From positions 1 through 43,870 of the forward strand of contig JAUZRN010000024.1 in NCBI GenBank assembly GCA_030950375.1: a stretch of 43,870 bases of DNA, read 5' to 3'. Numbering within the stretch: the stretch's first letter is position 1; every line of letters starts with the position of its first letter. Shown in pieces: positions 1-43,870 of this stretch. Both the position numbers and the translations under genes were made by a program. Origin of the DNA: Rhodothermus sp. GTDB taxonomy: Bacteria; Bacteroidota; Rhodothermia; Rhodothermales; Rhodothermaceae. The notes below the pieces were generated by a model. That model saw only the letters and a list, made by a program, of their open reading frames with translations, did not search any database and was not told where the DNA came from.

Positions 1-50
1 CTGCGCCCCCTTTGAGGGGAAGCTGTCCGGAGGACGGAGGGGGGCTTTGT
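1..50. repeat. REP-like double-hairpin repeat, copy 1
   Basis: A CCCC-TTTGA-GGGG hairpin (7-19) is followed by a second small hairpin GTCC-GGA-GGAC (25-35) and a G-rich tail. The same architecture occurs at 15471-15520 with different but still complementary stem bases. The copy begins at the window edge and may be cut. It lies outside genes, as expected of REP/BIME-type elements. Confidence 0.55.
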
Positions 51-348
51 GTGTGGGCAAGGCATAAATAGCGTGCGCGATCTGTTTGGTCGCACCCGCC
101 CGGGGGTTTTATGCGTGGACAAGCGGCCGACGTACAGGGCGATGGTGAGGTGAAAGTCCTCTCCTTTCTCCCTTCCGGGAGGCGAAGGGGAGGCCTTGAG
201 GCCTGAAGTTTGGGCTGGCATATCTCGACGACCTGCGAGAAGGCCATCAGTCGCGTCTGGCTCCTAAAAAAGCCAGAAGGGCCGCCCGGTCCGTTTTTGT
301 GGAGTTGCCGTCAAAATTCACGTCGCTTCCTGTCGAAGGCTTGTTTTT
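51..348. other. Non-coding stretch upstream of apbE
   Basis: No convincing gene is visible. Around 160-200 there is a pyrimidine/purine inverted repeat (CTCCC-TTCC-GGGAG nested in weaker outer pairing), followed by AGGCC-TTGA-GGCCT. These look like further stem-loops, either the end of an upstream transcript or another degenerate repeat. The upstream gene is not in the window. Confidence 0.4.
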
Positions 349-369
349 AATTTAGACGTAATCTAAATT
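349..369. promoter_or_regulatory. 21-bp palindrome upstream of apbE (candidate operator)
   Basis: AATTTAGA and TCTAAATT form perfect 8-bp arms around a 5-bp spacer, ending 29 bp before the apbE start. The arm sequence vaguely recalls AT-rich metalloregulator boxes of the DtxR/MntR type, but that is only a resemblance. It sits where a repressor would block initiation of the apbE cluster. Confidence 0.5.
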
Positions 370-398
370 TTGGGCCGTGGTCTTAGCGAAAGGAAGCA

Positions 399-1364
399 AT
401 GGATCGACGGAGGTTTCTGCATCGGCTGGGCGGATGGATGATTGGAGGCTGGCTGGCCAGCTCGCCGTTCCGGCTATGGAGCCGACCAGCTGAGCCAGCG
501 CCTCTGGTGCGACTTTATTACGTGATGGGGACGCTGGTGCGCTTCGAGGTTTATCACCCGGATCGGATGGCGGCCCGGGACGCTGTCCGGCGCGCCAGTG
601 CGTTGCTGTTTGAGGTCCACCGGCAGATGAGCGTGCAGGAGCCCACGTCGATCCTGAGCCAATGGAATGCAAGTCCTTCGGGGACCGACCTGGTGTTGCC
701 GGAGCTGACGCGGGCAGCCGTAGCCGAAGCGTTGTACTGGCGGCAGGCAACCGGTGGACATTTTGATCCTACGGTGGGCGCCGTCGTGGCTGCCTGGCAG
801 CGGGGACAGCCACCGGTACCCCAGGCAGAACGTCAGGTGGAGCTGCGTGGCGATGGCCGGCTACGTAAATGGGGGGCGGTCGCTTTAGACCTGGGAGGCA
901 GTGCCAAGGGATGGGCGGTGGATCAGGCGGTGGCGGTGCTGCAACAGGCCGGATGCACGGCAGCGCTGGTCAATGCCGGCGGCGATCTGCGGGTGTTCGG
1001 GACGCCTCCAGGAACTCCGGCGTGGACGATCGGGATCCGGCATCCGCTGCGTCCCGATGAGGTGCTGACTACCGTGGCGCTGACCGGCGGCGCGCTGGCG
1101 ACCAGCGGCGACTACGAGCCGACCGGATCCGTGCTGGTTGATCCCCGCGACCTGACGCGCATCCGCTTGAACGGAGGCGTTACGGTCTGGGCCCCTACCT
1201 GTGGCGCTGCTGATGCGCTGGCTACGGCGCTGGCGATTGAGCCCGATCCGTCCTGGCTTCCTGAGATGGCCGGGGTGTTGATAGCACGTCGGGAGACCGA
1301 AGGACTACGCGTGCAGACCTGTCGCTGGTTGTTTGCGCCTAACCCAACCGAAAACCTACCATGA
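399..1364 (+). CDS. apbE: FAD:protein FMN transferase (ApbE family)
   Basis: ApbE enzymes use FAD and Mg2+ to attach FMN covalently to a Thr/Ser of exported target proteins. The 321-residue length fits the family. The N-terminus carries an RRRF Tat-type signal followed by a hydrophobic stretch (about 12-25), so the enzyme probably works outside the cytoplasm. Family landmarks include YVMGT near residue 41, a DPTVG segment near 120, LGGSAKGWAVD near 163-173 and VNAGGDLR near 190. The next gene starts within its final codons (4-nt overlap), and an FMN-binding protein with an SGAT site lies two genes downstream, a likely substrate. The ATG at 399 is preceded by a purine-rich AAAGGAAG. Confidence 0.93.
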   Translation: MDRRRFLHRLGGWMIGGWLASSPFRLWSRPAEPAPLVRLYYVMGTLVRFEVYHPDRMAARDAVRRASALLFEVHRQMSVQEPTSILSQWNASPSGTDLVLPELTRAAVAEALYWRQATGGHFDPTVGAVVAAWQRGQPPVPQAERQVELRGDGRLRKWGAVALDLGGSAKGWAVDQAVAVLQQAGCTAALVNAGGDLRVFGTPPGTPAWTIGIRHPLRPDEVLTTVALTGGALATSGDYEPTGSVLVDPRDLTRIRLNGGVTVWAPTCGAADALATALAIEPDPSWLPEMAGVLIARRETEGLRVQTCRWLFAPNPTENLP

Positions 1365-2767
1365 TACATCGTAACATCGGATGGTTCTTGCTGGTGTTGG
1401 CCCTGGCCTGGCCGGTGCGTGCGCAGGACGAAGGCGAACGTGCCCGTCTGGGAGGCTACGGCGCCATTCGCTTCGAAGTCGCCGACCTGGAGCATCAGTA
1501 CAATACGTTTACTTTCCGTCGTTTTGTGTTGACCACTGATGTGGCCATTACGTCGAACCTACGCTTTCTGTCGGAGCTGGAGCTGGAGCGGTTTCGGGTC
1601 CTGGAGCTGGAAAAGGTGGTCGAAGGCGAAGGAGGAGTGACCGTCGAGCAGGCTATTGAAGGGACAGACCAGTCGGAGATTGCCATTGAACAGGCGTGGC
1701 TGGAGTGGGCGATTGCTCCGGCGTTCCGGTTAAGGGCTGGGGGACTCCTGGTACCGGTAGGACGCTTCAACATTCACCATGATGACAATCAATGGATGTT
1801 TCCGAGGCGGTCGTTGGTAGATCGCGGGGCGCCTGTATTGCCCTCAAAATCGGCCTGGAATGAACTGGGGATGGGGATTGCGGGTGAGATACCGGTCGGA
1901 ATGCAGGGCCTGTTGACCTACGAATTGTATGTGGTCAATGGGATGCAGCTGGATGTGACGGTGGAACAGAAATCGGTTAGTCGTTCGGGTGGGGCCGGTA
2001 ATCAGGTAAGTCAGACGCTTGAATTGAAATTTGAACCTTTTACCGGGACGTTTGGCAATGATACCAAGCAGGCCAAGACCGTGACGGGACGGGTGGCGTT
2101 GAGTCCGTCGCTGGGGGTAGAGCTGGCGCTGTCGGGCTATTATGGCCGCTATACCCCGCAGTATTTACCGGCGGCTTACGTAGGCAGTGTGGGCGTGGAC
2201 TTTCTGTGGAGCCGCGGTCCGCTGGCGCTGGAGGGCGAGTATGTCTATACGACGATGGGAGATGTGCGGGCCGTTGCTCAGGATTTTGCGCGGCGTGTCT
2301 ACAATCAGGAGGGCGCAGCATTTGGGCCGGGTGCGGACGAGGTGCCCCTGGAGAGTGAGGTTGAAATCGAGCTGGTGGGGTTGAGTCGTGCGCGGCAGGG
2401 ATACTGGTTGGAGGTGCGCTATGCCTTTTTCCCCGAGTTTCTACGGGCGACGTTCTTTGGCCAGGGCAGTCAGCCTCTCTGGTATGCCGGGGTGCGTCTG
2501 GAACAGGTGTGGTTTGAGGAACTGCTGCGGGAAGCCACGTTTTCGGCGGGAAGGCTGGAGGTGTTCGAAGTGGCTGATCGCTGGGTAAACCGGGTGACGT
2601 TCGGGCTTACCTATCGTCCTACGCCGCTGGTGGGTTTCCAGTTGGCGTACGAGCTGACCTGGACGAATAAAGGCCGTAGCCTGGGAGACGTGACAAACTA
2701 TTTGATCGCCCAGGGCGGTGAGGATATGGCCCGAGCGTTTATCTTTGGCGTCGTCTTTGGTTTCTGA
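1361..2767 (+). CDS. Outer-membrane beta-barrel (porin-like) protein
   Basis: A 468-residue exported protein with a Sec signal peptide (hydrophobic core about 7-17, cleavage after VRAQ). The body alternates polar and aromatic residues as beta-barrel strands do, and the C-terminus ends in phenylalanine (FGVVFGF), as in many outer-membrane proteins. The segment near 30-65 (GGYGAIRFE, then FTFRRFVL) resembles porin-like proteins of Bacteroidota. The substrate is unknown. It overlaps apbE by 4 nt, so the two are probably translationally coupled. A strong terminator follows, which may make it the last gene of the first transcript. Confidence 0.75.
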   Translation: MIHRNIGWFLLVLALAWPVRAQDEGERARLGGYGAIRFEVADLEHQYNTFTFRRFVLTTDVAITSNLRFLSELELERFRVLELEKVVEGEGGVTVEQAIEGTDQSEIAIEQAWLEWAIAPAFRLRAGGLLVPVGRFNIHHDDNQWMFPRRSLVDRGAPVLPSKSAWNELGMGIAGEIPVGMQGLLTYELYVVNGMQLDVTVEQKSVSRSGGAGNQVSQTLELKFEPFTGTFGNDTKQAKTVTGRVALSPSLGVELALSGYYGRYTPQYLPAAYVGSVGVDFLWSRGPLALEGEYVYTTMGDVRAVAQDFARRVYNQEGAAFGPGADEVPLESEVEIELVGLSRARQGYWLEVRYAFFPEFLRATFFGQGSQPLWYAGVRLEQVWFEELLREATFSAGRLEVFEVADRWVNRVTFGLTYRPTPLVGFQLAYELTWTNKGRSLGDVTNYLIAQGGEDMARAFIFGVVFGF

Positions 2768-2779
2768 GTAGATGGAGCA

Positions 2780-2819
2780 GCCGGGCCGGCGCCTGGAGCG
2801 TGTCGGCCCGGCATTTTTT
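2780..2819 (+). terminator. Rho-independent terminator after the porin-like gene
   Basis: Perfect 9-bp GC stem (GCCGGGCCG at 2780-2788, CGGCCCGGC at 2804-2812) followed by a run of six T. It ends about 12 bp before the FMN-binding protein start, so it may attenuate rather than abolish transcription of the following genes. Confidence 0.8.
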
Positions 2820-2830
2820 CGGCGTGGGCT

Positions 2831-3415
2831 ATGGGGTGCTACGCAGGATTGTTCGTGCTGATACTGGGATGGGGCCTGGTGCCTGTGGCATGGGCACAGG
2901 ACCAGATTTTCCTGACCCCGGAGGAAGCCCGGGCGGAGGTGTTTCCCCGGGGGCATTATTACCAGCAGGATACGCTTCGTTTTACGCCGGAAGAGCTGCG
3001 GCAGGCCCGGCAGGCCCTGCGTCGTGCCGAACCTCTCGATTCGGTGCTGGTTGTGACGCGCGTTTACGATCGGGATGGGAAATTCCTGGGGTATGCCGTG
3101 ATCACTGAGGAGCTGGGCAAGTATCGGCCGATCACCTTCATTGTGGGCGTGCGTCCTGATTTTTCAGTTGAAAAGGTGGCTGTCATGGTGTACCGGGAGT
3201 CGCATGGGGGCCAGGTGCGGCTGCCGCGTTTTCTTTATCAGTATCGGGGAAAAACGCTGCGCGATCCGATTCAGACCTACCGGGATATTGTAAACATCAG
3301 TGGGGCTACCATTTCGGTTAATTCGTTGAACCGGGGCGTCAAGAAAGTGCTGTATTTTGTGACCACGTATTATCGGAAGCATCCGCCTGTGTTGACCTAC
3401 CGACCGCATCGATGA
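2831..3415 (+). CDS. Exported FMN-binding domain protein with flavinylation site
   Basis: 194 residues with a Sec signal (about 1-22, cleavage near AWA-QD). The C-terminal half is an FMN_bind domain ending in the sequence ISGATIS. By analogy with NqrC, RnfG and other ApbE substrates, Thr160 of the SGAT motif is the predicted covalent FMN attachment site. The protein would then be a periplasmic or surface one-electron carrier, fed by the membrane protein encoded next. No strong ribosome site precedes ATG 2831, so the exact start is tentative, but the signal peptide supports it. The stop overlaps the next ATG (ATGA). Confidence 0.85.
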   Translation: MGCYAGLFVLILGWGLVPVAWAQDQIFLTPEEARAEVFPRGHYYQQDTLRFTPEELRQARQALRRAEPLDSVLVVTRVYDRDGKFLGYAVITEELGKYRPITFIVGVRPDFSVEKVAVMVYRESHGGQVRLPRFLYQYRGKTLRDPIQTYRDIVNISGATISVNSLNRGVKKVLYFVTTYYRKHPPVLTYRPHR

Positions 3416-3933
3416 TGTCGTTTTCGCTTTGTTCCCTGCGCGGTACTGCCCGCTGGCTGGTTACCTGGTTTCTTGTGGTGTTAGGAATCGGCTACCTGAC
3501 CGGCATCGTATTCGTTCGGCACACCACGCACAATACGCCCACGGGCGTTGTGCATCAGTTTCGTGGGAACGAAGACGTGCCGCTGGAGGAGGTGCAGGAG
3601 ATCAAGTATCCCAAGAGCCCCTATGAAATGCTCAACATTTTGCATGCCCATATCACGTCGTTTGCGCTCATCTTTCTGGCAGTAGGAGGCCTGTTCCTGG
3701 GCACGTCTGTCTCGGAGCGATGGAAAGCTATCCTGGCGCTGGAGCCGTTTGCGGCCACGCTGGTGTTGTTCGGGGGGATGGCGGCCGTGCGTTTTCTTCC
3801 GGAAAGCTGGGCATGGCCGGCGGCCTGGGTGATGCTGGTAGCCGGTGGCTCCACGTTCGTCTGTCTGTACGTGATGATCGGGCGTATCCTGTGGGAGATG
3901 TGGCAGCCGCGTAACCGTCGTACGGTTGCGTGA
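3412..3933 (+). CDS. Four-helix inner-membrane protein linked to the FMN-binding protein
   Basis: 173 residues: one TM helix (about 14-34), a polar loop starting HTTHNTPTG, and three more TM helices (about 80-98, 107-127, 132-155). The second helix opens with LHAHITSF, and several His residues lie near membrane boundaries and could bind heme or a metal. That is speculation. It overlaps the FMN-binding gene by 4 nt, so the products probably act together, plausibly passing electrons from the membrane pool to the exported flavin. I recognise it only as a conserved Bacteroidota-type membrane protein of unknown function. Confidence 0.7.
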   Translation: MMSFSLCSLRGTARWLVTWFLVVLGIGYLTGIVFVRHTTHNTPTGVVHQFRGNEDVPLEEVQEIKYPKSPYEMLNILHAHITSFALIFLAVGGLFLGTSVSERWKAILALEPFAATLVLFGGMAAVRFLPESWAWPAAWVMLVAGGSTFVCLYVMIGRILWEMWQPRNRRTVA

Positions 3934-4009
3934 AAAAGGGCATTTTGTATCTTAAAAGGCTACCTCTTGCGTGCGAGCGTTTTTCTCACAAAAAAACCTG
4001 AAAAACGCC

Positions 4010-4474
4010 ATGCGGTATCTGTTCACTGTCTTGATGGGGCTGTGGTTGCTTGCAGGTTGTCGACAGCAACCGGCTGAGCAGTCAGCGGCGCCGGCCGAGC
4101 CGCCGTTGCCGGAGGGGCGGCTGGCTGTGGAGGAGCCGGTGCTTTATGCCACGGCTGCCGGTGATAGTGCGGTGGTATCGCTGCGCATCGCCAATGGTAC
4201 GGTTGAGGCCGACACGCTGGTAGGAGCCGAAGCGCCGGCCGTAACGCGCGACGTGGTGCTGCGTGAGGTGGTGGGGGATACGGTGCAGACTACCCGCTCG
4301 GTTTCCTCGATCGTGATTCCGGCACGTTCGCGGGTGGCGGTGCAGCTGGTCCTGCGTAATCTACAGCAGGCGATCGAGCCGGGGCAGATGGTGCTGGTGG
4401 ATTTGAGTCTGGCCCGGCAGGGGCGGTTGCGCGTGCGCGTGCCGGTGCGCGAGGCGACAACTCCCGGCGAATAA
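4010..4474 (+). CDS. Hypothetical lipoprotein
   Basis: The reading frame opens at GTG 3971, but ATG 4010 gives a clean lipoprotein signal (hydrophobic residues 4-14, lipobox LAGC with Cys17), so that start is preferred. The mature part (about 138 residues) has an acidic, Pro/Ala-rich linker and then a beta-rich region with alternating Val residues, possibly an Ig-like or small beta-sandwich fold. I do not recognise the family. It follows the flavin cluster by about 75 bp and may or may not be part of it. Only 7 bp separate it from the convergent M1 peptidase. Confidence 0.6.
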   Translation: MRYLFTVLMGLWLLAGCRQQPAEQSAAPAEPPLPEGRLAVEEPVLYATAAGDSAVVSLRIANGTVEADTLVGAEAPAVTRDVVLREVVGDTVQTTRSVSSIVIPARSRVAVQLVLRNLQQAIEPGQMVLVDLSLARQGRLRVRVPVREATTPGE

Positions 4475-4481
4475 GCTTGCT

Positions 4482-6470
4482 TTACTGTCCGGTACCGGCC
4501 GGTGCTCGCCAGACGTTATTGGTGCGGTCGATGTCGGGGAACCAGCGCGCTGGATCGATTTCGACCCGGGTAACGGCGGCATCGGTCGGTACCGTAACGG
4601 TCACTTGCCGACGCCCTTCCAGCCAGATGTCCACGTCGATGGTGTCCTGCACCTGCGACCCATCGGCCAGCGTGAGCGTCAGGTAGACAGGCATCGGTGC
4701 GTTTCCGAGGTCTTCGACCGTGATGCGCACGCCACCTTCGATGGGCTCGACAGCCGCGATGGCCTGGTCGAGCGTCCACGTCTCAAAATACCAGGCATGC
4801 CAGAACCAGTCGAGGTCGCGGCCACTGATGCGTTCGAACGTATGGAAGAAGTCGTAGGGATATGGATGCTTGAAGGCCCACTCGCGGATGAAGGTGCGGT
4901 AGGCACGCCAGAAGACGTCTTCGCCCAGAAGGCCGCGGAGGGCTTCCAGGAGCGTAGCGGGCTTACTGTAGGAAGCGACGCCGAACGCAAAGCTGAAGTA
5001 GTGGTAATCGGACCAGCGCATGATTTCTCCTTCGGCGCCCATGCGGGCCAGCATGAGATAGCTTTCCTGTTCGCTCAGCCGAGGTTGCGTGCCGGGGAAG
5101 AAGTCGGTGCGGGCGTGGTTTTCGGCAAACGTGGTGCTGCCTTCGTCTATCCAGCTGTAGCGACGCTCGTTAGTGCCCACGATCATGGGAATCCACATGT
5201 GGGCCAGTTCGTGCGCCGTCACGTAGTAGAGGGCGCTGTCGCCGGCCGCATTGTAGTCGCCGATGAGGGTCATCATGGGGAATTCCATGCCGCCGCCGAT
5301 GATGCCACCGCCTTCGACAGCTGTCATGTGGGGCCAGGGGTAAGGAAAGCCTGTCAGGCGCGAGAGATAGCTGAGGGCGTGTTGCTGGTAGCGGGTGACA
5401 TGGGCCCATCGGGGAGCTGACGGTCGCCAGAACGTATTGATCTGAGCGTAGTCGGTCTGTCCGTCGCCGTCGCGATCGCCCACCGGGGTGCGTGCGCCTT
5501 CCCAGTAAGCCTTACGTACCAGGCTGAAGGCCACGTCGCGCACGTTCGTCGCCCGGAATCGCCATTGCAGGCGGCCCTCGGTACCTGGCAGGGTAACCGG
5601 ATCGGTATCCGGTTCGGCGATGCGCACCGGCGTATCGCTGGCATAGGCCTGGCGCATGCGGGCCAGCACCTCAGGTGCCAGCACTGCTTCAGGATTTTCG
5701 AAAGTGCCGGTGGCCATCACGAGCCAGCCGGCGGGTGCATCGATCGTGATCTGATAGTCGCCATAGCCAAAGTAAAACTCGGCACGACTCAGGAACGGTG
5801 CCGTAAACCAGCCAATCACATCATCATAGACCGACATGTGAGGATACCAGTAGGCCAGGAAGAAGAGGTTGTCGTCGTAGCCCATGCGGCCACCGGCGCC
5901 CCGTTTGGGAATGGTAAAGGACCAGCGAAGATCAAGCTGCACGGAATCGTTCGGGGCCAGCGCCTGCGGCAGAAAAATAATCAGCCGGGTGCCGTTGACG
6001 GTATAGCGCGGAGCTCCCCGTGGGGCATCGGCAGCCAGGTAGGCTGCCTGACCGTTGACGCCTACATAGTGGAGCGTAACGCCGCCCGTTACTTCAACCG
6101 ATTCGTTGCGTACGACTCCTTCGGCGTGGACGTTCAGGGGCAGCTCCAGAAAAAGCTGGCGGAGCGTGTCCGGTGAGCGATTGAGGTAAACGATCCGCCC
6201 TTCACCGTTCAGGCGACGTGCGGCTGGGTCGATGCGGGCAGTCAGGTCATAGCGGGCATACTGTTGCCAGTAGTTCGGACCCGGGCGGCCATCTAACGTG
6301 CGCGTCCCCTGTTCAATAGCCTGGACAAACGATGGCGGTAAGGTCAGAGGAGCTGGTAGTGGACGCTCCGGACGAAAAGACGGCGTAGTCGGGGATGGTT
6401 CCGTGGGACGTGAGGCGGCGCATCCCATCCCGAACAGCACACCGATCAGGAGCAGCACAACAGGGCGCAT
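4482..6470 (-). CDS. M1-family zinc metallopeptidase, lipoprotein
   Basis: Secreted aminopeptidase-like protein of 662 residues. The N-terminus is a lipoprotein signal (LLLIGVLFGMGC), so it is probably anchored in the envelope. Gluzincin signature: H420-E421-L-A-H424 and, 18 residues on, Glu443 in WIDEG, exactly the M1 HExxHx18E spacing. GGMEFP near 394 corresponds to the GxMEN exopeptidase motif with N replaced by F. A DRDGDGQTDY segment looks like a calcium-binding loop. In-frame GTG 6476 is an alternative start; ATG 6470 gives the better signal peptide. It probably cleaves peptides for nutrition. Confidence 0.88.
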   Translation of the reverse strand: MRPVVLLLIGVLFGMGCAASRPTEPSPTTPSFRPERPLPAPLTLPPSFVQAIEQGTRTLDGRPGPNYWQQYARYDLTARIDPAARRLNGEGRIVYLNRSPDTLRQLFLELPLNVHAEGVVRNESVEVTGGVTLHYVGVNGQAAYLAADAPRGAPRYTVNGTRLIIFLPQALAPNDSVQLDLRWSFTIPKRGAGGRMGYDDNLFFLAYWYPHMSVYDDVIGWFTAPFLSRAEFYFGYGDYQITIDAPAGWLVMATGTFENPEAVLAPEVLARMRQAYASDTPVRIAEPDTDPVTLPGTEGRLQWRFRATNVRDVAFSLVRKAYWEGARTPVGDRDGDGQTDYAQINTFWRPSAPRWAHVTRYQQHALSYLSRLTGFPYPWPHMTAVEGGGIIGGGMEFPMMTLIGDYNAAGDSALYYVTAHELAHMWIPMIVGTNERRYSWIDEGSTTFAENHARTDFFPGTQPRLSEQESYLMLARMGAEGEIMRWSDYHYFSFAFGVASYSKPATLLEALRGLLGEDVFWRAYRTFIREWAFKHPYPYDFFHTFERISGRDLDWFWHAWYFETWTLDQAIAAVEPIEGGVRITVEDLGNAPMPVYLTLTLADGSQVQDTIDVDIWLEGRRQVTVTVPTDAAVTRVEIDPARWFPDIDRTNNVWRAPAGTGQ

Positions 6471-6651
6471 AACCACAGGCTGGTTGGTTCAATGATTGTC
6501 TGAAATATAGGCGACAGCTGGCATTTCCGCCATCGTTGCCCGGACCAAAGTTAACGATTTGATAATACCGGGGCCTGCATGATTTACCGTGCGTTGACAG
6601 AAGGTTTTTTAGATTCCCATAGAGAGACGGCGCTAACAACCAGAAAACGCC

Positions 6652-7689
6652 ATGGGACAACGAACGCTTCTTCCAGTAGCCCTGCTCCTGTTCGGAATAC
6701 TGGCTGGCTGTGGGCAGGATCAGCAGCGCGGACAGCTAACCGGCTCGGTGCGGATTGACGGCTCCAGTACGGTCTATCCGCTGACCGAGGCGGTGGCCGA
6801 AGAGTTCATGAAACAGTATCCCGGGGTGCGGGTGACGGTGGGCATCAGCGGGACCGGTGGGGGCTTTTCCCGGTTCCTCCGCAGAGAGACAGACATCAAC
6901 GATGCGTCACGGCCAATTCGTCCGGTCGAAGATTCGCTGGCCCGGCAGAGGGGGATTGAATACATCGAGTTGCCCGTAGCCTATGATGGTATTGCGGTGG
7001 TGGTCAATCCCGGAAACGACTGGGTGGAGTGCATGACCGTGGAAGAGTTGCGGCGCGTCTGGGAGCCCAACAGTACGATTACCCGCTGGAATCAGGTGCG
7101 GGCCTCGTTTCCGGACCGGCCGCTGAGCCTGTATGGGGCCGGGACCGACAGCGGCACCTATGATTACTTCACAGCGGCCATTGTGGGGGAGGAACATGCC
7201 AGCCGATCGGACTTCACGGCCAGTGAAGACGACAACGTGCTTGTCCAGGGGGTCAGTGGAGATCCCAACGCCCTGGGATTCATCCCGTTGGCTTACTATG
7301 AGGAGAACACGGACAAGTTGAAGGCTGTAGCGATCGACGATGGCAACCCGGACAATGGGGAAGGGTGCATTCTGCCCAGCACCGAAACCGTGGGCAACGG
7401 GACCTATCAGCCGCTTTCGCGACCGATCTTCATTTACGTAAATGCGGAGCAGGCCGACGATCCGGCGGTCGGAGCGTTCGTCGAGTTTTATCTGCAGCAT
7501 GCAGCCGCTCTGGCCCTGGAGGTAGGTTATGTGCCGCTATCAGCCGAGGCTTACGAGCTGGCCCTTGAACGCTTTCGGAACCGGGTCACGGGTAGTATCT
7601 TTGGAGGTGGTGGTTCGCAGGTAGGGATTAAGCTCGAAGACCTGCTCCAGCTGGAACAGCAGGAAGCCGGAGAAACTGCAGTAGAGTAG
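6652..7689 (+). CDS. pstS: Phosphate ABC transporter substrate-binding protein PstS
   Basis: 345-residue phosphate-binding lipoprotein (lipobox LAGC, Cys20). The phosphate-contacting segment IDGSSTVYP (about 35-43) is present, followed by the [10 protein letters not shown] loop and the [10 protein letters not shown] segment, all typical of PstS in the PstS/SphX lineage. It captures phosphate outside the inner membrane and delivers it to PstCA. First gene of a complete pst operon; pstC follows after 10 nt. Upstream, a TTGACA hexamer at 6594-6599 could be a -35 element; no Pho box was recognised with confidence. Confidence 0.95.
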
Positions 7690-7699
7690 TCCATTCGGT

Positions 7700-8650
7700 A
7701 TGCCTGAGGAGGCAGGTGAACGGGTACGCTGGCGCCGGCAGGGATTTCCAGATCTGACGCCGGAGGCTAACCTGTCGCGGGGGCCCAGGGAGCGACTGAT
7801 GCAGGCGCTCCTTGGGCTCTGTGCCTTGGTAACGGTCTGCACCACGCTTGGCATTGCGGCCATTCTGATCGGGGAGTCCGTGGCTTTCTTTCGCCAGGTC
7901 TCCCTGGCCGAGTTTCTGGGGGATACGAAGTGGACGCCACAGTTTGCTGAGCAGCACTTTGGCATCTGGCCGCTGCTGGTCGGCACGCTGATGATCACTG
8001 TGATTGCAGCCCTGGTGGCCATTCCGATCGGTCTGGCCGCTGCCATTTACATCTCGCAATATGCGCCCGATCGCGTGCGGCGCTGGCTGAAGCCTTCTCT
8101 GGAGCTGCTGGCAGGAGTGCCGACCGTCGTTTATGGCTACTTTGCACTGACGTTCGTGACCCCGCTATTGCAGCGCGTTCTGCCCCAGATGCAGGTGTAT
8201 AATGCGCTCAGCGCCGGGATCGTGGTGGGGATCATGATCATTCCGATGGTGGCGTCCTTGAGCGAAGATGCGTTGCGGGCAGTGCCGCGTTCGCTGGCGG
8301 AAGGGGCCTATGCACTGGGCGCCACGAAGTATGAGGTAGTGCTCCACGTGGTGGTTCCGGCCGCCCTGAGCGGAATCATGGCCAGCTTTATTCTGGCGCT
8401 GAGCCGAGCGATTGGTGAGACCATGATCGTCACGTTGGCAGCCGGTGCGACGCCCCGTCTGACGTTCAACCCGCTGGAATCCATTCAGACCATGACGGCC
8501 TATATCGTGCAGGTCAGCCTGGGAGATACACCGCAGGGAACGGTCGTGTACCAGAGCCTGTTTGCCGTGGGCCTGGTACTGTTTATCCTGACCCTGGGCA
8601 TGAACCTGCTGGCCAATCGGATAATCCTGCGCTTTAAAGAAACCTATTGA
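7700..8650 (+). CDS. pstC: Phosphate ABC transporter permease PstC
   Basis: 316-residue inner-membrane permease of the binding-protein-dependent type with about six TM helices. The cytoplasmic coupling (EAA) loop reads [14 protein letters not shown] in the C-terminal half. With PstA it forms the membrane channel for phosphate driven by PstB. ATG 7700 has a short cytoplasmic leader (about 25 residues) before the first helix region. It overlaps or abuts pstA depending on which pstA start is used. Confidence 0.94.
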
Positions 8651-8655
8651 GTGAG

Positions 8656-9549
8656 ATGCGCGAAGTGCAGCAGGCAGTGGTTGCCCGGTTCGATCTGCGG
8701 CTGGGCCGACGACAGCGCTTAGGGCAGATTCTGGCGGTGATCTTGTTTCTGGCAACAGTGTTCGGGTTGCTCGTATTGACGGCGCTTCTGGTCGATGTGG
8801 TGCGTAAGGGGACGCCCTGGCTGGACTGGCAATTTCTTACGTCCTATCCCTCCCGTAAGCCTGAAGCAGCCGGGATCAAGTCGGCAATTGTGGGATCGTT
8901 CTGGCTCATGGTGCTGACAGCCCTGTTTGCCGTTCCGGTCGGCGTAGGGGCCGCGATCTACCTGGAGGAATATGCGCCGCGCGGCTGGTTCCTGCGGCTC
9001 ATTCAGCTGAACATTGCCAATCTGGCCGGTATCCCTTCCGTGATCTATGGCATTCTGGGGTTGGGCCTCTTTGTACGCTTTTTTGCGTTGGGACGCAGCC
9101 TGCTGGCCGGGGCCTTGACGATGAGCCTGCTGGTCCTTCCCATCATTGTGATCAGTACGCAGGAAGCGTTACGTGCGGTGCCGCAGGGCATTCGGGAGAG
9201 TGCCTATGCGCTGGGGGCTACGCGCTGGCAGGTCGTCTCCAGTCACCTGTTGCCTATTGCAGCCCCCGGCATTCTGACCGGCATCATCCTGGCGCTGAGC
9301 CGGGCCGTCGGAGAGACAGCGCCCCTGGTCATGATCGGAGCGCTGACGTTCGTGGCCTTTCTACCGGGTAGCCTGTTGGATCCTTTTACGGTCTTGCCCA
9401 TTCAGATTTTCAACTGGACGGCCCGTCCTCAGGAGGATTTTCGTGCGCTGGCAGCGGCCGCCATCATCGTGCTCATGGTGTTTCTGTTTTTGATGAACCT
9501 GAGCGCTATCCTGCTGCGAAACTACTACGAACGTCATCGTCCACATTGA
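8656..9549 (+). CDS. pstA: Phosphate ABC transporter permease PstA
   Basis: About 297-residue permease, partner of PstC, with six predicted TM helices and an EAA loop reading [14 protein letters not shown]. The frame extends upstream to TTG 8647, which would overlap the pstC stop; ATG 8656 is preferred as the standard codon. Typical tandem pstC-pstA order. Confidence 0.94.
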
Positions 9550-9553
9550 ACCT

Positions 9554-10381
9554 ATGGCCGATCACGTTTCTCCTACAGAAGGCGTACCAACCACGACGTT
9601 TTCGGTGCTGCATCGCGATACCGAGGCCCAGCGTATGTCTCCCAAGATGGAGGTACATAACCTCTACTTCTGGTATGGAGACAAGCTGGCATTGAAGGAT
9701 ATTTCGCTGCAGATTTTGCCTAACGAGGTGACCGCCTTTATTGGGCCCTCAGGCTGTGGCAAAAGTACGCTACTGCGTTGCCTCAATCGCATGAACGAAC
9801 TCATCCCGAACACACGCCTGGAGGGGACCGTGCTGCTGGATGGTCGCGATATCTATCGCGCAATGGATCCGGTGGTGGTGCGGCGTCGGGTAGGCATGGT
9901 GTTCCAGAAGCCCAATCCGTTTCCCAAGTCGATCTACCAGAACGTGGCCTGGGGTGCTCGTATCAACGGCTACCGCGGCGACATCGATGAACTGGTCGAG
10001 CGTTGCCTGCGGCTGGCTGCCCTCTGGGATGAGGTCAAAGATCGACTGCACGAAAACGCCTATGGGCTCAGCGGAGGACAGCAACAGCGGCTCTGTATTG
10101 CTCGGGCGCTGGCCGTGGAGCCTGAGGTATTGCTGATGGACGAGCCGGCCAGTGCACTGGATCCAATCGCGACCGCAAAGCTTGAAGAGACCATCCTGGA
10201 GCTCAAAAAGTCCTACACAATCGTTATCGTTACGCATAACATGCATCAGGCCTCTCGCATTAGCGATACGACCGCGTTCTTCTACATGGGCGAGCTGATT
10301 GAGATGAACCGAACCGACGAACTTTTCACGCGTCCCCGCGAAAAACGGACAGAGGATTATATTACCGGACGATTTGGCTAA
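9554..10381 (+). CDS. pstB: Phosphate ABC transporter ATPase PstB
   Basis: 275-residue ABC ATPase powering PstCA. Walker [11 protein letters not shown]-loop in [10 protein letters not shown] (a PstB hallmark), signature LSGGQQQR, Walker [13 protein letters not shown] and the switch His in VTHNMHQA are all intact. About 30 extra N-terminal residues precede the ABC domain ([15 protein letters not shown]), so an internal start is possible, but ATG 9554 is 4 nt after pstA and is kept. Confidence 0.96.
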
Positions 10382-10394
10382 GCTTCTGATCGAC

Positions 10395-11090
10395 ATGGTA
10401 CATAGACATATTGACGACGAGCTGCTGGTATTGCAGCGGTTGCTGTTCGAAATGGCCAATCTGGTTGATGAACAGATGGCCAATGCCATTGATGCGCTAC
10501 TGCGGCGCGATCTGGAGCTGGCCGAGCAGGTGCGTGCCCGGGATGATGAAGTGGATGCGTATGAGCTAAAAATCGATCGGCAGTGTGAGCGCATTCTGGC
10601 ATTGCACCATCCGGTAGCGGCCGAGTTGCGCATGATCATTACGGCGGTCAAGGTGAATACCGACCTGGAACGCATCGGCGACCACTGTAAAAACCTGGCC
10701 AAGCATACGCCGCATGTGGTGCAGGCGCCCGAAGCCCTGGCCCAGACACGTATCGAAGAGATGGCCGATGCTTCGCGGGCCATGCTGCGGCAGGTGCAGG
10801 AAGCCTTCCTGAAACGAGACCGCCTGCTGGCCCGTCAGGTACTGGCGCAGGATCTGCAGATCGATCGGCTGCATCGGGAGAATTTTGAGCAGCTGGTGCG
10901 CTTTGGGCAGCAGCACCCGGAGCATATCGAAGCCGTAGCTCATCTGATTACTGCCAGTAAAGCACTGGAGCGCATTTCAGATCATGCTAAGAACATTGCC
11001 GAAAGCGTGGTCTTTCTGATTGAAGGCGTGGACATCCGACATCGCAAGCTCCGAGAACCGCAGGCGCAGGAAGGCGATCGCCGCACCTGA
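10395..11090 (+). CDS. phoU: PhoU, phosphate signalling regulator
   Basis: About 231-residue all-helical protein with two PhoU repeats; each carries the metal-site type motif (DLERIGDHCKNLA near 95-107 and ALERISDHAKNIAE near 190-203). PhoU links Pst transporter activity to phosphate sensing and restrains uptake. The frame opens at TTG 10374, overlapping pstB; ATG 10395 (MVHRHIDDEL) matches the usual PhoU N-terminus and is preferred. Last gene of the operon, followed by a strong terminator. Confidence 0.93.
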   Translation: MVHRHIDDELLVLQRLLFEMANLVDEQMANAIDALLRRDLELAEQVRARDDEVDAYELKIDRQCERILALHHPVAAELRMIITAVKVNTDLERIGDHCKNLAKHTPHVVQAPEALAQTRIEEMADASRAMLRQVQEAFLKRDRLLARQVLAQDLQIDRLHRENFEQLVRFGQQHPEHIEAVAHLITASKALERISDHAKNIAESVVFLIEGVDIRHRKLREPQAQEGDRRT

Positions 11091-11094
11091 AAAC

Positions 11095-11125
11095 AAAGCC
11101 CCGCTCTGTGGAAAAGCGGGGCTTT
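11095..11125. terminator. Bidirectional terminator between phoU and hsp20
   Basis: AAAGCCCCGCT (11095-11105) pairs perfectly with AGCGGGGCTTT (11115-11125). The A/T flanks allow function on both strands, serving phoU on plus and hsp20 on minus. Confidence 0.85.
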
Positions 11126-11176
11126 CGTGCAAGCACAAACGGCACCGACAGGCCGGTGCCGAAGCTTATCGGAGGC

Positions 11177-11617
11177 TTACGAGATCTTAATCCGTACCGG
11201 TTTGCTCTCCTCTGTCTTCGGCGCCTCGATCACGAGGACACCGTTTTCGAAGTGGGCCTTGATCTTGTCCGGGTTGACGTTCTGGCCCAGGTTGAACGAC
11301 CGGAAGAAACGGCCATACCACCGCTCCATCCGGTGATACTGGGCCTCTTTGTGTTCAGGTTGTGGCCGTTCGCCGCTTACCTGCAGCGTGCCGTTTTCAA
11401 ACGTGATCGTGACCGCGTCCCGGTTCAGGCCAGGCAGGTCCATGTAAATGAGGTAGGCGTCGTCCGTCTCTACCAGGTCGACCGTAGGTGTCCAGACCGC
11501 CGACTCGACCTCAGGCCGCAGCCAGTTACCGAAGAAGTTCTCAAACAGCCGGTCCACTTCCCGCTGCAGCTCCGACAGCAGGGACGTCGGCGACGTATAG
11601 CGCATCACCTCCGTCAT
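11177..11617 (-). CDS. Small heat shock protein, Hsp20/alpha-crystallin family
   Basis: 146-residue cytoplasmic chaperone that holds unfolding proteins for refolding. The alpha-crystallin domain (about 40-135) shows PTVDLVETDDAY at its start, the DLPGL loop near 58, and the conserved FENGVLVIEAPK close to the C-terminus; the IKIS tail corresponds to the I-x-I/V oligomerisation motif. ATG 11617 is chosen over longer forms because it has an unusually strong ribosome site for this window (GGAGGAG) 5-11 nt upstream. Separate from the upstream protease, whose terminator lies at 11712-11744. Confidence 0.95.
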   Translation of the reverse strand: MTEVMRYTSPTSLLSELQREVDRLFENFFGNWLRPEVESAVWTPTVDLVETDDAYLIYMDLPGLNRDAVTITFENGTLQVSGERPQPEHKEAQYHRMERWYGRFFRSFNLGQNVNPDKIKAHFENGVLVIEAPKTEESKPVRIKIS

Positions 11618-11711
11618 GGCTCCTCCGCAGGTTTGGTTTTGAGGGTTACGCAATACGTCACCAGACCTGGCCGATCGGACATCCTGTCGTATCCGACCAA
11701 CCACCCGTTCT

Positions 11712-11744
11712 AAAAGACAAACGGCATGCCCGGACACATGCCGT
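11712..11744 (-). terminator. Terminator downstream of the CtpA-type protease
   Basis: Read on minus, ACGGCATG (11744-11737), an 8-nt loop and CATGCCGT (11728-11721) are followed by TTGTCTTTT. It separates the protease transcript from hsp20. A second, tight hairpin TGACAGCC-TCA-GGCTGTCA at 11763-11781 lies right after the protease stop. Confidence 0.75.
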
Positions 11745-11787
11745 CTGCCAGATGGGTCAGGTTGACAGCCTCAGGCTGTCAGTTTGG

Positions 11788-13452
11788 CTAACGTCCTTTG
11801 CGCAGCGGGTTGTCTGCCTGGGAAGCAAAGTGGGCGGCCAGCGCTTCGGCGCGGTCCCAGTGTTTGAGCGCTTCCTGGACAACCGGGTCGATCTGGTTGA
11901 ATAGCGGAATTGATGCCTCACGACCATACAGTTGCCAGGCCAGGTAGGCCTTGAGCAGGATGCTGAGCGTTTCCCGATGTGCTTCAGCCTGTGCTACCGT
12001 GAAGGGGTGTATGGCATCTTCCGAAAAAAGGCCTTGCTGGCGCGCATAGTCCAGAAAAGCCTGCCATAGCACGTCATCGACAGTAAAGGATGCCATAAAG
12101 GCGTCCCGCCGGTTATTCCACTGCTGACGGATGGCCTGTTCATGCTGATTGAACCACGTGCGTATAAAGGTGGAGGCCAGGTTGCGGCGGCTGATTTCCA
12201 TAAGGATCGAATTCGTGTCGGGCGGCACGACAATATCAGGCAGGATGCCCCCACCGCCGAAGACGGTGCGGCCGTGTACAGTCTGAAACTTCAGCGAGTC
12301 CGGGATCTCGTGAATGTAGTCTTCGGGGTGGAAGACCGTGGTTTCATAGTCAGCGAATTTCTGCCGGTAATAGTCTTCTATATCCCCCCCGTGATAGGGC
12401 GTTTGAATCAGCCGACCAGAGGGGGTGTAGTAACGAGCCACGGTGAGCTGAATAACACTGCCATCAGAGAGCGGAAACTGGTTCTGTACCAGTCCTTTGC
12501 CGAAGGTGCGCAGGCCAACAATCAGGGCCCGATCGTTATCCTGCAGAGCTCCGGCCACAATTTCGCTGGCCGAGGCCGAATGGCGATCGACCAGCACGAT
12601 TACCGGTTGGGTTTCAAAGCGGCCACCCGGCGTGGAACGTCGCGTCATTTCGGCCTGCGCAATCCGACCGCGTGTGTATACGATCGTATATCCTTCCGGT
12701 AGCAATTCGTCAACCAGTTCAACAGCAGCTTCCATGATGCCGCCCGGGTTGCCGCGCAGATCCAGGACCAGTCGATCCATTCCCTGCTGTTTGAGCCGAT
12801 CCAGGTGATCCAGAAATTCATCATACGTAGTCATGGCAAATCGGCTGATGCGAATATAGCCGGTCCGATCGTCAAGCATGTACGCCGCATTGACTGTGTA
12901 AAGCGGAATGCGGCCCCGGGTAATGACAAATTCCAGCGGCTCTCTGACGCCCAGCCGACGAATGGTCACTTTGACCCTGGTCCCTTCGGGTCCCTTGAGA
13001 CGCTTCTGGATTTCGGTGGAAGAGAGGCCAATAGCGCTGGAGTCCTCAATGGCAATGATCCGATCACCGGGTTGCAGGCCAACCGCTTCGCTGGGACCGC
13101 CGCTGATGGTGGCTACCACACGGGCCGTATCCTCAACCATCTCGAACCAGATCCCAATGCCCCCAAAGGAGCCCTGGTAGCTTTCCCGTAGTTCTTTCAT
13201 CTCCTCAGCCGTGATGTACACCGAATGGGGATCCAGTTCGGTCAGCATGGCCCGGATCGCCTCTTCAGCCAGGGGTTCTGGCTCGACCGGATCCACATAC
13301 CGTTGCGTGATGGTGAGAAAAGCCTCTTCAAGCTTGCGAAGACTGGCCAGCGTGTCGGTGTTGGAGACCGCCTGCTGCAGGTTCCATCCCAGTACAATGC
13401 CCAGTACCAGCAGGAGAATCGACGGAAGCGTGTAGCGCAGCGACTTTTTCAT
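11788..13452 (-). CDS. S41-family C-terminal processing peptidase (CtpA/Prc type)
   Basis: 554-residue envelope protease that trims or degrades exported proteins from their C-termini. N-terminal membrane anchor or signal (about 8-24), a PDZ domain (about 90-170, with FGGIGIWFEM and GLQPGDRIIAI), then the S41 catalytic core. By alignment to the Prc spacing of 25 residues, Ser294 in HSASASEI and Lys319 in RTFGKG form the catalytic dyad. NPGGIM near 235 is the conserved strand of the core. The C-terminal ~180 residues form the extension common in Bacteroidota members. Divergent from lemA across a 182-bp region containing an 11-bp perfect inverted repeat. Confidence 0.93.
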   Translation of the reverse strand: MKKSLRYTLPSILLLVLGIVLGWNLQQAVSNTDTLASLRKLEEAFLTITQRYVDPVEPEPLAEEAIRAMLTELDPHSVYITAEEMKELRESYQGSFGGIGIWFEMVEDTARVVATISGGPSEAVGLQPGDRIIAIEDSSAIGLSSTEIQKRLKGPEGTRVKVTIRRLGVREPLEFVITRGRIPLYTVNAAYMLDDRTGYIRISRFAMTTYDEFLDHLDRLKQQGMDRLVLDLRGNPGGIMEAAVELVDELLPEGYTIVYTRGRIAQAEMTRRSTPGGRFETQPVIVLVDRHSASASEIVAGALQDNDRALIVGLRTFGKGLVQNQFPLSDGSVIQLTVARYYTPSGRLIQTPYHGGDIEDYYRQKFADYETTVFHPEDYIHEIPDSLKFQTVHGRTVFGGGGILPDIVVPPDTNSILMEISRRNLASTFIRTWFNQHEQAIRQQWNNRRDAFMASFTVDDVLWQAFLDYARQQGLFSEDAIHPFTVAQAEAHRETLSILLKAYLAWQLYGREASIPLFNQIDPVVQEALKHWDRAEALAAHFASQADNPLRKGR

Positions 13453-13487
13453 CGTGAAACCCGATGGCTTGACTCTAAATAAAGATA

Positions 13488-13560
13488 CAACCGGTTCGTA
13501 GCAAAACGTACGCCGGATTAATCTAAATGGTTAAATATACGGTTTGTTGCGAACCGGTTG
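13488..13560. promoter_or_regulatory. Long inverted repeat between divergent protease and lemA
   Basis: CAACCGGTTCG at 13488-13498 is exactly repeated in reverse complement at 13550-13560, and the similarity extends inward another 12 bp with three mismatches (13499-13510 versus 13538-13549). On the minus strand a TATCTTTA element (13480-13487), resembling the Bacteroidota -7 box TAnnTTTG, abuts the left arm. Each divergent promoter therefore appears to carry one copy of the same AACCGGTT site, suggesting shared control by one dimeric regulator. Confidence 0.5.
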
Positions 13561-13634
13561 CTTTTTGTTGAAACCCGGTCGTTTGTGCTGGCGTAGGCCG
13601 GCCGAACGCCTGTTCAAACCCGGAGAGAGCCTCT

Positions 13635-14237
13635 ATGCGAAGCAAAGGATTGCTGGCCCTTGTTGTCGTAGTGCTCCTGCTCGGTATGGCCGGCTGTGCC
13701 GGTTGCAGCACCTACAATCGTCTGGTTGAAGCTGACGAAATGGTTGCCCGTGCCTGGGCGGATCTGCAGGCGCAATATCAGCGCCGGGCCGATCTGATTC
13801 CTAATCTGGTACGTACGGTCCAGGCTTCGGCCACCTTTGAACGGGAAACCCTGGAGGCCGTTACCAGTGCTCGCGCCCGAGCCACGTCGATCACCTTGCG
13901 TGCCGAAGACCTGAGTGATCCGGAAAAGGTCCGGCAGTTTCAGGAGGCCCAGGCGCAGCTCTCAAGTGCGCTGGCCCGGTTGCTGGCCGTGGCCGAAAAC
14001 TATCCTCAGTTGCAGACGACCGGCGCATTCCGCGATCTGCTGGTGCAACTCGAAGGTACTGAAAACCGCATCACGGTTGCTCGACGTGACTACAACGAGG
14101 CAGTCCGACGCTACAACACACTGGTCCGGCGTTTTCCAACGGTGCTGGTGGCAAGTCTGACAGGTTTTTTGCCCAAACAGCCGTTTGAAGCGGCAGCAGA
14201 GGCCCAGACAGCGCCTCAGGTAGAATTTAATCTCTGA
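13635..14237 (+). CDS. lemA: LemA family lipoprotein
   Basis: 200 residues: lipoprotein signal with lipobox MAGC (Cys21), then the LemA domain, a long antiparallel helical bundle. The family-typical opening YNRLVEADEMVARAWADLQ-like segment and RADLIPNLV follow directly (about 26-59). LemA proteins are envelope-associated and of unclear function; they are very often encoded beside TPM-domain proteins, as here. ATG 13635 follows a GGAGAGAG purine stretch. The TPM gene starts 3 nt after its stop. Confidence 0.93.
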   Translation: MRSKGLLALVVVVLLLGMAGCAGCSTYNRLVEADEMVARAWADLQAQYQRRADLIPNLVRTVQASATFERETLEAVTSARARATSITLRAEDLSDPEKVRQFQEAQAQLSSALARLLAVAENYPQLQTTGAFRDLLVQLEGTENRITVARRDYNEAVRRYNTLVRRFPTVLVASLTGFLPKQPFEAAAEAQTAPQVEFNL

Positions 14238-14240
14238 ACC

Positions 14241-15041
14241 ATGCGACAACGAAGCCGATGGCTGGGCTGGACGCTGGGGATATTGTTGCCCCTGGGAACT
14301 CTGGCCCAACAGATAGAGGTCATTCCGCCCAGCGGAAAATGGGTGACCGATCTGGCGGACTTACTGACGCCATCCGAAGAGCAGATGCTGAGCCGGAAGC
14401 TGGCTGCCTATGCCGATACAACCTCCACCCAGATCGTAATTGTAACGCTCCCTACGCTTGAGGGTATTCCGGCTGCCGATTATGCGGTGGAGCTGGGACG
14501 CCGTTGGGGGGTGGGCCAGCAGGAATACGACAATGGGGTGGTGATCCTGGTAGCGCGCAAGGAACGCGAGGTGTTCATTGCTACCGGCTATGGACTTGAA
14601 GTGGCGATACCTGACGTGCTGGCCGGCCGAATCGTGCGGGACATCATGGTGCCGCGTTTCCGGCAGGGGGATTTTTACGGCGGGCTTTCGGCTGCGGTCG
14701 ATGCGATCATTGCGGCTGCTCAGGGCGAGTTCCAGCCACCGGCACGAGCTGCTGATGGTCGTAGGGGATGGAGTAACCTGGCGACCCTGTTTGTGTTGCT
14801 GGTCGTACTACTATTTTTCCTGTCGGCTGCCCGAGGCAGTGGCGGCCCCCCTCGTGGCCGTAAAGCGGCCCGCTCTTCCTACCGTGTGTATCGCCGAACG
14901 CATGGGCTCCCTCCCGTTATTATCTGGGGCAGCGGTTCCGGCGGTGGGCATCATGGCGGTGGATGGAGCGGTGGCGGTTTTGGCGGTTTCTCGGGAGGAG
15001 GTGGAAGCTTTGGAGGCGGAGGCGCTGGCGGTAGCTGGTAA
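14241..15041 (+). CDS. TPM domain protein (YgcG type) with glycine-rich tail
   Basis: 266 residues. Signal peptide (about 1-22), TPM domain (about 30-155; landmarks WVTDLADLLT, QIVIVTLPTLEG, NGVVILVARKEREVFIATG), one TM helix (about 178-195), a basic stretch, and a Gly/Ser/His-rich tail from about 222 containing a GGGHHGGG segment. TPM domains are small alpha/beta folds implicated in membrane-protein maintenance (photosystem II repair in plants) and reported to have phosphatase activity in some members. Immediately downstream of lemA and almost certainly cotranscribed. Confidence 0.92.
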   Translation: MRQRSRWLGWTLGILLPLGTLAQQIEVIPPSGKWVTDLADLLTPSEEQMLSRKLAAYADTTSTQIVIVTLPTLEGIPAADYAVELGRRWGVGQQEYDNGVVILVARKEREVFIATGYGLEVAIPDVLAGRIVRDIMVPRFRQGDFYGGLSAAVDAIIAAAQGEFQPPARAADGRRGWSNLATLFVLLVVLLFFLSAARGSGGPPRGRKAARSSYRVYRRTHGLPPVIIWGSGSGGGHHGGGWSGGGFGGFSGGGGSFGGGGAGGSW

Positions 15042-15055
15042 AAGCCAGAAAGACG

Positions 15056-15376
15056 ATGGATCGGCTGGAACAGTTGCTGCAGTTTTATCAAGAGGATCCA
15101 GACGACGCATTCACACGCTTTGCGCTGGCGCAGGAATACTGGAAACGAGGCGATACGGCGCAGGCGCTGCATTTCTTCGAAGGCCTGGTGCGTGACCATC
15201 CCGACTACGTGGGCACTTACTACCATCTGGCCCGGCTTTATCGAGAACTGGGACGATCGGATGAGGCGCGGCGTACTTACCAGCAGGGTATCGAGGTAGC
15301 ACGCCGGATGGGAGATGTGAAAAGCCTGGCCGAATTACAGGACGCCCTGATGGCACTTGAACTGGGCGAGGAGTGA
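15056..15376 (+). CDS. Small TPR-repeat protein
   Basis: 106 residues built of about two and a half tetratricopeptide repeats: FTRFALAQEYWKRGDTAQAL (about 20-39), then the GTYYHLARLYRELGRSDEA unit (about 57-75) with the canonical A/Y/L/G positions. No signal peptide, so probably cytoplasmic. TPRs mediate protein-protein contacts; the partner is unknown. It starts 15 nt after the TPM gene and closes the lemA cluster. Confidence 0.85.
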   Translation: MDRLEQLLQFYQEDPDDAFTRFALAQEYWKRGDTAQALHFFEGLVRDHPDYVGTYYHLARLYRELGRSDEARRTYQQGIEVARRMGDVKSLAELQDALMALELGEE

Positions 15377-16189
15377 TGGGTGCTGAGGTAGCGCTTCTCC
15401 CTGGAGGGATGCACAGCTGCGTCAGGAATCGGACAATCGCGCTGGCTGCTACGCACAGGCTGTAAATAAATCTGCTCCCCCTTTGAGGGGGAGCAGGCCC
15501 GGAGGGCCTGAGGGGGGATGTTGTCCAGAGAGCTTGCTGATGGTGTATGGGAACAGTGGCAGCATGGGTGGGCAGCGTTCCTTGCGAAGGCGAAGAGAAC
15601 GCGATAAAGTATAAGGCCCTGGGCTGCCGATACAGCCTCTTCGCCGCGGAGACATCAGGATTAAAAAGTGGAGAGGAGCTGTGCCTTCAGCGACTGAGGA
15701 GGCGGTACGCCAGAAGGTATAACCCCTTGCCCATCGGCTTCGCCCTTTAGCTTTCTGGCTGAATCCCAGAGCCGATGCGTCGCACAGCAGTTAGACCAGG
15801 GTTAGCGTTGGGATCAGTCAGAAAATTTGCGCCGCTTTTGAAGCGAAGCGTGTTGCAAGAGAGGACTTGAAGCCGACAGGGTAACCATGCAGGAAAAAAG
15901 CCCTGGCAGGCAGATACACGTAGGGTTTCGGCTGGGGGTATCGCCGGAGGCTGGAAAGGTCGGCTGGTTCTCATGGGTCAGGTTGCTTCGGAGCGACCCG
16001 GGGCCTGATTGATGGAGAGGAGCCGGGATTCGAGGTTCATTGGTCCATGCCAATGGTAAGCGTTTGCGGTGCGGCAGAGAAGCGCAAAGTGTTTTCACAG
16101 GGTGGCTGATTCAGGATAGAACTACGCCTTGATCCCGTCGTATATCTTTTCAACCTGTCGAAAACGCATGTAACCATCATTAAGTGGCC
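15377..16189. other. About 800-bp stretch without a convincing gene
   Basis: Between the TPR gene and htpX only short open frames occur on either strand, and none has recognisable domains. It holds the REP-like copy at 15471-15520 and a LacI-operator-like sequence at 16056-16067. A TATATCTTTTC element around 16141-16150 may be part of the htpX promoter. A structured RNA or decayed gene cannot be excluded by eye. Confidence 0.5.
15471..15520. repeat. REP-like double-hairpin repeat, copy 2
   Basis: CTGCTCCCCC and GGGGGAGCAG (15472-15496) form a perfect 10-bp stem around a TTTGA loop; CAGGCCC-GGA-GGGCCTG (15494-15510) forms a second hairpin sharing the CAG with the first, so the two compete by three bases. 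The loop sequences TTTGA and GGA are identical to copy 1, whereas the stems differ with pairing preserved. Confidence 0.65.
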
Positions 16190-17041
16190 ATGACGAACAC
16201 GCTGCGTACAACAGCTTTGATGGCCCTGCTGATCATTCTCTTCGTACTGATCGGCGAAGCCATTGGGGGCGAGCAGGGCATGATGGTCGCCTTCTTTTTT
16301 GCGGTGGCGATGAACTTTTTCAGTTACTGGTTCAGTGATAAAATTGTGCTGATGATGTACGGGGCGCGGGAGATTTCTCGCGACGAGGCGCCGGAGCTAT
16401 ACGATATGGTAGATCGGCTGCGGCAGCGGGCTGGCCTGCCCATGCCCCGGGTCTATATCATTCCATCGGAGCAGCCCAATGCCTTTGCTACGGGCCGTAG
16501 TCCCCGGCATAGCGCGGTAGCTGTCACGCAGGGTATTGTGCGGTTGCTCAATCGTGAGGAGCTGGAAGGGGTGATCGCGCACGAGCTGGCTCACATCAAA
16601 CACCGGGATATCCTGATTTCGTCGATCGCGGCCACGCTGGCAGCGGCTATTACGATGCTGGCCCGGTTTGCTTTCTTCTTTGGACCCTCTGGCGATCGGG
16701 ATCGTGGCAATGCCCTGGCCGGATTGCTCATGCTGATTCTGGCGCCGCTGGCGGCCATGCTGATCCAGATGGCCATTTCGCGGGCGCGTGAGTTTGCCGC
16801 CGATCGCGGAGGAGCGCTCATCTGTGGACGGCCGCGGGCGCTTGCGCGGGCGCTGGAGAAGCTTGAGGCAGGCGTGGCCCATATTCCCATGGAGGCGAAT
16901 CCGGCTACGGCCCATATGTTTATCGTGCATCCGTTCAGTGGGGGAGGCCTTGCCCGGCTGTTTTCGACGCATCCGCCTACCGAAGAACGTATTCGCCGGT
17001 TGCTGGAGCTGGAACAAGAGCTGGCACACGTCCGGGCCTGA
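16190..17041 (+). CDS. htpX: HtpX-type M48 membrane zinc protease
   Basis: 283-residue inner-membrane metalloprotease for quality control of membrane proteins. Two N-terminal TM helices (about 7-25 and 30-50), the HELAH zinc motif with H131, E132 and H135, two further hydrophobic segments (about 148-170 and 178-200) and the downstream EFAADRGGA motif, whose Glu is the third zinc ligand. The C-terminal [22 protein letters not shown] is the classic HtpX ending. An in-frame GTG lies at 16184; ATG 16190 is used. Followed by a clear terminator. Confidence 0.95.
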
Positions 17042-17056
17042 CGGAACCTTCGATCG

Positions 17057-17088
17057 CGGCCGGCCATTTTTCTGCCGGCCGTTTTTTT
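17057..17088 (+). terminator. Rho-independent terminator after htpX
   Basis: CGGCCGGC (17057-17064) pairs with GCCGGCCG (17074-17081) and is followed by seven T. It ends 25 bp before the next gene. Confidence 0.85.
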
Positions 17089-17112
17089 GCCCAACAAACC
17101 CGTTGACGCCCT

Positions 17113-17703
17113 ATGGCCCTGACTTATTCGCAGGAGATCGCGCTGGGTACCGAGGCGCCTCCATTTGATCTGCCGGTAGTCAACCCGGAGGCTGATGGAC
17201 GCAACAAGCCCACGCGGAGCCTGGAGGACTTTCGTGACGCGCAAGTGCTTGTGGTGGTCTTCACCTGCAATCACTGCCCCTATGCGCAGCATATAGAGGA
17301 GGCGCTAATTGAGATGGCGCGCGCTTATCAGCCGCGGGGTGTTCAGTTCGTGGCGATCAATGCCAACGATCCCGAGCAGTATCCAGAAGATGCTCCTGAA
17401 GTCATGGCGCAGCGCGCGCAAGCCAGAGGGTATCCGTTTCCGTACCTGTTCGATGAGACGCAGGAGGTTGCGCGGGCGTACGGTGCGCGTTGCACCCCGG
17501 ATCTGTATGTGTTCGATACCCATCGTCGGCTGGTCTATCACGGTCGATTTGACGATACCCGGCCCGGTCAGGGACGTTCGGCAACGGGCGAAGACCTGAG
17601 GCGAGTGCTGGACGAATTGCTGGCGACCGGGCAAGTGACCGGCCCCCAGTATCCATCCATGGGGTGCAACATCAAATGGAAGCCGGGCAACGAGCCCCGT
17701 TGA
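17113..17703 (+). CDS. Thioredoxin-fold protein (AhpC/TSA-like redoxin)
   Basis: 196 residues with no signal peptide. The thioredoxin-like domain spans most of the protein. FTCNHCPYA (about 50-58) places a C-x-x-C motif (CNHC) at the start of the first core helix, as in thiol-disulfide reductases, and GARCTPDLYVF supplies the cis-Pro loop with a preceding Cys. The C-terminal PSMGCNIKWKPG is characteristic of this widespread thioredoxin family, usually annotated only as such. Probably a cytoplasmic thiol redox enzyme; substrate unknown. NhaC-type antiporter gene follows after 9 nt. Confidence 0.87.
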   Translation: MALTYSQEIALGTEAPPFDLPVVNPEADGRNKPTRSLEDFRDAQVLVVVFTCNHCPYAQHIEEALIEMARAYQPRGVQFVAINANDPEQYPEDAPEVMAQRAQARGYPFPYLFDETQEVARAYGARCTPDLYVFDTHRRLVYHGRFDDTRPGQGRSATGEDLRRVLDELLATGQVTGPQYPSMGCNIKWKPGNEPR

Positions 17704-17712
17704 GCGGTACCG

Positions 17713-19143
17713 ATGGACGGGCTCGTCTTATTGCCGCCGGTTGTAGCGATTGTCCTGGCGTTGTGGACGCGCCAGGTTTACCTGTCGCTGTTGGTCGGAC
17801 TCTGGCTGGGCACCACCTTGCTGGAAGGCGGCCATCCCTTGCTGGGGTTGCGACGGCTGGGCGACGAGCTGGTCGCCGTCTTTGCCGATCCGGGCAACAC
17901 ACGCGTGGTCATGTTCTGCCTGATGGTGGGTGGTTTGATTGCGCTGGTGCAGGCTTCGGGTGGGGTGCAGGGATTCATCACATGGGCCCGGCGGCGTGGA
18001 TGGGGGACGTCGCGACGGGGCGCTGAAATGCTGGCCTGGCTGGTAGGGCTGGTGATCTTTGTCGAATCCAACATTACTTCGCTGGTTGTGGGTGCGGTGG
18101 GACGTCCGTTTTTTGATCGGTTGCGCCTGCCCCGCGAAAAGCTCGCCTTTTACTGCGATGCAACGAGCGCACCGGTCTGCATGATGATTCCGCTCAATGG
18201 ATGGGGCGCCTATGTGCTGGGATTGCTGGCCGCACAGGGCATTACCCATGGAGCGGTACGTTTACTGGCCGAAGGGCTGCTTTACAATGTTTTCAGTTGG
18301 CTGGCTATTCTGTTTGCGCTGCTGATAGCCTGGACAGGCTGGGGGTTTGGGCCAATGCGAGTAGCCGAGCGACGGGCGGCCAGGACCGGCCAGCTGTTAC
18401 GTCCTGGAGCGCAGCCGCTGGTGGCCGAAGAAGTGGCAGGTATTCAGCCGGTCGAGGGGGCTCCCTGCCGCGCTTCCGACTTTTTGATCCCTCTCGGGGT
18501 CATGGTGGGGATGATTTTCGTGGGGCTCTGGGTAACAGGCCAGGGTAATCTGATGGCCGGCAGTGGCTCGACGGCAGTGTTCTGGGCTGTGGCCGTCGCT
18601 GTAGCTGTGGCGATGACCCTGTACGCGCTACCCCGGCCACTCCGGAGAGGGCGGCCTGTGCTTGCGCTGGCACGCTCGACGGCTCTGGTGCTTCGGGGGA
18701 TGTCCGGGTTGGTAGGGGTAACCGTGCTGGTGGTGCTGGCTTTTGCGCTGGGGCAAGTCTCACGCGCTCTGGAAATGGGCCCCTATCTGGTGGGGCTGAT
18801 CGACCCGAGCTGGCCTGTCTGGTGGCTCCCGGCCGTGGTGTTTCTGGTAGGCTGTTTTGTCTCGTTTACGCTGGGCTCTTCATGGACGACCTTCGCCATT
18901 CTCATTCCCGTAGCGCTGCCTCTGGCCGAAGGGCTGGGATTGCCCCTGCCGTTGATGCTGGGCGCTGTGCTTTCGGGTGGGGTTTTCGGTGATTATGCTT
19001 CGCCGCTGTCCGATACCACGATCATCTCATCGATGGCGGCCGCCAGCGATCACATCGATCACGTGAACACGCAACTGCCTTATGCACTGCTGTTGGCCGG
19101 GGTATCGTTTGTGCTGTATCTGGGGCTGGGGTGGATCGCCTGA
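17713..19143 (+). CDS. NhaC-family Na+/H+ antiporter
   Basis: 476-residue polytopic membrane protein with about 11-12 hydrophobic segments. The pattern TSLVVGAVGRPFFD, NGWGAYV and the late SFTLGSSWTTFAILIP and SGGVFGDYASPLSDTTIISS segments is typical of the NhaC/YuiF sodium-proton antiporter family, where the conserved Asp and Ser/Thr near the C-terminus belong to the transport path. It would expel Na+ in exchange for protons, useful to a marine or hot-spring halotolerant organism. It may be cotranscribed with the preceding redoxin. Confidence 0.9.
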   Translation: MDGLVLLPPVVAIVLALWTRQVYLSLLVGLWLGTTLLEGGHPLLGLRRLGDELVAVFADPGNTRVVMFCLMVGGLIALVQASGGVQGFITWARRRGWGTSRRGAEMLAWLVGLVIFVESNITSLVVGAVGRPFFDRLRLPREKLAFYCDATSAPVCMMIPLNGWGAYVLGLLAAQGITHGAVRLLAEGLLYNVFSWLAILFALLIAWTGWGFGPMRVAERRAARTGQLLRPGAQPLVAEEVAGIQPVEGAPCRASDFLIPLGVMVGMIFVGLWVTGQGNLMAGSGSTAVFWAVAVAVAVAMTLYALPRPLRRGRPVLALARSTALVLRGMSGLVGVTVLVVLAFALGQVSRALEMGPYLVGLIDPSWPVWWLPAVVFLVGCFVSFTLGSSWTTFAILIPVALPLAEGLGLPLPLMLGAVLSGGVFGDYASPLSDTTIISSMAAASDHIDHVNTQLPYALLLAGVSFVLYLGLGWIA

Positions 19144-19193
19144 ACGGATCCCGATCCGAAGCCGTTCGTTCGCTGTAGAAAACACCGACCCTA

Positions 19194-19403
19194 ATGTTTG
19201 ATGCGACGCCTTTTCGATCGACCCGCTTTGTGCTGCTGGGAGCTCTTTTTCTGGCAGGGCTTTTCGGACTGGTGGCACTGATGGCAGAATGGGTGCTGAC
19301 AGGTAGGCCTCGTCTAACGGCTGACGTGATCCGCCTGAGTGGACTGGCCTTTGTAGGCTTTCTGCTGGTGGCGGCGATTATCCGTCGCCGTCCCAATGCA
19401 TAA
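19194..19403 (+). CDS. Small two-helix membrane protein
   Basis: 69 residues with two strongly hydrophobic segments (about 12-35 and 46-62) and a basic C-terminal tail (IIRRRPNA), indicating a hairpin inner-membrane protein. It lies 50 bp after the antiporter on the same strand. I do not recognise a family. The hydrophobic profile and codon pattern make it plausible as a real gene, but size leaves doubt. Confidence 0.5.
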   Translation: MFDATPFRSTRFVLLGALFLAGLFGLVALMAEWVLTGRPRLTADVIRLSGLAFVGFLLVAAIIRRRPNA

Positions 19404-19559
19404 CCGGGTACCCTGATTGACAGGCACAAGAGCGCATGGGGATAGCACGCCAGTTCTATGGCTGTCCATCACAGGGCTCCAATGATCGCGGCTTGAGCCA
19501 CACCTGGTACGTCCAGGAGGTCGCTTTTGTCGGGATGTAGCAAAGAGTACCCTGCTACC
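19404..19559. other. Short intergenic region between convergent genes
   Basis: No gene, terminator or repeat is evident. A GGGTACCC palindrome at about 19407-19414 is too short to interpret. Confidence 0.4.
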
Positions 19560-20021
19560 TCAGCGGAGAAAAGCAACCAGCATAGCGATAAGCACGCCAA
19601 TCTGTCCCACCCAGAACAGAAACATCCACCGGATCAAGTCAGCCCGTACGCCGGCTATCCGCTCACCCATCCTGGCCATTTCGGTCGTGATACGATCATT
19701 CACATGGGCAATCTGCTGCTGCAGCCGTGTTTCGACCTCGGTAATCTGTTGGGTCAGTTTGGTCACTTCTTCGGTGATGCGGTTGTCCAGGCGAGCTGAT
19801 TCAGCTGCGATGTGCGCTTCCAGCTTAGCCACTTCTTCGGTAATGTGGTTGTGCAGGCGATTGCCTTCTTCCGCTACCCGTCGTTCAAAGCGCTCTTCCA
19901 GAATGCCGAGCAGGTTATTGCGTTCGTGATGGGCGGCTTCGTTCAACAGGGTAATCAGCGCCTCGACGCCTTCATCGCCGAGTCGGTCGCGCAGAACTTT
20001 TGGGACGGTTAGAATGGGCAT
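19560..20021 (-). CDS. Tail-anchored coiled-coil protein
   Basis: 153 residues. An N-terminal head (1-30, VPKVLRDRLGDEGVEALITLL) is followed by a long amphipathic coiled coil (about 35-125) with repeating units of the form RLxNxITEEVxKL (near 54-66 and 75-87), and one C-terminal TM helix (about 131-151). The arrangement recalls DUF1640/Bdr-type membrane-anchored coiled coils, which form oligomers; that relationship is by impression only. Function unknown. It is divergent from the GH13 gene, with 189 bp between. Confidence 0.75.
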   Translation of the reverse strand: MPILTVPKVLRDRLGDEGVEALITLLNEAAHHERNNLLGILEERFERRVAEEGNRLHNHITEEVAKLEAHIAAESARLDNRITEEVTKLTQQITEVETRLQQQIAHVNDRITTEMARMGERIAGVRADLIRWMFLFWVGQIGVLIAMLVAFLR

Positions 20022-20181
20022 GGAAATCCATAAAATAAACGGAATGCTTCAGCTAAAAAACACGCGTTTTGCTATAGGTTCCCTCACAGGAGGCCTTCTC
20101 AGGGGAGATGTTGTCTGGTCGAAGCACAATGCGTCAGAAAGGGGTGGCGGTTGCCTTCCGGTTGTGTTATACTTCAGACGA

Positions 20182-20205
20182 GTAAGCCCTTACATCAACA
20201 ATACC
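20182..20205. promoter_or_regulatory. LacI-like operator upstream of the GH13 gene
   Basis: Palindrome GTAAGCCCTTAC (20182-20193), continuing ACATCAACA, ends a few bases before the start codon at 20211. A near-identical element lies upstream of the glucan phosphorylase at 24574-24592, with identical TTACATCAACA. The position downstream of a possible TATACTTC -7 box (20168-20175) suits a repressor roadblock. Confidence 0.6.
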
Positions 20206-20210
20206 GGCTG

Positions 20211-21593
20211 ATGCGTACGCTGTTTTATCTGTTGCTGACCATCCTGGGGATACTATTCGGGTGTGCGGAGCCTTCTGAGCCCGAGGGACGCCAGGTGCCG
20301 CCCGGGGTCGGTAAGCCTGCATGGATTGCAGATGCCGTAATCTACGAGATCTTTGTGCCTGACTTTTCGCCGGAGGGCACCTTTCAGGGCATTATCAAGC
20401 GTCTGGATTCCCTGCAGGCGCTGGGCGTCAATACGCTCTGGCTCATGCCCATTCATCCGGTAGGAAAGAAGCGTGCTAAGACAGAGATCGGGCCGCTGGG
20501 ATCGCCTTATGCGGTGCGCGACTATTACGCCATCAATCCGGATTACGGTACCGAAGAGGACTTTCGCGCGCTGGTCGACTCGGTCCACGCCCGGGGTATG
20601 CACCTCATCATCGATCTGGTGGCCAATCATACAGCCTGGGATCATCCCTGGGTCACGGAGCATCCTGACTGGTACACACCAGGACCTATTGAGGGGTTTA
20701 CCTATCCAGTGCTTAATGGTGATACGACCGACTGGACCGATGTGGTTGAGCTCAACTATGACAATCCTGAGCTCCGGCAGGCTATGATTGATGTTATGCA
20801 GTACTGGGTGCGGACGTTTGACATTGATGGGTATCGGTGTGATGTGGCCCATGGCGTGCCGCTGGACTTCTGGAAAGCTGCGATCGACTCGGTGGAAAAG
20901 ATCAAGCCGGTATTGATGCTGGCGGAAGCGGCCGAACCGGAGATGCACTGGGCCGGATTTGATCTGACCTATGCCTGGCCCTTCTATCACCAGCTCAAGG
21001 AGGTCTGGCGCGGTGCGCCGCTGCATACGCTGGTTCGGCAGATCGATTCGACGCTGAAGCAGTTACCACCGGGTGCCCGTCGGCTGCGTTTTACCACGAA
21101 CCATGACGAGACCATGTGGGATGCTCCACCGCCGGTGCTTTTTGGGGGGGACCGAGGATCGATGGCCGCTTTTGTGTTGGCAACGTCTATGCCCGGGGTT
21201 CCGCTGCTGTACAACGGACAGGAACTGGGGACCCGCGAGCGGGTCTCGTTTTTTGCCCGTACCCCCTATCGCTGGGAAGCGCCAGAAAGTCCGGCACTCT
21301 ATACGTTCTATCGACGTTATCTAAATTTCTACCGCCAGCGTGAGGCGTTGCGTCGTGGTACGCTGACCGTGTTAAATCCGGAGGCCGACAACGTGCTCGT
21401 GTATCTGCGGACTACGGACACGGATACGTTGTTACTGATCGTTAACGTTCGCGATCGGGCGGAAACGGTCGTGCTGCCTGAAGGTATACGCGGGCGGCGC
21501 TGGGTGGAAGTTTTCACGGCCGACACGCTGGCAGCCGATACGCTGGCGCTGGGTTCGTATCATTATCGCATCTATCAACCGTTGTGGCCATGA
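20211..21593 (+). CDS. GH13-family alpha-amylase-like lipoprotein
   Basis: 460 residues. Lipoprotein signal (lipobox LFGC, Cys18) puts it at the cell surface or in the periplasm, where it would cleave alpha-glucans such as starch or maltodextrin. The (beta/alpha)8 barrel has all four GH13 regions: DLVANH (135-140), GYRCDVAH with nucleophile Asp211, LAEAAEP with acid/base Glu239, and TTNHDE with Asp299. A short beta-sandwich domain closes the C-terminus. ATG 20211 is chosen because it opens the lipoprotein signal; the frame extends upstream to 20151. Its stop overlaps the acylphosphatase ATG. A LacI-like operator precedes it. Confidence 0.92.
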   Translation: MRTLFYLLLTILGILFGCAEPSEPEGRQVPPGVGKPAWIADAVIYEIFVPDFSPEGTFQGIIKRLDSLQALGVNTLWLMPIHPVGKKRAKTEIGPLGSPYAVRDYYAINPDYGTEEDFRALVDSVHARGMHLIIDLVANHTAWDHPWVTEHPDWYTPGPIEGFTYPVLNGDTTDWTDVVELNYDNPELRQAMIDVMQYWVRTFDIDGYRCDVAHGVPLDFWKAAIDSVEKIKPVLMLAEAAEPEMHWAGFDLTYAWPFYHQLKEVWRGAPLHTLVRQIDSTLKQLPPGARRLRFTTNHDETMWDAPPPVLFGGDRGSMAAFVLATSMPGVPLLYNGQELGTRERVSFFARTPYRWEAPESPALYTFYRRYLNFYRQREALRRGTLTVLNPEADNVLVYLRTTDTDTLLLIVNVRDRAETVVLPEGIRGRRWVEVFTADTLAADTLALGSYHYRIYQPLWP

Positions 21594-21883
21594 GTGGCCT
21601 GGATGCGCAGGCGCGCATAGAAGTTCGCGTGAAGGGGCGGGTGCAGGGTGTGGGCTTCCGGCAGTTTGTCCGGTACCATGCTCGGCAGCTGGGATTGACC
21701 GGGTGGGTCCGGAACGAGCCAGACGGCTCGGTCTATCTGGTGGCCGAAGGGTCGCGAGCGCTGCTGGAACGATTGCTTGAGACCGTGCGGCAGGGGCCAC
21801 CGGCGGCCCGTGTCGACGAAGTACAGGTGCACTGGAAGCCTGTGCAGGGCGAATACACGCACTTCGAGATCCGGTGGTGGTAA
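21590..21883 (+). CDS. acyP: Acylphosphatase
   Basis: 97-residue cytoplasmic enzyme hydrolysing acyl phosphates. The family signature VKGRVQGVGFRQF contains catalytic Arg24, and GWVRNEPDGSV contains catalytic Asn42; length and C-terminal FEIRWW fit the family. ATG 21590 overlaps the GH13 stop (ATGA), suggesting translational coupling; GTG 21584 is an alternative. Confidence 0.95.
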   Translation: MSGLDAQARIEVRVKGRVQGVGFRQFVRYHARQLGLTGWVRNEPDGSVYLVAEGSRALLERLLETVRQGPPAARVDEVQVHWKPVQGEYTHFEIRWW

Positions 21884-21970
21884 AAAGCATGAAACGGTTG
21901 TTTTTGTGGGACTGCCATGCTACCTTTTAGCTAATTGCTTAACACCGTTCAATCAAGACCCAGAGCTGCC

Positions 21971-22366
21971 ATGGAAGACAAACGCGTCACCCGTCGCGAC
22001 TTTCTGCTACGCGTGGGAGCGCTCGGGCTGGCCGGACTGGGCGGCAGTGCGCTGCTGAGCGCCTGCGGTGGCGGCCAGCAGCAACAGCAGCAGGCTGCCC
22101 AGCCTGAAGCGGCATCGGCAGATACGGCGACAACGGCCAGTGCCGACTTCTCGTGCACCGACGTGTCGGGGTTGACGGCCGAAGAGATTCAGATGCGCGA
22201 AAGCCTCGAGTACACGGACCATTCGCCCTACCCCGACAAGACCTGCGCTAACTGTCAGCTGTTCATTCCAGCCGAATCGCCCAATCAATGTGGGGCCTGT
22301 CAGCTCATCAAGGGGCCCATTCATCCGGACGGCTACTGCACCTCATGGGTGCAGAAAGTAAGCTGA
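21971..22366 (+). CDS. hip: High-potential iron-sulfur protein (HiPIP), lipoprotein
   Basis: 131 residues. A Tat signal (TRRDFLLR) runs into a lipobox LSAC (Cys32), so the folded cofactor protein is exported and membrane-anchored. After a Gln-rich linker (six Q), the HiPIP domain supplies Cys92-x2-Cys95, Cys110 and Cys123 as the predicted [4Fe-4S] ligands, with an aromatic YTDHSPYPDKTC stretch before them. Two extra Cys (62 and 107) could form a disulfide. In Rhodothermus marinus a HiPIP carries electrons from the bc-type complex to the caa3 oxidase; this gene is the obvious candidate for that role. ATG 21971 is preferred to the longer frame from 21935. A terminator follows. Confidence 0.93.
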   Translation: MEDKRVTRRDFLLRVGALGLAGLGGSALLSACGGGQQQQQQAAQPEAASADTATTASADFSCTDVSGLTAEEIQMRESLEYTDHSPYPDKTCANCQLFIPAESPNQCGACQLIKGPIHPDGYCTSWVQKVS

Positions 22367-22394
22367 AGCGATGATGGGTTGGGTGAGATCGAAC

Positions 22395-22425
22395 AAAAGC
22401 CCCATCCCTATGATGGGGCTTTTTT
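22395..22425 (+). terminator. Rho-independent terminator after the HiPIP gene
   Basis: AAAGCCCCATC (22396-22406) pairs with GATGGGGCTTT around a 5-nt loop, followed by further T residues. The A-rich left flank may let it also serve the convergent glucan phosphorylase gene. Confidence 0.88.
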
Positions 22426-22446
22426 CGTGGAGCAACGCGCGCTGCC

Positions 22447-24522
22447 TTACTTTTCATGGATTGTCGCCGAGGTAGGGAGAGGCTCTTCTGCCGGTCGGTA
22501 AATCTGTTCCACATATTCACGGACCATACGGACGGCGTTGAACTGGGCCGGGATGGTGCGCATTGCCTGGCGCATACGGGCCAACCAGCGGATGGGGAGT
22601 CCTTCGCCGTTGCGGTCGTAAAAGGCCGGAATCACCTCGTAGGTCAGTACCCGGTAGAGCGCCTCGCGATCTTCCACATCCTGGGTTACAGGATCTTCGT
22701 AGTAGCCCGTTGCCTCGCGGCCAAAAGCCCATCCGTTCTGTCCGTTGTATCCTTCAGGCCACCAACCGTCCAGTACCGACAGGTTAAGCCCCCCATGCAC
22801 GGCCGTTTTCTGGCCGCTTGTACCACTGGCCTCCAGCGGGCGACGCGGATTGTTCAGCCAGACATCGCAGCCCGAGACAAGCATCCGGGCAATATGCATA
22901 TCGTAATTCTCGATGAAGACCACCTTGCCCCGAAAGGCCGGGTGTTGGGTGATCTCGTAGATCTGTTGAATGAACCGTTTGCCGCCGTCGTCCGCCGGAT
23001 GGGCTTTGCCCGCGTAAATCAGCTGGATCGGTCGGTCTTCATGGCTAAACAGCTCGATGGCTCGTTCCATATCCTCGAAAAGCAACGGGGCGCGTTTGTA
23101 GGTAGCGAAACGCCGGGCAAAGCCGATCGTCAGCACGTCGGGATGCAGGTGCGACTCCTGAGGCAGCGACTGATGCTTGACGTATTCGTTGACGAATTCC
23201 ACCAGCCGTCGACGCAGCATGCACCGGTACTGCCACAGCTCGGCGTCAGAGATCTCATCTACCTTTTTCCAGATTTCAACGTGAAAGCGACCTTCAAGCC
23301 AGTCGCCCAGATGTTGTTCCAGGAAGGGGCGGGCATGGGCAACGGTCCAGGTAGGCAGATGCACGCCGTTGGTGACGTGATCGATGGGCACTTCATGGAC
23401 AGGGCGATCCGGATACAGGTGATGCCACTGGCGACGGGCCACCAGGCTATTGATTGCCGAAACGCCGTTGGCTTTGCGCGACAGCTTGAGGCCCAGCACT
23501 GTCATGTTGAACGCTTCTGTGCTGTCGCTGGGATTGACGCGACCATAAGCCAGGAGGTCGGTTTCAGACAGGCCCAGCTGGTGCCGGAATGTTTCCATCT
23601 GTTCGATAAAGAGCCCGGGGTCAAAGCGGTCATGCCCGGCCATGACCGGTGTATGTGTGGTGAAAACGCAGTGTCGGCGTACCCAGGTCTCGGCCGCTTC
23701 CCGTTCGTCTCCGGCGGCCAGCCGCTCCCGGAGCAATTCCAGCGCCACGAACGAGCAGTGGCCTTCATTCAGGTGATACACATCGAAATCCTGTTCCAGC
23801 GCCCGCAGTAGCCGCACGCCCCCAATGCCCAGAATGATTTCCTGCTGTAGCCGGATGCGGCGATCACCCTGATAGAGACGACGCGTCAGCATGCGCAACG
23901 GCTCCGGATTGGCATCGAACGAAGCGTCGAGCAGGTACAGAGGCACGCGCCCAACCTCCAGCTTCCAGGCGCGCAGGTAGAGCGGCTGTCGGCCCAGGTG
24001 AACGGTAATGACCAGCGGGTAGCCGTCCGGGCCGTGGACAAGCGCCATGGGATGATCCATGGGATCCATGGCCGGATAGTCGGCCAGCTGCCAGCCACTG
24101 TGATCAAAGCGCTGCCGGAAATACCCTTCCCGCAGAAACAGTCCGACAGCGGCCATGGGCAGCCCCAGATCCGAAGCTGCCTTGATGTGGTCGCCTGCCA
24201 GCACCCCCAGTCCCCCGGCATAAAAGGGCAGGCTTTCATGGAGCCCGTACTCCATGCAGAAGTAGACAGTCCGTGGAGCATCCGGGATACGGGATGGACG
24301 GTTCAGGTAGGTCTGAAAGGCCTCGTAGACACGATCGACCGCTTTCTGAAACGGCCGGTCGCTCAAAACGGCCGGATCGGCGGCGCGCAGGGCGGCCAGT
24401 GGGTTGTGATGGGAAACCCGAAAGGCCTCCGGATTCAACTGCTCAAAAAGGTGAAGCGCTTCGGGATTCCAGCTCCACCACAGGTTGGCCGCCAGGGCTT
24501 CCAGTTTATCGCGCGTGGTCAT
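22447..24522 (-). CDS. glgP: Alpha-glucan (glycogen/maltodextrin) phosphorylase, GT35
   Basis: About 691-residue cytoplasmic enzyme releasing glucose 1-phosphate from alpha-1,4-glucan with pyridoxal phosphate. The N-terminus (LAANLWWSWNPEALHLFEQL) is the DUF3417 region of the shorter bacterial type that lacks the regulatory segment of animal enzymes. Later landmarks are the HLNEGHCSFVALE segment, ITNGVHLPTW-type GVHLPTW, the FARRFATYKRAPLL segment, and EASGTSGQKTAVHGGL, whose Lys is the likely PLP attachment residue. The frame opens at TTG 24552, but ATG 24522 is the normal start. Its promoter region contains a LacI-like operator shared with the GH13 gene. Confidence 0.92.
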   Translation of the reverse strand: MTTRDKLEALAANLWWSWNPEALHLFEQLNPEAFRVSHHNPLAALRAADPAVLSDRPFQKAVDRVYEAFQTYLNRPSRIPDAPRTVYFCMEYGLHESLPFYAGGLGVLAGDHIKAASDLGLPMAAVGLFLREGYFRQRFDHSGWQLADYPAMDPMDHPMALVHGPDGYPLVITVHLGRQPLYLRAWKLEVGRVPLYLLDASFDANPEPLRMLTRRLYQGDRRIRLQQEIILGIGGVRLLRALEQDFDVYHLNEGHCSFVALELLRERLAAGDEREAAETWVRRHCVFTTHTPVMAGHDRFDPGLFIEQMETFRHQLGLSETDLLAYGRVNPSDSTEAFNMTVLGLKLSRKANGVSAINSLVARRQWHHLYPDRPVHEVPIDHVTNGVHLPTWTVAHARPFLEQHLGDWLEGRFHVEIWKKVDEISDAELWQYRCMLRRRLVEFVNEYVKHQSLPQESHLHPDVLTIGFARRFATYKRAPLLFEDMERAIELFSHEDRPIQLIYAGKAHPADDGGKRFIQQIYEITQHPAFRGKVVFIENYDMHIARMLVSGCDVWLNNPRRPLEASGTSGQKTAVHGGLNLSVLDGWWPEGYNGQNGWAFGREATGYYEDPVTQDVEDREALYRVLTYEVIPAFYDRNGEGLPIRWLARMRQAMRTIPAQFNAVRMVREYVEQIYRPAEEPLPTSATIHEK

Positions 24523-24560
24523 AGGCGTTCGGTTTACAGATGTTTTCGACAAACAGAGGG

Positions 24561-24607
24561 CTAAGATAAAAAGGTAAGCGTTTACATCAACAGTCCTGCC
24601 GGTTGAT
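24561..24607 (-). promoter_or_regulatory. glgP promoter with embedded LacI-like operator
   Basis: On the minus strand, GTTG (24592-24589 region) is followed by a 19-bp spacer and TATCTTAG, resembling the Bacteroidota -33/-7 promoter (TTTG, TAnnTTTG). The palindrome GTAAGCGTTTAC (24574-24585) lies exactly in the spacer, where a bound repressor would exclude RNA polymerase. ATCAAC (24586-24591) and GTTGAT (24602-24607) make an outer inverted repeat. Confidence 0.6.
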
Positions 24608-24644
24608 CGTCAAATTTTTGCGGTGGATGGTAGAAAATGGTCGC

Positions 24645-25436
24645 TCAGAAGTCGTCGGCCGGACCCAGCAGCTGACGGGTGATTGCCAGGCGCATCCGAC
24701 GGGGCGTCAGCTGGCTGAGGTGTGCCACTATGGCATTAGCGATGCCACTGATATGTAGCAGCTCGCCCCGTAGCAGCGCCCGCAGGCCGGCCCGGGCGAC
24801 CTTTTCGGGCGATTCCATCAAGCGCCGCATCCCCTCGACAGGCATACCAGCGCGTTCCTGGAAGGCCGTGGCCGTCGGTCCCGGACACAGGCAGGTTACC
24901 GTAATGCCCCGATTGGCATACTCGGCATATAGAGCTTCGGAGAAGGTAATCACGAAGCTTTTGGTCGCTGCATACACGCTCATGTAGGGGATTCCCTGAA
25001 AACCGGCTGTTGAAGCCACGTTCAGTATGCCGGCGTCGCCGCGTTCCAGCATGTGGGGAATGCACAGGTGCGTGAGCGCCACCAGATTTTCGATATTCAG
25101 ACGAAGTATTTCCAGCGTGTCGGCCAGACGGATCTGATCAAAGCGACCGTACTTACCAACACCGGCATTGTTGATCAGGACATCGACCCGATGACCCTCC
25201 GAGGTAATGCGCTGAAACAGCGACTCGGCCGCACCGGGCCGAGACAGATCACACGGGTAGATCTGAGCCCGGACACCCTGACGTTGCAGGGTTTCGGCCA
25301 TGGCCTGCAGTTTGTGCTCGGAGCGCGCCGCCAGTAACAGCCTGACCGATGGATCACGTAGCAGGTAGGCCATGGCTTCGCCAATGCCGCTGGAGGCTCC
25401 GGTGATCAGGATGGTTTTATGCTTGAAAGTCTTCAT
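24645..25436 (-). CDS. Short-chain dehydrogenase/reductase (SDR)
   Basis: 263-residue classical SDR. Cofactor loop TGASSGIGEA (about 13-22), Asp-containing PCDLSRPG, NNAGVGKYG (about 90-98), catalytic Ser in NVASTAGFQG and YAATK with the catalytic Tyr and Lys near 155-159. CLCPGPTAT follows as usual. NAD(P)-dependent oxidoreductase of unknown substrate; it resembles the DltE/YqjQ-like group by general sequence. It lies downstream of no obvious partner; prmC is divergent. Confidence 0.9.
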   Translation of the reverse strand: MKTFKHKTILITGASSGIGEAMAYLLRDPSVRLLLAARSEHKLQAMAETLQRQGVRAQIYPCDLSRPGAAESLFQRITSEGHRVDVLINNAGVGKYGRFDQIRLADTLEILRLNIENLVALTHLCIPHMLERGDAGILNVASTAGFQGIPYMSVYAATKSFVITFSEALYAEYANRGITVTCLCPGPTATAFQERAGMPVEGMRRLMESPEKVARAGLRALLRGELLHISGIANAIVAHLSQLTPRRMRLAITRQLLGPADDF

Positions 25437-25478
25437 GGTGCGTAAACGAAAGCCAGGCGTTTAACCGACCATTCCGCT

Positions 25479-26369
25479 ATGCCGTCGCATAACCGTCAGC
25501 GACTCGTGCAGGAAGTAACGCAGGGCGAACTGCTACAGCAGGCCATCCAACGACTGGAGGCGGCCGGTGTGCCCGATGCCCGTCGTAACGCCGAATGGAT
25601 GCTCTGTGAAGTCTTGGGATGCGCGCGGGCCCAGCTCTATGCCTATCCGGAGCGACCGGTCAGTGTCTCTCAGCAAGCACGCTTTGCCGAACTGCTGGCC
25701 CGGCGACTCCGGCGTGAGCCGCTGCAGTACGTGCTGGGCTACGTGGAGTTTCTGGGGCTTCGCGTGGAAGTAGGACCCGGCGTGCTGATCCCACGTCCGG
25801 AAACGGAATGGTTGACCGAACGGGTGCTGCAGGCAATGCGATCGGTCCCGGCCCTCCGCGTGCTGGATGTGGGCACCGGAAGTGGATGCATTGCCCTGGC
25901 GATCAAGCACCACCGCCCGGACGCTGACGTGTGGGCCTGCGACATCAGTCCGGAGGCCCTGGCCATCGCTCGTCGCAATGCCGAACGGCTGGGGTTGGAG
26001 GTACACTGGCTGAAGGCCGACGTGCTGAACGCTTCGTTTCCTGCGCAGGTACCTGGACCGTTCACGCTGATCGTTTCCAATCCGCCATATCTGTCCCTCC
26101 ATGAAGCCGATGAACTACCGCCTGAAGTGCGTGATTATGAGCCGCCGGTGGCGTTGTACGCTGGCGAAGATCCGTTGCGTTTTTATCGAGCGCTGGCCCG
26201 GCATGGCCATACATTGCTGCAGCCTGGCGGATGGCTGGCCTGCGAGGTGCCCGCGCCTCACGGTGCCGACGTAACCATGCTCTTCGAGGCGACCGGCTAT
26301 CAAGAGGTACGGCTTGAACGCGATCTGGCCGGCCATCCACGTCTGGTATGGGCACGCCGGTCGCTATAG
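25479..26369 (+). CDS. prmC: Peptide chain release factor N5-glutamine methyltransferase
   Basis: 296-residue HemK/PrmC enzyme that methylates the Gln of the GGQ motif of release factors, using SAM. An N-terminal helical domain (about 1-85) is followed by the Rossmann methyltransferase domain: VLDVGTGSGCIAL is motif I (about 127-139) and SNPPYLS contains the NPPY catalytic motif that holds the glutamine amide. PRPETEWL before motif I is also typical. Confidence 0.95.
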   Translation: MPSHNRQRLVQEVTQGELLQQAIQRLEAAGVPDARRNAEWMLCEVLGCARAQLYAYPERPVSVSQQARFAELLARRLRREPLQYVLGYVEFLGLRVEVGPGVLIPRPETEWLTERVLQAMRSVPALRVLDVGTGSGCIALAIKHHRPDADVWACDISPEALAIARRNAERLGLEVHWLKADVLNASFPAQVPGPFTLIVSNPPYLSLHEADELPPEVRDYEPPVALYAGEDPLRFYRALARHGHTLLQPGGWLACEVPAPHGADVTMLFEATGYQEVRLERDLAGHPRLVWARRSL

Positions 26370-26401
26370 ATCATCCGAATGATCAAAAGCAGCAAAGCCC
26401 A

Positions 26402-26893
26402 ATGGAATCCCTGAATTTTCCCACGTATTCCTTTCGGCTACGGCGACAGGGGAAGCAGGTGTATCTGTTCGATCCGCTGCGGCGACGCTGGGTGCGACTG
26501 ACGCCGGAGGAATGGGTGCGGCAGCACCTGGCGCAGTACCTGGTGCAGGCGCTGGGCTGCCCGCCTTCACTGGTAGCCCTGGAAACTGCGTTCACGGATC
26601 AGGGGATGGTGCGACGGGCCGATCTGGTGGTCTACAACCGAGAGGGACGACCGCTTCTACTGGCCGAGTGTAAGGCGCCAACGGTGCCTGTGACGCAGGA
26701 GGTCGTCGAGCAGGCCGGACGCTACAACCGGGTGATCGGGGCCCCTTACTTGGTCGTCACAAACGGCCGCACGCACTACGTCTGGCGCATCGATCTGCAT
26801 CGTTATACCATGACGCCGTTGAGGCGGTGGCCTACCTTCGCAGAGATGATGCAGGCAGCTTCCCGAATCGGGCGCACCGAGCAATCTCAATAA
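26402..26893 (+). CDS. Orphan HSDR_N-type nuclease-like protein
   Basis: 163 residues resembling the HSDR_N_2 domain at the N-terminus of type I restriction endonuclease R subunits, but alone, as common in Bacteroidota. The core has a PD-(D/E)xK-like layout: RRADLVVYNREGRPLLLAECKAP gives the Asp and the E-x-K pair. There are no helicase motifs and no modification or specificity genes nearby, so it is not evidence of a restriction system. ATG 26402 is preferred; a longer frame from 26348 would overlap prmC. It converges with the ABC permease, overlapping it by 7 bp. Confidence 0.8.
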   Translation: MESLNFPTYSFRLRRQGKQVYLFDPLRRRWVRLTPEEWVRQHLAQYLVQALGCPPSLVALETAFTDQGMVRRADLVVYNREGRPLLLAECKAPTVPVTQEVVEQAGRYNRVIGAPYLVVTNGRTHYVWRIDLHRYTMTPLRRWPTFAEMMQAASRIGRTEQSQ

Positions 26894-27981
26894 AGCTGTC
26901 GACGAAAGCGCCAAGTACTGAGCCCAAAGAGCAGCAGGCCCAGCACAAGCAGCGCCAGCATCTCGTCCCAGAGCGCCGATATGCCTACATCCTTCAGAAA
27001 GATACCTCGTACAATGGTCAGGAAATAACGCAGAGGCACAGCATAGGTAAGTGCCTGGATCACGGGCGGCATACTTTCGATGGGAAACACAAAACCAGAA
27101 AGAATGATCATGGGCATGAGCGCAAAGAAGGCTGCGCCAATGAGCGCCTGCTGCTGCGTTCGGCTCAGCGTGGAGATGAGCAGGCCAAGTCCCAGCGTGT
27201 TACCCAGAAACAAGAGTGCACAGCCGAAAAGCAGGGGAATGCTGCCACGCAGAGGCACCTGAAACCATAGCGTCGCGACCAACACCACCAGTAGCACATT
27301 CAGCAGACCGATCAGCAGAAACGGCACCAGCTTGCCCAGCAGGACGGTGGTTGGACGCAATGGCGTTACCAGGAGTTGCTCCAGGGTGCCTGTTTCTTTT
27401 TCCTTGACCAGCGCCAGAGCGGTCAACACGGTGGTCGTCACAGTCAGAAGCAGGCCCACCAGCCCGGGAATGATGAACCAGCGGCTGGAGAGGGCCGGGT
27501 TGAACCACACGCGTAGCTCGGGCACGACGCCAGCCGAGGGCGCCCTCGCTTGCAGTGCATGTCGGATGATCTGCGATGCATAACTCAGGGCCACGGTGGC
27601 CGTATTCGTCTCGCTCCCATCTACCAATAGCTGTACAGCTGTCGTGGTGCCGTGCAGAACGGCTTTTTCGAAGTCGGGTGGAAAGACGAGCGCCACGGTA
27701 GCCTGCCCACGATCGAGCCAGGCATCAATGCGGCGGGGATCGGGTTCGTAGCCGACCAGGTCAAAGTAACTGCTGGCCACGAGCCGATCGACAAGGTCCC
27801 GGCTGGTGGCCGAAGGCACCGGATCGCACACGACCAGCGGCACATGACGCACGTCCAGGTTGGCTGCATAGCCCAGCAGCACGAGCTGTACGATCGGCGG
27901 CATGATCAGCAGAAACAGCATCCGCGGATCACGTTGCAATTGCCGAAACTCTTTCTGCAGGAAGGCGAGCACCTGTTTCAT
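26887..27981 (-). CDS. ABC-2 type efflux permease (YbhR-like)
   Basis: 364 residues: one N-terminal TM helix (about 22-40, preceded by KEFRQLQRDPRMLF), a large periplasmic domain (about 45-170) and five TM helices in the C-terminal half. The LVTPLRPTTVLLGKLVPFLLIGL segment is the ABC-2 coupling region, and GFVFPIESMPPVIQ before the penultimate helix is typical. With its neighbour it would form a heterodimeric exporter pore. Last gene of the seven-gene efflux operon; 6 nt after the partner permease. Confidence 0.9.
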   Translation of the reverse strand: MKQVLAFLQKEFRQLQRDPRMLFLLIMPPIVQLVLLGYAANLDVRHVPLVVCDPVPSATSRDLVDRLVASSYFDLVGYEPDPRRIDAWLDRGQATVALVFPPDFEKAVLHGTTTAVQLLVDGSETNTATVALSYASQIIRHALQARAPSAGVVPELRVWFNPALSSRWFIIPGLVGLLLTVTTTVLTALALVKEKETGTLEQLLVTPLRPTTVLLGKLVPFLLIGLLNVLLVVLVATLWFQVPLRGSIPLLFGCALLFLGNTLGLGLLISTLSRTQQQALIGAAFFALMPMIILSGFVFPIESMPPVIQALTYAVPLRYFLTIVRGIFLKDVGISALWDEMLALLVLGLLLFGLSTWRFRRQLY

Positions 27982-27987
27982 GGCCGC

Positions 27988-29133
27988 TTACAGTAGATGA
28001 TGAAACAGACGACGCAGCCGGAAGCTGCTCAGCGTGAGCATGAGCACTGCAAAAAGCAGTAATAGCAGCACGTCGGGCCAGAAGACAGCCAATCCGGTTC
28101 CTTTGAGCATTACCCCCCGAAGGGCCACCAGAAAGTAGCGGGCCGGCACCAGATAGGTGAGGGCCTGAATGGCTGGCGGCATGTTGTAGATGGGAAAGAC
28201 AAAGCCCGAGAGAATAAAGGTGGGTAGCAACGTACTGATGATGGCGATCTGAAAGGCTACCTGTTGACTGGGAGCAATGGTCGAGATCAGCAGGCCCTGC
28301 CCGAGCCCGGCCAGCAGGTACACCAGTACGACAAGGGCCAGCACCAACAGATCGCCCTGTACCGTTACATCGAATAATACACGTCCCACCAGCAGGATCA
28401 GTACCGTGGAGCCAATCGCTACGAGCAGATAAGGGAGGGTCTTACCTAACACGAGCTGGTAGGGGCTGAGCGGTGCCAGCACCAGCTGCTCCATGGTGCC
28501 CTGTTCCCGTTCGCGCGTAACCGAAAGCGACGTCGCCACTACGGTGGCCACCATGAGCAGAAAAGCAATCAGACCGGGCAGCAGAAAACGAGCGCTTTCC
28601 AGTTCGGGGTTATACCAGATGCGGGCTTCGATGGAAACCGCTGCCGATGGCGGGCGATGTCCGGTACGTATGGTCCGCTCCAGCACTACCTGGCTATTGA
28701 ACGCCTGGATGATAGCTTCGGCGTAGCCCGTGACGGCTGAAGCAATGGTAGCATTGGTGCCATCGATCAGGAGCTGAACAGGCGCCGGTTGGCCCGCCTG
28801 AAGCCGCGCTTCAAAATCCGGTGGAATAACCAGCCCGACACGAATGACTTCGTGGTCAATAAGCGGGGCAATCTCGCGTGGGTCGTTTACCTGTCGCTTC
28901 AGCTCAAAATATTCGGTGATCGCAAAACGACGGATCAGCTCGCGGCTGGATGCCGAACGGTTCTGATCACACACGCCCAGGGCCAGATTGCGTACATCGA
29001 ACGTGAGCGCATAGCCGAACAGGATCAGTAGAAAAGCCGGCAGGGCGATGAGCATGCCCAGCGAAAGAGGATCACGCCGAATCTGCGTAAGTTCCTTGAC
29101 GAGCAGGGTGGTGATCAGCTGAAGCGCACGCAT
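27988..29133 (-). CDS. ABC-2 type efflux permease (YbhS-like)
   Basis: 381 residues with the same topology as the next gene's product: N-terminal helix after KELTQIRRDPLSLGML, periplasmic domain, five C-terminal helices and GFVFPIYNMPPAIQALTY. The two share clear family resemblance but differ throughout, as heterodimer partners do. It starts 7 nt after the ATPase gene stop. Confidence 0.9.
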   Translation of the reverse strand: MRALQLITTLLVKELTQIRRDPLSLGMLIALPAFLLILFGYALTFDVRNLALGVCDQNRSASSRELIRRFAITEYFELKRQVNDPREIAPLIDHEVIRVGLVIPPDFEARLQAGQPAPVQLLIDGTNATIASAVTGYAEAIIQAFNSQVVLERTIRTGHRPPSAAVSIEARIWYNPELESARFLLPGLIAFLLMVATVVATSLSVTREREQGTMEQLVLAPLSPYQLVLGKTLPYLLVAIGSTVLILLVGRVLFDVTVQGDLLVLALVVLVYLLAGLGQGLLISTIAPSQQVAFQIAIISTLLPTFILSGFVFPIYNMPPAIQALTYLVPARYFLVALRGVMLKGTGLAVFWPDVLLLLLFAVLMLTLSSFRLRRLFHHLL

Positions 29134-29140
29134 GGCCAGC

Positions 29141-30079
29141 TCAGGCTTCCGTGGGAGGATGTTCGATCAGATGTAGGAATACGTCTTCGAGTGTGGGCCT
29201 GACGGGGCGGATGGCAGTGACCGTCAACCCTGCTGCACGCAGGCGATCTACAAGGGCAGTGGGGGGAAGAGAACGATCCGCAAGGGTTACGTGAATACGG
29301 CTGCCAAAGGGGGCGGCCTCGAACACCTCGGGCATCTGGCGGAGCTGTTCCAGGGCAGCGAGCAGCGGTGTACCTTCCAGCTCGTACAGAGGACGCGTCA
29401 GATAGCGCGCTTTCAGCGCTTCAGGTGTGCCGAGTGCAATGAGTCGGCCATTGTGGATGAGCCCCAGCCGGTTGCAGTACTCGGCTTCGTCCAGATAGTG
29501 TGTGGTGACGAATACCGTCGTGCCCTCGGCTGCCAGCTCGGCGATCAGATCCCAGAAGCGACGTCGAGCCAGGGGATCGACTCCGCTGGTTGGCTCATCC
29601 AGAAACACCACCGGTGGTTCATGAAGCAGGGCGCTGGCCAGGGCCAGCCGTTGCCGCCAGCCTGTGGGTAGCTCCCGCACCAGGCGCCGTTCCTGTCCGC
29701 TGAGCCCTACGCGCTCGATGACCGCGCGAATGCGAGCGTCCAGCTGGCGTCCCGTCAGTCCATAGGCTGTCCCGAAAAAATGCAGGTTTTCTAGGCCGGT
29801 CAGGTCTTCATAAAGCGAGAACTTCTGGGCCATGTAGCCGATGGCCTGACGCACACGGTAGGGCTCACGGGCTACATCAAATCCGGCCACGCGGGCTGTG
29901 CCTTCTGAGGGGGGAAGCAGACCACAGAGCATCCGAATGGTTGTCGATTTGCCGGCTCCGTTGGCTCCCAGAAAGCCAAAGATTTCACCAGCTTCCACCT
30001 GAAACGTCACGTGATCGACAGCGGTGAAATTTCCAAAGCGACGGGTCAGGTTGCGTACGTCGATGGCGAGGGTGCTCAT
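29141..30079 (-). CDS. ABC transporter ATPase (equivalent to C-terminal half of YbhF)
   Basis: 312 residues. Walker A GANGAGKST (about 37-45), Q-loop in YMAQKFSLY, Walker B VVFLDEPTSGVDP and switch His in TTHYLDEA are intact. The signature is ELPTGWRQR instead of LSGGQ, a departure shared, as far as I recall, with the second ATPase half of YbhF-like proteins. The C-terminal ~80 residues form the accessory domain of drug-export ATPases. The start overlaps the TolC-type gene stop by 4 nt. Confidence 0.9.
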   Translation of the reverse strand: MSTLAIDVRNLTRRFGNFTAVDHVTFQVEAGEIFGFLGANGAGKSTTIRMLCGLLPPSEGTARVAGFDVAREPYRVRQAIGYMAQKFSLYEDLTGLENLHFFGTAYGLTGRQLDARIRAVIERVGLSGQERRLVRELPTGWRQRLALASALLHEPPVVFLDEPTSGVDPLARRRFWDLIAELAAEGTTVFVTTHYLDEAEYCNRLGLIHNGRLIALGTPEALKARYLTRPLYELEGTPLLAALEQLRQMPEVFEAAPFGSRIHVTLADRSLPPTALVDRLRAAGLTVTAIRPVRPTLEDVFLHLIEHPPTEA

Positions 30080-31434
30080 CGTAACGTTTCCGTCAGCGTA
30101 CCGGTAGCCTGTTGCAATGTCAGCCAGGCGAGGGCGCAGGCTATCTGGGCCTGGATTTCACGGGTACGTGCCTGGGCCAACGCCGTTTCTGCATCGAGCA
30201 GGTCGCGGCTGGTGCGTAGGCCCTGGGCAAACTGATTGCGTACCAGGGCATAGCGGGCTTTGGCCTGCTGGACCACCAGGCGTGCCAGGCGCAGTTGTTC
30301 GTAAGCCTGTTCGACGCTAAGCTGAGCCTGCGTGAGCGCTACGTTCAGCGCGCGGAGTGTTGACGCTTCACGGGCTTCGGCCTGGCGGCGGAGTGCTGTA
30401 GCTTCGGCCATCTGGTGATGCGTGCGCAGGCCGTTCCACAGGTCGAACGTCAGCGATAGCCCGATTTCCCAGGTTCCCTCAAAGCGATCCTGCAGAGGAA
30501 TGATGCGTGGGTTGGGGCGGGCATACAGGTAGCGGCCAACAAGTGCCACCTGTGGCCACCGGCTGGCCTGTGCCATGGAACGCAGAGCCTCGGCACGGGC
30601 TATGGTGTGTCGGAGAGCGGCCAGCTCAGGCCGTTTCTGCAGCGCCAGCGCCCAGAGGCTGTCCAGTGAAGGTACGGGCCGCCGGGTGGTGTCCGGACGA
30701 TCGGTCAGCCGGAGCGGTGTGTTCGGCGGCAGGCCCACCAGGCTGTTTAACACGACGGCGGTGAGCTGTACGGCATGACGTCGTCGCAGGGCTTCAAGGC
30801 GGGCCTGTTCCAGGGCTACCTCGACATCGAGCACTTCGCTTTCGAGTAGCAGACCCTGAGCCTGGCGGTTGCGTGCGTCCGTTAGATGGGCTTCCAGCCG
30901 GCGTACGTTTTCGTCAGCTGCCCGGGCCAGCGCTTCGGCTTCCACATGCTGCCAGTAGGCGGTGGCAATACGGTAGGCAAGCGCTTCGCGCCGGACATTG
31001 CGCTCAGCAGCCGTGGCGGCTGCTTCCTGACGAGCGGCCTGCAGCTGTGCGCGAAGCCGTCCACCCTGAAAAAGGGGTTGCTGCAGCAAAAGCTGCACCC
31101 GATACTGGTTCGGGATGTTGGGCGTGATTTCGATAGGTTCCGTGTCTGGTAGCGGCATCGTGATAACGAACGGGGTGATCTCACTCAGCCGCTGGTAGCT
31201 TATCGAAAATTGCAATCGGGGCTGCAAGGCGGCCCGGGCCTGACCGATGCGAGCTTGCGCGGCTGCAACGGCGGCCTCGGCGGTGGCCAGGTCGGGGTGT
31301 GTCTGCAGCCCTCGTGCGATAGCCTCAGCCAGCGTTAGCCGTACAGGTTGCGCCTGTAGCGGGAGCACCAGCACGGTGCACAGGAACAGACCTGGTAGCC
31401 CGTGCAACATCCGGCAGGATGATCGATACTTCAT
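30076..31434 (-). CDS. TolC-type outer-membrane efflux channel
   Basis: 452 residues: signal peptide (about 10-28, ending LQAQ) and two outer-membrane efflux repeats made of long helices rich in Ala/Gln/Arg/Leu (LAEAIARGLQTHPDLATAEAAV at the start of the first repeat, and a matching RPELAALRHTIARAEAL start of the second near 265). It would give the ABC exporter a dedicated route through the outer membrane. Unusually it lies between the two ATPase genes. Confidence 0.9.
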   Translation of the reverse strand: MKYRSSCRMLHGLPGLFLCTVLVLPLQAQPVRLTLAEAIARGLQTHPDLATAEAAVAAAQARIGQARAALQPRLQFSISYQRLSEITPFVITMPLPDTEPIEITPNIPNQYRVQLLLQQPLFQGGRLRAQLQAARQEAAATAAERNVRREALAYRIATAYWQHVEAEALARAADENVRRLEAHLTDARNRQAQGLLLESEVLDVEVALEQARLEALRRRHAVQLTAVVLNSLVGLPPNTPLRLTDRPDTTRRPVPSLDSLWALALQKRPELAALRHTIARAEALRSMAQASRWPQVALVGRYLYARPNPRIIPLQDRFEGTWEIGLSLTFDLWNGLRTHHQMAEATALRRQAEAREASTLRALNVALTQAQLSVEQAYEQLRLARLVVQQAKARYALVRNQFAQGLRTSRDLLDAETALAQARTREIQAQIACALAWLTLQQATGTLTETLR

Positions 31435-31448
31435 CGTATATCGCCAAT

Positions 31449-32381
31449 TTACTTTAATGTTGCAGAATGTCTGGTCAGGTGGGCAAGAAAGACATTTTCC
31501 ATGGTAGGGGTGATGGGCTGGCAGGCATGTACCTGGATGGCGTCGTCGTTTTTAAGGCGATGCAAGAGAGGAGGTAATTCGTTGTCGTGATCGAGCAGCA
31601 GGTGAATCCGATTACCCACAAGCTGCACGCGATGTGCGTCGAGCCAGGTACGAAGACGTCGGGCGGCTTCCCGTACGGGGGTGACGCTCAGCTCAAACAG
31701 GTGGCCTGGCAATGAGGTCCGTAGTGCCGCGGGAGTGTCGAGCGCCAGGATGTGGCCCTGGTGTAGCAGCGCCACGCGGTGGCAGCGTTCGGCTTCGTCG
31801 AGATAAGGAGTGGTCAGCACAATGGTCAGCCCCTCGTGCTGAAACGTCACGAGTAATTCCCAGAACTGGCGTCGGGCGACAGGATCGACGCCAGTGGTGG
31901 GTTCATCGAGCAAGAGCAAGCGCGGACGGTAAACGAGCGTGCAGATGAGCGCCAGTTTTTGCTTCATGCCGCCTGAGAGATGCTCGGCCCGTCGATGGCG
32001 AAACGGTGCCAGTCCGGTCGTCTCCAGCAGCTGTTCCTGCCAGGTGTGGTCGGTGCCACTGCCGTGCAGGCGGGCAAAAAAGCGCAGATTTTCCTCGACG
32101 GTCAGGTCGCCATAGAGCGAGAATCGCTGGGCCATGTAGCCGATGAGTGGACGAATGCGACGGGCCTCGGTGGCCAGGTTGTGGCCGAAGACGCGCACGA
32201 CGCCTTCGTCTGGCTGTGCAATGCCAGCGATCAGGCGTAGCAGTGTGGTTTTGCCGGCGCCGTCAGGACCGACCAGCCCGAACATTTCCCCCTCGCTCAC
32301 TGAGAGCGACACGCCAGCCAGCGCGGTGATCGACCCAAAGCGTTTGATAAGGGTGCGGAGCTCAACGACAGGGATTGCCAT
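31449..32381 (-). CDS. ABC transporter ATPase (equivalent to N-terminal half of YbhF)
   Basis: 310 residues. Walker A GPDGAGKTT, Q-loop YMAQRFSLYG, canonical signature LSGGMKQKLAL, Walker B LLLLDEPTTGVDP; the switch position reads TTPYLDEA, with Pro where His is expected. A missing H-loop His usually means a degenerate nucleotide site, so this subunit may hydrolyse ATP poorly and pair with the other ATPase, whose His is intact. C-terminal accessory domain present. 5 nt separate it from the upstream adaptor gene. Confidence 0.88.
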   Translation of the reverse strand: MAIPVVELRTLIKRFGSITALAGVSLSVSEGEMFGLVGPDGAGKTTLLRLIAGIAQPDEGVVRVFGHNLATEARRIRPLIGYMAQRFSLYGDLTVEENLRFFARLHGSGTDHTWQEQLLETTGLAPFRHRRAEHLSGGMKQKLALICTLVYRPRLLLLDEPTTGVDPVARRQFWELLVTFQHEGLTIVLTTPYLDEAERCHRVALLHQGHILALDTPAALRTSLPGHLFELSVTPVREAARRLRTWLDAHRVQLVGNRIHLLLDHDNELPPLLHRLKNDDAIQVHACQPITPTMENVFLAHLTRHSATLK

Positions 32382-32386
32382 GGCGT

Positions 32387-33352
32387 TCAGGTGGTAGGTT
32401 GCAACGTGGCATCGGCCGGCATGCCGGGTTTGAGCAGGCCTTCTGGGTTAGGGAGCGCCACCTTGATGCGAAAGACCAGGCGTGTGCGCTCTTCTTTTGT
32501 CTGTACGTTACGGGGCGTGAATTCTGCCTCGGGAGCGATATAGGTGACGCGGCCCTTGAAGGTGCGGTCGGGCCAGGTATCGACGCGTATCGTAACGGGC
32601 TGTCCGTACTGCACGGTGCCGATCATGGGTTCGGGGATGTAGAGCTGCACATAAACCGTGTCGAGGCGGATCAGCGTCAGCAACACCGAGCCGGGGGTAG
32701 CCAGCTCACCGGAGTCAGCCACGCGGCGGCTGATGATACCGTCGGTCGGTGCTTCGAGGCAGGCATCCTCAAGCTGATGGCGGAGCAGGTCACGTCGGGC
32801 TTCAGCCTGAATGACGCGGGCACGTGCGATCGCCAGTTCTTCTGGACGGGCAAGATGGCGTAGCTTTTCAAGCTGTGCCTGAGCCGCTTGATATTCGGCT
32901 TCGGCGAGTTGAAGCTGTAACCGGACATCTTCAAGCTGGCGATCGGTAGCGCTGCCTTCCGCATGAAGGGTTTCGAGACGGGCCGCATCGCGCTGAGCCT
33001 GCTCCAGGCGCAATCGAGCCTGGGTCAGCCGGGCTTCAGCCTGCCGAAGATCTTCAGCGCGAGCGCCGGCTTCGAGCAGAGCCAGCCGGGCACGCGCAGC
33101 TACTACCTCAGCTTCCGCCTGGCGTAGCTGGAGCACGAGTTGGGTCGTGTCCAGGCATACCAGAGGCTGACCACGGGCGACCCGGTCGCCTTCGTCCACA
33201 AAGAACTGAACGATTTCGCCAGTGCTTCGAGCCGCAAGCTGGATGTCGGTGGCTTCAATCGTACCGGAGACTTCAAGCACATCGGGGTGGGCGGCCTGGC
33301 AACCGACCAGCACGCCGGTCATCAGCAGCGCAAACAGATGGAGTGTACGCAT
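32387..33352 (-). CDS. HlyD-family periplasmic adaptor, lipoprotein (YbhG-like)
   Basis: 321 residues. ATG 33352 opens a lipoprotein signal (lipobox LVGC); the longer frame to 33424 overlaps the repressor gene and is rejected. The lipoyl half-motif (VSGTIEATDIQLAARSTGEI, then VDEGDRVARGQPL) is followed by a long coiled-coil hairpin (about 75-190) rich in Ala/Glu/Arg/Leu, the second lipoyl half (APTDGIISRRVADSGE) and a beta-barrel domain. It bridges the inner-membrane ABC exporter to the TolC-type channel. Confidence 0.92.
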   Translation of the reverse strand: MRTLHLFALLMTGVLVGCQAAHPDVLEVSGTIEATDIQLAARSTGEIVQFFVDEGDRVARGQPLVCLDTTQLVLQLRQAEAEVVAARARLALLEAGARAEDLRQAEARLTQARLRLEQAQRDAARLETLHAEGSATDRQLEDVRLQLQLAEAEYQAAQAQLEKLRHLARPEELAIARARVIQAEARRDLLRHQLEDACLEAPTDGIISRRVADSGELATPGSVLLTLIRLDTVYVQLYIPEPMIGTVQYGQPVTIRVDTWPDRTFKGRVTYIAPEAEFTPRNVQTKEERTRLVFRIKVALPNPEGLLKPGMPADATLQPTT

Positions 33353-33365
33353 GAGGATTCGGAGT

Positions 33366-34022
33366 TTAGGTCGAAGGATTCGGAGCTGAAGCAAGCAGGT
33401 CGATGGCTTTTCGGAAGTCGTCACGGGCCGTATCAGTCAGCATTCCTTCGAAAAACAGTTGAATCAACATACGAATCACTGATGGTGCCGTGTAGGGAAG
33501 GTTCGTGAGGGCGGTCGGGTTGACCAGACGTTCGATCGCTGCCAGAAAACTCTGAAGCATCACGTCCACGGGTATGTCGGACCGGATGATACCGGAAGCC
33601 TGTCCTTCTGTGAGCACCCCTTCCAGCAAACGCGTGAGGGTCTCTGCACGAAAGCGCTCGGTTTCTGCCCATACCTCAGGTAGAAACCGGGCCAGATCTT
33701 CGAGAAACGACTTTTCAAGCTGGCGCAGGTGTCGAGCCGCTTCGGCAAAGGCCCGGGCCAGACGCTCGGGAAGGGGTAGGGTACGATTTTCGAAAATGCC
33801 GGCCAGACTTTCAGCTGCCCGGCTACGGAAGCGATCCATGACGGCGGCAGCCAGGGCTGCCTTGGTGGGAAAGTGCTGATAGAGTGTTTTCTTGCTCATG
33901 CCCAGCTCGCGTGCTAAGGCATCCATGGTTACCCGCGCGTAGCCTTCCCGAAAGAAGCGTTGCTGAGCTACCTCCAAGATGCGTCTGCGCACGGCCACCA
34001 GAGAAGTAGTTGATGGAACCAT
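33366..34022 (-). CDS. TetR-family transcriptional repressor
   Basis: 218 residues. The N-terminal helix-turn-helix (about 12-58) has RRRILEVAQQRFFREGYARVTMDALARELGMS-type TetR features, including LGMSKKTLYQHFPTKAAL as recognition helix and linker; the rest is the all-helical ligand-binding and dimer domain. It heads the efflux operon, 13 nt before the adaptor gene, in the arrangement of CecR/YbiH controlling YbhGFSR. It probably represses its own operon until a toxic ligand binds. ATG 34022 is preferred to the longer frame from 34061, which would run through the promoter and operator. Confidence 0.92.
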   Translation of the reverse strand: MVPSTTSLVAVRRRILEVAQQRFFREGYARVTMDALARELGMSKKTLYQHFPTKAALAAAVMDRFRSRAAESLAGIFENRTLPLPERLARAFAEAARHLRQLEKSFLEDLARFLPEVWAETERFRAETLTRLLEGVLTEGQASGIIRSDIPVDVMLQSFLAAIERLVNPTALTNLPYTAPSVIRMLIQLFFEGMLTDTARDDFRKAIDLLASAPNPST

Positions 34023-34023
34023 A

Positions 34024-34049
34024 GAAACTAAAACAGTTCTTTTAGTTTC
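34024..34049. promoter_or_regulatory. 26-bp perfect palindrome, probable TetR operator
   Basis: GAAACTAAAA and TTTTAGTTTC form perfect 10-bp arms around CAGTTC, ending one base before the repressor start codon. On the minus strand a TTTG element (about 34079-34076) lies upstream, consistent with a promoter overlapping the site. Size and symmetry suit a TetR dimer pair, and the location implies autoregulation of the entire efflux operon. Confidence 0.75.
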
Positions 34050-34061
34050 CAATAAAAACAT

Positions 34062-34335
34062 CTTTTATTGCAACGTCAAATGAAGTGTATGTGAAGAAAA
34101 AGCCATGGGTAAGCGCGAGCATTTAGCGTTTATGGTCTGAGTATCAGGACATGCATGAATGGGATGGGGACGGGTCATCTACTTGTCCCATGGTCCTATG
34201 TTGTGAAATAAGTTCTTATTTTTCAATTGGTAAATCGTTTTAATCGCACCTTTTTGATATTGAAAGACCTTTAAATCATACTTATATTAAAATCCCGTCC
34301 GTCAATATGCTAAGATGATATTGATCTAAATTAAG
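34062..34335. other. AT-rich intergenic region, left edge of the foreign patch
   Basis: Base composition drops from GC-rich to strongly AT-rich at about 34190. An imperfect inverted repeat (GGGAC and GTCCC, about 34165-34190) marks the transition. No gene is seen; A/T runs could hold promoters for the pseudogene that follows. Confidence 0.5.
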
Positions 34336-34993
34336 ATGAAAAAAGAATATAAATGAAACAATCCATTTACTCATGCCCATTCTTATCTCTTTTCTGTCAT
34401 ACTTAAAATTTTTGAAGAGTTCGACATCGGTAAAGAGGCTAAAATTCTGGATGCTGGTTGTGGTGGAGGAGGAATAATGGGTGAAATCTATAATCTATAA
34501 AAGAGGATATAAAAATATATTCGGATTCGATATATCTCATTCTGGAATTGAAGTGGCCAAAAATGCTTATCCTGAACTTTCTAAAAGATTTGTGATCCAC
34601 GATGCCTATAATCCAGATCTTCCTTATGATTTTCCAGAATGCTTCGATGTAGTGTTATCTGTCTAAGTAATAGAGCATCTGTTTCTGCCACGAATCTACT
34701 TAGATAATATCCATTATTGGTTAAATCCTATAAATAGAGGTATTCTTATTTTAATTACCCCTTATCATGGTTACCTGAAAAATTTATTCATTACTCTTTT
34801 AAATAAAGCGGATGGGCATTATAATCCACTTGCTGATTTTGGACATATTAAGTTCTTTTCTAAAAAGACTATTTATGCTATATCCATTTATGTTATATTA
34901 AGAGAAAGAAATTTTGTGCCTCTTAGATTCTATGATGTAGGGAGAGTATCTTATTTTTAGAAATCTATGATTATTGTAGCAAAAAAGAAATGA
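34336..34993 (+). pseudogene. Decayed SAM-dependent methyltransferase gene
   Basis: Read through its lesions, this encodes about 219 residues of a class I SAM methyltransferase: an N-terminal PFTHAHSYLFSVILK segment, motif I ILDAGCGGGG (near 34442-34471), GYKNIFGFDIS with the acidic motif II residue, FDVVLSV, IEHLFLPR and ITPYHGYLKN. Lesions are an in-frame TGA at 34354 (probably Trp), a frameshift at about 34490-34500, TAA at 34664 (in the usual V-x-VIEH context, so probably Glu) and TAG near 34958 (probably Trp). About one third G+C and AT-rich codons contrast sharply with neighbours, indicating recent transfer followed by decay. The group resembles glycan or lipid-linked sugar methyltransferases. 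Confidence 0.85.
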
Positions 34994-35470
34994 TGGGAAT
35001 CTTGGATGCGTCATAGATGCTCTGTATATAGAGAGCAAATCCAATTAAACCAAAAGGATCGATAACCGATGCGCACCACCAAATGAATAGTGTTTCGATT
35101 GGCATCCTTGCTGGGGTTGAGAATGTTGGTCGTTTATTCGTTCCCTAACAATCTGTTTGGGAGCTTTACGCGGCCGCCAGCAAGTTGTCGCGATCGTGCC
35201 TGAACGTTATGCAACCTACCTCATCACTGAAGAAATACACATACTTGAATTTAAGCTCAAGGCTTCGAGCCGAGTTGAAAACGTTTCCGGACGAGTGCTG
35301 AGCTCTTTCGCTTTGCAACATCGAGAGTGCCGCGCCATCCCATTGGTTTGAGATACCCTGCTCAGAGGGCGAACCGATACGCCCACACAGGCGGTGGAAG
35401 TCGTATTTCTACTGCATGGGGAACCATTCCAGCAGGGGTGGATTTTTATCTACCTTGGCAACCGGCAGGG
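34994..35470. other. Intergenic remnant region, right edge of the foreign patch
   Basis: Composition returns to GC-rich near 35090-35160. A 64-codon plus-strand frame at 35157-35351 (internal segment SSRVENVSGRVLSSFALQHRECRAI) has the feel of a truncated transposase or other mobile-element protein, but I cannot assign it. No terminal inverted repeats or target duplications were recognised. The rest holds nothing identifiable. Confidence 0.4.
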
Positions 35471-37138
35471 TCACTCCAGGCCGAGCACGTCGGGGCCCTG
35501 GATGAAGACAATATCCACCGGGATGCCTGCCTGCTGGAGACGGGCCAGGTCCGCGCGGAGTGTGTCGTCCATCTGACCATAGCGTGCAACAAAAGCGGAC
35601 GTGGCCGCATAGTCGCCGTCGCCCTGCAGGCGAAGGATCTGTTCCGAGAGCGCATCGACAGCGGCCTGCATGCGCTCGGGCACAACGCGGTAGGTGCCGG
35701 TGGCCGCGTCACGTATGAAAGCGCCCTGCTCCTTGAAAAAGTTGAATCGAATCAGGTTGGCCCGGCCATGGGCACTGGCGGCGCCAAAGCGGATCGAGCG
35801 AAAGATGCTGGCCAGGAAGGTTACGTAGTGATCCATCGGATCAGCTTCCCACTCGTCACGCTCGATCAACCAGGTGACCATGTACAGGCCGAGCACGTCC
35901 GCTTTGCCCTCTTCCATGGTAGTGTACAGGTCCCGAAGCGCCTCACGTACGGTTCCACGACCAGTGATTGTGTGCTTGATGCCCAGCCCATGCGCGACTT
36001 CATGGAACATGGTATTGCCGAAGAAGGCATCAAACGTAATGTGTGACCGCTGGTCTTCGGCAATCAACACCTCGGCTATGGGCAGCAGGATTTTTTCAAA
36101 CTTGGCCCGCATGACGTTCTTGAGCTGCAGGCGGCGTGTGCCTTTTTCGAGCTGGACGCGTTCGTCATTTGGCAGGTTGACGGCTATAGTCTTCGCCCCC
36201 GCATTGGCATCCCCGGCATAGTAGAGCGCATCATAGGCGCCGAGATCCGAGTCGGTGCCTGGTTGTTCGCGTTTGTAGGCGTCCGGGACAGGCAGGGCAG
36301 CCTGCAGTTCGGGCAATAGCGTGGTGTACCGGCTGAGACGCTCGCTCCAGGCACGGTCCTTAAGCAGTACGAAAGCCTCGGCCGCTGCCTTGTAGCCAAA
36401 GAGCTGATCTTCGTAGGTTTCAATTGGACCAATGATCACCTCGATTGTGTTTGTTTTCATGTCGAGCCAGGCCCGATCGCTTTCGTAGTAGTCGTCGGTC
36501 AACAGCGCTTCAGCTCGGCGCGTGAGATAGTGACGGAGGCCTTCGTCCTCAGCCAGTTCAGCCGCCTGACGAAGCAGATTGGCTGCACGCTGGACGTGCG
36601 ATGCAAAAAACTCGTGATAGGGAATAGCAATGAGCCGGCCCCGTGCATCCCGTCGTACCATGGTGTAAAGACTGCGCAGCGCCTCATTCTGAGCGGCCGC
36701 GGCCTCAAACTCCTCACGTGTCATGTCGGACGGATAGAAGTTAGCCCCCGGCGGTTTGGGGCCTATCCCTTCAAGGAAGGGGCGATTCCCGTCGAGTCGA
36801 TCCCAGGGACCGTAGTTGATTTCGGCAAAGCGCCGCAGGCCGGGGTCTTCGATGGTAGCCAGCAGTGAATCCAGGTTGCCGTAGGCCTGTACTTTGAAGA
36901 TGGCGTCCATTTCGCGGGCCGCTTCAATGAGCAGGCGCAGCATCTGACGCTGATTATCTGAAAGCCCGCTCAGGTCCGCTTTGAGTTGGAACGGCGCGTA
37001 TTTACGCAGTAGCGCCTGTGCTTCAGGCGAAGCATCCGCTATGGTCAACACGGTATCGTGATGGGTTTCGAGCATGGTCTCCGGCGCTTCACAGGCAAAA
37101 AATACTACCAAAAGGAGTAAGCGTAGCCCCGAACGCAT
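35471..37138 (-). CDS. M49-like (dipeptidyl-peptidase III-related) zinc peptidase
   Basis: 555 residues with a probable lipoprotein signal (hydrophobic 6-14, Cys16 in FFACE). The C-terminal half has HEVAHGLGIKH near 385 and, about 30 residues later, MEEGKADVLGLY, corresponding to the zinc-binding HExxGH and EExxxE/D motifs of family M49. Here the first motif is the pentapeptide HEVAH rather than the usual hexapeptide. Enzymes of this sort release dipeptides from N-termini; some relatives are annotated only as Zn-dependent hydrolases. The exported location suggests peptide scavenging. ATG 37138 gives the signal peptide and is preferred. Confidence 0.78.
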   Translation of the reverse strand: MRSGLRLLLLVVFFACEAPETMLETHHDTVLTIADASPEAQALLRKYAPFQLKADLSGLSDNQRQMLRLLIEAAREMDAIFKVQAYGNLDSLLATIEDPGLRRFAEINYGPWDRLDGNRPFLEGIGPKPPGANFYPSDMTREEFEAAAAQNEALRSLYTMVRRDARGRLIAIPYHEFFASHVQRAANLLRQAAELAEDEGLRHYLTRRAEALLTDDYYESDRAWLDMKTNTIEVIIGPIETYEDQLFGYKAAAEAFVLLKDRAWSERLSRYTTLLPELQAALPVPDAYKREQPGTDSDLGAYDALYYAGDANAGAKTIAVNLPNDERVQLEKGTRRLQLKNVMRAKFEKILLPIAEVLIAEDQRSHITFDAFFGNTMFHEVAHGLGIKHTITGRGTVREALRDLYTTMEEGKADVLGLYMVTWLIERDEWEADPMDHYVTFLASIFRSIRFGAASAHGRANLIRFNFFKEQGAFIRDAATGTYRVVPERMQAAVDALSEQILRLQGDGDYAATSAFVARYGQMDDTLRADLARLQQAGIPVDIVFIQGPDVLGLE

Positions 37139-37453
37139 GGTTTCCTGGTCAGCATGTTTTCACGTTTGTACGAAAATGGAAGATGCGGTACAGATAGCTT
37201 ATTTGCAAGTGACAGGAGCCCTGAGCCGCTTCCTGATGAGGCCCGGCAATCCTGGGAAGTATCTGGCTGAGATGAAGCGTTATGTATGGCGACGTCCTTA
37301 TTGATCGATTCTGAAACTGAGTAGACCCGTGCTTCAGAGCAATGAGGAGAGGATGAGGTTTGCTTTAATGCTGTATCCGTATGGGGGGTGCTGCGATGCA
37401 GGGTTGGTCACGTTAGGAGGCAGCTTCTTCGGTTGTTCATGGAGGGTGAGGTT
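37139..37453. other. 315-bp gene-free stretch
   Basis: Between the M49-like peptidase and the L,D-transpeptidase (both minus), only short frames are present. No clear terminator, repeat or RNA was recognised. It should contain the peptidase promoter near 37139-37200. Confidence 0.4.
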
Positions 37454-38422
37454 TCAGCGTGAAGTCCCCGAGCCCGTGCGTGCGGCACGCAGCCGGTCGA
37501 AGAACTCCTGTTGGGGAGTACCCGGGGGTACGTCGTAGGGATGGGCGGGCAACTCCACGCGCTTCAAAATGGGATACCGCTTCTTGTAGATGAAAGGCCG
37601 CGGACGTCCTTCTGGATCTTCGCCAATCACCAGTACCGTGGTGCCCTGCTTGATGATTTTGCCCTTTCGCGATGCGATGCCGCTGCCACCTGCAGTTGTC
37701 TGCCAGGGATCAGCCCAGTAAAAGACCCACTTCGCGTCCGCATCAATCAGTCGTACGCAACCATGGCTGGCAGGCCCACCGGTGGGCATCGGATACTGAT
37801 GCACATGAATGCCACGTGCATCGTGGAAATTGAAGACCCAGTACATTTCCCAGGGTTCGCCGGGTGGGCTGAGTGAGGAGATGCGGTATTCTTCCTTCCA
37901 GTTAAAGTTAAAGCGGCCATTTGGCGTGGGATTTTCGGGAGACCCTGTGTTGATCACGCCCCAGCGCACCAGCTTGCCGTATTCGTAGGCGCCAAAGGCT
38001 TGAATGGATTTGTCCATGATGAACAGCTTGTCGAAGTCACGGCCGCCTGGATAGTAACGAGGGAAGGGGGAGTAAGCACGAAAGTCCAGGTCGAACTGGT
38101 TGGGAATAACCAGCGTGTCGCCAATCCGGAGGTTACGGATGAGAACGCGATTGAGCAACTCTACCAGGCGTGCGCGTTTGCGGCCCAGCTCCAGGTCGCC
38201 GTCGCCCAGCTCCTTGTAGAGCGTATTGCGTGCCAGCACGTTGTTCCCGGAGCTGTGGTGCAGGATGTAATAATGATATTGCACTTCGGGGATGGCATCG
38301 AGCTCATCATACTGGTGCTCCAGGATGTCTTCCAGCGCCGTCTGGTTGATGTAGTCCTGGGCCTGCAGCGTCTGTGACTGTAGGAACAGCAGCAGGAGCA
38401 ATCCGAATGCACGACGACCCAT
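37454..38422 (-). CDS. L,D-transpeptidase (YkuD domain)
   Basis: About 322 residues with a Sec signal (hydrophobic core about 6-17, cleavage after LQAQ). An N-terminal region of about 110 residues includes LRIGDTLVIP, reminiscent of a LysM-type or Ykud-associated segment, followed by the YkuD catalytic domain: IHVHQYPMPTGGPASHGCVRLIDAD carries the conserved His and the nucleophilic Cys of SHGCVR. Enzymes of this family make 3-3 peptidoglycan cross-links or attach proteins to peptidoglycan. GTG 38434 is an alternative start 12 nt upstream. Confidence 0.9.
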   Translation of the reverse strand: MGRRAFGLLLLLFLQSQTLQAQDYINQTALEDILEHQYDELDAIPEVQYHYYILHHSSGNNVLARNTLYKELGDGDLELGRKRARLVELLNRVLIRNLRIGDTLVIPNQFDLDFRAYSPFPRYYPGGRDFDKLFIMDKSIQAFGAYEYGKLVRWGVINTGSPENPTPNGRFNFNWKEEYRISSLSPPGEPWEMYWVFNFHDARGIHVHQYPMPTGGPASHGCVRLIDADAKWVFYWADPWQTTAGGSGIASRKGKIIKQGTTVLVIGEDPEGRPRPFIYKKRYPILKRVELPAHPYDVPPGTPQQEFFDRLRAARTGSGTSR

Positions 38423-38677
38423 GCCAGTGCCCACATGATGGTCTGCTTTTCCGATGGTCTAACACAGACGAAGAGACGCCGTTCCGTTCCTTTCTATTGG
38501 GCTATAAAGGCGAGGGTAGCCAGCCCATCTCCGTTATTCCGATGGAGAGCCCGCAATTTGGCTTCAGGCAGGCCACCGATGTGTTACAGGCGTAACGGTC
38601 CATGAAAGGCGCCACACAAGGACAATGTAACATGCCGCACGGCCTGGCCACGAAGCCTGAGGCAGCTCCCGAGCCAC

Positions 38678-39730
38678 TCAGGGAGCGCGGCAGCCCTCTG
38701 TCTGCAATTTTTGAATGGCTTCGGGGATGCCCAGCACGATCAGAATGTCGCCGGGTTGCAGGCGCGCATTGGCGCCCGGATTATAACGAATCTCGCCAGT
38801 CCGGGCATCGACAATAGCTACTACGATAGCGTTGTAGTGTTGACGAAAGTTGCTCTCGGCCAGCGTTTTGCCAGCTAGAGGCGCGCCGGGCTCGATTGGA
38901 ATCTCTTCCATCTGCAAGCCCAGGGCTCCGGTGCCCAGCACGCGTTCCATAAAGGCATCAACGTAAGGGCGTAGCACCACCTGGGCCATACGATCGGCGC
39001 CGACCTCGCTGGGAGCGATCACCTTGTTGGCACCGGCTCGTAGCAGTTTACGCACGTTTTTGTGATCGTTGGTGCGTGCCAGAATGAACACATCGGGGTT
39101 GAGCTCGCGGGCCAGCAGGGTCACGAACACGCTGGCGCTGTCGTCGGCCATGGCCAGAATCAGCGCGCGGGCCCGGTCGATGCCAGCCTGGCGCAGTGTT
39201 GCTTCCTCTTCGGCATCGCCAGCCACGAAGATCAGATGGGCCGCCCGCAGGTCTTCCAGCGGCTCGGTGGCTCGTTCGATGACGACAACAGGACGGCCGG
39301 CCTGGAGCAGGTCTTCTACAATGCGTCGGCCCACGCGGCCGTAGCCGCAGACGATAAAGTGGTCTCGCATGGCACGCAGCTTCCGTCGGAGGTAACGATC
39401 TCGAAAGGTCGTGTTGCTCAGGATAAACTGAACCATTCGGGTGGCAATAAAGGCAACGGTTCCGATGCCAGCCAGTGCAATCAATACCGTAAAGAGTCGA
39501 CCGGCTTCGGATAGCGGGCGCACTTCCGAAAAGCCAATGGTAGTGAGCGTGATAAAGGTCATGTAGAAGGCTTCGATCCACGTCCAGCCTTCGATGATGC
39601 GGTAGCCGATTGTGCCGCCCAACAGGATAAACAGGAGAAGCAGCGAGCCCAGCAGAATCTCGCGTTGTTCTGCCTCGGTATGGACGAGCCAGTGCAGCAG
39701 GCGTTCCAGAAGATGCACGGGGGTCGACAT
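38678..39730 (-). CDS. RCK-gated potassium channel (Kch/TrkA type)
   Basis: 350 residues. Two TM helices (about 23-43 and 74-98) flank a pore loop whose filter reads TLTTIGFSEV, a variant of TVGYG. A TrkA-N/RCK Rossmann domain follows (HFIVCGYGRVGRRIVEDL, near 125; acidic residue in VVVIERAT) and a TrkA-C domain closes the protein (about 265-345, GAPLAGKTLAESNFR). Ligand (NAD(H), nucleotide or Ca2+) binding would gate K+ flux. It is 5 nt downstream of the small conserved gene on the same strand. Confidence 0.92.
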   Translation of the reverse strand: MSTPVHLLERLLHWLVHTEAEQREILLGSLLLLFILLGGTIGYRIIEGWTWIEAFYMTFITLTTIGFSEVRPLSEAGRLFTVLIALAGIGTVAFIATRMVQFILSNTTFRDRYLRRKLRAMRDHFIVCGYGRVGRRIVEDLLQAGRPVVVIERATEPLEDLRAAHLIFVAGDAEEEATLRQAGIDRARALILAMADDSASVFVTLLARELNPDVFILARTNDHKNVRKLLRAGANKVIAPSEVGADRMAQVVLRPYVDAFMERVLGTGALGLQMEEIPIEPGAPLAGKTLAESNFRQHYNAIVVAIVDARTGEIRYNPGANARLQPGDILIVLGIPEAIQKLQTEGCRAP

Positions 39731-39735
39731 GAATG

Positions 39736-40239
39736 CTACGCTGCAGGCGTCAGCGTGAAGACATGGGCATGCCAGCTCTGACCGGCAGGCTTTTCAAAAC
39801 CACCCTGGCGCAGGGCACCGACGGTGGTCAGTGATAGATCGAACACCGGGGTTTCCGCCGTCACTTTCCCCTCGGCAATCAACCGACGGAACTGGCTCCG
39901 GGAAGCATGCTGCACGGTACCATCGGCCGCGCGGTAAAACACCACCAGCGGCGACATCCAGGTAATGCCCAGCGATTCGCCAGCAGCCTGGACGGCTCGC
40001 ATGGCAGCGTCGATGCTGCACCCAGAGATTGCGCCATCGGGCACGTGGCCAGCCAGTAGCAGGAAGCGTCCATGCAGTACGACGGCCTGCCCGTAAACCG
40101 GCCGCCCGTGTGCCTGCCAGTTTGCCAGAAAAGGACGGAGCGCTTCCAGAAGGGTATGGCTTTCCGTTTCTGTAAGCGGCCGATCAGCCGCGAAGATCCA
40201 CAGACGAGCTTCGTCGGGCAATGCAGCAAACAGCGTCAT
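39736..40239 (-). CDS. Conserved Bacteroidota-type protein of unknown function
   Basis: 167 residues, no signal or TM segment. The opening (LPDEARLWIFAADRPLTETE) and the central SGCSID motif (near 91-96) match a small family in Bacteroidota and relatives that databases often label ABC transporter ATPase. It has no Walker A, Walker B or signature motif, so that name is misleading. The conserved Cys in SGCSID could be catalytic or redox active. Probably cotranscribed with the potassium channel gene. Confidence 0.75.
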   Translation of the reverse strand: MTLFAALPDEARLWIFAADRPLTETESHTLLEALRPFLANWQAHGRPVYGQAVVLHGRFLLLAGHVPDGAISGCSIDAAMRAVQAAGESLGITWMSPLVVFYRAADGTVQHASRSQFRRLIAEGKVTAETPVFDLSLTTVGALRQGGFEKPAGQSWHAHVFTLTPAA

Positions 40240-40289
40240 GGTAGTAAGGATTCAGACTATGTAGCCTATGCTCTTAAACGCTGGCCAGC

Positions 40290-40538
40290 TCAGAGAGATC
40301 TATCAGCTTCATCGTCTGCATCTGGCTCGCCATCCAGGGAGAGCTGGCGGATGCGTAGCTCGGCCGTTTGAAGACGTTCCATACAGTAGCGGGCCAGCCT
40401 GAGGCCTTCTTCATAGGCCAGCAGGGAGGCTTCCAGATCCAGCTCGTCGGCCTCCAGGTGGTGCACAATCTGCTCCAGGCGTGTCAGTGCTGCTTCAAAA
40501 GAAAGAGGCTGGTCGGAAGGTGTGGGCGTTGTCTCCAT
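40290..40538 (-). CDS. xseB: Exodeoxyribonuclease VII small subunit
   Basis: 82 residues, the expected size for XseB, which binds several-fold to XseA to form the single-strand exonuclease. Signature LSFEAALTRLEQIVHHLEADELDLEASLLAYEEGLRLARYC (about 12-52) is the helical hairpin of the family, followed by an acidic tail. ATG 40538 is chosen over a much longer open frame, which is antisense to the neighbouring SDR. No xseA is in the window. Confidence 0.93.
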   Translation of the reverse strand: METTPTPSDQPLSFEAALTRLEQIVHHLEADELDLEASLLAYEEGLRLARYCMERLQTAELRIRQLSLDGEPDADDEADRSL

Positions 40539-40631
40539 GCATCCGACAAATCTGTTATGATTACGGTTGGTGGGCTTGCAAACCTGAAAAAATATGCAAT
40601 AGCTTCGGCCAGAAAGCAAGCCATAGAAGTT

Positions 40632-41408
40632 ATGGATCTGGGTCTGAAAGGAAAAGTGGCGATTGTCACGGGGGCCAGCCGGGGCATCGGGCAGGGGATT
40701 GCGCGGAGTCTGGCGGCCGAAGGGTGTCGGCTGGTCATTTGCGCACGTGGCGCCGAGGCGCTGGAGGCTACGGCCGAGATGTTGCGGGAACAGGGGGCCG
40801 AAGTTGAAGCGCTCACACTCGACGTGACGCATCCGGAGGCTGGCGTCCGGCTGGTGCAGGCTGCCTGTGAACGCTTCGGGCAGGTGGACATCCTGGTAGG
40901 AAACGCGGGAGGAAACCGGCGGGGCTATTTTGAAGCAACGTCCGAAGATGACTGGTCGGCGCTTATCGAACTGAACCTGCGGGCGCACCTGCGGTGCGCA
41001 CGGGCGGTGATTCCGGTCATGAAGACCCAGGGCGGCGGCGCCATTGTGTTTATTGCGTCGATCTTCGGGCGGGAGGCGGGTGGTCCCGGGCTTTCCATTT
41101 ATAACAGCACCAAATCGGCCCTGATCAGTGCAGCTAAAATCCTGGCGCTGGAGTTGGCTCCACACAACATCCGGGTCAATACAGTGGCGCCCGGTTCGAT
41201 TCGCTTTCCGGGTGGTAGCTGGGATCGACGGATGCGGGAAGACCCGGAAGGCACGCGCCAGTTCATTGTGCAGAACATTCCGATGGGGCGGTTCGGGACC
41301 GTGCAGGAAGTGGCTGATGTGGTGACGTTTCTGGTATCGGAACGAGCCCGCTGGGTGACCGGGGCCTGCCTGACTGTAGATGGAGGGCAGTCGCGCTCAT
41401 TGATCTGA
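40632..41408 (+). CDS. SDR-family oxidoreductase (FabG-like)
   Basis: 258-residue classical SDR. MDLGLKGKVAIVTGASRGIGQGI opens with the TGxxxGxG cofactor loop; NAGGNRRG near 93, catalytic Ser in IASIFG near 142-147 and YNSTKSAL with Tyr/Lys near 157-161 complete the set. The C-terminal GACLTVDGGQSRSLI is typical of 3-oxoacyl-ACP reductase-like SDRs. Substrate unknown; the convergent acyl-ACP thioesterase overlaps its 3' end by 12 bp but does not share a transcript. ATG 40632 gives the standard SDR N-terminus; the frame is open further upstream through xseB but that part is antisense. Confidence 0.92.
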   Translation: MDLGLKGKVAIVTGASRGIGQGIARSLAAEGCRLVICARGAEALEATAEMLREQGAEVEALTLDVTHPEAGVRLVQAACERFGQVDILVGNAGGNRRGYFEATSEDDWSALIELNLRAHLRCARAVIPVMKTQGGGAIVFIASIFGREAGGPGLSIYNSTKSALISAAKILALELAPHNIRVNTVAPGSIRFPGGSWDRRMREDPEGTRQFIVQNIPMGRFGTVQEVADVVTFLVSERARWVTGACLTVDGGQSRSLI

Positions 41409-42149
41409 GCCAGACCAGGCGGTGAGCGCTTCGGCCAGAAGCAGCCGGTCCGTAGCTCGCACAAATCGGTGGAGAAGCTGGTTAGCTTTCAGCGGCCAGC
41501 TTTCGATCATGACCGGATCATCCAGATGGGCTTCATGACGAAAGGTGATGGCCAGCGATTGGAGCGAGCCGCTGCGTAGCGCTTCTGGCAGGGCATCGAC
41601 GAGCCAGGCCAGGTAACGGGTATTGTTGGCGTGGCCATTGCGGTCCAGATCGCTAAAGCGCACGCGTACCGTGTCGGTCCAGCAAGGCGGCGTTTCGGGA
41701 GCGTTCGGAAATGCGCCACTCAGACGAACAGGTGGAGATTCGGCAGGACGCAGGCGCGTCACCTCGGAAGGAAGGCGTACAGGACGGCGCCGCTCCGGAT
41801 CGACCAGGAACCAGGCCGACAGCCCTTCGGCCACCGGATTGTTGGCTGCGTCGCGTATGGCATAGGCCCGGAGCGCACGTAGACCCTGGAAACCGCATGG
41901 CCAGGTTTCAACGTGTACCGTTTCAGCCCATGCCGGCCGTCGGTAGAGCTGTAGCCGGAACTGGTGAAGCACCCAGTAAACCGGCCGACCACCAACTTCC
42001 AGAGACGCCACCCCCAGTGCCTGCGCATGACGACTGGCCGCTTCCTGCAGATAACCACTCAGGGCCGGCAGTGCCAGCAAGCCGTCTGGTGCAACATCAA
42101 GCGCGCGTACGCGCAGCGTTTCGGTCCAGTGGAGCAAGACGGACATCAT
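41397..42149 (-). CDS. Acyl-ACP thioesterase (FatA/FatB-like)
   Basis: 250 residues with a double hot-dog fold: first half about 1-130 (opening with a thioesterase-like LHWTETLRVRALDVAPDG), second half about 150-250. DLDRNGHANNTRYLAWL (near 180-196) carries the Asn and His of the catalytic network in bacterial and plant acyl-ACP thioesterases. It would release free fatty acids from acyl-ACP, ending chain elongation. Two tandem ATG codons (42149 and 42146) are possible starts; the long upstream extension of the frame to 42491 is not supported. Confidence 0.88.
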   Translation of the reverse strand: MMSVLLHWTETLRVRALDVAPDGLLALPALSGYLQEAASRHAQALGVASLEVGGRPVYWVLHQFRLQLYRRPAWAETVHVETWPCGFQGLRALRAYAIRDAANNPVAEGLSAWFLVDPERRRPVRLPSEVTRLRPAESPPVRLSGAFPNAPETPPCWTDTVRVRFSDLDRNGHANNTRYLAWLVDALPEALRSGSLQSLAITFRHEAHLDDPVMIESWPLKANQLLHRFVRATDRLLLAEALTAWSGSDQ

Positions 42150-42470
42150 GCAGGGGTAAGGATCGGGGGCTACAACTGCTAAAAAGGAGTATGTCCTGGC
42201 TATCCGTAGCACAAAGAAGCAATGCGCCAATGGTTTCACCGAACGTTCCAAATCCAGTGAGACACGGCGTCTCCCTCCAGGGTGGGACGGCTTGACGCTT
42301 CTGCTATCCTCAAAGCCCACTTTACGACGCGACCCACGTTCATCGTGGATGTCACCACGACGGAGATAAAGAGGATCAAACGATGTGGCTTTAGAAGCAA
42401 TAGCCAGGGTCGATCTATAAGACAGCGTTGATCCCTGTAAGCTTTGATTACGGCACCACCATGTCCGAAA
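42150..42470. other. Divergent intergenic region, 321 bp
   Basis: Separates the thioesterase (minus) from pilB (plus) and should carry both promoters. A small hairpin CCACG-TTCAT-CGTGG lies at about 42331-42347. No gene was recognised. Confidence 0.45.
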
Positions 42471-43870
42471 AGCGGCCGCGTACTGAACCACGGTCTTTGG
42501 CTGAGCCTCTGGATGATAGCACAGACGATGCCACCTTTTCGCTGACCAATCTAAGCGATCCGGTCGTCATCATGCTCCTGTTCCAGGAGCTGATTCGGGA
42601 AGAACAGGTACGAAAAGCCTGGGAAAAGTGGCGTCAGCTCGACGAAAAGCAGCGTCGGCCACTCTGGCGCCTTCTGATCGAAGTTGACGGGATTGATCCT
42701 GCCGTCGTCTACGCTACAGCTGCCGAGGTATACGGCTTTAAGACGGCCCGAATCAACCGCAGCCAGGTGTTACGTTTCCTGCGTGATCAGAGAAAACGTT
42801 TCACGCAGGAGCAATGGGATTGGATGCGGCGGGAGTGGGTATTACCTATCGGCCAGGAAGTCGATGAAAAACGAGGCATTACACGCTGGCTGCTGGGAAC
42901 GCACGATCCCACACGTCCCAGTCTGCAGCGCCAGATCGTCGTTCGGCTCGGCATCGATCACTTTGAGCTCCAGTATGTTCCGGCCAAGGTTATCGAGAAG
43001 TTCTTTCAGGAGGCCTTTCCTCGACGGAACGAATACCTGGAGCGGGTGCAACAGGAAGATGGCGCGGTTGATCTGGGCATGAATTACGAAGAGGAGACCG
43101 AGCTCATCGATGAGGAGTCGCTTGAGGCAGAGATCAACCGTTCGAAGCTGATTAACCTGTTCGAAGCTGCGCTTGTCGAGGCTGTCCACCAGGGTGCCTC
43201 CGACATCCACATCTTCCCCAATCATAACCGCCAGGTCGAAATCCATTTTCGCATTGATGGCGAACTGAACTGCTGGCATGTAGAGGATAAGGTGCATCCG
43301 GAGGCGTTTCTGGCAGTGGTCAAGGATCAGGCGGGAGGCGTCGATCGCTTTGAGCGCGACAAAGCGCAGGACGGTTTTATTCAGCGCTGGATCGACGATC
43401 ACCTGATCCGCTTCCGCGTCTCCGTGCTACCGATCGCAACGGCCAGCTTTGACGTGCGGGCCGAGTCGATCGTCATCCGCGTGCTCGACGATCGCAAGGT
43501 CATCAAAGACCTGCGCCTGCTGGGCCTTTCAGAGCGAGCACTGGAGCGCTTTGAGTGGGCCATCCGCCAACCCTACGGCATGGTGATCGTCACCGGACCT
43601 ACCGGCTCCGGGAAAAGCACCACCCTCTACGCCGCCCTCCACCAGGTCGTCAGTCCACGCAAGAATGTGCTGACCGTGGAAGATCCCGTCGAATACATCA
43701 TTCCCGGTGTGCGGCAGATCAAGCTCAGCCACAAGCTGGGCCTGGAAGATGCGCTGCGGGCCATTTTGCGGCACGACCCCGACATCGTGATGGTCGGCGA
43801 GATGCGCGATCGACAGACGGCCGAGCTGGCCATCAAGCTGGCCAATACGGGGCATCTGACGTTTTCGACG
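42471..43870 (+). CDS. pilB: Type IV pilus / type II secretion ATPase (PilB/GspE), 5' part
   Basis: An open frame of 466 codons running off the window. N-terminal region (about 25-190) resembles the regulatory N-domain of PilB/GspE ATPases, then the ATPase core: SDIHIFP (near 245) with the conserved S-D-I-H start, IHFRIDGE, Walker A GPTGSGKSTT (about 373-382), Asp box LTVEDPVEY, and Walker B-like HDPDIVMVGEMRD (near 433-445). It powers pilus or pseudopilus assembly from the cytoplasmic side of the inner membrane. Whether it is PilB or GspE cannot be settled without the 3' end and neighbours. ATG 42471 starts a polar leader without an obvious ribosome site. Confidence 0.92.

Follow-up and report, generated by a model that had tools for sequence, protein, structure and literature searches.

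A conserved flavin module of Bacteroidota and its probable role in reductive iron assimilation

In known flavinylation systems with a link to iron, the membrane partner is a PepSY-like protein or one of another kind (PMC8238504; PMC11334425), with the FoxB type joining flavinylation and iron-transporter genes in clusters that encode PepSY-like reductases (PMC8238504, eLife 2021; PMC11334425, mSystems 2024). Here, we describe a gene set from Rhodothermus, for which our literature search found no description, and propose that it is most likely a system under Fur control that assimilates iron by reducing it. The set encodes ApbE, an outer-membrane barrel, an exported FMN_bind protein and a small membrane protein that we call TM4. 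It resembles FoxB-type clusters in pairing a putative ApbE-modified carrier with a membrane protein that would feed it, and in its association with TonB receptors and with genes for iron uptake. We draw a distinction between the two in that the barrel belongs to the core set here, and in that TM4 has four helices and one His-x-His motif, with none of 39 members matching an NQR/RNF, NapH-like, MsrQ-like, PepSY-like or DsbD Pfam model at E<=0.1.

Other described systems share single elements with the module. An FMN_bind protein is also tied to iron assimilation in P19/FTR1 clusters, but these are mostly Gram-positive (PMC8238504), and P19 and FTR1 are absent among the module genes. RnfG and NqrC carry the same domain with an SGAT site, and a profile of the module's FMN_bind family hits RnfG structures (E 3e-15); the module's protein, however, is small, exported and the sole copy, with no Rnf or Nqr partners adjoining. 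DUF3570, a flavinylated protein with two [S/T]GA[S/T] motifs (PMC8238504), is likewise an unusual partner encoded beside apbE, whereas the module's barrel is Porin_O_P-like and no DUF3570 match was found among 20 members of its family (Pfam).

The gene set in Rhodothermus

The window, a stretch of 43,870 nucleotides that makes up one entire contig of a 3.03 Mb genome assigned to Rhodothermus through near-identical loci, carries the four module genes consecutively on the plus strand at 399-3933, with a gene for a PCuAC-fold lipoprotein next to them:

349-369, strand not given: predicted Fur box AATTTAGA-CGTAA-TCTAAATT (that is, AATTTAGACGTAATCTAAATT), with its end 29 nt upstream of the start codon of ApbE
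399-1364, plus strand: ApbE, FAD:protein FMN transferase (PF02424, 168 bits, E 3e-49), with a twin-arginine MDRRRFL
1361-2767, plus strand: outer-membrane barrel with a signal peptide, distantly porin-like through orthologues
2831-3415, plus strand: exported FMN_bind protein with a signal peptide (PF04205, 30.2 bits against a cut-off of 22, E 7e-7)
3299-3310, plus strand: flavinylation motif S-G-A-T with predicted acceptor Thr160 (Thr codon 3308-3310); GAT invariant among orthologues
3412-3933, plus strand: TM4, a four-helix inner-membrane protein with four hydrophobic segments and no Pfam or NCBIfam model
3643-3651, plus strand: His78-x-His80 of TM4, invariant among aligned members, close to the end of helix 2 on the periplasmic side
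4010-4474, plus strand: PCuAC-fold lipoprotein (LLAGC; PF04314, 39.4 bits), accessory

The first-pass annotation had described four genes in a row, 4-nt overlaps joining the first two and the last two, and an SGAT site with Thr160 in the exported FMN_bind protein. All of these are borne out: the overlaps are real, at 1361-1364 (ApbE/barrel) and 3412-3415 (FMN_bind/TM4), and the motif lies within the FMN_bind gene as listed. The span it gave, ending at 4474, includes a fifth gene that it left unnamed, that of the PCuAC-fold lipoprotein. Downstream of the five genes, on the opposite strand, lies an M1 peptidase gene. After it, at 6652-9549, come a gene resembling those of phosphate-binding proteins and two genes for ABC permeases, a group called Pst-like on reading alone.

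As in other ApbE flavinylation systems, the transferase is accompanied by an exported substrate bearing [S/T]GA[S/T]. Genome searches found one ApbE and one FMN_bind gene and, each being the sole copy, we take the two to be, almost certainly, an enzyme and its substrate. All 18 aligned orthologues of the FMN_bind protein keep G158, A159 and T160, the last being the predicted site of covalent FMN. The barrel is less readily placed, since the window's own copy has no Pfam match; Porin_O_P, Porin_4 and OMP_b-brl are matched by 7-8 of 20 family members, and structure prediction from 3 sequences gave a pLDDT of 30.

TM4 and the linkage of the module across Bacteroidota

Is TM4 a member of a known family? 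It has no Pfam match above cut-off, a PDB sequence search returned nothing real, and NCBIfam models gave none above cut-off for the TM4 members, with a weak VKOR match in one member only. TM4 is a discrete family, as its profile scores are well separated from background. The earlier description of an uncharacterised, four-helix, His-containing membrane partner stands, and can be extended by the invariant His-x-His: G52, H78 and H80 are the only invariant residues in the 39 aligned members. Judged by its hydrophobicity and by the charges of its loops, TM4 has its two termini inside, the loop at 36-78 outside, and the His-x-His close to where helix 2 reaches the periplasm. An AlphaFold2 (AF2) model from a shallow alignment of 4 sequences has four helices at low confidence (mean pLDDT 60), a poor fold model. 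As for axial histidines on opposing helices that could bind heme, the alignment shows only those of the His-x-His on helix 2 to be invariant.

In light of these features, what might the role of TM4 be? It probably carries electrons from quinol to FMN, with quinol as the likeliest donor because TM4 lacks a cytosolic domain for NAD(P)H. Counting against an electron role, TM4 is without the separated axial histidines seen in PepSY/MsrQ/DUF4405 cytochromes. FezC builds its sites through homodimerization (PMC11334425), and by this precedent a TM4 dimer is possible. Another option is that TM4 is itself a permease for Fe(II) or another metal, its His-x-His binding the ion and FMN_bind serving only to reduce iron, with no electron conduit. 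An ion site would fit the three invariant residues, and FeoB adjoins the module in some loci only; in Rhodothermus, however, FeoB is present and co-regulated, which leaves no need for another ferrous permease, and FMN_bind would be left without an obvious electron source. We regard the permease as unlikely and retain electron transfer as the probable role of TM4.

TM4 was found by profile search in 39 of 394 sampled Bacteroidota genomes (about 10%), and a broader profile raised this to 40 of 394, one match being a fragment at a contig edge. A narrow-pattern scan of genome contigs gave three relatives only, and a plasmid scan gave none. Gene order was assessed by scanning neighbourhoods with profiles of the module proteins at 44 TM4 loci from 43 genomes (L075 and L077 belong to one genome). 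FMN_bind adjoins TM4 on the same strand at 44/44 loci, the barrel is present at 42/44, and ApbE lies within 3 kb at 19/44. The barrel profile was built with L036, making the barrel match at this locus circular, and the matches at L037 and L071 lean on it. With such counts, the linkage of TM4, FMN_bind and barrel is far beyond chance. This was the neighbourhood search that the first-pass annotation had named as one of its checks, and the unlinked homologues that would have spoken against a conserved set did not appear; its view of a flavin-carrier module with its own barrel, distinct from the nqr, rnf and nosR arrangements, is likewise upheld. The usual order is barrel-FMN_bind-TM4, with ApbE last if present, and Rhodothermus has ApbE first. 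In other Rhodothermales (L036, L037, L071) TM4 precedes FMN_bind; an EB_dh-domain gene adjoins TM4 at L037, and L071 has a small downstream protein with a CxxCH motif.

The operator and its likely regulator

The site at 349-369 is a perfect 8-nt inverted repeat. For Riemerella anatipestifer, the Fur box is reported as ATTTAGAATTATTCTAAAT, and gel shifts showed binding of Fur to several of the promoters in which a box had been predicted (PMC5609570); feoAB of this species carries the box and is Fur-regulated (PMC10434265). The window site equals this box at 14/14 arm positions. The two regulons are alike in their box and in its presence at feo genes; no flavin module appears in the Fur regulon passages drawn on from either paper.

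A search of the Rhodothermus genome with TTTAGACNNNRTCTAAA at <=1 mismatch found five sites, against 0 for the reversed-pattern control. Apart from that of the module, they precede feoA-feoA-feoB, which holds the genome's only high-scoring FeoB, a TonB receptor gene, a cysteine desulfurase gene diverging from an unknown gene (L081 1501-1521), and a gene for a 97-aa hypothetical protein (L082 1501-1521). The module has, in other words, the marks of a Fur-regulated iron operon: a promoter box, and the same site at feoAAB and a TonB receptor. The box before ApbE is kept in four other Rhodothermus, the desulfurase and 97-aa hypothetical boxes are both conserved in several genomes of the genus, and the intact sites examined in seven Rhodothermus genomes fall at the same five loci. 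One Rhodothermus genome (G001) is without TM4 and has no box before an ApbE, with the feo, desulfurase and TonB-receptor boxes remaining.

Which protein would read this box? The genome has one Fur gene and two DtxR-domain matches, the better of which adjoins a Mn/Zn-type binding protein. Given this neighbour and the identity of the box with a Fur box, DtxR/MntR is disfavoured and Fur is the preferred regulator in Rhodothermus.

Beyond the genus, TTATTTAGANNNNNTCTAAATAA occurs within 300 nt upstream of the barrel gene (of ApbE in Rhodothermus) at 31/37 loci, with p<=0.01 when compared with dinucleotide shuffles; L068, which is among these, has a weak match with 5 mismatches. Loci without the box in the barrel promoter often have it ahead of an extended operon. 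At L038 the module is joined to Fur-FeoA-FeoB, with the box before fur-feoA-feoB-barrel-FMN_bind-TM4-ApbE; a Fur gene is joined to the module at L049, with the box before fur; and an FbpA-like binding protein is joined at L058, L067 and L068, with the box before its gene at the last two. FeoB is joined to the module at L069 and L070. At these two loci, and at those of the other Rhodothermales (L036, L037 and L071), no box was found in the module or extended-operon promoter, and many flavobacterial loci have the box only, with no iron gene adjacent; both points count against the iron reading. In addition, four other whole genomes contain 1 to 4 boxes each at one mismatch (control 0), including sites before fur-feoA-feoB (genomes G155 and G272), feoB, TonB receptors and the module.

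The box at TonB receptors also bears on whether the module serves another iron source or metal, such as heme or siderophore handling, or copper. The receptors, together with the PCuAC-fold gene downstream, lend this some plausibility, but that gene is limited to Rhodothermus among the loci compared and encodes a mature chain without any His. For lack of the His/Met copper ligands of a PCuAC copper chaperone, the lipoprotein is probably not one, and we reject a copper function drawn from this ligand-free, genus-limited gene. Reduction of heme or siderophores, in turn, would still be iron acquisition, differing mainly in substrate. We consider this alternative improbable, a little more so than a TM4 permease, and keep to reductive iron assimilation.

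A proposed route for iron reduction

Read directly from the sequence are the gene content, the sole ApbE/FMN_bind pair, the invariant GAT and His-x-His, the conserved set and the box common to feoAAB, and on this footing we propose the following route. When iron is scarce, Fur would leave 349-369 and the operon would be expressed. ApbE would link FMN covalently to the FMN_bind protein in the periplasm, at Thr160, and TM4 would draw electrons from the membrane quinol pool and pass them to this FMN, with His78 and His80 probably holding a cofactor, either heme b or a metal. The FMN would then reduce Fe(III) that has come in via the barrel, whether free or in a chelate, and the resulting Fe(II) would be imported by FeoB, the co-regulated and sole clear ferrous importer.

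The same parts could be arranged for respiration, with quinol electrons delivered to an external acceptor, a metal oxide or other, for energy. Barrel, periplasmic flavin carrier and membrane protein have the right anatomy for this, and a small CxxCH protein adjoins the module in L071; yet a Fur box common to feoAAB and TonB receptors indicates control by iron starvation, and the five genes include no multiheme cytochrome. We judge respiratory transfer the least probable of the alternatives. The first-pass annotation had offered either electron flow to an external acceptor such as a metal or uptake through the barrel. The Fur box and the iron-gene neighbours favour the second, as assimilatory uptake of iron, and weigh against the first.

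More tentatively, and with rather less confidence than in the iron role itself, we suggest that TM4 may be a further class of transmembrane conduit: a minimal four-helix His-x-His quinol oxidiser, feeding a flavinylated ferric reductase under Fur control and spread through Bacteroidota.

With these findings, a gene set that recurs throughout a large phylum gains a function that can be tested, a membrane family not described before is named and given its invariant motif, and a specific operator connects flavinylation with iron starvation. If the proposal is true, Bacteroidota have a reductive iron-uptake route in which a covalent flavin works with a minimal membrane partner, and how small membrane proteins feed extracytosolic flavins would become accessible to experiment.
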